DNA from: Rhizobium leguminosarum
Lineage (GTDB): Bacteria > Pseudomonadota > Alphaproteobacteria > Rhizobiales > Rhizobiaceae
Length of the DNA stretch: 64,000 nt
Direction of reading: 5' to 3'
Assembly: GCF_001679785.1 (NCBI RefSeq)
Contig: NZ_CP016286.1
Span: 4,536,501-4,600,500 of the forward strand
Under the pieces are notes generated by a model that was given only the letters and a program-made list of their open reading frames with translations, was not told the DNA's origin and made no database searches. The first letter of the stretch is position 1. Every line of letters begins with the position of its first letter. Both the position numbers and the translations under genes were made by a program. This document shows, one piece after another, positions 1 through 64,000 of the stretch.

Positions 1-147
1 GTTGGGGAGGGGCCTTCCTCCTCTCGGGCGGCGTTTCTTTGTGACGACGTGACGCTGCTCGCAAAGATTTGAAAGCGGAGCATCTTGGTCTAAGATAGAG
101 CTCAACGGTAAAGGCGGCCTGGGTGCTGTCGATCGGGCGAGACGAGA

Positions 148-1668
148 ATGCCGACAAGAGACCAGGGCGACAATCCTTCGGCGGAAATCCCGGCGGCCGG
201 CGAGGCCGCAAGGGCGCCGTGCCCGTCTGCCCGCATGTTCGGCGGCCTCTCCGGCAAGCTGCTCTGGCTCACCGTCGTCTTTATCATGCTCGCCGAAATC
301 CTGATCTTCTTTCCATCGGTCGCCAGCATGCGCTTGCGCTGGCTGCAGGACAGGCTGAACACCGCCGCCGCCGCCGCCATCGTCATCGATGGGCTGCAGC
401 CCGTCGAGCTGCCGCGCGCGCTGCAGAAGGAGACGCTGGAGGCAACCGGCACCAAGGCGATCGTGCTGCGCAAGGACGGCACCTCGCGGCTGCTGGCGAC
501 GACCGACATGCCGGCCTCCGTCGATGAAGCCTATGATCTCACTGACGTGCCGCCGGTGACGGCGATACGTGACGCACTCGACACCTTGATCTTCGGCGGC
601 AGCAGGATAATCCGCGTCTATGGCCCCGTCGGTGACACTAACACCGGCGTCGAGGTGGTGATGAAGGACCGGCAGCTGCGCACGGCGATGTTCGCCTATT
701 CCCGCAACGTCCTATTGCTGTCGGTGCTGATCTCGCTGTTCACGGCGACGCTGATCTTCTTTGCGATCAACCGCATCCTCATCGGCCCGATCCGCCGGCT
801 GACCGGCAGCATGCAGCAATTCTCCTCCGATCCCGAGAACCCCGCCCATATCTATATCGGCGACGGCGGCCGCGACGAACTGGCGGTCGCCGGCCGCAAT
901 CTCACCTCGATGCAGATGGAGCTGCAAAAGACGCTGAAGCAGCAGAAGAACCTCGCCGCTCTCGGCCTCGCGGTCTCCAAGATCAATCACGACATGCGCA
1001 ATATCCTGGCCTCTGCGCAGCTGATGTCGGATCGGCTGGTCGATGTAGACGACCCGATGGTGAAAAGCTTTGCCCCGAAACTCTTGCGCACCATCGACCG
1101 CGCCGTCGGTTACACCACCGAGGTGCTGTCCTACGGGAAGGCGAGTGAATCCGCGCCGCGTCGCCGCCATATCCGCCTGTTGGAACTGACCCAGGACGTC
1201 AAGGACATGCTGGCGATCGATCCGCAAAGCGGCATCGAATTTGCAGAGCAGATCGGCGCCGAGCTTGAGGTCGATGCCGATGGCGAGCAGCTTTTCCGCG
1301 TCATCCACAATCTCTGCCGCAACGCGCTGCAGGCGCTGACGTCGCCGGGCGAGGGTGGCCCGGGCTCCGTCCGGCGCATCACCGTTTCCGCCCAGCGCGT
1401 CGGCAGCGTCGTCAGCATCACGGTGGATGATACCGGCCCCGGCATGCCGCTGAAGGCGCGCCAGAACCTTTTTGCCGCCTTCCGCGGCTCCGCCCGCTCC
1501 GGCGGCACCGGCCTCGGCCTCACCATCGCCCGCGAGCTGGTGCTCGCCCATGGCGGCACGATCGCGCTGGTGGAAAAACCGACGGTCGGCACGCAGTTCC
1601 GCATCGAGATCCCCGATCGCCCGGTTTCGCTGGAGGATTACCGCAGCCGGACGCACATCGAGAAGTGA
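148..1668 (+). CDS. Membrane sensor histidine kinase with HAMP domain
   Basis: A 506-residue two-component sensor kinase. The first transmembrane segment spans about residues 39-57, followed by a periplasmic domain of roughly 130 residues, a second transmembrane segment (about 188-208) and a HAMP linker. The dimerisation/phosphoacceptor helix reads SKINHDMRN with His281, and the ATPase domain has an N box (HNLCRNALQAL, near 387), DTGPGM (near 428) and GTGLGL (near 453). The HDxRN form of the H box resembles the HPK4-like kinases. No response regulator lies beside it, so it is an orphan here and its signal is unknown. The ATG follows a weak purine-rich stretch (GACGAGA). The family is certain. 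Confidence 0.93.
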   Translation: MPTRDQGDNPSAEIPAAGEAARAPCPSARMFGGLSGKLLWLTVVFIMLAEILIFFPSVASMRLRWLQDRLNTAAAAAIVIDGLQPVELPRALQKETLEATGTKAIVLRKDGTSRLLATTDMPASVDEAYDLTDVPPVTAIRDALDTLIFGGSRIIRVYGPVGDTNTGVEVVMKDRQLRTAMFAYSRNVLLLSVLISLFTATLIFFAINRILIGPIRRLTGSMQQFSSDPENPAHIYIGDGGRDELAVAGRNLTSMQMELQKTLKQQKNLAALGLAVSKINHDMRNILASAQLMSDRLVDVDDPMVKSFAPKLLRTIDRAVGYTTEVLSYGKASESAPRRRHIRLLELTQDVKDMLAIDPQSGIEFAEQIGAELEVDADGEQLFRVIHNLCRNALQALTSPGEGGPGSVRRITVSAQRVGSVVSITVDDTGPGMPLKARQNLFAAFRGSARSGGTGLGLTIARELVLAHGGTIALVEKPTVGTQFRIEIPDRPVSLEDYRSRTHIEK

Positions 1669-1790
1669 AGTGATTTCCGAAGGCGCGGCTGCTGGCAGAC
1701 AAACACGCGATTTTTTCAGAAATGCTCTTGCATTGTCCCGAAGGACGTTTTAGAGGATCGCCACGCAAGCGGCACCGCCGCATTTTGCAC

Positions 1791-1867
1791 GCACCCGTAG
1801 CTCAGCTGGATAGAGCACCAGACTACGAATCTGGGGGTCAGGAGTTCGAATCTCTTCGGGTGCGCCA
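1791..1867 (+). tRNA. tRNA-Arg (anticodon ACG)
   Basis: A 77-base cloverleaf with the 3' CCA encoded. The acceptor arm GCACCCG pairs fully with CGGGTGC; the anticodon stem CCAGA/TCTGG encloses the loop CTACGAA, giving anticodon ACG, which is read as Arg after A34 editing to inosine. The T arm carries GTTCGAATC. It is the only tRNA seen in the window. The decayed recombinase tail starts at its 3' end. Confidence 0.97.
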
Positions 1868-2227
1868 TTCTTCCATACAAAACTGGGCACTCCAGCCGCA
1901 GCCTCTCCGCTCATCACCAGACGTTCCAGAACGTCCCGCCTTCCGTGGATGCGGATGTCGTCGTCATCGACTTCGACCTGATCGATAACGGAGCGAAGGT
2001 AGGCGCGGCGGAAAGGTATCGGCCCTTCGTTGCCTTCTTCCGCATGAGGCGGGCGACGCGTCGATCTTCTCCTCAGTCCCGCGCGTGTCAGGACGCAACG
2101 CCGCGAACGCTCGCTCCAGCGCGGCCTTCGCGTGATCGCGCTCGCCATCATCGGTGAGGCGACGGGACGGCTCCAGACGAAGTAGCGGCCGGCGGACCGG
2201 CAATTGATGGACCGTCTCAATATTCAC
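1868..2227 (-). pseudogene. Decayed C-terminal end of a large serine recombinase
   Basis: Reading leftward, a run resembling the C-terminus typical of rhizobial serine recombinases is visible, with FRRAYLRSVIDQVEVDDDD, IRIHGRRDVLERLV and SFVWKNGAPE. There is no N-terminal resolvase domain. The upstream helical part (about 2120-2227) is in another frame, so the gene is truncated and frameshifted. It lies directly against the 3' end of tRNA-Arg, which fits an old integration event there. The family call rests on recognising the tail motif; the limits of the remnant are approximate. Confidence 0.6.
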
Positions 2228-2347
2228 GCATTTATGAGCTGTAGTGATAACCGCTTCCCGAATTGCAGGAGTAGTCTGAATGATCGCTACGCACTAATTT
2301 GTTAGCAGTGCCGGCTGTGTGCCAAGCCACTCCGTTGGGAGACTGAA

Positions 2348-4219
2348 ATGCAACGCAAGCTCGCGGCAATCATGGCTGCTGATATCGTCGGCTACAGCCG
2401 GCTGATGGCCGAGGACGAGTCTTCTACCTATGCAGAGCTGCGCACTGTTTTTGACCACCTGATCGTCCCCACTGTCGCCCGCCATGGCGGAGCCACTTTC
2501 AAAACGACGGGTGACGGCTTCCTTGCGATGTTCCCGAGCGTCAACGCGGCCGTTGATGCGGCACTTGCCATCCAGCAAGGTTTTGACGACGGCCCTTTCA
2601 AGCTGCGTATCGGCATCAACCTCGGTGATGTCATCGAGGATAATGGTGATGTCTATGGGGATGGGGTGAACGTCGCGGCCCGGCTTGAGGCCATGACCGA
2701 GCCGGGCCAGATATTCGTCAGCGGCGCTGTGGTGATGGCGGCCGAGCGCAACCGCGGCGATCTGTTCGCCAGAGTCGGCCGCAGGCGCGCCAAGAATATT
2801 CCCGAGCTGCTTGAAGTGTACCGCGTAAGGCGGGCGGGCTCTCCCTGGTCGATCTGGCGGCAGGTGCCACATATCCTGCGCGGCAGCGCGGCGCGCTGGT
2901 CTTATGGCGTTGCTGCCATCGCTCTCATTCTCATCGGCACCCAGATTTCACCTCTCCCGCTGGCAGCGATGGTGAGCGGTATTCCGGCTGCACTTTCTCT
3001 GGACCAGACCCGTGCAGACCCCAGGCCCTCGATTGCCGTCATGCCGTTCGCAACCATGAGCGGCAGCGATAACCAGCCTTACTTTGCAGACGGTCTGACC
3101 GAGGACGTGACCACGGCGCTCGCTCGTAATCCCGAGCTTCAGGTCATCGCCCGCGATTCCACCTATGCCGTGCGCGGTCAGGAGACGGATGTACGTAAGC
3201 TCGCGGCAAAGCTTGGCGTTGATTACGTGGTTGAAGGCAGCGCGCGCCGGGAAGGCGACCAGCTCCGCGTTTCGGCGCAGCTTATTGATGTAAGCACGGG
3301 GGCGCACTTATGGTCGCGCAGCTTCGACAAGAAGGTTGCTGACGTTTTCACCGTCCAGAGCGAGCTCACCACGGAAATCGTCGCGCAACTCGCGCCCTAT
3401 ATCGGCCGAAGCGAAGCGGCGGCGGCGGCGCTGCGGCCGACGGATAGTCTGCAGGCCTATGATCTCGTCCTGCAAGCCCGCAACCGTTACCGGCACGGCG
3501 CCGCTGACCAGAACGCTATTCTCGATGCCCGTGGCCTGTATCAGCGCGCCCTCGAAATGGACCCGGCTTATGCCGCAGCCCGAGCAGGCCTTGCGTTGAC
3601 CTACATCGGCGAAGTGGCGCAAAGGCCCGGCGGTCAAGCCGCCGCGCCCGAACTGGATCTGGGTCTCAGTGAGGCGCGGCAGGCCGTGCGGCTCGATCCC
3701 AATCTCGGTTTTGGATATCAGGTAATCAGTTTCGGACTTGCGCTGCAGGCGGACTATTCCGGCGGACTTCAGGCGGCGCAGCGTGCGGTCGAACTGAACC
3801 CCAACGATCCCGACAGTATGATTGCGCTGGCCAAAGCGCAGGTCCGGTTCGGAGACTATCCGGACGCTGTCGCCAATGCGGAGCGGGCGCGCCGGCTGCA
3901 CCCCATGGCACCGGAATACTATGCCTACGTGCATGGTCAGGCGCTTTATGCCGATGGCCGCCGCGAAGAGGCGGCCACGGTCATCAGCGAGTGCCTTGTC
4001 AGAGCGCCCCGCGATGCGAATTGCCTTCTCATCCAAGCCGCGTTGCAGGGTGGAAGCGGAGAGATTGAAAAGGCGCAGGCTACAATGGCGAGCCTTGTCG
4101 AGGCCCATCCGGCATTCTCGCTGGAAGCGGAAAGGGCCTATCGCCGGTTCGGCGACAAGCCTTTGATGGAAGAGTTCCTGCAGGACCTGGCGAGAGCCAA
4201 AGCCCCGGAGACGGCTTGA
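2348..4219 (+). CDS. Class III adenylate cyclase with TolB-like and TPR domains
   Basis: A 623-residue protein. The N-terminus is a class III nucleotidyl cyclase catalytic domain: metal-binding Asp12 in AADIVGYS, TTGDGF with Asp56, and VYGDGVNVAARLE near 102-114 supplying the transition-state Asn and Arg. A single transmembrane helix (about 186-204) is followed by a TolB-like beta domain (RPSIAVMPF to about 352) and TPR-type helices to the end. This build is common and expanded in rhizobia, where it is thought to couple cAMP synthesis to an extra-cytoplasmic sensor. The key catalytic residues appear intact. GGGAG lies 6-10 bases before the ATG. The substrate (ATP) is inferred from the family. 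Confidence 0.9.
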   Translation: MQRKLAAIMAADIVGYSRLMAEDESSTYAELRTVFDHLIVPTVARHGGATFKTTGDGFLAMFPSVNAAVDAALAIQQGFDDGPFKLRIGINLGDVIEDNGDVYGDGVNVAARLEAMTEPGQIFVSGAVVMAAERNRGDLFARVGRRRAKNIPELLEVYRVRRAGSPWSIWRQVPHILRGSAARWSYGVAAIALILIGTQISPLPLAAMVSGIPAALSLDQTRADPRPSIAVMPFATMSGSDNQPYFADGLTEDVTTALARNPELQVIARDSTYAVRGQETDVRKLAAKLGVDYVVEGSARREGDQLRVSAQLIDVSTGAHLWSRSFDKKVADVFTVQSELTTEIVAQLAPYIGRSEAAAAALRPTDSLQAYDLVLQARNRYRHGAADQNAILDARGLYQRALEMDPAYAAARAGLALTYIGEVAQRPGGQAAAPELDLGLSEARQAVRLDPNLGFGYQVISFGLALQADYSGGLQAAQRAVELNPNDPDSMIALAKAQVRFGDYPDAVANAERARRLHPMAPEYYAYVHGQALYADGRREEAATVISECLVRAPRDANCLLIQAALQGGSGEIEKAQATMASLVEAHPAFSLEAERAYRRFGDKPLMEEFLQDLARAKAPETA

Positions 4220-4508
4220 CGTTCCTGTCAGTGTCGCGGTTTTAGAACGATCCGTTCGTGGACTGAAGGCGACCATGCTCTCTGGGTCGCAAGTCGGGCG
4301 GGCTGAAAGCGGTAACCGACCTTCGAGCAACCGGGGCAATCGTGACAAAGGGCGTCAATCTGGCCGTGGTTGTCAAGTCTGCGGAGGCAGCATTGCCGGG
4401 CCATTATGATGGCTGATCGCGTATAATCTCTGCGTCATCACGCTGGACGGCGAGCCGAGATGACCGCTTGCCGTCCAGCGCCAATTAGGCGCCCACCGGG
4501 TCGTGGCC
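4220..4508. other. Intergenic stretch with no recognised gene
   Basis: Between the cyclase gene and the convergent DUF982 gene. Short reading frames occur on both strands but none has a ribosome site or recognisable protein features. No strong terminator hairpin was found. Confidence 0.5.
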
Positions 4509-4754
4509 CTATTCCTTGATCGGGATTCCGGCTTCGATCGCAGCGTCGATGAACGCCTGCCGCGCCTCTTCCCGGTTTCGTTTGCCCGACATGACATCGG
4601 CACAAACCGCGCAGGCCCTATCCAAGGCAGGACCCTCTTCGGTCGGCCAGTCTTCGACCAGCGCCCATGTCGCGGCCTGGGTCGTCTGGATCACCACCCA
4701 CTGATCCGGACCTTCGAGGGCGAGCGTTACCGGCTTCTTCCAAATGGTTTGCAT
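4509..4754 (-). CDS. DUF982-family small protein
   Basis: An 81-residue soluble protein of the DUF982 type, a family largely confined to rhizobia and present in many copies per genome. The typical pattern is visible: a beta-rich start (WVVIQTTQAATWALVEDWP), then helices with a run of charged residues ending in AFIDAAIEAGIPI. The start at 4754 is chosen because GGAG precedes it; a longer frame upstream would add 16 arginine-rich residues without a ribosome site. Function is unknown. It stands alone between convergent and tandem genes of unrelated type. Confidence 0.78.
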   Translation of the reverse strand: MQTIWKKPVTLALEGPDQWVVIQTTQAATWALVEDWPTEEGPALDRACAVCADVMSGKRNREEARQAFIDAAIEAGIPIKE

Positions 4755-4930
4755 GATCTCAGGATCTCCGCTGCGTGCTCTCTGCCGTTGCAGCCTGCAC
4801 ACATAGGGCGATTCATCCGGTGTGGCGAGGCGCAGTATGAACGAGATGCCTTTCTCGGTCAGCGAACTGCTGGGATGTGCTTTTCGAAAAGGGTTTCGTG
4901 CCGCCGTTTTGCGCGCTTATGCGGAGCCTC

Positions 4931-5452
4931 CTAGAATTCCTGCACGAATTCACACGCCAGCAAGGTTTTGCCGGGCAAGGCGTCTCCTTGGCGGGCAACG
5001 ATAGAGACTTTTCCAGGCCCGGCCATTCCGGGTTCCGGCTGCAGATCTGCAGGAAGCTCAAGCGAATAGCCCTTGGTAGATGCGCCCAACAGGTCAGAGG
5101 TCTCCGGCTTCAACCCGTATTTTGCTGCCAGATCGTCGGCGCGTTCGCCCTCGATCAAGACCCCAACAGCGTTGCTAGCAAAGAAAATCTCGTTCGATTT
5201 GAAACCGTCCCGACCGATCTGGTTGGGAATTGTGTAGATCGCTGCACCCAGAGACGACGTGTCCGGCTTGGCCAGAGCTTCCACGACATCATAGATCTTC
5301 ATTGCCGATGTCATCGTATAGGGTGGCTTGCAAAGGGCTGCGTCAAAGAACTTGTCATCGGCCGAATCGGCAAGAACCTGTCCGGCCTGAAATGTCGCAA
5401 AGGCGACGCACGCAGAGAAGGCGGCGTAACGAATGAATTTGGCGTTGTGCAT
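4931..5452 (-). CDS. Exported protein of unknown function
   Basis: A 173-residue protein with a clear Sec signal peptide (about residues 1-28, cleavage after a VLADS-like site). The mature part has two cysteines far apart (near 41 and 167), possibly one disulfide, and no motif I recognise. It reads as a compact periplasmic domain. CGGGAATGTTTC precedes the ATG, giving a modest ribosome site. No neighbouring gene suggests a role. Confidence 0.72.
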   Translation of the reverse strand: MHNAKFIRYAAFSACVAFATFQAGQVLADSADDKFFDAALCKPPYTMTSAMKIYDVVEALAKPDTSSLGAAIYTIPNQIGRDGFKSNEIFFASNAVGVLIEGERADDLAAKYGLKPETSDLLGASTKGYSLELPADLQPEPGMAGPGKVSIVARQGDALPGKTLLACEFVQEF

Positions 5453-5648
5453 GAAACATTCCCGAGAGAGTAGCTATAGCGGATTTGCGAGTTTCGAATG
5501 CCTAGGGATTCGAAACAATCATGCTACCGCAAGTTTAATCTCTCAGCTCCACTCTTCTCTTCCGTCTGGCCGTAGTGATGGGTAGGATGAGTGGTATCGG
5601 ACGCCGAGACGGAGATATCATTGCGCCGACCCGAAGGCAGGAGAAGTC

Positions 5649-5831
5649 ATGATCGCAGCCTATATCGACGAAATCATCATGTTTTGCGCCGGCCTTTGGA
5701 TGACATCCGTCGGCTTTGGTTATCTGCCATATCCAGGCAAGCCAGCCAGCAGGTCGCCATTAGTTCGCCATTTCAAGTGGATGGGACCCTTGCTGCTGGC
5801 GATCGCCATCGTTCTGGCCGCGGCCTCCTGA
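5649..5831 (+). CDS. Small membrane protein
   Basis: A 60-residue protein preceded by GGAGAAGTC, a good ribosome site. It has two hydrophobic segments (about residues 5-25 and 45-60) joined by a short basic loop, so it probably sits in the inner membrane. The next gene starts 28 bases after it, so the two may be co-transcribed. The function is unknown. Confidence 0.6.
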   Translation: MIAAYIDEIIMFCAGLWMTSVGFGYLPYPGKPASRSPLVRHFKWMGPLLLAIAIVLAAAS

Positions 5832-5859
5832 AGGCGCGTGCTCATGCTGGGGTGAAGCA

Positions 5860-6156
5860 ATGACCAATATGTTGGCCTGCCCGTCTTGCAGATTGGACAA
5901 AACAGAATCGATCGTCCACCGCGGTTCGTACATTCTTCGCTGCGCCGCCTGCGGCGAAACGATTGTTACGACATCGTTCATGGCAATGCTCGACTCGGAG
6001 CATGAGTGTTCGGCCTTTGTCGATCCGGGTTCCGGAAAACAACCTCCGCCAGAGACGTTCGTCGCGCGTGGACTGCTCCGGCAGATCGCAACGACAATCA
6101 GTGCCGCGGCGAGTGACGGAACTCTGATACGGCTGATTTCTGAAGCGAAGGATTGA
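5860..6156 (+). CDS. Zinc-ribbon-like small protein
   Basis: A 98-residue protein whose N-terminal half has two CxxC knuckles (CPSC near residue 7 and CAAC near 28), typical of a zinc ribbon. The C-terminal half is an amphipathic helix. GGGGTGAAGC lies just before the ATG. It follows the small membrane gene and ends 26 bases before the convergent SecD-head gene. It could bind nucleic acid or a protein partner; no closer family is recognised. Confidence 0.62.
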   Translation: MTNMLACPSCRLDKTESIVHRGSYILRCAACGETIVTTSFMAMLDSEHECSAFVDPGSGKQPPPETFVARGLLRQIATTISAAASDGTLIRLISEAKD

Positions 6157-6182
6157 AGTCCGCCTCTACACAGCTGGCGCCC

Positions 6183-7661
6183 TCATGGGCGCAACCGGAC
6201 GAGAATCTTGGCCCCGGGACCCCTCAATTGTTCCGCCAGCGCTTCCAGATCCTTCCTATCCGATCCCGCCAGAACGATGCGACCATCCATGATCGGCTCC
6301 CTCATCCAGGGTTCCATGACGACCTTGTCGTTGATTAGCATCTGCGTTTGTCGTCCCGATACCGCCTGCGTGAAATCACGGAATGTGGCGGCGCTTTCCG
6401 GGGTGAGCACGATATTCAGGCCATGGTCGTAGGTCACGGGAGACAGGCTTACCTCCGCACTCTTCACCTCAAGCGAGACAGGCGCAATCGCCTTTGCCCT
6501 GTCATCGCCCGTCGCAACGGTCGTATCCTGCGATGCCGCTGGTGGGGCAGGCGGTGTCGAAAGCTCATCCAGGATGCCCGGCCCGGCCTTGGCCGACGGC
6601 AGCGGGTCGATGTGCAAATCGGGCGTCTGCAAGTCTTTTGCAGTAAGCACAGCGGGGAGCGGCAGGCTGACCGGCATGTCCTCCCGTTGGATGTGGGTGT
6701 ATGTGCGCAACGTCGTCCCTCCTGCCGCGACCGTCACGATCTCCGACGCTTCGAGCGTCGAACCATCGTCCAGGGACACCACAAGCTCGACGCTGCGGCT
6801 CTTGCTGGCGCGTTTGAGGGAAGCCAGCTGATCGGCGGTGAGGTTCTTTGCCCGCTCGGCAAAGCCGGTCATCAAATTTTCGATCGCCGGCTGCTGCGAC
6901 TGGCTGAACGCTGCGGCGTCGGCTTCCTCCGACAGGGAAAGGGTTGCCGTGCGTGCGGTCGCGTCGGTGGATTCCAGGGTCCAGGTCGATGCCACCGGAA
7001 CACTGATGCCGTCATAATCTTCGTCCCGCGAGGTCGCTGAGGCCTGACCAATCTCCATAGTCTCTGCCTGATAGGATTGCCCTGTGGCAAGCAGTTGCGC
7101 CTCCGGCACCAAGACGGCAACAATCTGAAGAGGGTTTGCCTCGATGGTGTTGATGATCTCATGGAGCCCGTTTTGCGGTGCTGCGGGGACACCACCCGGC
7201 TCGTTGGCTGCCATCTCTCGCATGCGCGCCACGATCTGATCGACACCGGGGAGACTGCGCGGATTGCCGTTCAGGTCGGTTTCGAGCTCAAGCGTAGCGG
7301 TGCCATAGGCCGTGAGGGAGTTCCGATAGAACAGGTTCATCTGATAGCTGCCGGCAAGGCCCGCCATGCCTTCCGGCAAATCGGCGCTGAGGGACCAGCG
7401 GACCCGCATGCGGTCTTCATCCCGCGACATAACCGTCATACGCTGGCGAAACGCGCCGCGCACAGTCATGGCCGAGGCGCCTGATTTGTCGAACCAGAAC
7501 GACATATCGGTCTCGGTCGCTTTTTGAACGCTGTAGATGTGCTCGACGCCCGTCGCGGGTTCGTAGCCGGGGATCGTGACGCCGCCGGCGGACCATGCCG
7601 GATGGGAGAGCATGAGGCACAGGCAAAACCAGACAAATCTCTTCCAGTGCAGTGATGTCAT
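6183..7661 (-). CDS. Exported protein with a C-terminal SecD-head-like domain
   Basis: A 492-residue protein with an N-terminal signal peptide (MTSLHWKRFVWFCLCLMLSH, then AWSA) and no other clear membrane helix. The last 90 residues resemble the P1 head subdomain of SecD: LTPESAATFRDFT, GRQTQMLINDKVV, EPIMDGRIVLAG. The middle is a beta-rich periplasmic domain I do not recognise. The pore-forming SecD helices are absent, so this is not a translocase component. The start at 7661 is chosen because the signal peptide begins there; the longer frame adds 34 unconserved-looking residues. Confidence 0.75.
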   Translation of the reverse strand: MTSLHWKRFVWFCLCLMLSHPAWSAGGVTIPGYEPATGVEHIYSVQKATETDMSFWFDKSGASAMTVRGAFRQRMTVMSRDEDRMRVRWSLSADLPEGMAGLAGSYQMNLFYRNSLTAYGTATLELETDLNGNPRSLPGVDQIVARMREMAANEPGGVPAAPQNGLHEIINTIEANPLQIVAVLVPEAQLLATGQSYQAETMEIGQASATSRDEDYDGISVPVASTWTLESTDATARTATLSLSEEADAAAFSQSQQPAIENLMTGFAERAKNLTADQLASLKRASKSRSVELVVSLDDGSTLEASEIVTVAAGGTTLRTYTHIQREDMPVSLPLPAVLTAKDLQTPDLHIDPLPSAKAGPGILDELSTPPAPPAASQDTTVATGDDRAKAIAPVSLEVKSAEVSLSPVTYDHGLNIVLTPESAATFRDFTQAVSGRQTQMLINDKVVMEPWMREPIMDGRIVLAGSDRKDLEALAEQLRGPGAKILVRLRP

Positions 7662-7876
7662 GCGGGCGGGGCCTCCGAACATTGCAGGTTGTGGGGCGCC
7701 GTCCGGCTGCCGGCCCGCGAGCATATTTGCAGATGAAAAGGATGGGTAGTGCCGTTGCCGCAATAATTGTTTGGCGCGAAACTGCTTCAGGTTTTCAAGA
7801 TTGAGAGCGGGAGATCAAGGTTAAGCACTTCTCATCGGCCGCTCCAGTTTCGGCCCCAAGGCAGCGAAACGAAAAA

Positions 7877-8302
7877 CTATTGCGCGGTCGGGTAGTCTCT
7901 TGAATATGCTTCCCGTTCTTCCTTCCCGAACAAGGCTGAGTAATAGCCGCTGCAAACCAGATATGAGCACTCATCCGGGTTGCCCGTTTGCCATCCCGGC
8001 TGGCAGAGTACAACGCGATGGAATTTGGCGTTGCAAAGTCCGTGGTTTGCTAAGAGCCGCGGATCGTTTCCGAAATACGCGCTTATGGCTTTCTCGCGAG
8101 TCCATGCAGGCACAACTTTCCAATCAGCGTCGCCGCCCTCATCGGTCACGTTGGCGATCGCACAGAACGACCAGTTAGATATCACGACCGGCTGATCGCA
8201 GGAAAAAGCCTGAACGGCGCTTCCCAGCAAGATCGAAATCAATGCCAACAATCGCCGGACGCAAACGACCACACTCTTCTCCCCCATACCGCTTATTCGC
8301 AT
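7877..8302 (-). CDS. Exported cysteine-rich protein of unknown function
   Basis: A 141-residue protein with a hydrophobic signal region at about residues 13-33. The mature part has six cysteines (CDQP, FCAI, LCNAK, LCQPGW, ECSYLVCSGYY), suggesting disulfides in the periplasm, and ends in a charged tail. Members of this general type (short, Cys- and Trp-rich, exported) are common orphans in rhizobia. The start may be six residues further in, at the second Met. No function is proposed. Confidence 0.62.
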   Translation of the reverse strand: MRISGMGEKSVVVCVRRLLALISILLGSAVQAFSCDQPVVISNWSFCAIANVTDEGGDADWKVVPAWTREKAISAYFGNDPRLLANHGLCNAKFHRVVLCQPGWQTGNPDECSYLVCSGYYSALFGKEEREAYSRDYPTAQ

Positions 8303-8578
8303 CGTGCTTCTACCCCGAGATTCATTGCAAGGATCCTAGCAGAAGGGACTGGATAATAGAAGATCATAACTAAGAATATTTTCCTAGTTCATGGATCGTT
8401 CTTGCGCTAGGTTTGCCGCCACTGCAACCACGGACTGTTAGATGCTGAGCAAATTTTTTCTCAGGGATGAGGTGATGGCGCGGACGAGCTTTGGCCGTCA
8501 CGCGCTGCATGAACGGAGTTCCCGCAACAGGCTCTGGAGGGCGGGCGGATACCGACCGACAACACGGGCGAGGCGCTG

Positions 8579-9166
8579 ATGGCCGAATTCAACCCTCGCG
8601 ACAAAAGCCGAACCAGTCAGGGAAAGACGCGGGCGATGGTGCGCAAGCATACCGCTCCGCCGGGCGCGGCGGACGACGGCAGCCTTCGCTGGCAATGGTT
8701 GACGATCCAACTGCTGGAATCTGCGGCCTTCACCACATTGAGTGCGAATGCCTGCCGCGCCTTCTTCCGCATCGTCATCGAGCACACGTCGCACGCTGCC
8801 TTGGAAAACGGCAAGCTGATCGTGACCCATCCTCAGTTCGTATCTTACGGCGTGACCGGGGAATATGTGGCCGATGCGATCGATGAGCTCGAATATAAGG
8901 GGCTGATAAAAGTTCGCCGCGGCCGGGCAGGCAGCGGCGTCGCGCATCCCAACCGGTTCACGCTGACCTTTGTTGGTGACCATGAGGGTGCGCCAGCGAC
9001 GGATGAATGGAAACGATGCACGGCGGAAAGGTGCCGGAAATGGTCCGAGACCGATCGCAAGATCGCCGCCGACAAACGCGGGCGCGTTGGCAGGAAGAAA
9101 AAAACGCCACTTCGGAATCCCGAAATCCCCCCGCTTCGGGATTCCGAAATCCGCCGCGCTTCGTGA
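8579..9166 (+). CDS. Winged-helix-like protein, replication/mobile-element type
   Basis: A 195-residue basic protein. Residues about 35-135 look like a helix-turn-helix unit (LTIQLLESAAFTTLSANACR, then TGEYVADAIDELEYKG followed by a wing, IKVRRGRAGSGVAHPNRF), the layout seen in replication and partition-type DNA binders of rhizobial plasmids and islands. The tail is highly basic (GRVGRKKKTPLRNPEIPP), and its codons contain two copies of a 14-bp near-palindrome. No replication partner genes are adjacent. It probably binds DNA; a role in replication is inference. Confidence 0.6.
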   Translation: MAEFNPRDKSRTSQGKTRAMVRKHTAPPGAADDGSLRWQWLTIQLLESAAFTTLSANACRAFFRIVIEHTSHAALENGKLIVTHPQFVSYGVTGEYVADAIDELEYKGLIKVRRGRAGSGVAHPNRFTLTFVGDHEGAPATDEWKRCTAERCRKWSETDRKIAADKRGRVGRKKKTPLRNPEIPPLRDSEIRRAS

Positions 9167-9227
9167 GCTGTCGACAGGGAGAAACGCTGAATGATTTCAA
9201 TGCCCCAACCAATTTCGGGATTCCGAA
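9111..9227. repeat. Three near-palindromic 14-bp repeats at the 3' end of the winged-helix gene
   Basis: TTCGGAATCCCGAA at 9111-9124, and its reverse complement TTCGGGATTCCGAA at 9135-9148 and 9214-9227. Two copies are inside the coding sequence and the third is 48 bases past the stop. Each copy is itself nearly symmetrical, as expected for a dimer-bound site. Confidence 0.85.
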
Positions 9228-9252
9228 GTGCTATATAGATTCTGGTGAGGAG

Positions 9253-9954
9253 TTACTGTCGGAGGCACTTAGCCACGATCAGGAACTCCGTCTCCCGCCC
9301 CCCGATCTTCCCGGCCGAGGTCGTGCGAAGCAGAAGACCGAAAGCCTCATAGAGCCAATAAAGTGGGGGAATTCGGTCCTTGAGCGCGTGCACCTGCGTC
9401 GACACATACTCGCCGACGAAGACCACATCCATGCCGAGTTCCTTTAATGTCCCCGCAATCTCCGAATGGGATGCCTCTGCGGCGTGCTCGACGCGAAATG
9501 GGGCATAGCCCGGCTTTCCGGCGTTTTTCTGCCGCAACACGTAGCGATAGAACAAGACGTGTGTCCACCAGGGCGTCAGATCGGTGAAGATCCCCTTGGC
9601 TGAGTTCAGGATCGGCCCCTTGACGAACACCAGGCCACCGGGAGACAGGGTGTCATGGGCTCTCAACAAGGCCGAGCGTGGGCTTTCCAAATGCTCGAGA
9701 ACGTCCCAGAAGACGCAGGCGTCGAAGTGACGATCCCCATAGTCGATGGTCTGAGCATCGCCCAGGATCCTCTCAGCGGCGTCCTGGTTCTTTTCGAGTT
9801 GCTCTTTGGAGATGTCGACAACGGTATATCGCGCTCCTTTCAAGGGGATATGCGTGCGAGAGCCGCCTCCGACCTCAAGGATATTTGTATCAGTCTTGCT
9901 GGAAAATGCTGATTGTGCGTGCGAGAGCGCGTCGTTTACCCACGGCGAAGCCAT
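9253..9954 (-). CDS. Class I SAM-dependent methyltransferase
   Basis: A 233-residue soluble methyltransferase. Motif I is NILEVGGGSRTHIP (about residues 24-37), motif II is YTVVDIS, and FWDVLEHLESP followed by LSPGGLVFVKG gives motifs IV-V of the UbiE/Methyltransf_11 type. The substrate cannot be read from the sequence. The upstream 75 bases (9955-10030) are strongly AT-rich compared with the rest of the window, and the gene sits alone among orphans, so it may have been acquired. Confidence 0.85.
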   Translation of the reverse strand: MASPWVNDALSHAQSAFSSKTDTNILEVGGGSRTHIPLKGARYTVVDISKEQLEKNQDAAERILGDAQTIDYGDRHFDACVFWDVLEHLESPRSALLRAHDTLSPGGLVFVKGPILNSAKGIFTDLTPWWTHVLFYRYVLRQKNAGKPGYAPFRVEHAAEASHSEIAGTLKELGMDVVFVGEYVSTQVHALKDRIPPLYWLYEAFGLLLRTTSAGKIGGRETEFLIVAKCLRQ

Positions 9955-10151
9955 AATCTTCCCTCCCGAAAGATTAGCGTTTACGACTATAAGTAAGCAT
10001 TAATATAATATTTTAGCAATATTTCAACATGACTAGTCAAGTGGCGCGTCCGGCCGGAATGGCAGGCAAGCCCATCAGCCTAGTTTCGCGCAACCTTCCT
10101 GATGTATCCGCAGGTCTGATGATCTTTAAGGCGCTTCAGCCGGAGGAATGC

Positions 10152-10472
10152 ATGGCGGTGGGAATTTTTCGGGCTCTGGCTATCCTGGCGATGATGACGG
10201 GTCTTGGCGGCTGCATCGACCATGCCAATGATCCCGTGCTCCTGGCGGTCGGCGTGCCGGTCAATCCGCCGGTCGTTGCGCACGGCCTTTGCATGACCGA
10301 CGGCAACGCCATGTATGACGAGGCGAGGAAGCAGTATCAGCTGCGCGCACAGCTGACCGGCTATGCCGGGGCGGATGAGTTGGAAGCCGAAACCACGGCG
10401 CGCGCTGCCGCCCATCGCCAATATGTCGCTTGCCTCTCCGGCCAGGGTTACCGGACATTATACGCGAATTGA
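10152..10472 (+). CDS. Small lipoprotein of unknown function
   Basis: A 106-residue protein starting at the ATG that follows GGAGGAA. The N-terminus is a lipoprotein signal with lipobox LGGC (Cys near residue 21). The mature part has two further cysteines and a helical, Ala/Glu-rich middle. A longer frame starting at 10029 would put 41 residues before the signal and is less likely. It probably anchors in the outer or inner membrane. Confidence 0.68.
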   Translation: MAVGIFRALAILAMMTGLGGCIDHANDPVLLAVGVPVNPPVVAHGLCMTDGNAMYDEARKQYQLRAQLTGYAGADELEAETTARAAAHRQYVACLSGQGYRTLYAN

Positions 10473-10661
10473 GAACAGAGAATTCACGTTTCGTCACCGG
10501 CGCCGTTCGAGCCCTTTCCTGATCGCGACTTTTCACGTTTTTCGGCGATTTAGTCACGCCGGATCGCCTGCAATCACGAGTTTTGGAATTGCGTGTGAGC
10601 CATGGAACTCCGCACGTCTGAAAGGCATTCTTCCGAGATAAATCCACAAGGAGGGTTTATC

Positions 10662-11033
10662 ATGAAGATGTTCAGGCTTGCCCCATCCACCGCCGTGCTC
10701 GGCGCCCTTCTCGCCCTCACCCCGATCATTCCTGCGCAGGCGGCACCCGTTCAGACGGCTCGACCGCCCGCTGTCTCGGATGTAAAAATTATGCAATATA
10801 AACCACATACCGGGCCCTGGCATGGCTATCAGGGCTTTCGCACGGAGCGCCCCGGCACCCGCCGCCATTCCGATGGCTACTGGTATCCGCTTGCCGCCTT
10901 CGGCGTCGAGGCCGGCACCACGGGCTCCATCGTCCGCCAGCCGGTGAACAGGCCGGCAGCTCCGGCAATGTGCAACCCTACGTTTACAGGATCGATCGGT
11001 CCGGGCAGCATGCCCTGTGACAACGGCTATTGA
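10662..11033 (+). CDS. Small exported protein with TGSI motifs
   Basis: A 123-residue protein preceded by AAGGAGGGT. Its signal peptide ends near PAQAAPV. The mature part is rich in Gly, Pro, Arg and Tyr, contains TTGSI and FTGSIG, and ends in a short segment with two cysteines (CNP, PCDNGY). A rho-independent terminator follows 16 bases after the stop. The next gene encodes a similar protein. The function is unknown; it is probably periplasmic or cell-envelope associated. Confidence 0.7.
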   Translation: MKMFRLAPSTAVLGALLALTPIIPAQAAPVQTARPPAVSDVKIMQYKPHTGPWHGYQGFRTERPGTRRHSDGYWYPLAAFGVEAGTTGSIVRQPVNRPAAPAMCNPTFTGSIGPGSMPCDNGY

Positions 11034-11049
11034 GCCGGCAAATGAAAGA

Positions 11050-11071
11050 GGCGGCGATGAGCCGCCTTTTT
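11050..11071 (+). terminator. Rho-independent terminator
   Basis: GGCGGC, loop GATGA, GCCGCC, then five T. It closes the TGSI-protein gene. Confidence 0.88.
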
Positions 11072-11187
11072 CTCGATCGGGCCGCCGCTCACATGTCCGT
11101 GACCTCTGCTTTGGCACCGTAGTATGTGACAGATCGCCTTCCTAACTCCGGGGCGTAAATTCCACGAATCCTCCCAAGGAGACGATT

Positions 11188-11493
11188 ATGACCACGACTT
11201 TCAAGAACGGCCTGATGGCCGCTGCCTTCGGCGCAATCCTCGGCCTTTCGGCCTTCTCGGCCACGGCAGCTCCCCTTCAGTCGAGCGCGACAGAACAGGG
11301 TGCAGCCGAGCGTCCGGTTGCCCGACAAGAAACCACGGTTGAGCACGACCGACGCACGACCGGTTCGATCGGCGAGCGCGCCTCGGAAACCTCAGGTCCG
11401 ATGACGCCTTACATGATGAACCCGAAGAAGCCCCTCAAGAGGGATTGCAAGCTCGGCTTCAACCCGGGGAGCGGCTCCAGCTGCAACTACTGA
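11188..11493 (+). CDS. Small exported protein with a TGSI motif
   Basis: A 101-residue protein with a signal peptide (cleavage near SATAAPL) and a ribosome site AAGGAG. The mature part has TTGSIG and a C-terminal segment with two cysteines (RDCKLGF, SSCNY). The layout of signal peptide, low-complexity middle, TGSI and paired C-terminal cysteines matches the preceding gene, so the two may be distant paralogs. A GC hairpin lies 47 bases after the stop. The function is unknown. Confidence 0.68.
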   Translation: MTTTFKNGLMAAAFGAILGLSAFSATAAPLQSSATEQGAAERPVARQETTVEHDRRTTGSIGERASETSGPMTPYMMNPKKPLKRDCKLGFNPGSGSSCNY

Positions 11494-11540
11494 CGAGACG
11501 CTCGGCCGTTCGCCATCGCGAGCGGCCCGGTCTGAGCTGA

Positions 11541-11562
11541 AGGGCGGCCTCCGAGCCGCCCT
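11541..11562 (+). terminator. Probable terminator hairpin
   Basis: AGGGCGGC, six-base loop, GCCGCCCT: an eight-pair perfect stem, followed only by GAGTTTG rather than a T run. Confidence 0.55.
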
Positions 11563-11825
11563 GAGTTTGTAGGCAGGCCTCGCTCTTCCCTGGGCGTTTA
11601 TCCTCGGCCTTGTCAGCCGGATACGGCATGTCCTTCCCCGTTTGTCGTTCGAACGATGTTGCATTGAATGCAAAAATGCAATAAGTACAAAATCAAGCAA
11701 GCTGTTGGTACGGGTGTTGCGAAAAGCCGCAGCGATGAGCGATTGACGCCTCTGCCTTGGAATTGCCATGCTCGCCGCGATGGTCGCTTTTCATATCAAT
11801 CGAATTTCAGACAGGTGGGATAGTC
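11563..11825. other. Intergenic stretch, AT-rich centre, upstream region of the methyltransferase gene
   Basis: About 260 bases with no convincing reading frame. The part near 11650-11700 is AT-rich and probably holds the promoter of the downstream methyltransferase gene; no clear -35/-10 pair was assigned. Confidence 0.4.
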
Positions 11826-12503
11826 ATGACTGCAAAGGCCGCATGCACCGATTTCCTGCATTTTTTCCGCTCCTGGATCAGTAACCCGCTTCGGGTCGCG
11901 GCCATCGCGCCGTCAGGGGATTCGCTTGCCAGGATCATGACCAGTGAAATTGCCGCACTCGACGGTCCGATCATCGAGCTCGGCCCGGGAACCGGCGTCT
12001 TCACCCGGGCGCTGCTGGCGCGCGGGGTCAGCGAAGCGGATCTGACCCTGATCGAGTACGGTCCGGAATTCATCTCATCGCTGCAGGCGCGTTTTCCGAC
12101 GGCGCGTGTGTTGCAGATGGACGCCGCCCATCTCGCCGATGCCGATATTTTCGAGGGCGAACCGGTCGGCGCGGTTGTCAGCGGCCTGCCACTTTTGTCC
12201 ATGTCGCCGCGCAAGATCGTCTCGATCCTGGCCGGCGCCTTCGCCTATATGCGGCCGGGCGGCGCCGTCTATCAGTTCACCTATGGCCCGCGCTGCCCGG
12301 TGCCGCGGCCGATCCTCGACCGTTTGGGCCTGAAGGCGGTGCGCATCGGCGGTACGGTGCGCAACCTGCCGCCGGCCTCCGTCTACCGGATTTCGCGCCG
12401 CAAGCCGCTGGAACTGTCGCGCGAGCGCTTTAGCTATCGTGAAAGCGACACTGAGATCGACGATATCGCGGCCTTTTCCAACGAAACGGCGGCTGAACGA
12501 TGA
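11826..12503 (+). CDS. PmtA-like phospholipid N-methyltransferase
   Basis: A 225-residue class I methyltransferase. It opens with FLHFFRSWISNPLRVAAIAPSG, shown here as FRSWISNPLRVAAIAPSG, a start typical of PmtA-type phospholipid methyltransferases. The SAM motif IIELGPGTGVFTRALL is at about residues 49-64, and VVSGLPLLSMSP is the motif IV region. Family members convert phosphatidylethanolamine to its methylated forms or act on related membrane lipids. The ATG at 11826 follows GGTGGGA. It is 12 bases upstream of a TetR gene on the same strand. Assignment to the lipid substrate is family-based. Confidence 0.78.
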   Translation: MTAKAACTDFLHFFRSWISNPLRVAAIAPSGDSLARIMTSEIAALDGPIIELGPGTGVFTRALLARGVSEADLTLIEYGPEFISSLQARFPTARVLQMDAAHLADADIFEGEPVGAVVSGLPLLSMSPRKIVSILAGAFAYMRPGGAVYQFTYGPRCPVPRPILDRLGLKAVRIGGTVRNLPPASVYRISRRKPLELSRERFSYRESDTEIDDIAAFSNETAAER

Positions 12504-12515
12504 TGCCGGACAGGA

Positions 12516-13151
12516 ATGGCTGAGACTAAGCGGACGGAGACGACGGAAGGCAGGCGGGAACGCAAGCGGCGGCAGACGCGCGAGCGCATCGAGCAGGCGG
12601 CGATGACCCTCTTTCTGCAGCGCGGCTTCGAGGCCACGACGATCGAGGACATCACCGAGGCGGCCGATGTCTCCAAGCGCAGTTTCTTCGATTATTTCCC
12701 GTCCAAGGAAGAGGTGGTTTTCGCCTGGCAGGATGCCTTCGCCGATCGCCTGATGGCAGCAGTAGCGGCAAGGCCGGCGGCAGAATCCTCGGTCGCGGCG
12801 GTCGAGGCGGCAATCACCGCAACCGTCATCGCCTCGGTTGACGAGCCTGGCCTGGCGCTTGGCGAACTCATCCACCGCACGCCGGTGCTGAAGGCCCGCG
12901 ACCAGCTGAAATACGCCAAGCTCGAACAGAAGCTCGCCGAGGCGCTGCTTCTGCGCAAGGGAGGTGAGCCGCTTGAGCGGCCCCGCATGCGCGTCCTTGC
13001 GGCCATCGTCATCGGTGCGCTGCGCGTCGGGGCTGAGCTCTGGCAGCAGCGCCCGCCAAGTGCTTCGCCACAGGATTTCGCCCGGGAGATTTTCGCCGAC
13101 CTCTGGAGGATGCTGGCGGAATTCGGCGACGAGGCGAAGACCAGGCGTTGA
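12516..13151 (+). CDS. TetR/AcrR-family transcriptional regulator
   Basis: A 211-residue repressor. The HTH is at about residues 18-65 (RIEQAAMTLFLQRGFEATTI, then ITEAADVSKRSFFDYFPSKE). The C-terminal ligand domain resembles the MftR-like group. It starts 12 bases after the methyltransferase gene, so the pair is likely one transcript and the regulator may control it. The ATG follows GGACAGGA. Confidence 0.88.
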   Translation: MAETKRTETTEGRRERKRRQTRERIEQAAMTLFLQRGFEATTIEDITEAADVSKRSFFDYFPSKEEVVFAWQDAFADRLMAAVAARPAAESSVAAVEAAITATVIASVDEPGLALGELIHRTPVLKARDQLKYAKLEQKLAEALLLRKGGEPLERPRMRVLAAIVIGALRVGAELWQQRPPSASPQDFAREIFADLWRMLAEFGDEAKTRR

Positions 13152-13458
13152 CGCAGTCCGCCTGAACCTCAGTGCGCTCTCCCGATACGTCGGTTCGATA
13201 TCGATGTTTCCGCGCATCCCTGTCATCGGGCCCTGTTATCGGAACGGGACCGTCCTATATCTGCAAGCGTCGCAGCGGCCACATTCTGATGATCCCCGCG
13301 ATAGGCGGATCATCACCATGGCGGGCATCGCTTTCGATCAGGGCAGACATTCGCGCTCGAAGGCATCTTAGAAAGCCTCGGCATCCGTGCCGCGGCTGTT
13401 GAACCGCCTCCGACCGTTCCACCGATTTCAATGATTGATTGATAAGAGAGGAAAGACC
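13152..13458. other. Intergenic stretch with no recognised gene
   Basis: A 307-base gap before the aldo/keto reductase gene. Overlapping short frames on both strands have no recognisable features. No hairpin with a T run is present. Confidence 0.4.
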
Positions 13459-14355
13459 ATGTCGAGTCACAACGCAGCCCAATACAACGCGGCAAAGTCA
13501 GGCACCTTCAAGATCGGCGGCGATATCGAGATCAACCGTCTCGGTTTCGGCGCCATGCGCGTCACCGGCAAGGGCATCTGGGGCGAGCCTTCCGATCATG
13601 CCGAATCCATCCGCACGCTGAAGCGCCTGCCGGAACTCGGAGTCAACTTCATCGATACGGCCGATTCCTACGGCCCCGATGTCTCCGAATGGCTGATCAA
13701 GGAAGCGCTGCATCCCTATGGCGGCAAGTCTGTCATCGCCACCAAGGGTGGCCTGACCCGCCACGGCCCCGATATCTGGCTGCCCGTCGGCCGTCCGGAA
13801 TATCTGATCCAGCAGGCGCATAAGAGCTTGCGCAATCTCGGCGTCGAGCAGATCGATCTCTGGCAGCTGCATCGGATCGATCAGAAGGTGCCGGCCAAGG
13901 AACAGTTCGATGCGATCAAATCGCTGCTCGATACCGGCCTCATCCGCCATGCGGGTCTGAGCGAAGTATCCGTTGCCGACATCGAGGCCGCCTCGAAGCA
14001 CTTCAAGGTCGCGACCGTCCAGAACCGCTACAATCTCGTCGACCGCACCAGCGAGGACGTGCTCGATTATTGCACCAAGCACAATATCGGCTTCATCCCG
14101 TGGTATCCGCTGGCAGCCGGCGACCTCGCCAAGCCGGGCTCGCTGCTCGATACCATCGCCAAAAAGCACAATGCAGCACCCAGCCAGATCGCACTCGCCT
14201 GGGTGCTCAAGCGCAGCCCGGTCATGCTGCCGATTCCCGGCACCTCCAAGGTCAAGCATCTCGAGGAAAACGTCGCCGCCGTCGACATCACCCTCTCGAA
14301 CGAGGAATTCTCCTCCCTCGACGCCGAGGGAAGCAAGGTCTTCAAGGCTGCTTGA
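13459..14355 (+). CDS. Aldo/keto reductase
   Basis: A 298-residue TIM-barrel NADPH oxidoreductase. The catalytic tetrad is visible: Asp and Tyr in [11 protein letters not shown], Lys in VIATKGGL, and His in LWQLHRID. The C-terminal NADP-binding part contains [16 protein letters not shown]. The closest general type is the YajO/oxidoreductase group acting on aldehydes or ketones; the substrate is unknown. It starts after GAGAGGAAAGACC. It stands alone, followed by repeats. Confidence 0.9.
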
Positions 14356-14489
14356 TTTGCTGTGACCGCTGCGCCGCTCACCGGGGTCGAGCCGCTCGTT
14401 TCGACCCGTCCTTAGGCCCCCGTGAAAAGGGGGCGAGGGGACGTGCCATGCGAGAGGTGGCGAGAAACGGAAAGGTCGCGGCATATCGT

Positions 14490-14716
14490 CTTCTCCCCTC
14501 GGGGAGAAGGTGCCGGCAGGCGGATGAGGGGGCCACACGGCATGCCCTTCCCGTAATAACCTATCCTGCGACCCCGACGATAACACCGTGCCCCGCCCTG
14601 AACACGATCGAGACAATGCCGGCACGGTGGAACCCCGTATGAGCGTTGTTGGAAAGACCGGCATCGCCGGCCCCGTCATCCGCCCTACGGGCACCTTCTC
14701 CCCGAGGGGAGAAGAG
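14490..14716. repeat. RIME-type mosaic repeat, composite copy 1
   Basis: About 227 bases bounded by two inverted hairpins, CTTCTCCCC/GGGGAGAAG at 14490-14509 and at 14695-14714. Each is joined to a GCCGGCAGGCGGATGAGG-like or GCGGATGACGGGGCC-like arm. The interior matches the composite copy at 19757-19978 in the opposite direction. It is a rhizobial intergenic mosaic element; no coding capacity is seen. Confidence 0.8.
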
Positions 14717-14902
14717 GGAATCGAGAGGTCGCGGAATGTCCGGAGCAGAGAGGCCGCAACTTTCGGCATATTTTTGACCATCCGGTCAAACTTGCTGCAA
14801 AATGAGGCGAAGGCCTGTTATTTTGAGGGCAAGCCTTGCATGCAGCGCATTGCTGCATTGCGGTATTTTCGCTGTTCCGAATCAAAAGAATTGGCTATTA
14901 CT

Positions 14903-15025
14903 ATCTTCGTAAGCAGCGCACTCCTCCTCCCAGCGCTCTTACATCGGACTGACAACACTCCTCCTCCCAGTTGTCAGTCAGGATCAAGAGCCCGGCGCAC
15001 CTCCTCCCGCGTCGGGCTTTTTTCT
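14903..15025 (+). ncRNA. Small RNA with three CUCCUCC loops (alpha-r14 / NfeR1-like)
   Basis: Three consecutive hairpins each expose a CCTCCTCCC-type loop. Hairpin 1: AGCGC (14915-14919) with GCGCT (14933-14937). Hairpin 2: CTGACAAC (14949-14956) with GTTGTCAG (14970-14977). Hairpin 3: AGCCCGGCGC (14989-14998) with GCGTCGGGCT (15009-15018), followed by seven T, which makes it a terminator. The loops are complementary to Shine-Dalgarno sequences. This layout is what is known for the alpha-r14 family (NfeR1 in Sinorhizobium), a trans-acting regulator of transporter mRNAs. The 5' end is estimated from the usual length of about 120 nt. Confidence 0.85.
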
Positions 15026-15153
15026 TTTTTCCCAAGTCTATATTTTCTCATGCCCAAAAAGGCTTTCACCTCTCGCGGTTTGACTCGGCAAGCCCCGTCG
15101 GACTATTTGGACGGGCGCCGCCTGTCCGGTGCGTGAACCGATTGGAGTTGGTC

Positions 15154-16431
15154 ATGATCGGCAAAAGACGCGCCCCGCGCGCGGCCCTGACAGGTCTTCT
15201 GATGGCAACGATGGTGCTTTCCGGCTGCGGCGGCAGGCCGGTCGGTGTCATGCAGGCGGCCGGCACCGTGCCGCCCGGCACCTCCAAGGTCGACCTGCTC
15301 GTCGCGACGACGCGTGCCGCCGACGACAATCCTGCCGTGCTTTTCTCCGGCGAACGCGGCACAGGGCTCGCCGTCAATGCCGTCGATGTCTCGATCCCGC
15401 CGGAAGCCAATCGCAAGGCCGGCCAGGTGCAATGGCCAAGCCGCCTGCCGGCCGATCCGCTGCGCGATTTCGTCACCGTCTCCGTCGATCCGCTGGAAGG
15501 CGAGCGGGCCGGCGAGACCTGGCTGAAGACCCACATGCCGAAGAGCCGCCGGGTACTGGTCTTCGTCCACGGCTTCAACAATCGTTATGAGGATGCCGTC
15601 TACCGCTTCGCGCAGATCGTCCACGATTCACATGCCGACGTTGCCCCCGTGGTCTTCACCTGGCCGTCGCGCGGCAGCATCTTCGATTATAATTACGACA
15701 AGGAAAGCACCAACTATTCCCGCGATGCGCTGGAGGAACTGCTGACCCGCACCGCCGCCAATCCGGCTGTCAGCGACATCACCATCATGGCGCATTCGAT
15801 GGGCACCTGGCTGACCGTCGAAGCGCTCAGGCAGATGGCGATCCGCAAAGGTCATGTCGCACCGAAGATCAACAATGTCATCCTTGCCTCGCCGGATCTC
15901 GATGTCGATGTCTTCGGCCGCCAGTTCGCGAGCCTCGGCAAGGAAAGGCCGCACTTCACCATATTCGTCTCGCAGGACGATCGGGCTCTGGCGCTGTCGC
16001 GGCGCATCTCCGGCAATGTCGACCGGCTCGGCCAGATCGATCCTTCCGTCGAACCCTATCGCAGCAAGCTCGAGGCGGCCGGCATCACCGTACTCGACCT
16101 CACCAAGCTCAAGGGCGGCGACCGGCTGAACCACGGCAAGTTCGCCGAAAGCCCTGAAGTGGTGAAGCTGATCGGCGACCGGCTGATTGCCGGCCAGACG
16201 ATCACCGATTCCAATGTCGGCCTCGGTGAGGCCGTCGGCGCCGTTGCGATGGGCGCTGCCCAGACCGCCGGCAGTGCCGTCAGTGTTGCCGTCAGCACGC
16301 CGATAGCGATCTTCGATCCGCGGACCCGGCGCAACTACGACGCCCAGCTGAAGCGTCTCGGCCAGTCGATGAACAATACCGTCGGTTCGGTCGGCGACAG
16401 CGTCGGCGCCGGCCTGCCGGCAAGCCAGTAA
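15154..16431 (+). CDS. Lipoprotein alpha/beta hydrolase (DUF900 type)
   Basis: A 425-residue protein with a lipoprotein signal (LSGC near residue 22). The hydrolase core has VLVFVHGFNNRYEDA (oxyanion loop), the nucleophile elbow ITIMAHSMGTWL with Ser in AHSMG, ASPDLDVDVF with a candidate acid, and a late His in DRLNHGKFA. DUF900 hydrolases of this type are found in many alphaproteobacteria; the substrate is unknown. The ATG at 15154 follows GGAG. It lies about 130 bases downstream of the small RNA terminator and has its own upstream region. Confidence 0.85.
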   Translation: MIGKRRAPRAALTGLLMATMVLSGCGGRPVGVMQAAGTVPPGTSKVDLLVATTRAADDNPAVLFSGERGTGLAVNAVDVSIPPEANRKAGQVQWPSRLPADPLRDFVTVSVDPLEGERAGETWLKTHMPKSRRVLVFVHGFNNRYEDAVYRFAQIVHDSHADVAPVVFTWPSRGSIFDYNYDKESTNYSRDALEELLTRTAANPAVSDITIMAHSMGTWLTVEALRQMAIRKGHVAPKINNVILASPDLDVDVFGRQFASLGKERPHFTIFVSQDDRALALSRRISGNVDRLGQIDPSVEPYRSKLEAAGITVLDLTKLKGGDRLNHGKFAESPEVVKLIGDRLIAGQTITDSNVGLGEAVGAVAMGAAQTAGSAVSVAVSTPIAIFDPRTRRNYDAQLKRLGQSMNNTVGSVGDSVGAGLPASQ

Positions 16432-16440
16432 AAATTCCAC

Positions 16441-16542
16441 AGAGCAATTCCAGCAAAAGTGCACAGCGGTTTTGCGTTTCGGAATTGCGAAAAGCAAAGA
16501 GATAGGGAATTTCCGTGATGCGGAGAAAACGGAAATTCTCTA
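16441..16542. repeat. Rhizobial intergenic repeat with terminal hairpin
   Basis: It starts AGAGCAATTCCAGC and contains CAGCGGTTTTGCG and AAAGAGATAGGGAATTTCCG. The last part folds as GGGAATTTCCG (16505-16515) with CGGAAATTCTC (16530-16540). I recognise this general repeat from rhizobial intergenic regions. It may also end transcription of the hydrolase gene. Confidence 0.6.
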
Positions 16543-16613
16543 GGCATCGCATCTTGATGTGATATATCAGACTCACGACGGCACCTCTGTCTGCCGTGCG
16601 ATGGGTTGATGGC

Positions 16614-17864
16614 ATGGCGGATGAGACGAAGAAGAGGGTGGTTGTCGTCGGCGCGGGCGTGATCGGCGCCTCGATCGCTTTCGCGCTGCAGCGGCGCGGC
16701 CTTGAGGTGACGCTGATCGACAAGGGCGAACCGGGTCGCGGCACCTCTTTCGGCAATATGGCAAGCATCGCGCTCGATTTTGCCGCCGGTTCCGGTCCTT
16801 CGACATGGAAAAAAATCCCCGGCTGGCTACTCGATCCGGAAGGCCCGGTCTGGCTGCGTCCCTCTTATGCCGCCAGGATGCTGCCCTGGTTCCTGCGCTT
16901 CCTCGCCGCCGGCCGGCCCTCGCGTCTCCGAGAGATCGAGGATGCCGGCATGAGTCTCTCCAACCGCGCGCTCGGCGATTTCAGGCAGATGCTCCAGGCG
17001 ATCGGCGCGCCCGAGTTGATGACCGAGGAGGGCTGTCTGGCGATCTACGAGACCGAGGCGGAATTTGCCGCCGATCGCGGCCATCTCGCCATGATGCAGC
17101 GCTACGGCCTTGAATTCGAGGTTTTGAGCAACGGCGCCATCCAACATTACGAACCCACTTTGTCGCCGGCGATCGCCAAAGCCGTGCTGCTCCCCGACAA
17201 CAAGTCGATCCGCGACCCCTACAAGCTGGTGGTCAAACTCGCCGACGCCGCAAAGGCAGCGGGCGCGACTTTCGTCTCCGGCGCCGTCAGGAACATCGAG
17301 AGCAGGGGTGACGGCACGGCCGTCGTTCTCCTTGAGGATGGCAGGCGTATCGAGGCGGATTCGGTCGTGCTTGCCGCCGGCGTCCACACCCGTTTCCTCG
17401 CCGAAAAGCTCGGCGAGCCGATCCCGCTCGAAACCGAGCGCGGCTATCACACGCAGATCATGAAGCCCGGCATCGCGATGCGCTATTCGGTGATCTGGCC
17501 ACATCGCGCCTTCATGGTGACGCCGACGGCGGGCGGTATCCGGGTCGGCGGCAATATCGAACTCGCCGGCCTCGATGCCGCTCCGGATTTCCGCCGCCCG
17601 CGGGTGCTGATGCGCCATGCCCAGCGTGCGCTGCCAGGCCTCAAGGTCGAGGAGACGACGGAATGGATGGGGCATCGTCCGGCGCTGCCCGATACGATCC
17701 CGATCATTTCGCCCTCGTCGAAGATGCCGGGCGTTTTTTATGCGACCGGCCACGGCCATCTCGGCCTGACCTTTTCGGCAACGACAGCGCTGGTGATCGC
17801 CGATATGGTGACCGGGCTCAAACCATCCCTCGACATGACTCCGTTCCGCATAGACCGTTATTAG
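16614..17864 (+). CDS. FAD-dependent amino acid dehydrogenase (DadA/D-hydroxyproline dehydrogenase type)
   Basis: A 416-residue DAO-family flavoprotein. The FAD dinucleotide motif is VVVVGAGVIGASIAFALQRR at the N-terminus, followed by GRGTSFGNM, and the C-terminal part ends with a typical ATGHGHLGLTFS. DadA-type enzymes oxidise D-amino acids, feeding electrons to quinone. It is 9 bases upstream of an SDR gene and 0.7 kb upstream of a proline-racemase family gene, so D-imino acids such as cis-4-hydroxy-D-proline are likely substrates (inference). An alternative GTG start 18 bases earlier is possible. Confidence 0.85.
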   Translation: MADETKKRVVVVGAGVIGASIAFALQRRGLEVTLIDKGEPGRGTSFGNMASIALDFAAGSGPSTWKKIPGWLLDPEGPVWLRPSYAARMLPWFLRFLAAGRPSRLREIEDAGMSLSNRALGDFRQMLQAIGAPELMTEEGCLAIYETEAEFAADRGHLAMMQRYGLEFEVLSNGAIQHYEPTLSPAIAKAVLLPDNKSIRDPYKLVVKLADAAKAAGATFVSGAVRNIESRGDGTAVVLLEDGRRIEADSVVLAAGVHTRFLAEKLGEPIPLETERGYHTQIMKPGIAMRYSVIWPHRAFMVTPTAGGIRVGGNIELAGLDAAPDFRRPRVLMRHAQRALPGLKVEETTEWMGHRPALPDTIPIISPSSKMPGVFYATGHGHLGLTFSATTALVIADMVTGLKPSLDMTPFRIDRY

Positions 17865-17873
17865 GAGGCTCCG

Positions 17874-18584
17874 ATGTCCGAAACCACCAAACCCGTAGCG
17901 CTGATCACCGGCGGCGGCCGCGGCATGGGTGAGGCAATCGCCCGCGAGCTCTCCGCGCAGGGCTATCGGCTGGCGCTGATGTCGCCGTCGGAAAGCTGTG
18001 AGAAGCTGGCTGCCGAACTTGGCGGCGTCGCCTCGCGCGGCGTGGCCGAAAAGGCCGAGGATCTGAAGGCGATCTTCGACCTGACGATGAAGGCCTATGG
18101 CCGCATCGACGCCGTCGTCAACCTGAGCGGCCATCCGCCGAAGGGCGACCTGCTCGATATATCGGACGAGAACTGGACGCTCGGATCCGACATGATGATC
18201 CTGTCGCTGGTACGCATGGCCCGCCTGGTGACGCCGGTCATGCTGAAGCAGGGCAAGGGCGCCTTCGTCAACATCACCACTTTCGCGGCCTACGAGCCGT
18301 CGCTGGTCTTCCCGGTTTCCTGCACCTACCGCGCCGCTGCCGGCGCCTTCACCAAGCTTTATTCCGATCGTTATGCGGCCGACAATATCCGCATGAACTG
18401 CATCCTGCCGGGTTATATCGATAGCCTGAACCACAAGCCCGAGACCGCCGATAAGGTGCCGATGAAGCGCATCGGCCATGTGGAGGAGATCGCCAAGACC
18501 GCGGCCTTCCTGCTCTCCGACGGCGCGGGTTATATCACCGGCCAGAATATTCGCGTCGATGGCGGCGTCACCCGTCACGTCTGA
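17874..18584 (+). CDS. Short-chain dehydrogenase/reductase family protein lacking the usual Lys
   Basis: A 236-residue Rossmann protein with the cofactor motif ITGGGRGMGEA (about residues 11-21) and a C-terminal GYITGQNIRVDGGV. At the active site, Tyr152 is followed by RAAA, so the Lys expected four residues later is Ala156, and NITTFAA replaces the usual NISS. Either the protein uses a different mechanism or it no longer reduces. It is preceded by AGGAGG and lies between the DadA-type and proline-racemase genes, pointing to imino-acid catabolism. Confidence 0.82.
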   Translation: MSETTKPVALITGGGRGMGEAIARELSAQGYRLALMSPSESCEKLAAELGGVASRGVAEKAEDLKAIFDLTMKAYGRIDAVVNLSGHPPKGDLLDISDENWTLGSDMMILSLVRMARLVTPVMLKQGKGAFVNITTFAAYEPSLVFPVSCTYRAAAGAFTKLYSDRYAADNIRMNCILPGYIDSLNHKPETADKVPMKRIGHVEEIAKTAAFLLSDGAGYITGQNIRVDGGVTRHV

Positions 18585-18600
18585 TCTGGAGTTTTCTTAT

Positions 18601-19638
18601 ATGAGATGGAAGCGCACGATCCAGCTGCTGGATGTCCACGCCGAAGGCGAGATCGGCCGCGTCGCGATCGGCGGCGTGCCGAAGATCCCCGGCGATACCA
18701 TTGCCGCCCAGCTGCATTGGCTGAACACCGATCCGAAGGGCGACGAGCTCCGCCGCTTCCTTTGCCTGGAACCGCGCGGCGCGCCCATCGGCTCGGTCAA
18801 CCTGCTGCTGCCGGCACGGCACCCGGAGGCGGACGCCGCCTTCATCATCCTGCAGCCCGACCAGGCGCATGCGAGTTCCGGCTCGAACTCGATCTGCGTC
18901 ACCACGGCGCTTCTCGAATCCGGCATCGTCGAAATGAAGGAGCCGGAGACGATCGTCACGCTCGAAACCGCCGCCGGCCTCGTCAAGGCGACGGCGACCT
19001 GCCGCGACGGACGCTGCGAGAAGGTCAAGCTCACCATGGTGCCCTCCTTCGTCCATGAGCTGGACGTCGGGATCGACACGCCGCATTGGGGAAGGATCAA
19101 GGCCGATATCTGCTATGGCGGCATCTTCTATGCGCTTGTTGATGTCGGCCAGATCGGTCTGACGATCGAGAAGGCCAATGCCGCCGGTCTCGTCCAGGCC
19201 GGCATGATCCTCAAGGAGCTGATCAATCGCGACATCAAGGTCGTCCATCCCGAGATCCCGGCGATCTCGGGCGTCGCCTATGTGATGTTCCGCGATACGG
19301 AAGCCGATGGCACGGTGCGCACCTGCACCACCATGTGGCCGGGCCGAGCCGACCGCTCGCCCTGCGGCACCGGCAATTCCGCCAATCTCGCCACTCTTTA
19401 TGCCCGCGGCAAGGCCAAGGTCGGCGACGTCTTCACCTCGAAATCGATCATCGGCTCCGAATTCGAAGTCGGCCTCCAGGCTGTGACGGAGGTGGCCGGC
19501 CGCCCCGCCGTCATCCCCACCATCACCGGCCGCGGCTTCACCTTCGGCCTGACCCAGGTAGCCCTCGACCCCTTCGACCCGCATCCGAACGGTTTTGCGC
19601 TGACGGATGTCTGGGGACCGGCCGCCGGCGAGATTTGA
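18601..19638 (+). CDS. Proline racemase family enzyme (3-hydroxyproline dehydratase / hydroxyproline epimerase)
   Basis: A 345-residue diaminopimelate-epimerase-fold enzyme. The first catalytic position lies in HASSGSNSICV, with Ser93 in place of Cys; the second is RSPCGTGNSAN with Cys255. Ser/Cys members have been reported as trans-3-hydroxy-L-proline dehydratases, some with 4-hydroxyproline epimerase activity, whereas Cys/Cys members are racemases or epimerases. The ATG follows GGAG and starts 16 bases after the SDR gene, closing a three-gene operon. The exact reaction needs assay. Confidence 0.82.
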   Translation: MRWKRTIQLLDVHAEGEIGRVAIGGVPKIPGDTIAAQLHWLNTDPKGDELRRFLCLEPRGAPIGSVNLLLPARHPEADAAFIILQPDQAHASSGSNSICVTTALLESGIVEMKEPETIVTLETAAGLVKATATCRDGRCEKVKLTMVPSFVHELDVGIDTPHWGRIKADICYGGIFYALVDVGQIGLTIEKANAAGLVQAGMILKELINRDIKVVHPEIPAISGVAYVMFRDTEADGTVRTCTTMWPGRADRSPCGTGNSANLATLYARGKAKVGDVFTSKSIIGSEFEVGLQAVTEVAGRPAVIPTITGRGFTFGLTQVALDPFDPHPNGFALTDVWGPAAGEI

Positions 19639-19756
19639 TCGGTTGGATGCCCTCATCCGACTGCCGCCACCTTGCCTCGGTCGAGCCACCGGTCTCGACC
19701 CGTCCTTCCGACTCCCGCAAACGGGGCGAAGGGATATGTCGCGACGTCTCGATTCC

Positions 19757-19978
19757 CTCTTCTCCCCAGCGGGGAGAAGGTGCCCGTAGGGCGGATGAGG
19801 GGGCCGCCGAAGCCGGTCTTTTCAACAACGCCCGGGCGGCATCGACCATGTCGGTATCGTCTTGCATGTTCAGCGCGCTTGCCGTCGGCGTGGCAGGATA
19901 GATTATTACGGCAAGGGCGTGCCGTGTGGCCCCCTCATCCGCCTGCCGGCACCTTCTCCCCGAGGGGAGAAGAGGATA
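19757..19978. repeat. RIME-type mosaic repeat, composite copy 2
   Basis: Two hairpin arms (CTTCTCCCCAGCGGGGAGAAG near 19758-19790, and CTTCTCCCCGAGGGGAGAAG near 19953-19973, each shown up to its symmetric stem) flank a spacer that is largely the inverse of the spacer of the 14490-14716 copy: both carry a GTAATAA-type block and the CCGGTCTTT/AAAGACCGG block. The rest of 19639-20132 shows no gene. Confidence 0.75.
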
Positions 19979-20132
19979 TGCGGCGGACCTCTCCGTTCCT
20001 GGCCTGCCTTTCGCATGGCACGTCCGCTCACTGTCAACAGATCTTAGGCCCGACCCGCCTAAAACCGTCTCGTTGTAGAGGGAGCCAAGCCGCGGACACA
20101 GGAGCATCCGCGTAACGATATTCGAAACGCGA

Positions 20133-20783
20133 TCAACCTTGCCTGCGTTCAGCATCCCCGGTTCGTGTGTCCCAACCCAGCATGGCCAGCTCGGCCACTG
20201 CCTCCAGCTCGCCGCGGGTCGCTCCGTCGCGGGCCAGGATCGACATGCCGTTCTGAACGGTCTGCACGAAGCGGGCAAGGGCGTGGACGTCGGTCGAGGC
20301 TGGAATTTCGCCTTCTGATATCGCCTGGTTCAGGCGCGCCTTTAAGCGGTCGAGCGTGATGGCGCGGGCAGTTCGCACGAGTTCGCCGAGTTCCGCGTGG
20401 CCCTCGCTGCCGACCGAGGAGAGCGTCACCATGCAGCCGCGGGGAATATCCGCGACACAGCCGGTCAGGGCAGCGGCCGAATCCATCAGCAACGACATCA
20501 CCGCTTCACGCGCCGTGCCCGCGGAGAAGAAGCCTGCCCAGACGAGCGCCTCGTTGTTATCGCGATAGTGGCGCAGCGCCTCGGCATAGAGCGCCTCCTT
20601 CGAACCGAATGCCGCGTAAAGGCTCGGCGATCCGATCCCCATCGCCTCGGTGAGATCGGCGATCGAGGTCGCCTCGAAGCCCTTGATCCAGAACAGGCGG
20701 GTCGCCTGTGCCAAGGCTGCTTCCCGGTCGAACGCCCGGGGCCGCCCGCGACTGCGGGCAGGGGTTTCATTGACGTTCGACAT
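20133..20783 (-). CDS. TetR/AcrR-family transcriptional regulator
   Basis: A 216-residue repressor with an HTH (ALAQATRLFWIKGFEATSIA, then LTEAMGIGSPSLYAAFGSKE) and a C-terminal domain of the type that often controls a divergent reductase (CMVTLSSVGSEGHAE). The start at 20783 follows GGACGAG; an earlier Met at 20801 has no ribosome site. It is divergent from an SDR gene 99 bases away and presumably represses it. Confidence 0.88.
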   Translation of the reverse strand: MSNVNETPARSRGRPRAFDREAALAQATRLFWIKGFEATSIADLTEAMGIGSPSLYAAFGSKEALYAEALRHYRDNNEALVWAGFFSAGTAREAVMSLLMDSAAALTGCVADIPRGCMVTLSSVGSEGHAELGELVRTARAITLDRLKARLNQAISEGEIPASTDVHALARFVQTVQNGMSILARDGATRGELEAVAELAMLGWDTRTGDAERRQG

Positions 20784-20800
20784 CTCGTCCGATTTTTGCA

Positions 20801-20864
20801 TCGATCATTATATAAAGCCATTGACACCCCATCGCAATGTGCCTAGCTAATTATATGTCGATCA
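20801..20864 (+). promoter_or_regulatory. Promoter of the SDR gene with paired TCGATCA repeats
   Basis: TTGACA at 20821-20826, 17 bases, then TAGCTA at 20844-20849. TCGATCA occurs at 20801-20807 and again at 20858-20864, flanking the promoter. These repeats are candidates for the divergent TetR protein. Confidence 0.5.
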
Positions 20865-20882
20865 CTACAGAAAGAGAAGATC

Positions 20883-21623
20883 ATGACAGAACTGGCTGGA
20901 AAGCGTGCCCTCGTCACCGGTGGCTCGCGCGGCATTGGCGCCGCCATCGCATTGGCGCTTGCCGACAAAGGCGCCGATGTTGCCATCACCTATGAGCGTT
21001 CGGCCGATCGCGCCGCCGAAGTCGTGCGGGCGATCGAGCGCAAGGGCCGCAAAGCGCTTACCATCCAGGCCGACAGCGCCGATCCGGCGGCCGTGAAGCG
21101 CTCGGTCGACGAGGCGGCGCAGGCACTTGGCGGTCTCGACATTCTCGTCAACAATGCCGCAATCGCACTTTACGGTGCGATCGCCGACGTCAGCGTCGAG
21201 CAGATCGATGCGCTGCTTGATGTCAATGTGCGGTCGCCTCTGCTCGCTTCCCAGGCCGCCATTCCCTATCTGCAGGCCGGGGGCCGCGTCATCACCATCG
21301 GCTCGGTCGGCGCCGAACGCATCGTCGGTGACACCGGCACGGTCTATTACATGACAAAATCCGCGCTCCACTCATTTACCCGCGGCCTCGCGCGGGAACT
21401 CGGATCTCGCGACATCACGGTAAACCTCGTCCAGCCGGGTTCGACCGACACCGATATGAATCCCGCCAATGGCGACTTCGCCGACTTCCAGCGCGCCCTG
21501 ATTCCACTTGGCCGTTATGGCGAGCCGGAAGATGTGGCGGCGGCTGTGGCTTTCCTCGCAAGCCCTGCTGCAAGGCACATCACCGGAACCATCCTCACGG
21601 TGGATGGCGGCTTGAATACCTGA
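20883..21623 (+). CDS. Short-chain dehydrogenase/reductase
   Basis: A 246-residue classical SDR. It has the cofactor motif VTGGSRGIGAAIA, the NNAAIALYG motif, active-site Ser in TIGSVGAE and YYMTKSA with Tyr and Lys, and the C-terminal ITGTILTVDGG. The family covers 3-oxoacyl-ACP reductase-like and sugar or alcohol dehydrogenases; the substrate is unknown. It starts after GAAAGAGAAG and is divergent from a TetR gene of the kind that usually controls such reductases. Confidence 0.9.
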   Translation: MTELAGKRALVTGGSRGIGAAIALALADKGADVAITYERSADRAAEVVRAIERKGRKALTIQADSADPAAVKRSVDEAAQALGGLDILVNNAAIALYGAIADVSVEQIDALLDVNVRSPLLASQAAIPYLQAGGRVITIGSVGAERIVGDTGTVYYMTKSALHSFTRGLARELGSRDITVNLVQPGSTDTDMNPANGDFADFQRALIPLGRYGEPEDVAAAVAFLASPAARHITGTILTVDGGLNT

Positions 21624-21708
21624 AGTGGAGTCTGTTGCCTGCAAAAGAGGGGCGTCGACAGATGTCGGTCCCTCTTTTCGCCCCGATGGGGAGCGCCGGG
21701 CGCGGGCA

Positions 21709-22089
21709 TCAGCCAGACGGAGTGACGGCCGCGAGCGTATCGGCGAGCCTGTGGCCGGGCGTGGCGGTCGCGTGCAATGCGCGCTCCGCGTAGCTGTGCA
21801 GCAGCGCGGGATCGTCGATCACATGTGCAGGAACGGCGTAGTAGCGGCGAACCGTCACCTCCCGGCCGGTAGCGCGGTAGCTGAATGGTTCGCAGCCATC
21901 TGCCTCGAACTCCGCGCGCATCGCTGCGTCGACGCGGAGATACAAAGTGCCCTTCATGACGAACCCGAACTGCGCGCCGTTGCGGACAAGGGCGGAGCCG
22001 CCGAAGAAGCGCCTGATATCGATGCAGCCGGCTGGGGCGATCTGGCTTGCAAAGTCGAGCGCCAGCTGGCGTGTCGCCTCGCTACTCAT
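21709..22089 (-). CDS. TfoX N-terminal domain protein
   Basis: A 126-residue protein with the TfoX-N fold (RFFGGSALVRNGAQFGFVMK, then TLYLRVD). These stand-alone domains are related to competence regulator TfoX but usually lack its C-terminal part; the function is not established. The start at 22089 follows GGAGCGGCACC and overlaps the end of the upstream SnoaL-like gene by 8 bases, so the two are translationally coupled within a TetR-SnoaL-TfoX operon. Confidence 0.8.
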   Translation of the reverse strand: MSSEATRQLALDFASQIAPAGCIDIRRFFGGSALVRNGAQFGFVMKGTLYLRVDAAMRAEFEADGCEPFSYRATGREVTVRRYYAVPAHVIDDPALLHSYAERALHATATPGHRLADTLAAVTPSG

Positions 22090-22444
22090 GGTGCCGCTCC
22101 GCCAGAGGATCGAAGAAGCCGGTGATCGCGCCGAGCCGGCCATTGGAAATCACCCCGAAGCTCGTGCCGGTCTGCAAGATCCTCTCGTCTTCGTGGCGCA
22201 GTGACCAGCGCGCCAGCGAACGTTCATTATGGTGAAGGACGCTTGATATCTCGAACCGGGTTAGCGGCATGCTCTCCTTGAAGCCCGCCATGTAAGCCGA
22301 GAGACCGGCGCGCCCCGCAATCGTTCCATTCGGGTCGCAATAGGTCACATCGTCAGCGAGGCAAGCCAGCATTTCCGGCTCGCGAGCGGAAGCATCCAGC
22401 GACCAGATGGCTGCATATCGATTCCAAAGGGCCTCAGGTGTCAT
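22082..22444 (-). CDS. SnoaL-like / NTF2-fold protein
   Basis: A 120-residue small alpha+beta barrel protein: an N-terminal helix (ALWNRYAAIWSLD), then DDVTYCDPNGTIAGRAGLSA and the C-terminal strands GAITGFFDP. NTF2-fold members act as hydrolases, isomerases or ligand binders; none can be chosen. Its ATG overlaps the TGA of the TetR gene by four bases and its end overlaps the TfoX-domain gene. Confidence 0.8.
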   Translation of the reverse strand: MTPEALWNRYAAIWSLDASAREPEMLACLADDVTYCDPNGTIAGRAGLSAYMAGFKESMPLTRFEISSVLHHNERSLARWSLRHEDERILQTGTSFGVISNGRLGAITGFFDPLAERHHE

Positions 22445-23028
22445 GACATCGTCTCCAGTTGATTGAATTCGTCTTCTATCGCTTGCCGCAGGCCGGCCTT
22501 GTCGTCACCGCCGCGAATGAGCACGAGGAGGCCCTGATAGCAGGCGAGAAGGCGGGTGGCTATCCTGTCCGCTTTGGCTCCATCACCGTCCCGAGCGACG
22601 GTCGACGCCTCGGTGAGCCTTGAGCGGAATGTGGTGCGAAGGAGGCCGAGCGCTGCTTCGACACGGGGATGCGGACTGGCACCACCGCCAAATTCCACCG
22701 CCATGTTGGTGATTAGGCAGCCGAGCGAGCCATCGTCGGGCTCATGCAGGAGCGAAAGGAATAATTCGCGCAAGCCTTTAAGCCCGCTTCCGGGCGGCGC
22801 AAACCGCTCGATCCGTCCCTCCAGCACCGTCCGGTTGTAATGCCCGAACGCCGCGTCGAAGAGGCCGGCCTTGTCGCCGAAAGCGTGATAGATGCTTCCG
22901 CCTTTGAGCCCGGTCGCCTCCTCGAGATCCCGGATCGACGCCCCTTGATAGCCGTGCTTGCGAAAGATGTGCATCGCCCCCGTCAGCACCGCCTCCTCAT
23001 CGAATTCCCGCGTTCGGCCCATCGCCAC
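22441..23028 (-). CDS. TetR/AcrR-family transcriptional regulator
   Basis: A 195-residue repressor. The HTH spans about residues 15-55 (AMHIFRKHGYQGASIRDLEE, then ATGLKGGSIYHAFGDKAGLF). It is the first gene of an operon with the SnoaL-like and TfoX-domain genes, linked by a four-base ATGA overlap. A 38-bp palindrome lies just upstream of its start, so self-repression is likely. Confidence 0.88.
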   Translation of the reverse strand: MAMGRTREFDEEAVLTGAMHIFRKHGYQGASIRDLEEATGLKGGSIYHAFGDKAGLFDAAFGHYNRTVLEGRIERFAPPGSGLKGLRELFLSLLHEPDDGSLGCLITNMAVEFGGGASPHPRVEAALGLLRTTFRSRLTEASTVARDGDGAKADRIATRLLACYQGLLVLIRGGDDKAGLRQAIEDEFNQLETMS

Positions 23029-23032
23029 TCCG

Positions 23033-23070
23033 ATTCTTTATCGATTGTTCTAGAATAAATGATCAAGAAT
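23033..23070. promoter_or_regulatory. Imperfect 38-bp palindrome upstream of the TetR operon
   Basis: Symmetric about 23051.5: the outer arms ATTCTT and AAGAAT match exactly, the centre TTCTAGAA is perfect, and the parts between differ by a one-base offset. Its position immediately before the TetR start fits an autoregulatory operator. Confidence 0.55.
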
Positions 23071-23300
23071 TCAAATGCAACGGTCTCCGTGACTTTCGGC
23101 GAGAATCTCGCCTGGTCGAGCTCAGTCATCGCCGGCGAGCGCGGGATCGGCATGTACCGAGGAGCGATTCGGGCTCATGAGAACTTTGAAGTGAGAATAG
23201 ACCATCCCGACCGTGGTGATCTTTGCACCCTTCCTGGCTGGAACGTTCCGCGTACCAGCCTGCGGGAGATCGCGTTTGATGCGGCTGAGAAAAATTCCGC
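23071..23300. other. Intergenic stretch with no recognised gene
   Basis: Between the TetR palindrome and the hydrolase promoter. A reading frame of about 80 codons on the + strand lacks a ribosome site and family features, so no gene is called. Confidence 0.4.
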
Positions 23301-23355
23301 TTGACAGCTTTGATGACGAGTATCATTAATCCTATTATGATGATGGTTGTCATTA
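23301..23355 (+). promoter_or_regulatory. Promoter and two TetR-type operator sites of the reductase operon
   Basis: TTGACA at 23301-23306 with a CATTAA-like -10 about 17 bases on. Operator site 1 is TGATGACGAGTATCATTA (23311-23328) and site 2 is TGATGATGGTTGTCATTA (23338-23355). Both are near-palindromes of pattern TGATGA..(6-7)..TCATTA that overlap or follow the promoter. The same pattern occurs twice before the TetR gene at 27127-27705. Confidence 0.72.
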
Positions 23356-23432
23356 AAAGGTAGGGCGACCGAAGCTGCGTGCTTTCCCTCTGACCCAACC
23401 CTGCCGGTTCGGGCCGGATATTGGAGTAAACG

Positions 23433-24296
23433 ATGAACACTTCTGTAAGATATCTTCGGTCTGCCACGTGTTATGCCGAGGCGCCCAATCTCTGGATCAA
23501 TGTTGGGGAAACCCCTTTTGCCTATCGCGACCTCGGCCCCCAAGGCGGCGTCCCGGTCATTCTTCTCAACCATTGGGGCGCGGTGCTGGACAATTTCGAT
23601 CCCCGGATTGTCGATGGTCTCGCCACCAGGCATCACGTAATCGCCACCAATTACAGGGGTATCGGCGCCTCAGGCGGTACGGCCCCTTTGACCATAGACG
23701 AGATGGCGCGCGACACCATCGCGTTGATCCGAGCGCTTGGGTTCAAAAAGGTCGATTTGCTTGGGTTTTCTCTCGGGGGATTTGTCGCGCAGGACATCAC
23801 GCTGAAAGCCCCCGATCTCGTGCGCAAACTTATTTTAGCCGGTACGGGTCCCGCCGGAGGCCGGGGTATCGAGAAGGTCGGAGCGGTATCCTGGCCACTC
23901 ATTATCAAAGGTCTGCTGACTGCGCGCGACCCAAAAACCTATCTGTTCTTCACGTCCACTGCCAATGGTCGCCGGGCCGCGAAAGCATTTCTGGATCGGC
24001 TGAAAGAGCGGAAGGCGGGAAGGGACAAGGGGCCGACGCCAAGGGCCTTCCTGCGGCAACTCAAGGCGATCAAAGCCTGGGGGCGGCAGGCGCCTCAGGA
24101 TCTCGGCCGTATCGATGTCCCGGTCCTGATCGCCAATGGCGACAATGATATCATGGTCCCGACCGTCAACAGCACCGATATGGCCCGGCGCATCCCCGGG
24201 GCGGAACTGGTTATCTATCAAGACGCCGGGCATGGCGGTATTTTCCAGAACCACGCCGATTTCGTGCCGAAGGCTTTGTCCTTCCTTGGCGCCTGA
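23433..24296 (+). CDS. Alpha/beta hydrolase
   Basis: A 287-residue alpha/beta-hydrolase-fold protein: oxyanion loop VILLNHWGAVLDNFD, nucleophile elbow DLLGFSLGGFVAQ with Ser, an Asp in NGDNDIMVP and His in DAGHGGIF. The usual HG before the oxyanion loop reads NHWG. It is the first gene of a four-gene operon with a quinone oxidoreductase, a DUF2147 protein and an old yellow enzyme, all downstream of the TetR-type sites. It may detoxify or degrade an electrophilic ester; the substrate is not known. Confidence 0.85.
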   Translation: MNTSVRYLRSATCYAEAPNLWINVGETPFAYRDLGPQGGVPVILLNHWGAVLDNFDPRIVDGLATRHHVIATNYRGIGASGGTAPLTIDEMARDTIALIRALGFKKVDLLGFSLGGFVAQDITLKAPDLVRKLILAGTGPAGGRGIEKVGAVSWPLIIKGLLTARDPKTYLFFTSTANGRRAAKAFLDRLKERKAGRDKGPTPRAFLRQLKAIKAWGRQAPQDLGRIDVPVLIANGDNDIMVPTVNSTDMARRIPGAELVIYQDAGHGGIFQNHADFVPKALSFLGA

Positions 24297-24327
24297 CGTC
24301 GCAATAGAATTCGAATTGGAGAGGCCC

Positions 24328-25332
24328 GTGAAGGCATTCGTCGTTGATAAATACAAGAAGAAGGGCGCTCTGCGTCTCGCCAACCTGCCCGAACCGGAAT
24401 TGCAGGACAATGATCTCCTCGTCCGGATTCAGGCCACGGCCGTAAACCTCCTGGACTCCAAGGTCAGGGATGGAGAATTCAAGCTTATTCTTCCCTATCG
24501 CCCACCCTTCGTCCTGGGGCACGACGTTGCCGGAACGGTTGTCAAAGCCGGATCCAGGGTCAGGCGGTTCAAGGTGGGCGATCAGGTCTATGCACGGCCG
24601 CGCGATCATCGGGTCGGTACATTCGCCGAATTCATTGCCGTCGATGAAGCCGACGTGGCGCTGAAGCCAAACAACCTCAGCATGACGGAAGCGGCGTCCA
24701 TCCCGCTGGTGGGGCTGACCGCGTGGCAGGCGCTGGTCGAGGTGGGCAAGGTGAAGCCCGGCCAGAAAGTCTTCATTCAGGCCGGTTCCGGCGGGGTCGG
24801 GACTTTCGCCATTCAGCTCGCCAAGCATCTTGGCGCGACCGTTGCGACGACGACGAGTGCTGGCAATGCCGAGCTGGCCAGAAGCCTCGGGGCGGATGTG
24901 GTGATCGACTACAAGGCACAGGATTTCGAGAAGGTCTTGTCGGGTTACGATCTCGTGCTGAACAGTCAGGATCCAAAGACGCTCGAAAAATCTCTGGGCG
25001 TGCTGAAGCCGGGCGGCCAGCTCATTTCCATTTCCGGTCCGCCCGATCCCGCATTCGCCGGGGAACTCGGCCTGAACCTGTTTCTGAAACTGGTGCTGCG
25101 CCTGCTCAGTCGAGGGGTTCGGAAAAAGGCCAAGCGCCTTGGCATCCGGTACTCGTTCCTGTTCATGCGGGCCGAAGGGCAGCAATTGGGTCAAATCACC
25201 TCGCTGATCGAATCGGGCGCGATCCGCCCGGTCGTCGACAAGGTGTTCCCGTTTGAGAAGACCGGGGATGCGCTGGCCTATGTCGAGACTGGGCGTGCGA
25301 AGGGCAAGGTGGTCATCACGGTCGCCGACTAA
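24328..25332 (+). CDS. Zinc-independent quinone/alcohol oxidoreductase (MDR family)
   Basis: A 334-residue medium-chain dehydrogenase of the quinone-oxidoreductase group. GHDVAGTVVKAG and VGDQVYARPR mark the N-terminal GroES-like domain, and VFIQAGSGGVGTFAIQLAKH is the NADP-binding motif. The zinc-binding cysteines of alcohol dehydrogenases are absent. It starts at GTG (24328) after GGAGAGGCCC, 31 bases past the hydrolase gene. It probably reduces quinones or activated alkenes, in line with the OYE gene in the same operon. Confidence 0.87.
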   Translation: MKAFVVDKYKKKGALRLANLPEPELQDNDLLVRIQATAVNLLDSKVRDGEFKLILPYRPPFVLGHDVAGTVVKAGSRVRRFKVGDQVYARPRDHRVGTFAEFIAVDEADVALKPNNLSMTEAASIPLVGLTAWQALVEVGKVKPGQKVFIQAGSGGVGTFAIQLAKHLGATVATTTSAGNAELARSLGADVVIDYKAQDFEKVLSGYDLVLNSQDPKTLEKSLGVLKPGGQLISISGPPDPAFAGELGLNLFLKLVLRLLSRGVRKKAKRLGIRYSFLFMRAEGQQLGQITSLIESGAIRPVVDKVFPFEKTGDALAYVETGRAKGKVVITVAD

Positions 25333-25523
25333 CCCGCAGAGACCTCAGCGGCTCACCGGATTTTCATGATTTCTGCGACGCTGGCTGCATCGAAACCCTT
25401 CGCCCGGAACAGCCGGCCAGCGATCTCGTGGATCCGTCGGTGGTTCTCGATCATCCCTTCCCAGCCGACTTTACGCCTATCCGCCAACACACGCGTTCAA
25501 CGCAATTCAAGGAGCTGACAGCA

Positions 25524-25976
25524 TTGCATATATTGAAACAATCGGCCGTTTTCGCCCTCGCCACCGTTGCGGCACTCATGTCATCGGCGGCATGGGCGGA
25601 CAATAGCTCGCCTGTTGGCTTGTGGCGGAATGTCGATGACGTCAGCGGCAAGCCGAGGGCCTTGGTCCGAATTACGGAGTCAAACGGCACATTGCAGGGA
25701 AGGGTCGAAAAAGTCTTTCTCGGCCCGAACGAAAGCCCGACCTGCGCGAAATGCGAAGGCGCGCTCAAGAACGCGCCGGTCGTTGGCTTGGTCATCCTGA
25801 GCGGCCTGAAGAAGGACGGCGACGAATATACCGGCGGCCAGATTCTCGATCCGGACAATGGCAAGGTCTACAGCAGCAAGATTTCCGTCACCAACGGCGG
25901 CAAGAAGCTCAACGTGCGCGGCTTTATCGGCGTGTCATTGCTCGGACGTTCACAGGTCTGGGAACGTCAGCAATAA
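25524..25976 (+). CDS. DUF2147 exported protein
   Basis: A 150-residue protein with a signal peptide (cleavage near SAAWADN) followed by a DUF2147 domain: SPVGLWRNVDDVSGKPRALV, CAKCEG with a CxxC pair, DGDEYTGGQILDPDNGKVYS and the C-terminal VRGFIGVSLLGRSQVWERQ. The family is a small beta-barrel of unknown role. The start appears to be TTG at 25524, 9 bases after AAGGAG, because a Met start would have to be 96 bases upstream with no signal peptide. It lies in the reductase operon. Confidence 0.83.
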   Translation: MHILKQSAVFALATVAALMSSAAWADNSSPVGLWRNVDDVSGKPRALVRITESNGTLQGRVEKVFLGPNESPTCAKCEGALKNAPVVGLVILSGLKKDGDEYTGGQILDPDNGKVYSSKISVTNGGKKLNVRGFIGVSLLGRSQVWERQQ

Positions 25977-26002
25977 TTTCTAACTCTTGGTGAAAGTGAC
26001 AC

Positions 26003-27097
26003 ATGACCAACAAGACACTCTTTGAGCCCTCGGTACTCGGCTCCCTCACGCTCTCCAACCGCATCGTCATGGCGCCATTGACGCGCAACAGAGCGGGCGC
26101 CGGGTTTGTGCCGGGCGATCTCATTGCCGAATATTATGCGCAACGGGCCTCGGCAGGCCTGATCATCTCGGAGGCGACCCAGATTTCGCAGCAGGGTCAA
26201 GGCTACCAGGACACGCCCGGCATCTACACAGAGGCGCAGGTCGACGGCTGGCGGAAGGTGACCGGCGCGGTGCATGCCAAGGGCGGCCACATCTTCCTGC
26301 AGCTCTGGCATGTCGGTCGGGTATCGCATGTCGACCTGCAGCCGGATGGGCAGCCCCCGGTGGCGCCTTCCGCCATCAGGGCCGAAACCAAGACGTTTGT
26401 GAACAATGCTTTCGTCGATGTATCCGAACCGCGCGCCCTCGAACCGGGCGAGATCCCCGGCATTATCGAGGATTTCCGTCGCGCCGCCGCCAATGCGATT
26501 GCCGCCGGTTTCGATGGTGTCGAAGTTCACGGCGCCAACGGCTACCTGCTCGACCAGTTCGCCAGGGATGGATCGAACACCCGCACCGACGCTTATGGCG
26601 GGTCGATCGAAAACCGCGCCCGGCTGACGCTAGAGGTGACGGCCGCGGTCATCGAGGAAGTCGGCGCGCAGCGAACCGGCGTTCGGATTTCGCCGGTGTC
26701 GCCGGCCAACGGGATCTCCGCAACCGATCCGCAGGCGCAGTTCAACTACATCGTCGAGAGGCTTGACGAGATGGGTATTGCCTACCTCCATGTCGTCGAA
26801 GGCGCGACGGGCGGGCCGCGCGACGTTGCACCCTTCGACTATGAGGCGCTTCGCTGCAAGTTCAAGAACACCTACATCGCCAATAACGGCTACGATCTGG
26901 ACCTTGCCACGGCTAGGCTGGAGCAGGGACTGGCGGATTTGTTCGCTTTCGGCAGGCCGTTCATCGCCAACCCGGATCTTATCGAGCGCCTGAGGGCCGG
27001 TGCACCGCTGGCCAATCTCGATATGGTGACACTCTATGGAGGAGGTGCTGCGGGCTACACCGACTATCCCACCATGGCCGCGCCGGTCGACGCCTGA
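26003..27097 (+). CDS. Old yellow enzyme family alkene reductase
   Basis: A 364-residue FMN-dependent TIM-barrel reductase of the NemA/OYE type. It has the N-terminal FMN-contact motif RIVMAPLTRNRA, FLQLWHVGRVSH, the substrate/FMN region VEVHGANGYLLDQF and a C-terminal DLFAFGRPFIANPDL. Such enzymes reduce alpha,beta-unsaturated carbonyls and nitro compounds. The regulator TetR gene lies convergent downstream, an arrangement like nemR-nemA, but here linked by shared operators at both ends of the operon. Confidence 0.92.
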   Translation: MTNKTLFEPSVLGSLTLSNRIVMAPLTRNRAGAGFVPGDLIAEYYAQRASAGLIISEATQISQQGQGYQDTPGIYTEAQVDGWRKVTGAVHAKGGHIFLQLWHVGRVSHVDLQPDGQPPVAPSAIRAETKTFVNNAFVDVSEPRALEPGEIPGIIEDFRRAAANAIAAGFDGVEVHGANGYLLDQFARDGSNTRTDAYGGSIENRARLTLEVTAAVIEEVGAQRTGVRISPVSPANGISATDPQAQFNYIVERLDEMGIAYLHVVEGATGGPRDVAPFDYEALRCKFKNTYIANNGYDLDLATARLEQGLADLFAFGRPFIANPDLIERLRAGAPLANLDMVTLYGGGAAGYTDYPTMAAPVDA

Positions 27098-27101
27098 CTG
27101 C

Positions 27102-27127
27102 ATAGGGCCGCGCATGCGCGGCCCTAT
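27102..27127. terminator. Bidirectional terminator, perfect 26-bp palindrome
   Basis: A fully symmetric sequence with arms ATAGGGCCGCGCA, placed between the reductase gene and the convergent TetR gene whose stop codon it touches. It can serve both directions. Confidence 0.7.
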
Positions 27128-27705
27128 TACTTGCGCGCGTGATTTCCGATGGCATCACGGCAGTCGGCCCGGCAGGCATCCAGGATTTCATCCGCCAGGG
27201 AAGAATTGTCCGGGCAGGCTCTCGAAAGGACGATGGCGCCCACGGCCTGAGCAAGGAGGCTGATCGTCAGGGCGCGCGATCCGGCGGCGGAGGCGTGATC
27301 TCGCACCATGTCGCCCTCGAACGTGCTGAGCAGGTTTTCGATCCCTGCGGCAAAAGCCGATCTCGTCTCATCCGGCTGCCGTGCCGCTTCGCAACTCAGT
27401 GCCGCGGCGGGACATCCCTGGCCGCGCGCATCCCGGTGCTCCCGCGAGATATAGGCTTCGATGGCGGCAAGCGCATCATATCCTGCGTAGCGTTCCGCGG
27501 TCTCGCCGAAACCCCTGGCGGTCGCCGCTGCAATCAGCTCCTCCTTGGATCGGAAGTGGTTGTAGAAGCCGCCATGCGTGAGCCCGGCCCGCTCCATCAG
27601 TTCCGCCACCGCCACGCCATCGTACCCGCGCTCGCGAAACAGTTCTGAAGCGATGGTGATAATCCGCTCGTAGTTTTCCTGCTTTTTTTCCTTCGTGATC
27701 CGCAC
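27127..27705 (-). CDS. TetR/AcrR-family regulator of the reductase operon
   Basis: A 192-residue repressor. The HTH covers about residues 9-50 (RIITIASELFRERGYDGVAV, then ELMERAGLTHGGFYNHFRSK). Four cysteines (GQGCPAAAL, SCEAARQ, ACPDN, DACRADC) could act as a redox or electrophile sensor as described for NemR, but this is inference. Two operators lie upstream and two more stand before the operon at 23.4 kb. It is convergent with the OYE gene. Confidence 0.88.
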   Translation of the reverse strand: MRITKEKKQENYERIITIASELFRERGYDGVAVAELMERAGLTHGGFYNHFRSKEELIAAATARGFGETAERYAGYDALAAIEAYISREHRDARGQGCPAAALSCEAARQPDETRSAFAAGIENLLSTFEGDMVRDHASAAGSRALTISLLAQAVGAIVLSRACPDNSSLADEILDACRADCRDAIGNHARK

Positions 27706-27738
27706 TTCGCAGCCCTTTCGACGGCCATGCCTAAACTA

Positions 27739-27787
27739 TGATGTCGTGTGTCATTATAGCTTGACTTATTGATGACGTATATCATTA
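27739..27787. promoter_or_regulatory. Two TetR-type operators between the TetR gene and the dehalogenase-like gene
   Basis: Site 3 is TGATGTCGTGTGTCATTA (27739-27756), overlapping a leftward TATAAT (27753-27758). Site 4 is TGATGACGTATATCATTA (27770-27787), which follows a rightward TTGACT at 27761-27766. The block TTGACT..TGATGACG.ATATCATTAAT mirrors the promoter-operator order at 23301-23330. The sites are therefore placed to control the TetR gene and the rightward gene. Confidence 0.7.
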
Positions 27788-27888
27788 ATAATGTCAACGA
27801 ACATCAGGATCACATCAAGGCAGAGACGCACCTGACGGCATCCAACCCGCTGTAAAGGCGTCACAGTCGTCGCGAAGCGGAGGGGAGT

Positions 27889-28791
27889 ATGTTTGAGGGT
27901 TTTGAAAGCGGCCGGATTGCCGTCGATGGCGTGGAGATTGCTTATGTCGCTGCGGGTGCGGGAGAGCCGCTGCTGATGCTGCACGGCTTTCCGCAGACCA
28001 AGGCACTTTGGGCACGGATCGCACCGGAGCTGGTCGCGCTTGGCTATCGGGTGATCTGTGCAGATTTGCGCGGTTATGGCGCCTCCGACAAACCACCGGC
28101 TCGCGCTGATCTGGCCAACTACAGCTTCCGCGCCATGGCAGCCGATCAGCTCGGTTAGATGAAAACGCTTGGACACGAGCGGTTTCACCTCGTGGGTCAC
28201 GACCGCGGTGCCCGGGTGGCGCACAGGCTGGCTCTCGACCATCCTGCGGCTGTGGCGAGCGTCACTCCGATGGACATCGTGCCGACGGCGGTGATGCTAG
28301 GCGACCTGCGCCGCGAGGTCGCTCAAAGCTACTGGCACTGGTTCTTCCTCGCTCAACCCGCGCCCTTCCCGGAGCGAATGATCGAAGCCAATCCCGATCT
28401 CTTTTATGAAACCTGCCTGTTTGGCTGGGGCGCAGCGGGCCTGCAGGATTTCGACGCCAAACAGCTCGCTGCCTACCGGGCTTCCTGGCATGATGCCAAG
28501 GCGATTGCCGGCGGCTGCAACGATTACCGTGCGGCGCTGGCCGTCGATCTCGCCCACGATCTGGCGGAGCAAGGGAGGCGTATATCGGCGCCTGCGCTGA
28601 TCCTGTACGGCGCCGCTGGCGCGATGGCCAAACTCTATGATCTTCCAGCCACCTGGGCGGATCGCTGCACGACCATGGACGCTTGCGCTGTACCGGGCGG
28701 GCATTTTTTCCCAGACTCCGCGCCGGCCGAGGTTACAGAACAAGTGGCTGCGTTTCTTGGGCGTCATGCCTTTACCCCTGTGTCGGAGTAA
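27889..28791 (+). pseudogene. Haloacetate dehalogenase-like alpha/beta hydrolase with an in-frame amber stop
   Basis: Two reading frames in the same phase, 27889-28158 and 28159-28791, together encode about 300 residues. The first half has [12 protein letters not shown] and [12 protein letters not shown], the second has HLVGHDRGARVAHRL with the nucleophile Asp, and GGHFFP with the catalytic His. The stop TAG lies at 28156-28158 inside AADQLG-stop-MKTLGHERF, between strand and helix that are continuous in this family. The following ATG could allow restart, but the N-terminal part would be missing. Confidence 0.8.
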
Positions 28792-28817
28792 GGCGGGACG
28801 ATTGCAGCGGCGCGCCG

Positions 28818-29060
28818 TCACGCTGTAAAACTTTGAACTGCTGCCTCGAGCAGCTCTCCGAGCGCCTGCGATATCACGCTCCAGCGGAACGGCCGGTCGG
28901 CCAGGTGGACAGGAGCGCCAGGCGGAGGGCTTCCTTGTTGCCGAATGCAGAATAGAAGCCAGGCCTCTCTATGCCGGCAGCCTCGGTCAGGTCGGTATAG
29001 GAGGCGCCCTCGTAGCCCTTGCGCCAAAAGACGCATAGGCGAAAAGTGAGGAATTGATAG
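28818..29060 (-). pseudogene. TetR-family regulator remnant, internally deleted
   Basis: Leftward translation in one frame (about 29050-28880) gives FRLCVFWRKGYEGASYTDLT, EAAGIERPGFYSAFGNKEAL, a TetR helix-turn-helix. A different frame at 28863-28818 gives ISQALGELLEAAVQSFTA followed by a stop, like a TetR C-terminus. The ligand-binding middle of the gene is gone and no start codon is left. It is placed as if it had once regulated a neighbour. Confidence 0.6.
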
Positions 29061-29136
29061 GCGCGAACACAGCCGCCATTTGAAGTCGGTAAGCTCGTGT
29101 CGGCTCTGATTCAGAGCCGACATATCGCGGCCCCCA

Positions 29137-30681
29137 TCAACCGCGTTGCAAAATTCTGGCGCTGACCTGGCCTGTGGCAAGCTTCTCGGCCGGCGCTGGC
29201 CTGCCAAGCAGATAGCCTTGGCCGATGTCGCAACCCAGCTCCTGAAGCCGCTGAAGCTGGCTCTCCTCTTCGATACCCTCGGCCGTTATCGTCACGCCAA
29301 GTCCCACACCGAGAGCGATGATCGCCTTGATCACCTTGTCTTGCTTATCGTCGGTTTCGAATGAAGAGACGAAACTCCTGTCGATCTTGATCTTGTCGAA
29401 CCGGTAGTTGGATAGCTGTGAGAGGCTGGAATAACCTGTTCCAAAGTCGTCGAGAGCAATCCCGACGCCGGCATTCACCAGATCATCGAGGACGATTCGT
29501 GCCGTAACGGCGTCCTGGATGATGGCGCTCTCCGTCACTTCCAGCTCGACCCGGTGCGCGGGCAGACCGACATCGCCCAATATCTTGAGAATTCTGAGCC
29601 CCAGTAACCGATCGCTCAGTTGGATCGGAGAAAGGTTGAACGACAGGACGAGTTCACTTGGCCAGGAAAGCGCATCGGTGCAGGCGTGGCGAAGCAGTTG
29701 ATCGGTCAATTCGACGATCAGACCGGCTTCCTCCGCCACCGGAATGAAGTCGTTCGGTGGGATGAATTCGCCGGAGGCCGTCTTCCAGCGTGCCAGCGCC
29801 TCGAAGCCGATAATCCTATTCGTTTTCAGGTCCACGAGCGGTTGATAGTAGGGAACGATCTCGGCCTTCTTGATGGCTGCTCTCAGATCCGCTTCCAGCC
29901 GGATCCGCTTCGCCAACTCGTCCTGCATCGAAGGCACGAAGGGCTTCACCAGATTGCGCCCCTGCTTTTTGGCGACATACATCGCACAGTCCGAATGTCG
30001 GATGACCTGGCTTAGGTCATCGCCGTTCTCCGGAAAAAGCGCGAAGCCGACACTGGCGCCGAGGTCAACGGCGACGCCATTGAATGTGAAGGGTTTGCGG
30101 ATCACGGTCACTATGCGGTTCGCCAACGCGACAAGATCGGGATTTCCGGTGCGCCGCGCCAGAACAACGAATTCATCTCCACCAAGGCGGAAAACGTGTT
30201 CACGGGGAAAGAGGGAAGAGAGCCGCTGAGCAACAGTCTTCAGCACCGCATCACCGTGATCGTGCCCCAGGAGGTCATTGACCTTCTTGAAGCCGTCGAG
30301 ATCGATGCTGAACACGGCGTAGGTTTCTTCCCTTTGATCGGTCATCGCCTGCGCGCATAGGGAATCCAGAAACCTGCGGTTAGGCAGTTCGGTCAGCGTG
30401 TCGTGACAGGCAATCCAGTCTACGTTCTTTTCGGCCTGCAGCCGGCGATTGACCTCCCTCGAAAGATCCCGGATTCTCAGCGCGGAATAAATGAGCCCGA
30501 GAAACCCGGAGATATTGAGGGCGACGAGCGCGTGGTCCAGCGGATAGTCATGATGCTTCTCGATGAACCGATCCAGCCCTTCATGCCATTGGAGGAACCA
30601 AGATAGGCAGAAGAGAACCAGGAAGACCGCGAGCCAGGCAACGATCTCCATCTGCGGTCTGGTTGGTTGGATGCGAGGCAT
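29137..30681 (-). CDS. Membrane GGDEF-EAL cyclic-di-GMP protein
   Basis: A 514-residue protein with two transmembrane helices (about residues 12-30 and 51-67). The GGDEF domain (about 88-250) has an intact RLGGDEF (167-171) but no RxxD inhibitory site five residues before it. The EAL domain (about 260-505) has GFEALARWK, NLSPIQL, ALDDFGTGYSSLS, DKIKIDRSFV and AEGIE, consistent with an active phosphodiesterase. It could make or destroy cyclic di-GMP; the balance is unknown. No sensory domain beyond the short loops. Confidence 0.9.
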   Translation of the reverse strand: MPRIQPTRPQMEIVAWLAVFLVLFCLSWFLQWHEGLDRFIEKHHDYPLDHALVALNISGFLGLIYSALRIRDLSREVNRRLQAEKNVDWIACHDTLTELPNRRFLDSLCAQAMTDQREETYAVFSIDLDGFKKVNDLLGHDHGDAVLKTVAQRLSSLFPREHVFRLGGDEFVVLARRTGNPDLVALANRIVTVIRKPFTFNGVAVDLGASVGFALFPENGDDLSQVIRHSDCAMYVAKKQGRNLVKPFVPSMQDELAKRIRLEADLRAAIKKAEIVPYYQPLVDLKTNRIIGFEALARWKTASGEFIPPNDFIPVAEEAGLIVELTDQLLRHACTDALSWPSELVLSFNLSPIQLSDRLLGLRILKILGDVGLPAHRVELEVTESAIIQDAVTARIVLDDLVNAGVGIALDDFGTGYSSLSQLSNYRFDKIKIDRSFVSSFETDDKQDKVIKAIIALGVGLGVTITAEGIEEESQLQRLQELGCDIGQGYLLGRPAPAEKLATGQVSARILQRG

Positions 30682-31144
30682 ATGAACAGGCTCCTGTTGG
30701 GTGAAGAGCCGTCATGGCCAGTTTGGAGAACCGCATCGTCCCCGACATGTTTTCAATCAACAGCCGACATGGCTGATGCTCGTATCACCGAATGCCGGGT
30801 CGGGCGTTGCAGCTGTTGATCAAGCTGCGCAGCACCGACAAGTCCGTAAGATTGTCTGACCTTCGAAGGTTAATGGCGGGTTGCATTGACGAAGGTGCGG
30901 GCGTTTTGCTGCGTGAATTGGATATCTTTCCCGTAAATCGGATGGGGCTTCGATTCCATGGTGTCTGCCGGTCGCCGCTATCTGCCATTCTTCGAACGGC
31001 TGAAGAACCCGCCGGAGGATCAGTAGTCCTTCAAAGGGAATGGGCGTGACGGGTTTACAGCGCCCCGAGTCTTTTCAGCATCTGCGCGTCGCCCGCGACC
31101 GAGGATCGGCTCGGCGCCAGGGGTAGGGCGCATCCCAGGGCCGA
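30682..31144. other. Intergenic stretch with no recognised gene
   Basis: A 463-base gap. An 85-codon frame at 30792-31049 lacks a ribosome site and recognisable features. Just upstream of the next gene's stop, around 31060-31090, the leftward frame ends in a short helix-like tail (AQMLKRLGAL, stop) that could be the relic of a lost gene. Confidence 0.4.
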
Positions 31145-31819
31145 TCAACCTGCCAGCATGTTATCCGCCAGGCTGTAGCAGTGGCTCGCCTGATAGGCGT
31201 TCCGACCTCGGTTCATGTGCGTCACATTGAAAGTCCGAATGGCGCGCAAGATGCGGCGCTCCGCCAGGAGTTTACGGATCGAGGCCGAGCCCCGCACAGT
31301 GATGCCGAAAATGTCCTCGCCGCGCGGAAAAAAGTAACCGACGTCTTCGGGCGTCGCGACGCAGTCCTCGAGAAAAGCCTTGTCCACATCGCCCTGCGTG
31401 GGTGAATGGTCCGTGGTGAAGTCAGAAAGATGCACCAGGAATCGTGCACGCAGGTCCTCGCCATCGGCGTAGAGCGTGAAAAGCTCCATCCAGCTCGCAT
31501 TGACGCGGACGAGCGGCTTGTCTGAGGTCGAGGGCAGACATGAAACCGACCAGTAGTGACGCTCGGTCTTGCGCGGGATGGGGATGCAGGTCTGCCCGTA
31601 TACCCTGAGAATTTCCAGAACGTCTTGCGCCTGCGGGCGACCAAGCAGCTTTTCGAACCGTGGGACATATTTGAACCGCTGTTCCAGGGACTCCAAGCGC
31701 TCTTCGGCGTCGATTAGGTCCGCCTTGCCTTGTATCCAATCGCGCTGCTGCTCAGGATCCAGAAACTTGCGCAGACCGGTGGTACTGCGACGAGGAGTCG
31801 TGCTCATGTCAGGTACCAT
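31145..31819 (-). CDS. Protein of unknown function, 224 residues
   Basis: A soluble, charged protein with no signal peptide. Its N-terminal third is helical and Arg/Glu-rich (GKADLIDAEERLESLEQRFK), the middle is mixed (RHYWSVSCLPST, LVRVNASWMELFTLY) and the C-terminus ends HCYSLADNMLAG. I do not recognise a family. A second Met at 31807 is an alternative start. It is isolated, with no operon partner. Confidence 0.55.
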   Translation of the reverse strand: MVPDMSTTPRRSTTGLRKFLDPEQQRDWIQGKADLIDAEERLESLEQRFKYVPRFEKLLGRPQAQDVLEILRVYGQTCIPIPRKTERHYWSVSCLPSTSDKPLVRVNASWMELFTLYADGEDLRARFLVHLSDFTTDHSPTQGDVDKAFLEDCVATPEDVGYFFPRGEDIFGITVRGSASIRKLLAERRILRAIRTFNVTHMNRGRNAYQASHCYSLADNMLAG

Positions 31820-32064
31820 GTGAGATCCGTGTCCTCATCGCTTCACCGGCTAATCACGCACGCGTCTATGCAGCCGCTCGACGTCCGCCCCCGATGGTGA
31901 CGCCGTTCGCAGCACTTGGCTTAACAAGCGGTTTGCCGGCGCGGTGGACCAACCCACCGGCCGCACAATAACTCCATCCAAAGAATGGCGAAAGACCGAC
32001 CTTCAGCCGGACCGAAAGCCAAAGCCTACCGACGACCAAACGCTGCGTCTTTTGGCTGGAATTG

Positions 32065-32232
32065 CTAGTAGCCGAACGGATCCACCTCGGCCGCCGCATG
32101 GGCGTCCGCCTCCTTCGGATAGATCACGCCCTTGCGCAGGATGATGTTGGCATAGAGCCTGGGCTCGCCGGTCTGGGTCACCGCATGGGCGGTCTTCACC
32201 GGCCGCCGAAGTCCCGGCCGACGAGCGGCAGG
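32065..32232 (-). pseudogene. Truncated duplicate of the FucU/RbsD mutarotase C-terminus
   Basis: Bases 32095-32199 are almost identical (two differences) to 35031-35135 in the intact mutarotase gene. Beyond that block similarity falls off but remains up to the terminal codons, ending EVDPFGY-stop against EVDPFVY-stop. Only the last 50-55 codons are present and a short insertion interrupts them. No start codon or N-terminal part is found, so this is a remnant or partial duplication. Confidence 0.82.
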
Positions 32233-32299
32233 CCTCCTTATGGCAAGGCCTCGGGCTTCTTCGGCGCCGATCCTGAACGGGTTTTGCCAACCGGTCGTT

Positions 32300-33832
32300 T
32301 TAAAATTCCGCCTCTCGCAGCAGCTCGTTCAGGCGGGTGGCCCATTCCTTGTTGCCATCCCTGAACGGACCAAGCGCATCGCCGGCGGGTTCGGAAAGGT
32401 CGCTGGCGGCCGCAGCAAAGCGGCGGGCCTGTTCACGATGTCCCGCGGCCATATGGCAGCACGCCTGAATGCGCAGGAGCGCCGGCCAGTCAGGCCGCGC
32501 CTTTTGCGCCGTACGTCCCGTTTCGAGTGCGCCCTCGACGTCGCCCGAAAAGAACAGTGCAAGCATCAGGAGGCTGAACCAAACTCCATTCTGCGGGTCA
32601 TGGGGGTTGAGTTCGAGGCCGCGAGCCAGGGGTTGCCGCGCGCCGGCCGCATCCCCCGAAAAGAGACGGGCCATGCCGAAGACGAGATACCCCAAGGCGA
32701 AACTCGAACCGAGTTCGATGGATCGTTCCGCTGCGAGGATCGCATGGTCAGCCCTGCCTGTGTAGGCCGACACAATCGCCAGCGCATAGTGCGAGTACGG
32801 GTTCCGCGCATCGAGATAGATCGCTCGAAGGGCCGCATCCAATCCTTCCTTCCCGTCCGCGGCGGGGTTATCAGTCCAGCCGTAGCCAATGAGGCCCGCA
32901 TTGACCCGCGCCCGCCAGATCTGCGCCTCTGGAAGCATGGGATCGAGCTCCGCAGCCTCGCGGAAGAATCGCCGTGCGACAAGGTGGGTGGGCTGCGTGA
33001 CCTTGTGGAAATTGAATGTACCTTGCCTTACAAGGTTCCAGGCAGTGATGTTGCCGGTGTGCGGAGCCAGCTGAAGCCCATGACGCAACAGCAGCTCGGG
33101 CTCCACCGCCGCTGCGATCCGCTCGGCGATGGCGTCTTGCACTGCAAATACCTCGGCCACCTGAAGGTCGTAATGTTCGGACCAGACCGTGGCGCCTTTC
33201 ACTGCGTCGGCGAGGTGCACCGATATCCGGATCTGATCGCGGGTATATCGGATAGCTCCATCCACCAGAAAATCGACGCCAAGTTCGCGCGCGATAGATT
33301 GCGGATCCCTCGAGCCATCCTTCCTTGTGAAACTCGCCCCACGTGAGGCGACGCGGAACCATCTGAACCGAACGAGCGCCATGATCAGGTCGTCGGTGAT
33401 ACCGTCGGCCAGATACTGTCTTTTTGCATCACCGCCGAGATTTTCGAATGGCAGTACCGCAATCGCCGGCATCGAACTGGTCTGCGCGTGCCATCCGCTT
33501 TCGGCTGCGTCGGTCCGGCTCTCCACCGGACCGGAAAATCTGTATCCGACCCGCGGGACCGTGACGATCCATTCGCTGCCGTCTGATGCAGGGCCGAGCA
33601 GCTTGCGAAGGGCGGCAATCTGAACGGAAAGATTGCTTTCCTCGACGGCCAATCCCGGCCAAACAGCATCCATCAGGGCCGACTTGGAGACGACACCTCC
33701 CTGTGCCGAAAGCAGTGCGGCAAGCAGGGAAGCACCTCGGGCGCCCGTAGCGACAGGCCTATTGTCGCGAAACAGGCATCCGTTCTCTGCAATGAACTCG
33801 AAGTGGCCGAAGGCAAGGTGCTGGGTGTTCAT
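32300..33832 (-). CDS. CadC-like regulator: winged helix, TolB-like and TPR domains
   Basis: A 510-residue protein. The N-terminal 100 residues form an OmpR/CadC-type winged helix (VVSKSALMDAVWPGLAVEES, RVGYRFSG), followed by a TolB-like domain (AIAVLPFENLGG, LADGITDDLIMALVR, GVDFLVDGAIRY) and TPR-type helices. No transmembrane helix is clear, so it may be cytoplasmic. It is divergent from the cupin-RidA pair, which it probably regulates. Its C-terminal architecture is shared with the cyclase protein at 2348-4219. Confidence 0.88.
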   Translation of the reverse strand: MNTQHLAFGHFEFIAENGCLFRDNRPVATGARGASLLAALLSAQGGVVSKSALMDAVWPGLAVEESNLSVQIAALRKLLGPASDGSEWIVTVPRVGYRFSGPVESRTDAAESGWHAQTSSMPAIAVLPFENLGGDAKRQYLADGITDDLIMALVRFRWFRVASRGASFTRKDGSRDPQSIARELGVDFLVDGAIRYTRDQIRISVHLADAVKGATVWSEHYDLQVAEVFAVQDAIAERIAAAVEPELLLRHGLQLAPHTGNITAWNLVRQGTFNFHKVTQPTHLVARRFFREAAELDPMLPEAQIWRARVNAGLIGYGWTDNPAADGKEGLDAALRAIYLDARNPYSHYALAIVSAYTGRADHAILAAERSIELGSSFALGYLVFGMARLFSGDAAGARQPLARGLELNPHDPQNGVWFSLLMLALFFSGDVEGALETGRTAQKARPDWPALLRIQACCHMAAGHREQARRFAAAASDLSEPAGDALGPFRDGNKEWATRLNELLREAEF

Positions 33833-33950
33833 GGCCGGGAATGATACGCCGATTTCGCAACTTTTCGGAATTTTTCGGCCCCGCTTCAGGACTTGCGCCG
33901 GCTGAGCGCGCAGAGTCTGCTCCAGTGCACCGGCTGAAGTGGTGAGAGAG

Positions 33951-34385
33951 ATGAAGAACGAAGCAACGCAACCGAAAAATCCTCATGGATTAACCGCGAA
34001 AGTCGTACGCGGGAGCGGCAGCCATGTCGCCGAGCAAGGGTCGGTCTATCGCTCGGGCGTCTCGGCACAAAGCGTCGGATCACGCGTGCTGTGGCTGGGG
34101 ATGATTTCGCTACCGGCAGGCAGACGAACCAAGGCCCATCGCCATGAGGGACACGAGACGGCCCTTCTGATGACTGCGGGAAAAGAAATCGAGATCTGGT
34201 CGGGGCCGGAGCTCGAGCGGTGCGAATTGGTCCACGCCGGTGACTATCTGTTCATTCCGGCCGGCGTTCCCCACGTGGCCGTCAATCGCAGCACCGAAAG
34301 CGCCGAGTTCCTCGGTGCCCGCAACGACCCCGCAGCCAACGAGAGCGTCGTTCTGATGCCGGAGCTCGACAACATCGTACCTTAA
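33951..34385 (+). CDS. Cupin-domain protein
   Basis: A 144-residue single-domain cupin. Cupin motif 1 includes GRRTKAHRHEGHETALLM, with metal-type His residues, and motif 2 is GDYLFIPAGVPHVAVN. It is the first gene of a two-gene operon with a RidA protein. Cupin plus RidA often act together on reactive enamine or ring-opened intermediates; the substrate is not known. The ATG at 33951 is chosen because a GTG start earlier has no good ribosome site. Confidence 0.84.
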   Translation: MKNEATQPKNPHGLTAKVVRGSGSHVAEQGSVYRSGVSAQSVGSRVLWLGMISLPAGRRTKAHRHEGHETALLMTAGKEIEIWSGPELERCELVHAGDYLFIPAGVPHVAVNRSTESAEFLGARNDPAANESVVLMPELDNIVP

Positions 34386-34404
34386 CCACACCGGGAGGTG
34401 CACC

Positions 34405-34887
34405 ATGGCCATCATCGAACAACGTCTGGCCGAAATGGGTCTGGAATTGCCCGAACCGTTGAAAGTGCGCGAGGGGCTGCATATGCCCTTCGCCTGGGTT
34501 CGGGTGCGCGGAACCCGCGCTTACATCTCGGGTCACGTCGCGTGCAACCGCGACGGGACATTGGCAGACCCCCTTGGCAAGGTCGGAGCGGATGTTTCGG
34601 CAGAGCAGGGTTACGTGTCAGCCCGGCTGGTTGCCCTGGCCCATCTCGCCAGTCTCAAACGTGCTGTCGGAGACCTTGATCGGGTCACGGCTTGGCTGCG
34701 CGTCTTCGCCATGGTGAACGTTGCTCCGGGTTTCAATGAGACGCCGCTGGTCACAAACGGCTATTCCGATCTGATACTGGAGCTGTACGGCCCCAACGTT
34801 GGCGCCCACGCCCGCTCGTCCATCGGCATGGCCATCCCTTTAAATGCGCCCGTAAACTGTGAAGCGGAGGTCGAAATAGACGGGTGA
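34405..34887 (+). CDS. RidA/YjgF-family protein
   Basis: A 160-residue protein of the RidA superfamily with the longer YjgF-like start (VREGLHMPFAWVRVRGTRAY), AYISGHVACNRDG and the C-terminal SSIGMAIPLNAPVNCEAEVE. RidA proteins hydrolyse reactive enamines and imines. The Arg that binds substrate in true RidA may be Arg in the SSIGM region or elsewhere and could not be confirmed, so the activity is uncertain. It follows the cupin gene after GGGAGGTGCACC. Confidence 0.85.
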   Translation: MAIIEQRLAEMGLELPEPLKVREGLHMPFAWVRVRGTRAYISGHVACNRDGTLADPLGKVGADVSAEQGYVSARLVALAHLASLKRAVGDLDRVTAWLRVFAMVNVAPGFNETPLVTNGYSDLILELYGPNVGAHARSSIGMAIPLNAPVNCEAEVEIDG

Positions 34888-34893
34888 CCGCCT

Positions 34894-34941
34894 GAACAGG
34901 ATGATTTTAGGCCAGTTTGGCCTAAAATCTGAATCCTGTTC
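34894..34941. terminator. Long hairpin after the RidA gene
   Basis: GAACAGGAT and GATTTTAGGCC form two segments of a 20-pair stem with their complements GGCCTAAAATC and ATCCTGTTC, separated by a three-base bulge; loop AGTTT. It starts 7 bases past the stop, so it probably ends the operon, though it has no T run on the + strand. Confidence 0.6.
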
Positions 34942-34955
34942 TACGTCAGATCGTC

Positions 34956-35003
34956 AGAGCGTGATGTCGTCCGATAACCGCTCACACTTCGGCATCATGC
35001 TCT
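34956..35003. repeat. Rhizobial AGAGC..GCTCT intergenic repeat
   Basis: It begins AGAGCGTGATGTCGTCC and ends GGCATCATGCTCT, with paired outer ends. I recognise it as a common rhizobial intergenic repeat. It adjoins the stop codon of the mutarotase gene. Confidence 0.55.
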
Positions 35004-35472
35004 AGTAAACGAAGGGATCAACCTCCGCATGGGCGTCCGCCTCCTTCGGATAGATCACGCCCTTGCGCAGGATGATGTTGGCATAGAGCCTGGGCTCGCC
35101 GGTCTGGATCACCGCATGGGCAGTCTTCACCCTTCCGTAGAAATCCTGGCCGATCAGCGGCACCACCTGCCGGTGCGGTTCGTGACGGGCGCAGCAGTCG
35201 ATCATCTCCTCATGCACGGGGTCGAGCTTGTCGCGCTCGGCCTTGACGGTCGAGCGGAAGATCGCCTCGGCCACGAAATCGTCGATCGGCAGCACGCTGA
35301 GCACTGCATTGAGAACCGGGATGAGGCGATGGCCGTCGAGCCGGATCAGCCGGCGGGCATGTTCGACGCCCGGATAGTTGCCGTCGACGATGGCGATCTC
35401 GTCGCCGTGGCCCATGGCGCGAAGCGTAAAAAGCAGCTCCGGGCTCAACAGCGGATCAAGTCCTTTCAGCAT
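35002..35472 (-). CDS. FucU/RbsD-family sugar mutarotase
   Basis: A 156-residue protein of the RbsD/FucU fold: LLSPELLFTLRAMGHGDEIA with the catalytic His region near the start, DGNYPG, and the C-terminal LYANIILRKGVIYPKEAD. Such enzymes interconvert sugar anomers. It follows the ROK regulator gene with a 17-base overlap and is encoded next to the fructose-type ABC operon, so it probably serves the same sugars. The tail of this gene is duplicated at 32065-32232. Confidence 0.9.
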   Translation of the reverse strand: MLKGLDPLLSPELLFTLRAMGHGDEIAIVDGNYPGVEHARRLIRLDGHRLIPVLNAVLSVLPIDDFVAEAIFRSTVKAERDKLDPVHEEMIDCCARHEPHRQVVPLIGQDFYGRVKTAHAVIQTGEPRLYANIILRKGVIYPKEADAHAEVDPFVY

Positions 35473-36703
35473 GGTCTACCTCCTTGAAGAGTACGTTCTG
35501 GTCGGTGAGGTAACGCGCAAAGATCGGCAGGCTGGCGCCGCCGATAGCGCGCGCCTGGGCGCCGACTGCGCCCTCGATGATTTCGGGCATGACGACGCCC
35601 TGCAGGTCGAGCTTGGCGGCTTCGTCGATCGTTGCCTGCACCACCCGGCTGCGCACCCAATCGGGAAAGCCGCCGTCGATGACGGCCGCGCTGAAATCGA
35701 CGATCGAGGCGGCGGCAACGATCGCCTGCGCCAGCGCCTTGGCGCTGTCCTGGATCCAGGCTTCCATCGGCTCGCCGAAATCCACCCAGCCGTCGGCCGA
35801 ATACCAGAGCGGCTCCGGATCGATGCCGCGCTCGCGCAGCATGTTTTCGAGCACGAAGATCGAGGCGATTTCAAGCAGCTGCATCGTCTCGCCGTTCTTG
35901 CCGCGCACCGGCAGCGGCCCGATCGCGCCCGCCGTGCCGGTGCGGCCGGAAAAGATTGCCGAATTCAGGACGATGCCGCCGCCGATGAAGGAGCCGATGA
36001 AGAAATAGACGAAATCCGGATAGGACGGCCCAACGCCGAAGACGAGCTCGGCGCCGCAGGCGCTGGTCGCATCATTCTGCAGAAAGACCGGATGCGAGAC
36101 GCGCGCGGCGATGTCGGCCTGCAGGTCGATCTCGCGCCAGACCTCCATGGCGCCGGCCGGCGCGCCCACCTCTTCGGCCCAGTTCCAGAGCTCGAAGGGG
36201 GCGGCGATGCCGAGGCCGGCAATGCGGCCGCGCTGCTTGTCGTCGAGCCGCTCTTCGAGCTCGCGGATGCCCGAGGTGACGAAGGCAAGGATCTCATCCG
36301 GCAGCGGATAGGCATAGGTCTTATGCAGCTGCATGCGGATGCGGCCGACGAAATCCATCAGCACCAGATCGGCGCTGCGCCGGCCCATCTTCAGGCCGAA
36401 AGAATAGACGGCGTCGGGATTGAGATGCATCGGGATCGACGGCTGGCCGACACGGCCGCGCACCGGTTCTCCCCGCGACAGCAGCCCTTCCTTCTCCAGC
36501 ACCCGCATGATGACGGAGACGGTCTGCGCCGACAGTCCGCTGCGGCGCGCGATATCGGCCTTCGACAGCGCGCCGTAGAGACGCACCAGCGACAGCACGA
36601 GCCGTTCGTTATAGGCCCGCACCCTGACCTGGTTCGCACCGCCGGCCGGATTCAGAATTGGTGGCGGGACCGGTATGTTTGCCGGTCCATCCAAGGACGA
36701 CAT
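35456..36703 (-). CDS. frcR: ROK-family repressor of the frc operon
   Basis: A 415-residue ROK protein. The N-terminal winged HTH is at about residues 30-85 (LVLSLVRLYGALSKADIARR, GLSAQTVSVIMRVLEKEGLL) and the sugar-kinase-like C-terminal part has GLGIAAPFELWNW and IGSFIGGGIVLN. It lies divergent from frcB, as in the Sinorhizobium fructose/mannose/ribose operon, so I name it frcR on context. It starts after GGGAGGAGGGGCC. The sugar ligand is inferred. Confidence 0.86.
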   Translation of the reverse strand: MSSLDGPANIPVPPPILNPAGGANQVRVRAYNERLVLSLVRLYGALSKADIARRSGLSAQTVSVIMRVLEKEGLLSRGEPVRGRVGQPSIPMHLNPDAVYSFGLKMGRRSADLVLMDFVGRIRMQLHKTYAYPLPDEILAFVTSGIRELEERLDDKQRGRIAGLGIAAPFELWNWAEEVGAPAGAMEVWREIDLQADIAARVSHPVFLQNDATSACGAELVFGVGPSYPDFVYFFIGSFIGGGIVLNSAIFSGRTGTAGAIGPLPVRGKNGETMQLLEIASIFVLENMLRERGIDPEPLWYSADGWVDFGEPMEAWIQDSAKALAQAIVAAASIVDFSAAVIDGGFPDWVRSRVVQATIDEAAKLDLQGVVMPEIIEGAVGAQARAIGGASLPIFARYLTDQNVLFKEVDHAERT

Positions 36704-36765
36704 GGCCCCTCCTCCCGATTGTTGGCCTATGCCCTAATTCGATCGAGCATGCCACATCGGATTAA

Positions 36766-36816
36766 TAATTCAATTGGATTTATTTATTGACAAGGCGATT
36801 TCTTTTCGCTCTTAAT
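36766..36816. promoter_or_regulatory. frcB promoter and candidate FrcR operator
   Basis: TTGACA at 36787-36792 with CTTAAT 18 bases on at 36811-36816. Just upstream, an AT-rich imperfect palindrome centred on CAATTG (36771-36776), inside TAATTCAATTGGATTTA, is a plausible ROK site. Confidence 0.45.
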
Positions 36817-36931
36817 TGCCGTCGTCAAGGGCACGGGACCGCTGGGAGGCATTAGCGATCCACGGCGAAGTGTCATATCTTAAGCTTCCGGCCCCGCAGG
36901 GGCGGCGCCGGCAAACTCTGGGAGGAGTTCC

Positions 36932-37951
36932 ATGAAGAAATCTGTTCTCGCTTTCGGCGCGCTCGCGCTTGGTGTCACCTTTTCCGCTCCTGTCATGGCG
37001 GCTGACGTTGCTGCCTGCCTCATCACCAAGACTGACACCAACCCCTTCTTCGTCAAGATGAAGGAAGGTGCGACGGCCAAGGCCAAGGAACTCGGCGTCT
37101 CGCTGAAGTCCTATGCCGGCAAGGTCGACGGTGACAGCGAAAGCCAGGTGGCCGCGATCGAAAGCTGCATTGCCGACGGCGCAAAGGGCATCCTGATTGC
37201 TGCTTCCGACACCAAGGGCATCGTGTCTTCGGTCAAGAAGGCCCGTGAAGCCGGCCTGCTGGTCATCGCTCTCGACACGCCGCTTGAGCCCGCCGATGCC
37301 GCCGACGCCACCTTCGCCACCGACAACCTGCTCGCCGGCAAGCTGATCGGCCAGTGGGCCAAGGAAACGATGGGCGACAAGGCCAAGGATGCCAAGGTCG
37401 GCTTCCTCGACCTGACCCCGTCGCAGCCGACGGTCGACGTTCTGCGCGACCAGGGCTTCATGATGGGCTTCGGCATCGATCCGAAGGACCCGAACAAGAT
37501 CGGCGACGAGGACGATGCTCGTATCGTCGGTCATGACGTGACCAACGGCAATGAAGAAGGCGGCCGCAAGGCCATGGAAAACCTTCTGCAGAAGGATCCG
37601 AGCATCAACGTCATCCACACGATCAACGAGCCGGCCGCTGTCGGCGCCTATCAGGCGCTGAAGGCCGTCGGCATGGAAAAGAACGTGCTGATCGTCTCGG
37701 TTGACGGCGGTTGCCCGGGCGTGAAGTCGGTCAAGGAAGGCGTCATCGGCGCCACCTCGCAGCAATATCCGCTGATGATGGCAGCCCTTGGCGTCGAAGC
37801 GATCAAGAAGTTCGCCGACAATGGTGAAAAGCCGAAGCCGACCGAAGGCAAGTCCTTCTACGACACCGGCGTCTCGCTCGTCACCGACAAGCCGGTTTCC
37901 GGCGTCAAGTCGATCGACACCAAGGAAGGCACGGACAAGTGCTGGGGCTGA
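36932..37951 (+). CDS. frcB: Sugar ABC transporter periplasmic binding protein FrcB
   Basis: A 339-residue type 1 periplasmic binding protein with a Sec signal (cleavage near APVMAADV). It carries typical ribose-binding-family segments: [52 protein letters not shown] and [13 protein letters not shown]. It is the first gene of the frcBCAK set, and the order matches the known fructose system. GGGAGGAGTTCC precedes the ATG. A strong hairpin follows it before frcC. Confidence 0.9.
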
Positions 37952-37973
37952 GCCCCGATTGTTGAAAGCAGAC

Positions 37974-38001
37974 CGGCCGGGGCTTGATCCCCGGCCGTTT
38001 T
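37974..38001 (+). terminator. Hairpin between frcB and frcC
   Basis: CGGCCGGGG, loop CTTGAT, CCCCGGCCG, then four T: a nine-pair stem. Partial termination here would give more binding protein than membrane components, a usual pattern in ABC operons. Confidence 0.78.
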
Positions 38002-38106
38002 CGACGGACGATGTGCCGTCGCCTCACGAACCGGCTAATCAAAGACCGGATGGATATCGGTGACGGCCCCCGCGCGAGTTCGGCGCGCGGATGCGGAGGA
38101 GGAACC

Positions 38107-39171
38107 ATGACCGGAACACAGGAATTCGAAAGTGTCCTCGACGGCAGCGACAAGAGCGTTGCCTCCTTCGAGCACGAGAAAGTCTCGCTGATCAAGCGCG
38201 CGCAGCATTTTCTGCACTCGACGCCGGCCGCCGTGCCACTGATCGTGCTGGTGCTGGCGATCATCATCTTCGGGATCACCATCGGCGGACGGTTCTTCTC
38301 GTCCTATACGCTGACGCTGATCCTGCAGCAGATCGCCATCGTCGGTATTCTCGGCGCCGCCCAGACGCTGGTCATCCTGACCGCCGGCATCGATCTTTCG
38401 ATCGGCGTCATCATGGTGATCTCGGCGGTGATCATGGGCAATGTCGCCATCACTTATGGCATACCGACGCCGATCGCAGTGGTCGCCGGGCTTGTCGTCG
38501 GCGGCCTTTGCGGATTGCTGAACGGCTTCCTCGTCGCCTACATGAAGCTGCCGCCATTCATCGTCACGCTCGGCACCTGGAACATCGTCATGGCGACGAA
38601 TTTCATCTATTCCGCCAATGAGACGATCCGCGACACCGACGTCGACGAAAAGGCGCCGCTGCTTCATCTTTTCGCCATGAGCTTCAAGCTCGGCAGCGCC
38701 GTGCTCACCCTCGGCGTCATCGCCATGGTCCTGCTCGTCCTGGTGCTCTGGTATGTCCTCAATCACACCGCCTGGGGCCGGCATGTCTATGCCGTCGGCG
38801 ACGATCCGGAGGCAGCCAAGCTCTCGGGCATCCAGACCAAGAAGGTGCTGCTGACCGTTTACGCCATATCGGGCGTCATTGCCGGCTTGGCCGCCTGGGT
38901 CTCGATCGGCCGCAACGGCTCGATCTCGCCGTCCTCGGCGGTCACCGATTTTAACCTCCAGGCAATCACTGCGACGGTGATCGGCGGCATCTCGCTGTTC
39001 GGCGGCCGCGGCTCCATTCTCGGCACGCTCTTCGGTGCCATGATCGTCGGCGTCGTCTCGATGGGCCTCAACATGCTCGGCGCCGACCCGCAATGGAAAG
39101 TCCTTTTGACAGGCGTGCTGATCATCGCCGCCGTCGCCATCGATCAGTGGATCAGAAAGGTTTCGGTGTAA
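38107..39171 (+). CDS. frcC: Sugar ABC transporter permease FrcC
   Basis: A 354-residue inner-membrane permease of the RbsC/BPD_transp_2 family with about ten hydrophobic segments. Typical segments are VILTAGIDLSIGVIMVISAV and NLQAITATVIGGISLFGGRG. It starts after GGAGGAACC. It follows frcB and precedes frcA, with 2 bases between. It presumably forms the channel for fructose-type sugars. Confidence 0.9.
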   Translation: MTGTQEFESVLDGSDKSVASFEHEKVSLIKRAQHFLHSTPAAVPLIVLVLAIIIFGITIGGRFFSSYTLTLILQQIAIVGILGAAQTLVILTAGIDLSIGVIMVISAVIMGNVAITYGIPTPIAVVAGLVVGGLCGLLNGFLVAYMKLPPFIVTLGTWNIVMATNFIYSANETIRDTDVDEKAPLLHLFAMSFKLGSAVLTLGVIAMVLLVLVLWYVLNHTAWGRHVYAVGDDPEAAKLSGIQTKKVLLTVYAISGVIAGLAAWVSIGRNGSISPSSAVTDFNLQAITATVIGGISLFGGRGSILGTLFGAMIVGVVSMGLNMLGADPQWKVLLTGVLIIAAVAIDQWIRKVSV

Positions 39172-39173
39172 TC

Positions 39174-39955
39174 ATGGCTCGCGAACCCCTTCTCACCGCC
39201 CGCGGTCTCGTCAAGCGTTATGGCCGCGTGACCGCGCTCGATAATGCCGATTTCGACCTCTATCCGGGTGAAATCCTCGCCGTCATCGGCGATAACGGCG
39301 CCGGCAAATCCTCGCTGATCAAGGCGATATCGGGCGCCGTCACCCCGGACGAGGGGTGATCACGCTCGAAGGCCGGCAGGTGCAGTTTCGCTCGCCGATG
39401 GAAGCGCGCGACGCCGGCATCGAGACCGTCTATCAGAATCTCGCTTTGTCGCCGGCGCTGTCGATCGCCGACAACATGTTCCTCGGCCGCGAGATCCGCA
39501 AACCTGGCGTGCTCGGCTCGATGTTCCGCATGCTCGACCGGCCGGCCATGGAAAAGCTGGCGCGCAACAAGCTCACCGAACTCGGCCTGATGACCATCCA
39601 GAACATCAACCAGGCGGTGGAAACGCTCTCCGGCGGTCAGCGCCAGGGTGTTGCGGTCGCCCGTGCCGCCGCCTTCGGCTCGAAGGTCATCATCATGGAC
39701 GAACCGACGGCAGCGCTCGGCGTCAAGGAAAGCCGCCGCGTGCTGGAACTGATCCTCGACGTGCGCGCCCGTGGCCTGCCAATCGTGCTGATCTCCCACA
39801 ACATGCCGCATGTCTTCGAAGTGGCCGACCGGATCCACATTCACCGCCTCGGCCGGCGGCTGACGGTGATCGATCCGAAGGAATACACCATGTCCGACGC
39901 CGTCGCCTTCATGACCGGCGCCAAGGCGGTGCCGACGGAGACCGTCGCCGCATGA
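39174..39955 (+). pseudogene. frcA: Sugar ABC transporter ATPase FrcA, broken by a frameshift
   Basis: The first 61 codons (39174-39359) contain the Walker A motif GDNGAGKSSL and end at TGA. A second frame (39356-39955) starts with GTG and encodes 199 residues with the signature VETLSGGQRQGV and Walker B IIMDEPTAAL. The protein would be continuous if one G were added to GAGGGGTGAT at 39351-39360 (expected TPDEGVITLEG). The two frames overlap in GTGA, so some coupled restart is conceivable. Neighbouring genes are intact, so a sequencing or recent frameshift is the simplest view. Confidence 0.9.
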
Positions 39956-40584
39956 ATGCACGCATCGATGAAATCGCCGGCGAGGTGCTTGATCGCGCCG
40001 GCCATTCCAAGCGTTTCCTGGTCGCCATTGCCGGACCGCCGGGTGCCGGAAAATCGACCATGGCCGACAATCTGGCGGAAGCGCTGAAGGTCAGGGGCGA
40101 AAGCGCCGAAGTCCTGCCGATGGATGGCTTCCACATGGACAACGCCATCCTGATCGAACGCGGCCTGCTGGCACGCAAGGGCATCCCCGAGACTTTCGAT
40201 GTTCGCGGTTTCCTCGATATCATCCGCGCCGTCCGGCTGGCCGATCAGGAGGTTCTGGTGCCGGTCTTCGACCGCTCACGCGAACTCGCCATTGCGTCTG
40301 CCCGCCCTGTTTCCCCCGATCATCGCTTCATCATCGTCGAGGGCAATTACCTGCTCTTTTCGCTGGGCAAATGGGCCGAACTCGAAGGCGTCTTCGACTT
40401 TTCGATCATGCTCGCGCCGCCGATCGAGGTGCTGGAGGAGCGGCTCTGGGCCCGCTGGCGCGGTTACAACCTGACCGAAGAGGCCGCCAGCGCCAAGGTC
40501 TACGGCAACGACCTGCCGAACGGCCGGCTGATCCTCGAAAACCGCCGCCCGGCCGATGTGACGCTGGAGATCGCGCTGGCGTGA
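39952..40584 (+). CDS. frcK: Nucleoside/sugar kinase-like P-loop protein FrcK
   Basis: A 210-residue P-loop kinase of the uridine kinase/PRK-like type. It has Walker A AIAGPPGAGKST near residues 26-37, MDGFHMDN, FDVRGF and IIVEGNYLL. It overlaps the end of frcA by four bases (ATGA), so they are coupled, and it matches the kinase gene following frcA in the Sinorhizobium operon. Its substrate is uncertain; phosphorylation of an imported sugar is the usual proposal. Confidence 0.88.
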   Translation: MNARIDEIAGEVLDRAGHSKRFLVAIAGPPGAGKSTMADNLAEALKVRGESAEVLPMDGFHMDNAILIERGLLARKGIPETFDVRGFLDIIRAVRLADQEVLVPVFDRSRELAIASARPVSPDHRFIIVEGNYLLFSLGKWAELEGVFDFSIMLAPPIEVLEERLWARWRGYNLTEEAASAKVYGNDLPNGRLILENRRPADVTLEIALA

Positions 40585-40656
40585 TGCGGCAGCGATTGTT
40601 TTCATGTAAAAGATAGTGCTATCGAGGCCGCAGACGCATCGCTTCGGAGGCCTGCC

Positions 40657-41703
40657 ATGCAATCGATCACCATCCGCCGTCCTGATGACTGGCACCTGCA
40701 TCTGCGCGACGGCGCCATGCTGGAAGGCGTGATCGCCGATACGAGCCGCACCTTCGCCCGCGCCATCATCATGCCCAATCTCGTGCCGCCGGTCGTCACG
40801 TCAGCCGACGCCAAGGCCTATCGCGAGCGCATCCTCAAGGCCTTGCCGGACGGCCATCGCTTCCAGCCGCTGATGACGCTTTATCTCACCGAACACACCA
40901 GCCCCGATGACGTGGAGGAGGGTAAGGCGAGCGGCCTCATCACCGCCGTCAAGCTTTATCCCGCCGGCGCCACGACCAATTCGCATGGTGGCGTCCGCGA
41001 CATGGAAAAGGCGATGCCGGTGCTGGAACGCATGGCAAAGATCGGCCTGCCGCTCTGCGTCCATGGCGAGGTGACGACGCCGGACGTCGATATTTTCGAC
41101 CGCGAGGCGGTCTTCATCGAGACCGTGCTCGATCCGCTGCGGCAGCGCCTGCCGGAGCTGAAGGTGACGATGGAGCATGTGACGACATCAGATGGCATCG
41201 ATTACATCAAGGCGGCCAGGGGCAATCTCGCCGGCTCGATCACCACCCACCATCTGATCATCAACCGCAACGCCATCCTCGTCGGCGGCATCCGGCCGCA
41301 TTATTATTGCCTGCCCGTCGCCAAGCGCGAAAACCACCGGCTGGCCTTGCGCGCCGCCGCCACCAGCGGCGATGCTCGCTTCTTCCTCGGCACGGATTCG
41401 GCCCCGCATGTCGACCCGCTGAAGGAATGCGCCTGCGGCTGCGCCGGCATCTATACCTCGATCAATACGATGAGCTGCCTCGCCCATGTCTTCGAACAGG
41501 AGGGCGCTCTGGAGCGGCTCGAAGCCTTCGTGTCGCTGAACGGACCGGCCTGGTACGGGCTTCAGCCGAACGAAGACCGCATCACCCTGTCACGGCAGCC
41601 CGACCCGATCATCTTTCCCGCCAGGATAGAAACCGGCGCAGGCCCGGTGACGGTGTTCGATCCGATGTTTCCCCTGCACTGGCAGGTGGTCCAGCAGGCG
41701 TAA
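40657..41703 (+). CDS. pyrC: Dihydroorotase
   Basis: A 348-residue zinc amidohydrolase of pyrimidine biosynthesis, converting carbamoyl aspartate to dihydroorotate. Metal ligands are DWHLHLRDG near the start, the carbamylated Lys in [14 protein letters not shown], His in LCVHGEV, MEHVTT and the catalytic Asp in FLGTDSAPH. Length and motifs fit the class II enzyme. It starts after GGAGGCCTGCC and is not linked to pyrE, which lies 7 kb downstream. Confidence 0.96.
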
Positions 41704-41883
41704 GCTCACGGATTTCAATTTTAAATAGATTTTTTGTCTTAAATTCCGGCGTAACGTTAAACGCGTAACATTTGTATTGTGCGATGCATCATTTGTTAAC
41801 GGATGCATAAGACATTCCTCAACACCGACCCCATGAGCTGCCGACATCATCCGGCGCGGCTGCAGTCGCGGAGGCTGAAAAGC

Positions 41884-43062
41884 ATGATGCTTGACTATAA
41901 CTCCCTCTTGCTGGCGCTCGGCGTTTCGGCGGCCTGCCTTGCGGTGACGCTGATGGGCAGCTGGCTCGTCCGCCGGGCGGAAACCGTGCTGCTCACCGCC
42001 ACTATCGGCCTGGTCCTCGTCGTCAGCGGTATTTTCGTCTACAGCGCCTATGTGACGACACCTGAGAAATGGTTTGGCGTCGGCAACTTCGTGCTGTTTC
42101 ATGCCGGTTTCGCCACCATATGGGGTGCGGGCAGACAGTTCCTCACCGGCCACCTGTCCATCCGAGCCATTGCGATCCGCGCGCTCGCGGCGATGATCTT
42201 TTCCGTGGCGCCGATGTTATCGGGATATGACGGCCTGGCTTTCATCGCCGACAACCTCGCCATCGCTTTGCTGCTCTTTGCCACCGCCCGGCAATACTGG
42301 CTCGCCCGGGCGGAAGCGCCGGCGCCGATCCTCGGCATTACCGCGCTCTATACGCTGACGGCGATCTCTTTCGTGCTTTGCGCCGCCGTGCTGATAGCAG
42401 ACGGTAAGCTGGTGCTGGGTCACGCCCCCAGCAACTGGGCCGAAGATCTGAGCCTTGCCGTCTGCATCGCCGGCATGACCGGGATCGGTGCGCTGTCGCT
42501 GGCGCTGCATCAATGGCGGCTTGCCGCCCGCCACCGTCTCGATGCGATCACCGATCCGCTGACCGGCCTGCTCAACCGCCGCGCCCTCTTCGACCAATAC
42601 GGCACGCGCCCGATGGGCACGACCACGGCCGTCATCGTCTTCGATATCGACCATTTCAAATCCGTCAACGATCGCTTCGGCCATGCCGCCGGCGACCGCG
42701 TCCTCAATATCTTCGCCGGCGAACTTTCGGCCCATTGCCGCAGCGGCGACACCGCTGCCAGGCTCGGCGGCGAGGAATTCGTGCTGGTGCTGAAGGAGAT
42801 CATGCCCGGCCGGGCGGAACTGACGGCCGAGCGCATCCGCCGGGCTTTCGAGGCGCGCGAGATCCATATCGACGACGAGGTGTTGAGATGCACGGTCAGC
42901 GTCGGCGTCGCCCCCGGCCGGTCGAAGAGCTTGGATTTCGACGCCATGCTGAGTGCCGCCGACAAGGCTCTCTACGTCGCCAAGCGCGCCGGCCGCAATC
43001 GGGTCGAGCTTGCCAGCTATCTCAAGGCGGTTCCCGTCGAGGCAACGCGCACGGCGTCTTGA
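41884..43062 (+). CDS. Membrane diguanylate cyclase
   Basis: A 392-residue protein with about six transmembrane helices in the first 215 residues, then a GGDEF-type domain: DPLTGLLNRRALF, VIVFDIDHFKSVND, GGEEF at residues 295-299 and a KALYVAKRAGRNRV end. RSGD lies five residues before GGEEF, so the inhibitory I-site is present. The start at 41884 follows GGAGG; the frame continues 27 codons upstream without a better ribosome site. It makes cyclic di-GMP; the sensed signal is unknown. Confidence 0.92.
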   Translation: MMLDYNSLLLALGVSAACLAVTLMGSWLVRRAETVLLTATIGLVLVVSGIFVYSAYVTTPEKWFGVGNFVLFHAGFATIWGAGRQFLTGHLSIRAIAIRALAAMIFSVAPMLSGYDGLAFIADNLAIALLLFATARQYWLARAEAPAPILGITALYTLTAISFVLCAAVLIADGKLVLGHAPSNWAEDLSLAVCIAGMTGIGALSLALHQWRLAARHRLDAITDPLTGLLNRRALFDQYGTRPMGTTTAVIVFDIDHFKSVNDRFGHAAGDRVLNIFAGELSAHCRSGDTAARLGGEEFVLVLKEIMPGRAELTAERIRRAFEAREIHIDDEVLRCTVSVGVAPGRSKSLDFDAMLSAADKALYVAKRAGRNRVELASYLKAVPVEATRTAS

Positions 43063-43251
43063 TTCCTGATAAACCCTCTCATAATATCGCCCTCGGCCGG
43101 ATGCGGCCAGCCGCCCCGCGACGCTTAGCGTTATGGTGAATGCATCCAGACAACATCCTTCACATCCCTTGCCGTTTGGCGATCGATGGCGAACGGGTCA
43201 GCAGACGCGGGCACTGATCTTCCTGTTTGCCGCCAACGGAAGGATGACATC

Positions 43252-43788
43252 ATGCGCGATTTTCGCGATGCCAAGCTCATGGCAAAGACATTGCGGCAGG
43301 CGCTTGCCGACCGCGACATTTCGCTGACCCACAGCGAGACGCTTGAAATCGTCGCCCGGCAGTTCGGGCTCGATCAATGGAATATCCTCTCGGCAAAGAT
43401 AGAGGAGGCAGGCACCTCCCGCTCCGCGATCGGCATCGAGCCACCAATGCCGATCTTCCGCGTCTTCTCGGTCGAAAAGGCCATGGAGTTCTATTGCGGC
43501 TTTCTCGGCTTCCATCTCGATTGGGAGCACCGCTTCGGCGAAAACTTCCCGCTCTATTGCCAAGTCTCCCGCGACGGCATGGCGCTGCATCTGAGCGAAC
43601 ATTCCGGCGACGCCAGCCCCGGCGCCAAGGCCTTCGTCCGCGTCGCCAATGTGCGGGCCTATCACGCCGAACTCTCAGGCAAGGACTACCGCTACATGAA
43701 GCCCGGCGTCGAGGAAGCGCCGTGGGGCCTCGAGATGACCGTCACCGACCCCTTCAGCAACCGCATCGCCTTTTGCGAACAGACATAG
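43252..43788 (+). CDS. Glyoxalase/bleomycin-resistance superfamily protein
   Basis: A 178-residue VOC protein. The N-terminal 55 residues form a helical region with LMAKTLRQALADRDISLTHS, which is followed by PMPIFRVFSVEKAMEFYCGF and typical VOC ends DPFSNRIAFCEQT. Such N-terminal extensions occur in a subset of glyoxalase superfamily proteins of alphaproteobacteria. Ligand or substrate is unknown. The ATG follows GGAAGGATGACATC. Confidence 0.84.
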   Translation: MRDFRDAKLMAKTLRQALADRDISLTHSETLEIVARQFGLDQWNILSAKIEEAGTSRSAIGIEPPMPIFRVFSVEKAMEFYCGFLGFHLDWEHRFGENFPLYCQVSRDGMALHLSEHSGDASPGAKAFVRVANVRAYHAELSGKDYRYMKPGVEEAPWGLEMTVTDPFSNRIAFCEQT

Positions 43789-43817
43789 TCCTATGGGATG
43801 ACTAAGGTCACCGCTTG

Positions 43818-44002
43818 GCTCCCTCTTCTCCCCAGCGGGGAGAAGGTGGCCGCACGGCACATCCTATACGTTGACCCTCGCTTACGCTCAGAGCATTCGC
43901 GGCTTTGCCGCTCACCCCCTCAACCGCCTGCCGGCACCGACCGGGGTCGAGCCACGGGTCTCGACCCGTCCTTCGGACCACCAGCGGGGAGAAGAGACGT
44001 GT
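43818..44002. repeat. RIME-type mosaic repeat
   Basis: It contains CTTCTCCCC (43825-43833) with GGGGAGAAG (43837-43845) and a second arm GCCTGCCGGCACCGACC, then CAGCGGGGAGAAGAGACG. It is a partial copy with a rearranged centre compared with the copies at 14.5 and 19.8 kb. Confidence 0.65.
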
Positions 44003-45222
<1,220 letters not shown>

Positions 45223-45225
<3 letters not shown>

Positions 45226-45339
45226 GGTGCGCAGCCCGCAGGGCGAAGCCTCGAAGGACACGCCGCAACACTGCTCCTTGCATAGATCCGTCGCCGGAAC
45301 GCCCGCCTCGTCCTTCGAGGCCCCTTGCGGGGCACCTCA
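45223..45339. repeat. REP-like inverted repeat next to the IS110 element
   Basis: Left arm (from 45223, TGAGGTGCGCAGCCCGCAG, through CCTCGAAGGAC at 45249-45259) pairs with right arm GTCCTTCGAGG (45310-45320) and CGGGGCACCTCA (45329-45339 region). The centre holds CACGCCGCAACACTGCTCC. A related but single-armed copy lies at 45699-45755. Confidence 0.7.
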
Positions 45340-45425
45340 GGATGAGGCTCTCTTGAGTGCCGGCACTCCAGGGCGCTGGCATGGGGGCGCCATGGGTCGC
45401 GGACATACCTGCCGAGAGGAACAAA

Positions 45426-45653
45426 ATGAAATACCTTCCAGTCTTCGTCCTAACGTTTCTGTCGATTTTTTTCGGATGGTTATTCTATGAAAGGTACTGG
45501 AAGTTCCGAGATTGCATCTCGCAAGCCTTATCCAGCTGCCTCACTCCCGACGATGACAACCTGACGCAAGGCGGTTCTCTGTGGGCTGGTTTTGCAGGTC
45601 TGTTCTTGCTGCTCGCCGTGATCTCCGCCTGGCGCGCTTTCCGGAGCCGGTGA
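45426..45653 (+). CDS. Small two-helix membrane protein
   Basis: A 75-residue protein starting after GAGGAAC. Hydrophobic segments are at about residues 4-19 and 51-68, with a loop carrying two cysteines (RDCISQ, SCLTPD). It is flanked on both sides by copies of the REP-like sequence, so it may have moved with them. The function is unknown. Confidence 0.55.
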   Translation: MKYLPVFVLTFLSIFFGWLFYERYWKFRDCISQALSSCLTPDDDNLTQGGSLWAGFAGLFLLLAVISAWRAFRSR

Positions 45654-45698
45654 CCGAAGCGGGAGCGAAGCTGCGCCCCTCCAATTTGCCTCATCCAG

Positions 45699-45755
45699 AG
45701 GTGCGATCCACAGGGTCGCCTCGAAGGACACGCCGCCACGCTGTTCCTTGAATGC
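45699..45755. repeat. Second copy of the REP-like arm
   Basis: GAGGTGCGATCCACAGGGTC, then GCCTCGAAGGACACGCCGCC and GTTCCTTGAATGC, repeat the left arm of 45223-45282 in the same direction at roughly 75 percent identity. Confidence 0.6.
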
Positions 45756-45768
45756 CTCCGCTTGTTTC

Positions 45769-46251
45769 TCAGACGATCATCAGCGCCCTCACGAAGGCGA
45801 CCGAGGCGAGCAGAGAGGCGATGGTCCGCACATGGTTCCACCACGTCCAGTCCCTGACATAAGTGGTCCAGAGCTGAACCGCTTCCGGGCCGTTGCCGCC
45901 GACCTTTGCCAGCGCATCGTTCATCGGCACGTTGAAGATGATGGTCGAGAGGAAGGAGGCGAAAATGTAGAGGGCTGCACCCGCCAGCATCAGAAAGGAT
46001 GCCCCGCCGCGCCAGTCGATCAGGGCGAGCACGGCGATGACGAGGCAGAGGATCGCTGTCGGTACGAAAAGCGCCATGAAGGGCGAGCGGACGATCGTCA
46101 CGTTGATCGAGTTCATCGCCGCGATGCCTTGTTCCGCCGAAATCCGCGAGAAGGCGGTCATGATGAAGGTCGAGAAGGCGAAGAAGATGCCGGCGACGAG
46201 GCCGCTGCCGATCGCCGCGGCGACGAGGGAGATGATGAGAAAGATCTGCAT
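45769..46251 (-). CDS. DUF1772-family membrane protein
   Basis: A 160-residue inner-membrane protein with four hydrophobic segments and conserved-looking VAGIFFAFSTFIMTAF and NVPMNDALAKV, WNHVRT. DUF1772 includes anthrone-oxygenase-like proteins; the role here is unknown. It starts only 2 bases after the NmrA-type gene ends, so the two are one operon controlled by the divergent TetR. Confidence 0.83.
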   Translation of the reverse strand: MQIFLIISLVAAAIGSGLVAGIFFAFSTFIMTAFSRISAEQGIAAMNSINVTIVRSPFMALFVPTAILCLVIAVLALIDWRGGASFLMLAGAALYIFASFLSTIIFNVPMNDALAKVGGNGPEAVQLWTTYVRDWTWWNHVRTIASLLASVAFVRALMIV

Positions 46252-46253
46252 GG

Positions 46254-47078
46254 TCAGGCGCTCCAGAGTCCGGTTTCCGTGGTCCGGCGGGCATATTCGC
46301 TGAAATCGGTGGCGGGGCGGCCAAGAATTTCGGCGACACCGCCCGTGGTGCCGGAGTTGCGCCCATCGAGCACCTGGCCGAAGAGCTGCTCCAGAAGATC
46401 GATCAGGCCCTGCGGCAGGCCGGCAGCCGCAAGCCCGCCGGTGAAATCCGCCATCGACACCTGCTCATATTCGATCGGCCGCCCAGTGGCTGCGGCGATT
46501 TCGGCGACCGCCTGGCGGAATGTCAGCGCTCGCGGGCCGGTCAGTTCGTAAATCTTGTTGCGGTGGCCGGGATCGGTCAAAGCGGCGACCGCCGCATCGG
46601 CAATGTCGTCGGCATCGATGAAAGGTTCCCCGATCTCGCCCGCCGGCAATTGCAGCCGGCCGCCAATGATCTGCTCGACAAAGGCGCCCTCGCTGAAATT
46701 CTGGCAGAACCAGGAGGCACGCAGGATGGTGGTGTTAATGCCGGAAGCTTTCAGCGCCGCCTCGCTGCGCTGCGCGCCCTCTTCGCCCCGGCCGGAGAGC
46801 AGCACGATATGCTCAAGGCCGCATTCCCTGGCGACCTTGGTGAGTGCTTCGATCGCTTCCGCCGCCCAGGCGACGGCAAGGTCCGGCTGGAAGGCGACAT
46901 AGGCGCTCGATGCGCCGTCAAGCGCGCCGCGCCAGGTCGACCTGTCCTCCCAGTCGAAGGGCCGTGCGCTTGAGCGTGATGCCGCACGAATGGTGAGGCC
47001 GCGCTCTTCCAGGCGCTTGATGATGCGGCCGCCGGTCTTTCCCGATCCACCGACGAGGACGATTTCGGAAGTCTGCAT
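46254..47078 (-). CDS. NmrA-like NAD(P)-binding protein
   Basis: A 274-residue atypical SDR with the dinucleotide motif IVLVGGSGKTGGRIIKRLEE at the start, NTTILRASWFCQNF and ELTGPRALTFRQAVAEIAA, typical of NmrA/NAD(P)H-quinone-oxidoreductase-like proteins (QorB, ergot reductase-like). The start at 47078 follows GGGAGGAATTTTGAC. It is divergent from a TetR gene across a 75-base region with a palindrome, and probably is induced by the ligand of that TetR. Confidence 0.88.
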   Translation of the reverse strand: MQTSEIVLVGGSGKTGGRIIKRLEERGLTIRAASRSSARPFDWEDRSTWRGALDGASSAYVAFQPDLAVAWAAEAIEALTKVARECGLEHIVLLSGRGEEGAQRSEAALKASGINTTILRASWFCQNFSEGAFVEQIIGGRLQLPAGEIGEPFIDADDIADAAVAALTDPGHRNKIYELTGPRALTFRQAVAEIAAATGRPIEYEQVSMADFTGGLAAAGLPQGLIDLLEQLFGQVLDGRNSGTTGGVAEILGRPATDFSEYARRTTETGLWSA

Positions 47079-47106
47079 GTCAAAATTCCTCCCAAACTTT
47101 GAAAAC

Positions 47107-47121
47107 AAGAGAAACTCTCTT
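47107..47121. promoter_or_regulatory. Palindromic operator between NmrA-like and TetR genes
   Basis: AAGAGAAACTCTCTT: six-base arms AAGAGA and TCTCTT around AAC, in an AT-rich setting (ACA before, ATTTTGT after) in the middle of a 75-base divergent region. Confidence 0.65.
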
Positions 47122-47153
47122 ATTTTGTTTGTCAACGTGGAAAAGGAGAGAGC

Positions 47154-47810
47154 ATGTCGGAACAGCCGGTCGCAACGCGCAGACGCCAGCAGGAGTCTAC
47201 CGGCCAGCTGCGCCGCATTCCCAGCCAGCAGCGCGGCCGCGAGCGCTTCGAAAAGATCCTCACTGTGGCCGCCGAGCTGATCGAAAGCCATGGCAGCGAC
47301 GGCTTGAAGATGAGCGAGATTGTCGAAAAGGCTGGTCTCTCCTTCGGCGCCCTCTACCAGTATTTCCCGGACAAGACCTCAATCATCCGCACATTGGCTG
47401 AGCGCTTCAACGAAGAGGGCAGGCGGTGCGTCGAAGAGGAACTGGCGAAGGTGACCGACGCTGCGGCCCTGCAGGGCGCACTCGCCAATATCGTCGACGA
47501 ATATTACGCCTTCTTCCGCCGCGAGCCCGTCATGCGCGACATCTGGCATGCGACCCATACCGACAAGCTGCTGCAACAGGTCGATGCCGAGGACATGGAA
47601 TTCCATGCCCAGGCATTTCTCGCGGTGCTTATCCGCCTATGGCCGGATCGCGACCGGAAGGAGCTGCTCGCGATCGCCCGGCTGACGATGCAGCTGCTTG
47701 CCGCCGCGGTGCGCTATGCCGTTTCGCTGGATGCGGAGGAGGGCGCTCAGGCAGTCGCTCTGTTCAAGAAGATGCAGATCGTTGATATCGGCCGCCTGCT
47801 GCAGCAATAG
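47154..47810 (+). CDS. TetR/AcrR-family transcriptional regulator
   Basis: A 218-residue repressor. The HTH runs over about residues 25-72 ([40 protein letters not shown]). The C-terminal domain is helical. It starts after AAAGGAGAGAGC and is divergent from the NmrA/DUF1772 operon, which it presumably represses together with itself through the 47107-47121 palindrome. Confidence 0.88.
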
Positions 47811-47881
47811 CCCGCCTTTCGTCTGGAAACGGCGCGCTCTTGCTGCTATTCCCGCAGGGATCCAAGCCGAAGGAGAGCCGC

Positions 47882-48571
47882 ATGATCCAGACCACATTTC
47901 CCGACCGCGACGTGATGGCCGAATTGCTGGCCAAGATGCTCTGGGAGATCAACGCGGTCCATTTCAATGCCGCTCAGCCCTATAAACTCTCCTCCGGCAT
48001 GGCGAGCCCGGTCTATATCGATTGCCGCAAGCTGCTCTCCTTCCCGCGCATCCGCTCAACGGTGATGGATTTCGCCGCCAGCACCCTGCTGCGCGATGCC
48101 GGCTTCGAGCAGTTCGATTGCATCGCCGGCGGCGAGACTGCCGGCATTCCCTTCGCCGCCCTGCTGGCCGATCGTCTCGGCCTGCCGATGATCTATGTCC
48201 GCAAGCAGCCGAAGGGCCACGGACGCAATGCCCAGATCGAAGGCAACATGCCGGAAGGGTCGAGGGTGCTGGTCATTGAAGACCTGACGACAGCAGGCGG
48301 CAGCATGTTCAAGTTCATCGATGCCATCCGTGCCGCCGGCGGCATCGTCGATCACGGCATAGCGCTTTTCTTCTACGGCATATTCGGCGAGGAGCGCTTT
48401 GCCGATGGCAAGGTCAGGCTGCATCACATCGCCACCTGGCGCAATGTTCTGGCCGTCGCCAGGGAGCAGAAGCTCTTCGACGACACGACGCTGTCGGAAG
48501 TCGAGGCCTTCCTCGATGCGCCGCTGGCCTGGTCGGGAAGAAATGGTGGCGTGAGTGAGCTTTCGCTCTAG
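47882..48571 (+). CDS. pyrE: Orotate phosphoribosyltransferase
   Basis: A 229-residue enzyme that joins orotate to PRPP in pyrimidine synthesis. The PRPP motif is [13 protein letters not shown]. Other features are [13 protein letters not shown] and [15 protein letters not shown], the flexible loop region. The start at 47882 follows GGAGAGCCGC. The gene lies alone between a TetR gene and the sugar-kinase gene; pyrC is 6 kb upstream on the same strand. Confidence 0.95.
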
Positions 48572-48633
48572 CCGGTTGACAAAAGCTCGCTTAATCGGTT
48601 GATGAACCTATCAGTGCTGTTGGGAGGAATACG

Positions 48634-49560
48634 ATGATTTTGTGCTGCGGCGAAGCTTTGATCGACATGCTGCCAAGGGACACGACCCTCGGCGAAAAGG
48701 GCTTTGCGCCCTATGCCGGCGGCGCCATCTTCAACACCGCGATCGCGCTTGGCCGCCTCGGCATCCCCACCGCCTTCTTCACCGGCATTGCCGATGACAT
48801 GATGGGCGAAATCCTGCTCGAAACGCTGAAGGCGAGCAATGTCGATTACAGCCCGTGCGCCATCACGCCGCGTCCCTCGACCATCGCCTTCGTCAAGCTG
48901 GTGAACGGCCAGGCGACCTATGCCTTCTACGACGAGGGCACCGCCGGCCGGATGATCACCACGGCCGACCTGCCGGATCTCGGTGATGATTGCGAAGCGC
49001 TGCACTTCGGGGCGATCAGCCTGATCCCCAGCCCCTGCGGCGAAACCTATGAAGCCTTGCTCGACCGCGAAGCCGCACGCCGCGTCATCTCGCTCGATCC
49101 GAATATCCGTCCCGGTTTCATCAAGGACAAGCCGTCGCATATGGCCCGCATCAAGCGCATGGCCGGCAAATCCGACATCGTGAAATTCTCCGACGAGGAT
49201 CTCGAATGGTTCGGCCTGCAGGGCGACCATGATGCGCTCGCCGCCCATTGGCTGAACCATGGCGCCAAGCTCGTCGTCATCACCAAGGGCGCGGAAGGCG
49301 CCTCCGGATATACCAAGGAGCGCAAGGTAACGGTGCCGAGCGAACGCGTCACCGTCGTCGACACGGTCGGCGCCGGCGATACTTTCGATGCCGGAATCCT
49401 GGCGTCGCTGAAGATGGATAATCTGCTGACCAAGCGCCAAGTCGCCTCGCTGGATGAGCAGGCGCTGCGCAACGCCCTGACCCTCGGCGCCAAAGCCGCC
49501 GCCGTCACCGTCTCCCGCGCCGGCGCCAATCCGCCCTGGGCACGCGAGATCGGGCTTTAA
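48634..49560 (+). CDS. PfkB-family carbohydrate kinase, probably fructokinase
   Basis: A 308-residue ribokinase-family kinase. It has the N-terminal sugar motif YAGGAIFNTAIALGRLGIP and the C-terminal catalytic motif VDTVGAGDTFDAGIL with Asp as base. Sequence features such as ISLDPNIRPGF fit fructokinase, and the presence of an frc operon and pgi nearby agrees, but the substrate is inferred. It starts after GGGAGGAATACG. Confidence 0.86.
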   Translation: MILCCGEALIDMLPRDTTLGEKGFAPYAGGAIFNTAIALGRLGIPTAFFTGIADDMMGEILLETLKASNVDYSPCAITPRPSTIAFVKLVNGQATYAFYDEGTAGRMITTADLPDLGDDCEALHFGAISLIPSPCGETYEALLDREAARRVISLDPNIRPGFIKDKPSHMARIKRMAGKSDIVKFSDEDLEWFGLQGDHDALAAHWLNHGAKLVVITKGAEGASGYTKERKVTVPSERVTVVDTVGAGDTFDAGILASLKMDNLLTKRQVASLDEQALRNALTLGAKAAAVTVSRAGANPPWAREIGL

Positions 49561-49591
49561 GGCCCGCAAGTCTCCGCAGAGGTGTGCCGTG

Positions 49592-49760
49592 CGGCCCCTC
49601 ATCCGCCCTGCGGGCACCTTCTCCCCGAGGGGAGAAGGGAACGAGACGTTGCCGCAAGTCCCTTCGCCCCAGCGGGGAGAAGATGCCGGCAGGCAGATGA
49701 GGGGGCCGGCGAAGCCGGTCTTTCTAACAACACCCGCGCGGGTTCGACCGCGCCGGCATC
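49592..49760. repeat. RIME-type mosaic repeat
   Basis: Two hairpins, CTTCTCCCC/GGGGAGAAG near 49619-49637 and one near 49663-49682 (CTTCGCCCC/GGGGAGAAG), are each linked to GGATGAGG-type arms. The stretch from 49704 contains the CCGGCGAAGCCGGTC block seen also at 19.8 kb. No gene is seen in this gap. Confidence 0.7.
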
Positions 49761-49805
49761 ATGTTCTGACGCCACGCCAGCCCAGCATCTGCCCGGTGCT
49801 CAAGC

Positions 49806-50192
49806 CTACTCTTTCGCGCGGGTGCGCGCCTGGCTTTCCTTCTTGATCGGCCGACCGACCGGGCAGACCTCCTGCACGAAGCCGTTGAGCGTGTTGACGA
49901 GATTGTTCTCGATCAGGGAATAGTGGACGAACTGGCCCTGTTTCTCTCGTCTGATCAGACCCGCAGCTTCGAGGATGGAAAGATGCTGCGAAACGGCTGG
50001 CTTGGACATGCTGAAGCGGTCAGCGATTTCGCCGGCGGTCAGACCCGATGCCGAGAGATAGGCGAGGATCTTCCGGCGCGGCGCGCTGGAAAGCGCGTGG
50101 AATACCCGCTGGGCGGCGCTGACGGAGCGGCCCTCTACGGCGTCATCGAAAGTCTCTTCGTCCAAGTCCGGTCTCCGTGCCAGCGGCATCAT
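49806..50192 (-). CDS. ArsR-family HTH regulator
   Basis: A 128-residue winged-helix repressor. The HTH region is VFHALSSAPRRKILAYLSAS to SMSKPAVSQHLSILEAAGLI, and the wing is REKQGQFVHYSL. The metal-type CxC motif of ArsR is absent, so it may sense another ligand. It is divergent from a desaturase gene, across a 142-base region with a 30-base palindrome, and so probably controls that gene and itself. Confidence 0.88.
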   Translation of the reverse strand: MMPLARRPDLDEETFDDAVEGRSVSAAQRVFHALSSAPRRKILAYLSASGLTAGEIADRFSMSKPAVSQHLSILEAAGLIRREKQGQFVHYSLIENNLVNTLNGFVQEVCPVGRPIKKESQARTRAKE

Positions 50193-50209
50193 CGCATCGA
50201 TCCGTTAAT

Positions 50210-50239
50210 CAATTAAGCAATTAATGCATTGCTTAATTG
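50210..50239. promoter_or_regulatory. Strong palindromic operator between ArsR and desaturase genes
   Basis: CAATTAAGCAAT at 50210-50221 and ATTGCTTAATTG at 50228-50239, twelve-base perfect inverted arms separated by TAATGC. The position is just upstream of the ArsR start (50192). Confidence 0.8.
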
Positions 50240-50334
50240 TTTCCGCTCGTGCAAAGTAATTAGGTAATTTCTTAAATAATGAATTGGTAGGCGATGTTCA
50301 AGTAGAGAATGCGCCCGATGGGAAGGAGTTTGTC

Positions 50335-51297
50335 ATGAGCAGTATTTCCACTGGACGAATGATCGACAATGGGAGCGATCCGGTGAAGGGCAGAGTGGTC
50401 TGGATGCCCGCAAAGTCGATCTGGATCACCGCCATGACCTTGATTGCCATCATTGGTGGCCCACTGACCTTCACCTGGAGCGCCTTTATCGTCTTTATCC
50501 TCCTGACCGCCATCACGATCTGCCTTGGTCATTCGGTCGGTATGCACCGGCTGCTGATCCATCGCTCATTCAGCACTCATATCTGGATCGAGCACTTTCT
50601 CGTCTATCTCGGTACGCTGGTCGGCATGGCCGGCCCCTTCGGCATGATCTACGCGCACGATATTCGCGACTGGGCGCAACGCCAGCGAGACTGCCATGAC
50701 CTCTATGCCCATCGGCGGCCTTTCTTCATCGATGCCTTCTGGCAGATGCATTGCATCGTGGCGCTGGACCATCCGCCGCGTTTCGTCCTCGAAGAGCGCG
50801 AGCGGCGCGACCGCTTCTATCGTTTCCTGGAGGCGACATGGATGGCGCAGCAAATTCCCTTAGGACTCGCGCTCTTTGCGCTCGGCGGACTGCCATGGGT
50901 GGTCTGGGGTATTGCCGTGCGGATATCGGTGTCGCTGACCGGACACTGGCTGGTCGGTCATTTCGCGCATCGAGCCGGCCATCAGGGCTGGAGTGTCGAT
51001 GATGTCGCGGTGCAGGGCTATAACCTGCCGCGTTTCGGGCTGGTGACCTTTGGCGAGAGCTTCCATGGCAACCATCACGCCTTTCCGGATTCGGCCCGGC
51101 TCGGCATCGAGCCGGGCCAGCTGGATCTCGGTTGGTATTTCATCCGGCTGCTGGCAAGGCTCGGTCTGGCTTCGGCGATCAAGCTCCCACACACGATCGT
51201 GCAAAGGCGAGGGTTGAGACGCGTCAACGGAACTGAAACGGCAGGTGACGGTCATGCGCCGCATCACGCAGCAGGTCACGCGGAATCTCGCCCGTGA
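50335..51297 (+). CDS. Acyl-lipid/acyl-CoA desaturase-type fatty acid desaturase
   Basis: A 320-residue membrane di-iron desaturase. It has the first His box GHSVGMHRLL, a later HDIRDWAQRQRDCHDLYAHR region and the third box FGESFHGNHHAFP. Hydrophobic segments are near the start and at about 185-215. Some His residues of the central box differ from the HRxHH consensus, as in related rhizobial desaturases. The start at 50335 follows GGAAGGAGTTTGTC. It is controlled by the adjacent ArsR operator, which suggests cold or membrane-lipid response (inference). Confidence 0.85.
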   Translation: MSSISTGRMIDNGSDPVKGRVVWMPAKSIWITAMTLIAIIGGPLTFTWSAFIVFILLTAITICLGHSVGMHRLLIHRSFSTHIWIEHFLVYLGTLVGMAGPFGMIYAHDIRDWAQRQRDCHDLYAHRRPFFIDAFWQMHCIVALDHPPRFVLEERERRDRFYRFLEATWMAQQIPLGLALFALGGLPWVVWGIAVRISVSLTGHWLVGHFAHRAGHQGWSVDDVAVQGYNLPRFGLVTFGESFHGNHHAFPDSARLGIEPGQLDLGWYFIRLLARLGLASAIKLPHTIVQRRGLRRVNGTETAGDGHAPHHAAGHAESRP

Positions 51298-51390
51298 ATG
51301 CCTCCTCCTTGCGGCAACGTCTCGATTCCCTCTTCTTCCCTCGGGTCCGAAGGACGGGTCGATGCCGATCGATCAGGAGACTATCCGGGG

Positions 51391-52788
51391 TCACGCTCCG
51401 GGCGAAGGCTCGGGAGCAAGCACCAAGTCCCGCAAGAAGTTTTCGCACCAAAGTGAGACGTCGTGGGTTAGCAGATGCTCCATCATCATGCTCCAGCGGT
51501 CGCGGCGCTCCTCGAGCGACATGGCAAGGCCCCGGGCGATGGCATTGGCAGTGCCTTCGACATCGTAAGGATTGACCAGCAGCGCGCCCTTCAACTCTCG
51601 AGCCGCGCCGGCGAAGCGCGATAGCACCAATACGCCCGGGCGATCGGGATCCTGAGCGGCGACATATTCCTTGGCGACGAGGTTCATGCCGTCGCGCAAC
51701 GGCGTGACCAGCCCGATCGTCGCCAGCCGGTAGAGGCCGGCGAGCACGTTGCGGCTGATCGACCGGTTGACATAACGGATCGGCACCCAGTCGACCGTTC
51801 CGATGGCACCGTTCACGCGGCCGGCCTGTTCGGCGACCATCTTCTGCATATGCTCGTATTCGGGAACTTCCGATCGCGATTTCGGCGTGACCTGCAGATA
51901 GGTGACCTTGTTCTGGTAGCCAGGATTGCTTGTGAGGAAGCGTTCGAACGCTTCCAGCCGCTGAATGATGCCCTTCGAATAATCGAGGCGATCGACCCCG
52001 ATGATCATGTCCCGGCCTTCGATGCTGCGCCGCGTCTTCTGTACCATGATATTGTTTGCGGCTCTCTCGGCGAACTCGGCGAAGGCAGCAGTTTCGATCC
52101 CGATCGGATAGGCGCCGGCCTTGAATATCCGCCCATGGGAATCGAACAATCCATTTCCGAGGTCGTCGCCAATTCCCTCCCTTCTGAGATAGCCGGCAAA
52201 GTTCTGGAGGTCGTAGTCGGTCTGGAAGCCGACGAGATCGTAATGCGAGAGCCCGCGCATGATTTCCTCATGGACGGGCATCGTGACGAGAATGTCGGCC
52301 GGCGGCCAGGGGATGTGCAGGAAAAAGCCGATCCGGTTTTTTAGCCCCATTTGGCGGAGTTCGGCCGCCAGCGGAATGAGGTGGTAATCATGAACCCAGA
52401 TGACGTCGTCCGGCTCGATCATCGGCGCCAACCTGTGTGCGAAGAAGCGGTTGACGCGGAAATAGCCGGCCATTTCCTTACGGCCATATTCGGCGAGGTC
52501 CAGTCGATAATGGCAGATGGGCCAGAGAACACGGTTTGCAAAACCGCGATAATATTCCTCGACGTCGGTGTCGGTGAGATCGGTCAGCGCATAGGTGATG
52601 TTGCCCTTCTGCAGTTGCGACAACGGGCCAGGTTCCCTGTCCCCGCTCGATTCGCCCGACCATCCCATCCAGATGCCGCCACGCTCCTGCAGGGCTGCCT
52701 GCAGCGCAACGGCCAGGCCGCCGGCAGCGGCGCTCCCATCTTTGGCGGGCATGGGAACACGATTTGAAACGACGACAAGACGGCTCAT
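51391..52788 (-). CDS. otsA: Trehalose-6-phosphate synthase
   Basis: A 465-residue GT20 glycosyltransferase that makes trehalose 6-phosphate from UDP-glucose and glucose 6-phosphate. It starts VVVSNRVPMP, has GGLAVALQAAL and GWSGE for the acceptor site, VWVHDYHLIPLA, DRLDYSKGIIQRLEAFERFL and a late GLVTPLRDGMNLVAKEYVA. No otsB phosphatase is adjacent. It starts after AAAGGAAGCTC. Trehalose protects against desiccation and osmotic stress. Confidence 0.95.
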   Translation of the reverse strand: MSRLVVVSNRVPMPAKDGSAAAGGLAVALQAALQERGGIWMGWSGESSGDREPGPLSQLQKGNITYALTDLTDTDVEEYYRGFANRVLWPICHYRLDLAEYGRKEMAGYFRVNRFFAHRLAPMIEPDDVIWVHDYHLIPLAAELRQMGLKNRIGFFLHIPWPPADILVTMPVHEEIMRGLSHYDLVGFQTDYDLQNFAGYLRREGIGDDLGNGLFDSHGRIFKAGAYPIGIETAAFAEFAERAANNIMVQKTRRSIEGRDMIIGVDRLDYSKGIIQRLEAFERFLTSNPGYQNKVTYLQVTPKSRSEVPEYEHMQKMVAEQAGRVNGAIGTVDWVPIRYVNRSISRNVLAGLYRLATIGLVTPLRDGMNLVAKEYVAAQDPDRPGVLVLSRFAGAARELKGALLVNPYDVEGTANAIARGLAMSLEERRDRWSMMMEHLLTHDVSLWCENFLRDLVLAPEPSPGA

Positions 52789-53184
52789 GAGCTTCCTTTA
52801 AAGGAGATGAGACATGAAAACGCTGCGTGACGAGCGTCTTGAGACATCTCCTGAACTTGGGCAGGGACCATGCAGTGAAGGCGCCGACATCGACGAGCCG
52901 ACCCGGACGCGAGCGGCCCGGTGCAGATGCCAACAAGAACAACGAACGGAGCATTTCCCGCACAGATTTTGCTTGAATCTAGGGCGATTCCCGCGGATTG
53001 AAAGAATTCATTCTACAATTTTTGATTAGAAGAACGTTCAATCCGGTTTCGCATGACGAAGCCCATCGTGCGGATGCACCAAGCCCGCCGATATCAGTTC
53101 ATTATAATTGCGGCCGCAATGACGATGTTGGCGGCAGTCGGCACTGGGCGCGTGGGATCGGCCTTTGAGACAGGAGCCAGCGTC
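52789..53184. other. Intergenic stretch with no recognised gene
   Basis: It includes the otsA upstream region. Short frames (for example 53053-53238) have no good start or features. No terminator was found before the RIME-like hairpin at 53185. Confidence 0.4.
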
Positions 53185-53250
53185 CGCCCCTCATCCGGCT
53201 GCCGCCACCTCTCCCCGTCAGAACGGGGAGAGGGCTAGGGTGAGGGGCAA
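53185..53250. repeat. REP/RIME-like hairpin after pgi
   Basis: CCCCTCATCCGG and CTCTCCCCGTCAGAACGG, then GGGGAGAGGGC and TGAGGGG, pair as nested arms. It lies a few bases past the pgi stop, so it may also act as its terminator. Confidence 0.65.
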
Positions 53251-53260
53251 TCTCGAGCGC

Positions 53261-54886
53261 TTACTTCGCCAGCTTCGCCAGTGCCGCAACCAGGCCCTGC
53301 GTCGAGGAGTCGTGCGATGCTGCACTTTCCTTGCCTTCGACGACCGGCAGCAGGCCCGTCGCCAGTTCCTTGCCGAGCTCGACGCCCCACTGGTCGAAGG
53401 AGTTGATGCGGAAGAGCACGCCTTCGACGAAGACGCGGTGTTCGTAAAGCGCGATCAGGCGGCCGAGCGCATAAGGCGTCAGCTTGTCGTAGACGAAGGT
53501 GATCGATGGGCGGTTGCCGGTAAAGACGCGGTGCGGGGCGATGAAATCGGCCTTTTTGTCGTCCATGCCCTTGTCGGTGAGCTGCTTCTTGGCCTCGGCA
53601 AAGGTGCGCCCCTTCATCAGCGCTTCCGACTGGGCAAGAACGTTCGAGATCAGCAGCTGGTGCTGGTGGCGCAGCTCCGGCTCGAAGGCGTTGGCGGCGA
53701 TCATGAACTCGGCTGGAATGATGCTCGTGCCCTGATGGATGAGCTGGTAGAAGGCGTGCTGGCCGTTGGTGCCAGGCTCGCCCCAGACGACCGGGCCGGA
53801 ATTGCCTTCGACCGGCGTGCCGTCGATGGTGACGCCCTTGCCGTTCGATTCCATGTCGAGCTGCTGCAGATAGGCCGGGAAACGCGACAGGCGCTGGTCG
53901 TAGGGCAGGATGGCGCGGGTGGGATAGCCGAGCACGTTGCGATGATAGAAGCCGATCAGGCCGAGCAGCATCGGCAGGTTCTCGGTAATCGGTGCCTTAC
54001 GGAAATGATTGTCAACCGCATGGGCACCGTCGAGAAACTTGCCGAAATTGTCAGGCCCGACGGCGATCATCAGCGGCAGGCCGATCGCCGACCAGATCGA
54101 ATAACGGCCACCGACCCAGTCCCAGAAGCCGAAGACACGGGCGCTGTCGATGCCGAAGGCGGCGACCTTGTCGAGCGCCGTCGAGACGGCGGCGAAGTGG
54201 TGCTGCACGGCCGCTTCGCCGAGCGCCTTGGCGATGAAATTGCGCGCCGTCTGCGCATTGGTCATCGTCTCCACAGTGGTGAAGGTCTTCGAGGCGACGA
54301 TGAACAGTGTCGTTTCCGGCTGCACCAGCTTCAGGATGTCGGCGATATGGGCGCCGTCGATGTTGGAGACGAAATGCGCGCGCGGGCCGTCATGGAAGGG
54401 GGCAAGCGCCAGCGTCGCCATGACAGGCCCGAGATCCGAGCCGCCGATGCCGATATTGATGACGTCGGTGATCGCCTTGCCGGTCGCGCCCTTCAGCGTG
54501 CCGGAGCGGACGTCGTCGGCAAACTTGCCCATGGCGGCAAGCACGGCATTGACATCAGGCATAACGTCCTTGCCGTCGACCAGAACCGGCGTGTTGGAGC
54601 GGTTGCGCAGCGCGGTGTGCAGAACGGCGCGATCCTCGGTGAAGTTGATCGCCTTGCCGGAGAACATTTCCTCGCGCTTTGCCTCGACGCCGCCTTCTTC
54701 GGCGAGCTTTACCAGGAGCTTGAGGATGTCGTCATTTACCGCCGTCTTGGAAAAATCCATCAGCAGGTCGTCAAGCGCGACGGAAAAGCGCGAAAAGCGC
54801 TGCGAATCGGCGGCGAAGGCGGCACGGATATCGGTTGCCTTGGTGGCATCAGCGGTGCTTTTCAGCTGTTCGACGATGGCGTTCAT
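53261..54886 (-). CDS. pgi: Glucose-6-phosphate isomerase
   Basis: A 541-residue glycolytic enzyme that interconverts glucose 6-phosphate and fructose 6-phosphate. The family signatures [14 protein letters not shown] and [13 protein letters not shown] are both present, along with [12 protein letters not shown]. It starts at 54886 after AAAGGAGCCTCCC; a longer frame would add 24 residues upstream without a better site. In this window it links fructose uptake and the fructokinase-like gene with glucose 6-phosphate and OtsA. Confidence 0.97.
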
Positions 54887-55071
54887 GGGAGGCTCCTTTG
54901 GAGGCGGAAAGGTTGCGGAAACTATTCGCTTTCTCACCCGCAAATCAAGTTCAGCCACCTGCCGAAATGGAAAAAAGCCACCCGCGGCAAGCGGATGGCT
55001 GTCTATTTCATGACAGCGCCGCGCGTCCGAAAGACGCGCAAAGGACGCTGTAACACTTTATTTCGTCAAAT

Positions 55072-56772
55072 TCAGCCGCGCAGGTCCTTGCGCAGGATCT
55101 TGCCGACCGGCGACTTCGGCAGCTCGGTGCGGAACTCGATGAAGCGCGGGCGTTTGTAGTTGGTGAGGTTGGCGATGCAATGGGCTTTCACCTCGGCTTC
55201 CGTCAGGTTGGGATCCTTCCTGACCACGAAGAGCTTCACCGCCTCGCCCGAATGCCCATCCGGCACGCCGATGGCCGCGGCTTCAAGGATGCCGGCATGC
55301 ATGGCGGCGACTTCCTCGATTTCGTTCGGATAGACGTTGAAGCCGGAAACCAGGATCATGTCCTTCTTGCGGTCGACGATCTTGGTATAGCCGCGTTCGT
55401 CCATGAAACCCATATCGCCAGAGCGGAAGTAGCCGTCATCGGTCATCACCCGCGCCGTCTCTTCCGGCTTCTGCCAATAGCCTGCCATCACCTGCGGCCC
55501 GCGGATGCAGATCTCGCCGACTTGGCCTGATGGCAGTGAATTGCCTTCTTCGTCGCGGATATCGAGGTCGGTGGAGGGAAGCGGCAGGCCGATCGTGCCG
55601 GTGAACTCAGGCGAATCGAAGCGGTTGGCGGTGGCAACAGGCGATGTCTCGGAAAGGCCGTAGCCTTCCGTCACCGCCGTGCCCGTCATCTTCAGCCAGC
55701 GTTCTGCGACCGGGCGCTGGACGGCCATGCCGCCGCCGAGCGACATGATTAGCGAGGAGAAGTCGAGCTTGGCAAAATCGGCATTGTTCATCAGCGCATT
55801 GAACAGCGTGTTGAGGCCGGGGAAGATATGTACCTTCGATTTTTCGAATTCCTTGACGAGGCCGGGAATGTCGCGCGGATTGGCGATCAGGATATTGTGG
55901 GCGCCAAGCGACATGCCCATCAGCGAATTCACCGTCAGCGCGAAGATGTGGTAGAGCGGCAGGGCGCAGAGGAAATTCAGCACCTCCGGCTCTTTCTTGC
56001 GCTCGAAGGCCGATCGCAGCCAGAGCGACAGCTGCGCCTTGTTGGCGAGCAGGTTTTCATGCGTCAGCACCGCGCCCTTGGCGACACCCGTCGTGCCGCC
56101 GGTATATTGTAGGAAGGCGATATCGCCACTCGCAAGCGTGACCGGCTGTAGCTCTTTTCCCGCACCTTCGCGCAGCACCTGGCCGAAGCTCTTGTGCTGA
56201 GGGATCGACCAGGAGGGAACGAGCTTCTTCACCTTGCGCACGACGAAATTGACGATCAGCCCCTTCGGCCCCAGCATTTCCCCGAGCGAGGTGACGACGA
56301 CATGGCGAAGGTCGGTCTTGTTGAGAACCTGCTCGACCGTGCGGGCAAAATTCTCCAGCACGAAGATCGCCTTGGCGCCGGAATCCCGCAACTGGTGTTC
56401 GAGCTCGCGCGGTGTATAGAGCGGGTTGACGTTCACGACGACGAGGCCGGCGCGCAGTATGGCATAGGTCGCGATCGGGTTCTGCAGCACGTTCGGCATC
56501 ATCACGGCGACGCGGTCGCCCTTCTGAAGGCCGGTGCTTTGCAGCCAGGCGGCGAGTTTGCGCGTCTGGCTCTCCAGTTCGCGGTAGCGCATCGCCTTGC
56601 CCATGCTGGAAAAGGCGGTCCGGTCGGCGTAACGGGCGCAGGATTTTTCGAGCAGTTCTGTAAGCGAGGCATATTCCAGCGGCGGAATCTCTGCCGGAAC
56701 GATATCGGGATAGGCGGCAAGCCAGGGCCTGTCGGGCTTCGCTCCGTTCGGATGGACGGAAATGCTGTTCAT
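55072..56772 (-). CDS. fadD: Long-chain fatty acid-CoA ligase
   Basis: A 566-residue acyl-CoA synthetase. It has the AMP-binding motif FLQYTGGTTGVAKGAVLTHE and the ligase signature YFRSGDMGFMDERGYTKIVD followed by RKKDMILVSGFN, with KSPVGKILRKDL at the end carrying the catalytic Lys. It activates free fatty acids for beta-oxidation. The start at 56772 follows AAGGGAGAGAGGATACG. A 16-bp palindrome upstream resembles operators of fatty-acid and leucine-catabolism regulators. Confidence 0.93.
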   Translation of the reverse strand: MNSISVHPNGAKPDRPWLAAYPDIVPAEIPPLEYASLTELLEKSCARYADRTAFSSMGKAMRYRELESQTRKLAAWLQSTGLQKGDRVAVMMPNVLQNPIATYAILRAGLVVVNVNPLYTPRELEHQLRDSGAKAIFVLENFARTVEQVLNKTDLRHVVVTSLGEMLGPKGLIVNFVVRKVKKLVPSWSIPQHKSFGQVLREGAGKELQPVTLASGDIAFLQYTGGTTGVAKGAVLTHENLLANKAQLSLWLRSAFERKKEPEVLNFLCALPLYHIFALTVNSLMGMSLGAHNILIANPRDIPGLVKEFEKSKVHIFPGLNTLFNALMNNADFAKLDFSSLIMSLGGGMAVQRPVAERWLKMTGTAVTEGYGLSETSPVATANRFDSPEFTGTIGLPLPSTDLDIRDEEGNSLPSGQVGEICIRGPQVMAGYWQKPEETARVMTDDGYFRSGDMGFMDERGYTKIVDRKKDMILVSGFNVYPNEIEEVAAMHAGILEAAAIGVPDGHSGEAVKLFVVRKDPNLTEAEVKAHCIANLTNYKRPRFIEFRTELPKSPVGKILRKDLRG

Positions 56773-56916
56773 CGTATCCTCTCTCCCTTGCGGCCGCCGC
56801 GCCGGCCGCGCCGGTAATCGGCTGGCCCACAATTGACTGGAAGAGTCCTCCATCTTCCAGTCTGGCAGCTTATGCCATTGCCTGAACGGTTCAAGCCGAA
56901 TGAAGCTATACTAACC

Positions 56917-56932
56917 TTGACGTAAACGTCAA
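56917..56932. promoter_or_regulatory. Palindrome TTGACGTAAACGTCAA upstream of fadD
   Basis: Seven-base arms TTGACGT and ACGTCAA around AA, 145 bases upstream of the fadD start. It looks like the TTGAC-type operators known for MerR-family LiuR or TetR-family fatty-acid regulators in proteobacteria. Confidence 0.55.
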
Positions 56933-57033
56933 CATTCGCCCGTCGCCAGATCGTGGAAGGATGGGAACTTTGAGTCCGCCATGACGTTGATCTTGCATAC
57001 CCATCATGAGGAAACACCAAAAGGAGGTGCACA

Positions 57034-57426
57034 ATGTTGAACGAGGATACTGACGCCACCCGCCGTGACCCGAATGTCAAGGACACGCATTCGCTGATCG
57101 CCAGCGACCGCGTCGAGGGCACCCGCGTCTATGGTCCGGATGGCAGGCATATCGGCTCGATCGAACGCCTGATCATCGGAAAGCGCGACGGCCGCGTCGC
57201 CTATGCCGTGCTGAGCTTCGGCGGCTTCCTGGGCATCGGTCACGATCACTACCCGCTTCCCTGGGAAAAGCTGAACTACGACACCCAGCTGGACGGCTAT
57301 CGCATCGACCTGACCAAGGAGCAGATCGAAGGCGCCCCGAGCTATTCGGACGATGACGACACCTGGTACAACGACAATGGCCGCCGGGTCTATGATTACT
57401 ACGGCGTGCCGCCCTACTGGATGTAA
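57034..57426 (+). CDS. PRC-barrel domain protein
   Basis: A 130-residue soluble protein with a PRC-barrel: HSLIASDRVEGTRVYGPDGR, HIGSIERLIIGKRDGRVAYA, then a Tyr/Asp-rich tail (DDDDTWYNDNGRRVYDYYGV). PRC-barrels occur in photosynthetic reaction centre H and in RimM; small stand-alone ones in rhizobia are stress-linked but the role is unclear. It starts after AAAGGAGGTGCACA and ends with a strong terminator. Confidence 0.87.
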   Translation: MLNEDTDATRRDPNVKDTHSLIASDRVEGTRVYGPDGRHIGSIERLIIGKRDGRVAYAVLSFGGFLGIGHDHYPLPWEKLNYDTQLDGYRIDLTKEQIEGAPSYSDDDDTWYNDNGRRVYDYYGVPPYWM

Positions 57427-57452
57427 CGTCGTCCGATAGGCCGAGCTGGAAG

Positions 57453-57477
57453 GGCCCCGCGGATGCGGGGCCTTTTT
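57453..57477 (+). terminator. Rho-independent terminator after the PRC-barrel gene
   Basis: GGCCCCGC, loop GGAT, GCGGGGCC, then five T. The last bases touch the stop codon of the convergent mannosidase gene. Confidence 0.9.
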
Positions 57478-59929
57478 AGTGTTTGGCGGCGAGATCGTTG
57501 GCCGAGCGCAATACGGTGCCGACGACAATGTCGTCTGCCCTGATCGCCTTTGCCGTCTTGACCACAAACACATGGCTCTCGCCCGGCAGCAGCGTCACCA
57601 GCATCGTGTCGACGACGGCATTCGGATCCAGCCGGTCGGCCATCAGGCAAAGATCCTTGAGGAAATTTTGCGCCGTCACCTTGACCTGATGCCCGCCATC
57701 GATCCCGACGACATCGACCGTCTGGCGCGGTGCTGGTAAGGCAAGCTCGATATCCTCGACGAAATAGTGGTAGGCGCGCCTGTCCAACATCTCAACGACA
57801 ATGACCTCGTCCTTCGGTACTTCGGGCATGACGATATCCTCGGGCAGCGGAAATTCCTTTGCCTCGAAGCGGTCGCAGAGCAGGCGCCAGAATTCGAATT
57901 CGGCAAGCACGGTGCCGTCGAGCTTCATGCGTTTGCCGCTGATCTTCGCCCGCCAGAACAGCGTTCGTTCATTGACCGCAACCGCCGCAAGTCCGCCGCC
58001 GCGCGGCTGGATCGTCAGCAGGCGCGGATCATAGGCCGCCTTCAACGCATACCAGAGCGGCTTGCGGCGCCCGGCCGAATCGAGTGCCGACCACGAGGTC
58101 ACCGGCCAGCAATCGTTGAACTGCCAGACGACAGCACCCTTGCAGATATTGCGATGCGAGCGCATGTGCTCAACGCCGAAGCGGATGGCGCGCGCCTGAT
58201 TGAGCTGGGTGGCGAAGTGCCAGTCGTCCATTGTCCTTGGCTCCGGCAGATGGCCGGACAGGCCGCGGATCAGCTTGTCATTGCCATCAGTTGCCTTCTG
58301 ATGGTGGAAGACGCCGTTCGATTGCGGCGTCAGCGGCGCGTCGTGCACGCTTTCTTCGATCGTCGCCCAGGCGGCCGGCGCCTGCCAGCCGAATTCGGAG
58401 CAGAAGCGCGGGATATAGTTGCGATAGACCTCGTAGCCGACATCGTTCCACACGTCCCAGATATGTTTGCAGCCATGTGCGTCGGCATTGGGTTCGATCT
58501 CCATCGAGCCGGAATAGGGACTGCCGGGATAATAGGGTCGGTCCGGATCGAGTTCGGCGGAGAGTTTGGGCAGCAGGTCGAGATAATAACCGAGCCCCCA
58601 GCTTTCGCCCGGCTTGATGATCGGCCGCCAGCCCCATTCGTCGAAGCCCCAGATGTTTTCGTTATTGCCGTTCCAGAGGACGAGCGAGGCATGCGACATC
58701 AGCCGCACGACATTGTCGCGCACCTCCGCCTCGACCTCGCTTCTGAGCGGTTCTTCCTCGGGATAGGCGGCGCAGGCAAAGAGGAAATCCTGCCAGACCA
58801 GCATGCCGGCGCGGTCGCAGGCCTCATAGAACTCGTCGGCCTCGAAGATGCCGCCGCCCCAGACGCGCAGCATGTGGATATTGGCGCTTTTTGCCTCCTC
58901 GATCCGCGCGGCATAATGCTCGGCCGTCACCCGCGATGGAAAACAATCGTCCGGAATCCAGTTTGCCCCGCAGATGAAGAGCGGCACGTCGTTGATGACG
59001 AAGGTAAAGGCCGAGCCGTGTTCGTCGGCTGCCGTATCGAGCCGCAGCGAGCGGAAACCGAGTTCGCGCTCATAGCTGTCGAGCAGGTCGTCGCTGAAAT
59101 CGTCGATCAGCCTGACGGTCATCGGGTAGAGCGGCTGCGCGCCAAGATGGTGCGGCCACCAGAGCTGCGGCGAGGGCACGGCAAGCTCGAAGGAAACCTC
59201 GTCTTCGTCAGGCCCAATCGCCACGGTCGTCGTCATGCCGCCGATTTCGGCGATGAGCCTCAACGGCGTCGTGTCGCCATGTCGTGCCAGCCTGGCATGC
59301 ACCTTCACCAGCCCATCGCCGCCGGCAAGCGTAGCCGACACCCTGGTTTCGGCAAGCCGCGCCCGATCCCAGATTTCCAGCCGGACGGGCTTCCAGAGGC
59401 CCACTGTCACCAGCGTCGGCCCCCAGTCCCAGCCGAAATTGCAGGCCATCTTGCGCATCAGATTGCCCGGTCCCGGATAGTTGTTGGGGCGGTAGCCGTA
59501 ATGTTTTTCCATCTCCGCGCCATAGGCGTAGGCGGAGCGGAAGGTGACAGAAAGTTCGTTGGCGCCGGCCTTCAGCAGTGCCGAAACATCGAAACGATAG
59601 GTGCGGTGCATATTGAAGGTGCGGCCGATCTCTTCGCCGTTGAGTGATATCACCGCGACCGTATCGAGCCCGTCGAAGACCAGTTCCTGCACCCTGGCAT
59701 CATCAGGCATCGCCTCGAAGCTGCAGCGATAGGTCCAGTCGGTCTTGCCGATCCAGTCATTGGTGATTTCGTTGACGTCGATATAGGGATCGGGGATCAG
59801 CCGGTTGGCGAGAAGGTCGAGATGCACGCAGCCCGGCACCGTCGCGGGTATTGCAGCCGGCAGGCCGGACTTGGCTGTATCGTTACAGGAGAGCGTCCAG
59901 CCGGAATTGAGCGCAGTCTTTTCGATCAT
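57476..59929 (-). CDS. Beta-mannosidase (glycoside hydrolase family 2)
   Basis: An 817-residue cytoplasmic-looking GH2 enzyme. It starts with a sugar-binding jelly roll (FDGLDTVAVISLNGEEIGRT, NMHRTYRFDVSALLKAGANE), then an immunoglobulin-like domain and the TIM barrel. The acid/base Glu is in SLVLWNGNNENIWG and the nucleophile Glu in IPRFCSEFGWQAP. It removes beta-mannosyl residues from plant or microbial oligosaccharides. No signal peptide. It starts at 59929 after AGGAGCCCGCC. The product family is certain; mannose specificity is by overall likeness. Confidence 0.9.
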   Translation of the reverse strand: MIEKTALNSGWTLSCNDTAKSGLPAAIPATVPGCVHLDLLANRLIPDPYIDVNEITNDWIGKTDWTYRCSFEAMPDDARVQELVFDGLDTVAVISLNGEEIGRTFNMHRTYRFDVSALLKAGANELSVTFRSAYAYGAEMEKHYGYRPNNYPGPGNLMRKMACNFGWDWGPTLVTVGLWKPVRLEIWDRARLAETRVSATLAGGDGLVKVHARLARHGDTTPLRLIAEIGGMTTTVAIGPDEDEVSFELAVPSPQLWWPHHLGAQPLYPMTVRLIDDFSDDLLDSYERELGFRSLRLDTAADEHGSAFTFVINDVPLFICGANWIPDDCFPSRVTAEHYAARIEEAKSANIHMLRVWGGGIFEADEFYEACDRAGMLVWQDFLFACAAYPEEEPLRSEVEAEVRDNVVRLMSHASLVLWNGNNENIWGFDEWGWRPIIKPGESWGLGYYLDLLPKLSAELDPDRPYYPGSPYSGSMEIEPNADAHGCKHIWDVWNDVGYEVYRNYIPRFCSEFGWQAPAAWATIEESVHDAPLTPQSNGVFHHQKATDGNDKLIRGLSGHLPEPRTMDDWHFATQLNQARAIRFGVEHMRSHRNICKGAVVWQFNDCWPVTSWSALDSAGRRKPLWYALKAAYDPRLLTIQPRGGGLAAVAVNERTLFWRAKISGKRMKLDGTVLAEFEFWRLLCDRFEAKEFPLPEDIVMPEVPKDEVIVVEMLDRRAYHYFVEDIELALPAPRQTVDVVGIDGGHQVKVTAQNFLKDLCLMADRLDPNAVVDTMLVTLLPGESHVFVVKTAKAIRADDIVVGTVLRSANDLAAKH

Positions 59930-60010
59930 GGCGGGCTCCTCATGCATGCCGCTTGAAGCTGTGGGATTATCTATGGATTGGAACGTATCAGTGGTTCGGC
60001 GTCGGATGCC

Positions 60011-60406
60011 TCAGAGAAAACGGCCGTGGCGCTGCAGCACCTCGATCTTGTAGCCATCGGGGTCGCTGATGAAGAAGAACAGGCCGAAGAGCTTGCCGTC
60101 GCGGTTGAGCTCTACCAGTTCACCGGGCTTGAGCCCGAGCTTCGACAGCCGCTCGCGCTCGACCGCCACCTCCTCGACCGAGACGGCGAGATGGCCATAG
60201 GCATTGCCCTGATCGTAGGGCGCGGTCCGGCCCTTGTTGACGGTCAGTTCCAGCTCGAAGCCGGTCTCGGCATTGCTCATGTAAATCAGCGTGAAGGTTT
60301 CGAAATCGACGCGGTCGGCGACCGAAAGGCCGAATGCCGTCTCGTAGAATTCGACGGAGCGCGCCTCATCGAGAACGCGGATCATGGAGTGGATCATCTT
60401 CGCCAA
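60011..60406 (-). CDS. VOC-family protein, lactoylglutathione lyase-like
   Basis: A 131-residue glyoxalase-I-type protein: the first module is MIHSMIRVLDEARSVEFYET, with His6 as a metal ligand, and the second ends FFFISDPDGYKIEVLQRHGR. Metal-ligand Glu residues fit in ELELTVN and KIEVLQ. It could be GloA, detoxifying methylglyoxal, although other VOC enzymes look alike. The gene is isolated. Confidence 0.85.
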   Translation of the reverse strand: MAKMIHSMIRVLDEARSVEFYETAFGLSVADRVDFETFTLIYMSNAETGFELELTVNKGRTAPYDQGNAYGHLAVSVEEVAVERERLSKLGLKPGELVELNRDGKLFGLFFFISDPDGYKIEVLQRHGRFL

Positions 60407-60454
60407 GTCTGCCTCCCATTGCCTACCAGCGCCGCAGTCTTGGTACCCGTCCTC

Positions 60455-61204
60455 TTACGCCGCGCGCAAGCCGATTCTTCGGGTGATCGCCGCTTCGACG
60501 AGACCCATGGCATCATAGATCAGCACCGCCATCAGGCCGACGATCAGTCCGCCCTGCAGGATGAAGGCGGTATTGTCGGAAATCAGCCCGGCGATGATGA
60601 CCTCGCCGAGGCCCTTTGCCGCAACCGTCGAGCCGATCGTCGCCGTGCCGATATTGATCACGGTCGCGACCTTCAGCCCTTCGAGAATCAGCGGCAGGGC
60701 AAGCGGCAGCTCGACGCGCAACAGCCGCTGCGTACCGTTCATGCCCATGCCGTCGGCAGCATCGAGCACCTGCGGCGAAACCTGCTTCAGCCCGGCGACG
60801 GTGTTTTCGAAAATCGGTAGCAGGCCGTAGAGAAAGAGCGCAATCAGCGTTGGCATGGCGCCGAAACCGGTGGCGGGAACGGCGAGCGCCAGCACCGCGA
60901 CGGGCGGAAAGGTCTGCCCGGCATTGGCGATGGCGCGCGACAGCGGCAGGAAGTCGGCCCCGCTTTCCCGCGTCACGAAGATGCCGCCGATAACGGCGAG
61001 CACGGCGCTGCAGACGATCGAGCCGATCACCAGCTGCAGATGGCCCCTAGCCAGCGAAGCAAGGCTGTTTTGCGTATAGACGGCTGGCGCATTGTTGCTG
61101 GTCAGCGGCACCAGCATGAAGGAAAGCCACTCCGTCCTGAACAGCAGGATGAGCAGCAGGACCAGCGCCGCCAGGCGGAAGAGATTGGCGACGACGAGCT
61201 TCAT
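60455..61204 (-). CDS. Osmoprotectant ABC transporter permease
   Basis: A 249-residue inner-membrane permease of the ProW/OpuC-type: about six hydrophobic segments and the EAA-like loop LDAADGMGMNGTQRLLRVEL, followed by PLALPLILEGLKVATVINIG. It overlaps the ATPase gene by four bases (ATGA). It is the last of four genes in the order binding protein, permease, ATPase, permease, as in OsmU/YehZYXW systems. Confidence 0.88.
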   Translation of the reverse strand: MKLVVANLFRLAALVLLLILLFRTEWLSFMLVPLTSNNAPAVYTQNSLASLARGHLQLVIGSIVCSAVLAVIGGIFVTRESGADFLPLSRAIANAGQTFPPVAVLALAVPATGFGAMPTLIALFLYGLLPIFENTVAGLKQVSPQVLDAADGMGMNGTQRLLRVELPLALPLILEGLKVATVINIGTATIGSTVAAKGLGEVIIAGLISDNTAFILQGGLIVGLMAVLIYDAMGLVEAAITRRIGLRAA

Positions 61205-62145
61205 GCCTTGCGGCCCAGTTCGAGAAGCCGCGTCATCGAGATCGAGCCAACCGGCGCTTTCTCGCCATCCTGCACCGCCGCCTCGTCGACCCCCTGCCAG
61301 ATCATTTCGGCCAGCGCGTCGCGGAGACTGAGAGATTGCGGCAGGGCATAGGCGAGACCGTTCTTGGCCGGCTCCATGCTTTCCTTCAGCGGCAGCAGCG
61401 ACATCAGCTTCAGCGCCCGGTCGGAGGTGCCGGTCAATTGCTGGACGAAGGGATCGGCGGGTTCGGTGAGGATCTTTTCCGGGGTCGAGCATTGCAGCAA
61501 TCTGCCCTCGCTCATCACCGCGATCTGGTTGCCGAGATGGAAGGCCTCGTCCATGTCGTGGGTGACGAGAATGACCGTCGTGCCGAACTGCCTCTGGATC
61601 GCCAACAGGTCGTCCTGCGCCTTGCCGCGGATGACGGGATCGAGCGCGCCGAAGGGCTCGTCCATCAAAAGCAGCTCCGGTTCGGCCGCCAGTGCCCGGG
61701 CGACGCCGACGCGCTGCTGCTGGCCGCCGGAGAGCTGGTGCGGATATTTGTCCGCAAATGTTGCCGGATCGAGATTGAAGAGCCCAAGTAGTTCCTCGAC
61801 GCGTTTGGCGATGCGGGCGGAATCCCAATCGAGAAGCTGCGGCACGGTGGCGATATTCTGGGCCACGGTCCGATGTGGAAAGAGGCCGTGCCCCTGGATC
61901 GCATAGCCGATCTTGCGGCGAAGCTCGGTTACCTCAACGTCCATCACACTCTGTCCGCCGACGAAGATCTCGCCCTCGGTAATCGGCACCAGCCGGTTGA
62001 TCATCCGCATCAGCGTCGATTTGCCGGAGCCCGACGTGCCGACGATGACGGTAATCTCGCCCTTCTCGACGCTCATCGAGACGTCGTCGACGACGGTGGC
62101 CGCGCCATAGCGCTTGGTGACGTTCCTGATCTCGATCATGGTCAT
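61201..62145 (-). CDS. Osmoprotectant ABC transporter ATP-binding protein
   Basis: A 314-residue ATPase. Walker A is VGTSGSGKSTLMRMIN, the signature YPHQLSGGQQQRVGVARALA, Walker B LLLMDEPFGALD and the switch His in VTHDMDEAFHLG. The C-terminal extension has no full CBS pair; only part-like residues are visible, so regulation may differ from OpuA. Start and end overlap both permease genes by ATGA, giving tight coupling. Confidence 0.9.
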   Translation of the reverse strand: MTMIEIRNVTKRYGAATVVDDVSMSVEKGEITVIVGTSGSGKSTLMRMINRLVPITEGEIFVGGQSVMDVEVTELRRKIGYAIQGHGLFPHRTVAQNIATVPQLLDWDSARIAKRVEELLGLFNLDPATFADKYPHQLSGGQQQRVGVARALAAEPELLLMDEPFGALDPVIRGKAQDDLLAIQRQFGTTVILVTHDMDEAFHLGNQIAVMSEGRLLQCSTPEKILTEPADPFVQQLTGTSDRALKLMSLLPLKESMEPAKNGLAYALPQSLSLRDALAEMIWQGVDEAAVQDGEKAPVGSISMTRLLELGRKA

Positions 62146-63308
62146 GCGGCGGATCCCCGGATGCTTTCGATGACCGCATCGAGGATGACGGCCGATGAGA
62201 AGGCGAAGAAGACGGTCGGCACGGCGCCGAGCAGGACGAGGTCCATGGCCGTCTGGCCGAGCCCCTGGAAAATGAAGATGCCGAAGCCGCCGCCGCCGAT
62301 CAGTGCGGCGATCGTCACCATGCCGATCGCCTGCACCAGCACGATGCGGATGCCGGTGAGGATGACGGGAAAGGCGAGCGGCATGTCGATTCCAACAAGG
62401 ATCTGCCAGCGCGTCAGCCCCATGCCGGCCGCAGCGTCCCGCACCGAGGGATCGACGCCCTGCAGGCCGACGACGGTGTTGGCGACGATCGGCAGCAGCG
62501 AGTAGAGCACAAGCGCGATCAAGGCAGGCGCCGTGCCGATGCCGCGAATGCCGATGGCGGCGGCGAGGGGCACATGCAGGGCGAGATAACCGAGCGGCAG
62601 CATCAACAGGCCGAAGAGCGCCAGACTCGGGATCGTCTGGATGAGGCTGAGGCCTTGCAGCACGATGGCCCGCAGCTTCGGCACCCAGAAGCAGAGGATG
62701 CCGAGCGGCAGGCCGAGAATAATGGCGATGGCAAGCGAGCCTAACGCCAAGAGCAGATGCGAGATCGCTTCGGTCTCGAACTGCGGGGCCCGTGTCGAAA
62801 ATTCCTTCATGATCGAAAGGCTGTCGAGCAGGCCGGAGGAAAGCGAGATGAAGAGCAGCGCCGTATAGGCTGCAAGGGCTGCGACCCGCATCCAGGGCGC
62901 CAGGCGGATCTTCACCAGCGCATCAGATATGACGAGCCCGATCACGGCAAACAGCACCCAGAAGCCGCCGCCGGGCGTCATGCGCGCTACCGTGCTGCCG
63001 GGCGGCGTCGCGGCGGTCGAGACGAGGCCGATCGCAACGATCAGCGCCGCAAGGCAGAGTGTGGCGATGGCAAGCCGCACGATCGCATGGCGCAGGAACA
63101 GCGTCGCGAAGGCGGTGAGGATGAGTAGCACCGTCAGGATGATGACGGAAGGCTGGGGAAGAAGCTGCATCAGCAGCATCGGCTTGCCGGCGGCGATGCG
63201 GTTCGCCTTCACGTAGATGAAGGGCATCAGTGCTGTCGCCGCGATGCCGCCTGCCACCAGAACCACGCCGAGCCGGTCCAGCCTGCGGACCGCTAAGGTT
63301 TCTGCCAT
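62142..63308 (-). CDS. Osmoprotectant ABC transporter permease with N-terminal extension
   Basis: A 388-residue permease. The first 150 residues add about five hydrophobic segments with loop TPPGSTVARMTPGGG, after which the usual ABC permease core follows (LSLIQTIPSLALFGLLMLPL, DAAAGMGLTRWQILVGIDMP). This longer form is typical of YehY-like permeases. Start at 63308 (ATG); an earlier TTG has no clear advantage. A GC hairpin separates it from the binding-protein gene. Confidence 0.88.
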   Translation of the reverse strand: MAETLAVRRLDRLGVVLVAGGIAATALMPFIYVKANRIAAGKPMLLMQLLPQPSVIILTVLLILTAFATLFLRHAIVRLAIATLCLAALIVAIGLVSTAATPPGSTVARMTPGGGFWVLFAVIGLVISDALVKIRLAPWMRVAALAAYTALLFISLSSGLLDSLSIMKEFSTRAPQFETEAISHLLLALGSLAIAIILGLPLGILCFWVPKLRAIVLQGLSLIQTIPSLALFGLLMLPLGYLALHVPLAAAIGIRGIGTAPALIALVLYSLLPIVANTVVGLQGVDPSVRDAAAGMGLTRWQILVGIDMPLAFPVILTGIRIVLVQAIGMVTIAALIGGGGFGIFIFQGLGQTAMDLVLLGAVPTVFFAFSSAVILDAVIESIRGSAA

Positions 63309-63334
63309 GAATCCCAATCCTGTCCGGAAAGAAA

Positions 63335-63358
63335 GCTCCGCCCGTAATCGGGCGGAGC
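63335..63358 (-). terminator. Hairpin between binding-protein and permease genes
   Basis: GCTCCGCCCG, loop TAAT, CGGGCGGAGC, with a T-rich stretch (CTTTCTTTCC) following on the - strand. It can reduce read-through so that the binding protein is made in excess. Confidence 0.75.
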
Positions 63359-63367
63359 GGGCAATGA

Positions 63368-64000
63368 CTACTTCAGGAAACCCTTTTCCTTGAGATAGGC
63401 TTCGGCAACGGACTTTGCCGGCTCGCCGTCGACCTGGATCTTGGCGTTGAGCTTGCGCAACTCGTCGGCGGTCAGGCTCTTAAAGATCGGCGACAGCACT
63501 TCCTCGATCTTCGGATTAGCCTTCAACACCTCTTCGCGGATGATCGGCGTCGGAGCATAGACCTGCTGCACATTCTTGTCGTCTTCGAGAACGGTCAGTT
63601 CGGCCGCTTCGATGGCGCCGTCGGTGCCGTAGACCATGGCGGTGTTGACGCCGTTCGTCTGGTCGGCGGCCGCCTTGATCGTCGCCGCTGTGTCGCCGCC
63701 GGAAAGCACGACCATCTGGTCGGGCTTCAGCTGAAAGCCGTAGGTCGTCTGGAAAGCGGGAAGCGCGCCGGCCGAATTGACGAATTCGGCGGAGGCGGCA
63801 AGCTTGGCGGCACCGCCGCCGGCAATCCATTTGCCGAAGTCGGTGAGGCTCTTCAAGTTGTTCGGGCCGGCGACGTCGCTGCGCACGGCAAGCGCCCAGG
63901 TGTTATTAGCCGGTGACGGCGTCAGCCAGACGATCTTGTTGGCGTCGTAATCGAGCTTCTTCGCCAGCTCATAGCCCTGGTCGATGTTCTTCCAGGCGGC
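63368..64000 (-). CDS. Osmoprotectant-binding periplasmic protein, 5' end beyond the window
   Basis: The C-terminal 210 codons of a glycine-betaine/osmoprotectant-binding (OpuAC-like) protein; the reading frame continues off the right edge. Visible features are ANKIVWLTPSPANNTWALAV, TTYGFQLKPDQMVVL, TAMVYGTDGAIEAAELTVLE and YAPTPIIREEVLKANPKIEE. It is the first gene of the four-gene ABC operon. The signal peptide lies outside the window. Confidence 0.86.
   Translation of the reverse strand, partial: AAWKNIDQGYELAKKLDYDANKIVWLTPSPANNTWALAVRSDVAGPNNLKSLTDFGKWIAGGGAAKLAASAEFVNSAGALPAFQTTYGFQLKPDQMVVLSGGDTAATIKAAADQTNGVNTAMVYGTDGAIEAAELTVLEDDKNVQQVYAPTPIIREEVLKANPKIEEVLSPIFKSLTADELRKLNAKIQVDGEPAKSVAEAYLKEKGFLK

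Follow-up and report, generated by a model that had tools for sequence, protein, structure and literature searches.

An ar14 Small RNA in Rhizobium leguminosarum

The window considered here, i.e., the whole 64,000-nt stretch of Rhizobium leguminosarum DNA that was analysed, carries a copy of the ar14 small RNA (sRNA) at positions 14903-15024 of the plus strand, referred to below as the window copy. The Rfam covariance model of the family (RF02344) spans this segment end to end, from model position 1 to 123, with 117.1 bits and an E-value of 4.9e-21, the curated cut-off of the model being 58.8 bits; the covariance search proposed by a first-pass annotation of the locus has thus confirmed its alpha-r14 family call. 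When folded, the stretch 14903-15025 reaches -50.7 kcal/mol, as compared with a mean of -25.9 kcal/mol for shuffled sequences (z = -7.5), and none of the 200 shuffles was equally stable. The structure displays the traits that describe ar14, namely three hairpins with variable stems and the motif CCUCCUCCC in each loop. Hairpin 1 lies at 14909-14942, hairpin 2 at 14947-14979, and hairpin 3, which joins a terminator-like stem (14986-15021) to a T run, at 14986-15023, all on the plus strand. The loop cores, CCTCCTCCC in the window copy, occupy 14923-14931, 14960-14968 and 15000-15008, with spacings of 37 and 40 nt, and the stem of hairpin 3 continues into six Ts (15018-15023). Hairpin 3 is missing from a simple terminator scan because its loop of 10 nt exceeds the 3-8 nt that the scan permits. 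The fold, the covariance model and the T run therefore agree, in both coordinates and anatomy, with the succession of three anti-Shine-Dalgarno (aSD) loops ending in a terminator that had been described from the sequence alone.

The window copy is intergenic. Upstream of it, at 13459-14355 on the plus strand, an aldo/keto reductase gene (PF00248) is found, and downstream, at 15154-16431 on the same strand, a gene for a DUF900 alpha/beta hydrolase (PF05990), probably a lipoprotein, as its N-terminus contains an LSGC that was judged by eye to be a lipobox. Around the 25 copies assigned to the same orthology group as the window copy (group 2, see the next section), the reductase is encountered near 18 and the hydrolase near 19, and at least one of the two within the sequence stretches around 20 of the 25 loci. 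A 32-nt inverted repeat (arms 14489-14520 and 14684-14715) also precedes the sRNA. It belongs to a high-copy intergenic repeat, with at least 98 matches to 14485-14735 in the same genome, self included, and may be a RIME. Matches to this repeat lie upstream of the sRNA locus in only 4 of the 25 group-2 copies, window included, and the repeat is therefore not part of the locus. RIME copies and a lipoprotein gene had both been proposed as a specific local context; the description as a lipoprotein gene is a fair one.

The window copy is a genuine, conserved and unremarkable representative of an sRNA family that is already known. The ar14/NfeR1 family, its multicopy state and its variable hairpin number (PMC3927594, PMC7143759), as well as its aSD mechanism, are already in print, so that the kind of RNA is known. 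The new elements are the orthology group to which the window copy belongs, a promoter box that resembles that of NfeR1 and keeps a fixed position, and the way in which the copies sort by promoter. A literature search with few subscription papers within reach found no publication on this locus, and the accessible text of an RNA-seq study of R. etli (PMC4167512) contains no named ncRNA attributable to it.

Copies of ar14 and Their Orthology Groups

The genome that contains the window has 14 ar14 matches at E-values up to 10, nine of which, on contigs C1, C2, C4, C5 and C7, pass the cut-off. A match at E 0.001 was obtained in 33 of 41 genomes (this one, 24 of the genus and 16 of the order). The cut-off was passed in 26 of the 41, comprising the 25 genomes of the genus and a single one of the order. 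In a sample of the family, 137 of 151 genomes carry a match that passes the cut-off. Carriage of an ar14 copy by phages was dropped as an idea when a phage collection gave no match to the window copy, and so was similarity to plasmids over the whole copy, since 314 plasmid records match but none over more than 80% of the 251-base query.

The 130 copies above the cut-off in the 25 genomes of the genus (2-9 per genome; weaker matches do not enter the copy tables) were clustered by their flanking DNA. Seven large clusters resulted, namely group 0 (27 copies in 22 genomes), group 1 (25 in 25), group 2 (23 in 23), group 3 (22 in 22), group 4 (9 in 9), group 5 (7 in 6) and group 6 (5 in 5). The window copy falls into group 2. 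In two genomes no copy had clustered with this group, and their copies L012 and L030 were added to it on the basis of sRNA and promoter sequence instead of flanks, which completed group 2 to 25 members. Eight of the 130 copies, in small clusters 9-13, are left out of the group counts of loops, identities and promoter motifs. The window copy is 78-99% identical to the other 24 members of group 2 and represents a separate lineage that is kept across the genus.

The remaining copies of the same genome show some diversity of their own. Two of them, L006 on C2 and L007 on C5, do not differ in their sRNA and hardly differ in their upstream DNA although they lie on separate replicons, and go back to a recent duplication. 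Two degenerate ar14 sequences below the cut-off, L136 (C1:4212358, 42 bits) and L137 (C5:231259, 35 bits), have kept the stems but have damaged loops. L003 (C5), L005 (C7) and L008 (C4) possess four hairpins. The additional one, on the 5′ side some 40 nt ahead of the Rfam start, presents the same loop, and the promoter box of these copies stands further up by one hairpin unit. When up to two mismatches are allowed, this fourth hairpin with the same loop is present in every copy of groups 0 (27/27), 5 (7/7) and 6 (5/5).

Outside of the genus, hairpins with the same aSD loop motif are known from RNAs of the RS0680a type, also called CcsR or 'cuckoo' RNAs. RS0680a itself, from Rhodobacter sphaeroides, a member of another bacterial order, is linked to stress and contains two hairpins per unit (PMC3927594). 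The four-hairpin architecture was rejected as a novelty, as members of the SmelA099 type are described in section 2.7 of the same article; they share the loop motif and the hairpin module with the window copy and differ from its three hairpins by one more at the 5′ end.

Conservation of the Stems and Loops

The structure was examined in the 25 group-2 copies, 21 of them distinct. Eight of the 33 stem pairs have changed on both sides (2 of 10 in hairpin 1, 2 of 10 in hairpin 2 and 4 of 13 in hairpin 3), and 99.6% of the 693 cells remain paired. The covariation score amounts to 0.233, as compared with 0.124 in shuffles, none of 500 of which reaches 0.233, and no more than 0.062 once the pairing partners are shifted. 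In their number of further pair types, the group-2 copies do not exceed the shuffles (407/500).

Each of the 25 copies of group 2 has exact cores in its three loops, which holds for no other large group. Over the 152 copies compared, including 22 from Sinorhizobium, cores 1, 2 and 3 are exact in 139, 148 and 99, respectively, and all three in 95. Loop 3 has drifted in the sister groups, being exact in 5/25 copies of group 1, 9/22 of group 3 and 0/9 of group 4. Hence, the free change of the loops that the first-pass annotation had named as evidence against its reading is absent at this locus, although loop 3 does show it in the sister groups. Between copies of the same genome (250 sampled pairs), stems and spacers are 73% alike and the upstream 100 nt 59%, whereas the loops are 96% alike, which indicates that the loops are what selection holds. 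For one locus across genomes (400 sampled pairs), the values are 86%, 73% and 99%, respectively.

Could the window copy be a conserved but poorly expressed spare, its loops being kept by homogenisation or by selection under rare conditions? Nine copies share this genome, and a Northern blot detected only one of the six ar14 copies of S. meliloti (PMC7143759), both of which would suit such an explanation. In addition, groups 1 and 2 are slightly more alike within a genome than across genomes (0.744 versus 0.736, with 40 of 2000 permutations as high). However, the permutations give no sign of exchange between groups 2 and 3 (687/2000) or 1 and 3 (1940/2000), and gene conversion as the source of the equal loops was set aside as a weak sign restricted to groups 1-2. 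Moreover, the three perfect loops in 25/25 copies are, among the large groups, a property of group 2 only, and the promoter box described below is in place in 23 of these 25 copies, all of which argues against a mere spare and makes this explanation improbable.

The Promoter Region

A candidate box of the VtlR/LsrB type, an exact match to GCAT-N3-TG-N3-T, is located at 14847-14859 on the plus strand, 56 nt before Rfam position 1. Confirmation of this VtlR box comes from Brucella, and it has also been proposed for Agrobacterium. In S. meliloti, the counterpart of VtlR is LsrB, and the regulons of LsrB/VtlR differ among species (PMC7486931). The positional conservation of the element was noticed before the published box was matched to the promoter. 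The box is found at -55 to -57 in 23/25 copies of group 2 and 24/25 of group 1, and at -90 to -95 in groups 0 (25/27), 5 (6/7) and 6 (5/5), that is, about 37 nt further up in 36 of the 39 four-hairpin copies. This shift equals one hairpin unit; the spacing of the box is thus counted from where the RNA starts, which ties it to the start of transcription. None was found in the 150 nt upstream of groups 3 (0/22), 4 (0/9) and 8 (0/2), nor in a control set of 150-nt stretches taken downstream of the copies of the genus (0/122). In Sinorhizobium, 7 of 22 copies have the box, four of them at -61 and three at -94.

Two further motifs are known from the nfeR1 promoter of S. meliloti, an LsrB motif (TGCA-N6-GCAT) and an NtrC motif (TGC-N11-GCA) (PMC10746234). 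The former is exact in the window copy (14837-14850, plus strand) and in a total of 7/25 group-2 copies. At 14793-14809 (plus strand), the window copy has a weak NtrC-like TGC-N11-GCG, which departs from the published motif in a single letter. Its relaxed form, TGC-N11-GC[AG], occurs at -105 to -115 in 13/25 group-2 copies, and the exact one in 0/25 of them at those positions. A possible -35/-10 pair, CTGTTC and CTATTA 17 nt apart (14872-14900, plus strand), was picked out by eye after the published CTTAGAC-N17-CTATAT (PMC10746234). A promoter scan placed no sigma-70 site where one would be expected for the window copy, and a search of a collection of genome contigs with the literal -35/-10 pattern gave 0 matches. 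A similar search with a pattern combining the LsrB motif and the loop yielded 95 stretches; among 80 of these, 11 named ones were compared closely.

Relation to the nfeR1 Gene of Sinorhizobium

The gene nfeR1 of S. meliloti (Smr14C2, SmelC397) belongs to the same family as the window copy, which it resembles in length, in its three hairpins with CCUCCUCCC per loop, in its terminator and in the LsrB-type motif upstream. In S. meliloti 4H41, the ar14 copy L180 has TGCA-N6-GCAT, TGC-N11-GCA at -116 and CTATAT, as published for nfeR1, and this copy is the downstream one of two ar14 copies 147 nt apart (L264, L267). In strain 1021, SmelC398 (217 nt) is followed in the same order, after 151 nt, by SmelC397, i.e., NfeR1 (124 nt) (PMC2873474). 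From this we infer that L267 corresponds to nfeR1 and L264 to SmelC398. Each of the four Sinorhizobium genomes searched contains the tandem pair, in the neighbourhood of genes for a DUF1127 protein and a GidA-family (trmFO-type) protein; in this genus, a GidA-family gene accompanies 8 of the 22 copies (L261, L262, L264, L266-L268, L272 and L273).

One explanation of the locus would be that the window copy is the nfeR1 orthologue and performs the same work as in S. meliloti, that is, a double-negative loop with NtrBC. It belongs to the same family, has the LsrB-type motif and the box in its promoter, and might pair with ntrB (see below). However, nfeR1 is the second copy of a tandem pair beside GidA-family and DUF1127 genes in the four Sinorhizobium genomes, and in Rhizobium GidA-family hits accompany 18/22 group-3 loci and none of the copies in groups 0, 1, 2 and 4. 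The neighbours of the window copy, the reductase and the DUF900 gene, differ from this setting, and none of the 22 Sinorhizobium copies tested occupies a corresponding position. The exact NtrC motif likewise separates it from nfeR1, as it is found in 0/25 copies of group 2 versus 13/25 of group 1 (at -109 to -111), and the LsrB motif, although exact in the window copy, is shared by the 7/25 group-2 members already mentioned. The box itself stands at -61 in NfeR1 and at -56 in the window copy. The two RNAs are about 70% identical. By position, the window copy and the nfeR1 gene of S. meliloti are not orthologues, and the explanation as a whole appears rather unlikely.

The earlier match to NfeR1 thus stands for the family and for the NfeR1-like promoter, but not for identity with nfeR1. 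Consequently, with another locus and an identity of only about 70%, the roles of nfeR1 in osmoadaptation and nodulation cannot simply be transferred to the window copy.

Group 3, which had been considered as the nfeR1 orthologue, was reassigned to the tandem partner SmelC398 on the basis of the pair order in Sinorhizobium and the published coordinates. Its best member is 76% identical to the window copy (L004) and belongs to the same family, but group 3 differs in its GidA-family and DUF1127 neighbours and in having no VtlR box within 150 nt. SmelC398 has a leader before its hairpins within the 217-nt transcript (PMC2873474), and group 3 is likewise leadered, unlike the window copy: upstream of L004 (1501-1619, minus strand), a folding leader of about 70-90 nt replaces the usual spacing to the promoter, a trait common to the group-3 copies. 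DUF1127 was discarded as a marker of group 3, as its hits lie near 22/22 group-3 loci and also near 27/27 group-0 loci. In Rhizobium, no group-3 copy was seen to have a second one above the cut-off within 1.5 kb. A weak 32-bit hit behind L004, together with a motif before it, had suggested a decayed nfeR1 in Rhizobium; this idea was dropped once the motif proved to be the promoter region of a DUF1127 gene, which is also present in Sinorhizobium beside an intact nfeR1. An element of the GCATAGGTG/GCATGGGTG type precedes the small DUF1127 gene, about 250-335 nt downstream of the sRNA, at 22/22 group-3 loci. It fits the VtlR box, and the same has been reported for an Agrobacterium small protein gene (PMC7486931).

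A Probable Silencer with Three Equal Loops

It has been established in S. meliloti, by EMSA and reporter assays, that LsrB activates nfeR1 and that the aSD loops silence; any of the three loops of NfeR1 pairs with the start regions of mRNAs in a Hfq-independent manner (PMC10746234). The loops imitate the sequence with which the ribosome itself reads mRNAs, which enables them to block start sites on other messages. In the case of the window copy, LsrB (VtlR) would activate transcription from about 14903, giving rise to an RNA of about 122 nt ended by hairpin 3. Any of its three equal CCUCCUCCC loops could then pair with Shine-Dalgarno (SD) regions and block the entry of ribosomes on several mRNAs. 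One of these might be ntrB, whose start region in the same genome, AGCCGGGAGGCGGCATG, contains GGGAGG and is predicted to form duplexes of -16.6 kcal/mol with loop a and -17.8 kcal/mol with loop c. Among 37 window ORFs, an uncurated background with each ORF taken at its best start, no more than 2 pair with loop a more strongly than ntrB, although such a duplex is not specific, as any strong SD would score. For the window copy, ntrB is a plausible target.

Three equal loops had been interpreted as a sign of either titration or multi-target binding. The latter is the published mechanism of NfeR1 (PMC10746234). A titrator would soak up SD-like RNA or a protein instead of silencing mRNAs, and three equal loops would indeed suit a sponge; nevertheless, three-loop mutants lose reporter silencing in S. 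meliloti (PMC10746234), nothing in the present data supports titration, and we regard it as very improbable. The most likely function of the window copy, judging from its sequence, is that of an LsrB/VtlR-activated silencer that occludes SD sites. Beside the computed structure, its covariation, the fixed loops and the fixed position of the VtlR/LsrB box, the best overall explanation is that the locus encodes an ar14 (NfeR1/'cuckoo') member, one of nine copies above the cut-off, with a genus-wide lineage of its own and acting as an LsrB/VtlR-activated aSD silencer (probability about 0.85).

Implications for the ar14 Family in Rhizobium

The sister copies have the same loops behind other promoters, which would provide one silencing payload with several triggers. 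As a tentative proposal, to which we give somewhat less than even odds, the ar14 copies of one Rhizobium cell may constitute a single aSD payload on separate control lines, with groups 0, 1, 2, 5 and 6 driven by VtlR/LsrB versus the box-less groups 3, 4 and 8. The window copy may then be the main LsrB-driven, NtrC-free member, sharing or replacing the work of NfeR1 in Rhizobium, a genus in which no tandem nfeR1 copy was seen. In S. meliloti, nitrogen control and symbiosis are known to be tuned by this family. That one genome combines the same loops with different promoters in nine copies, and that the textbook gene is absent from its place in Rhizobium, is a warning against transferring NfeR1 phenotypes by name, and the reason for keeping so many equal copies becomes a directly testable question.
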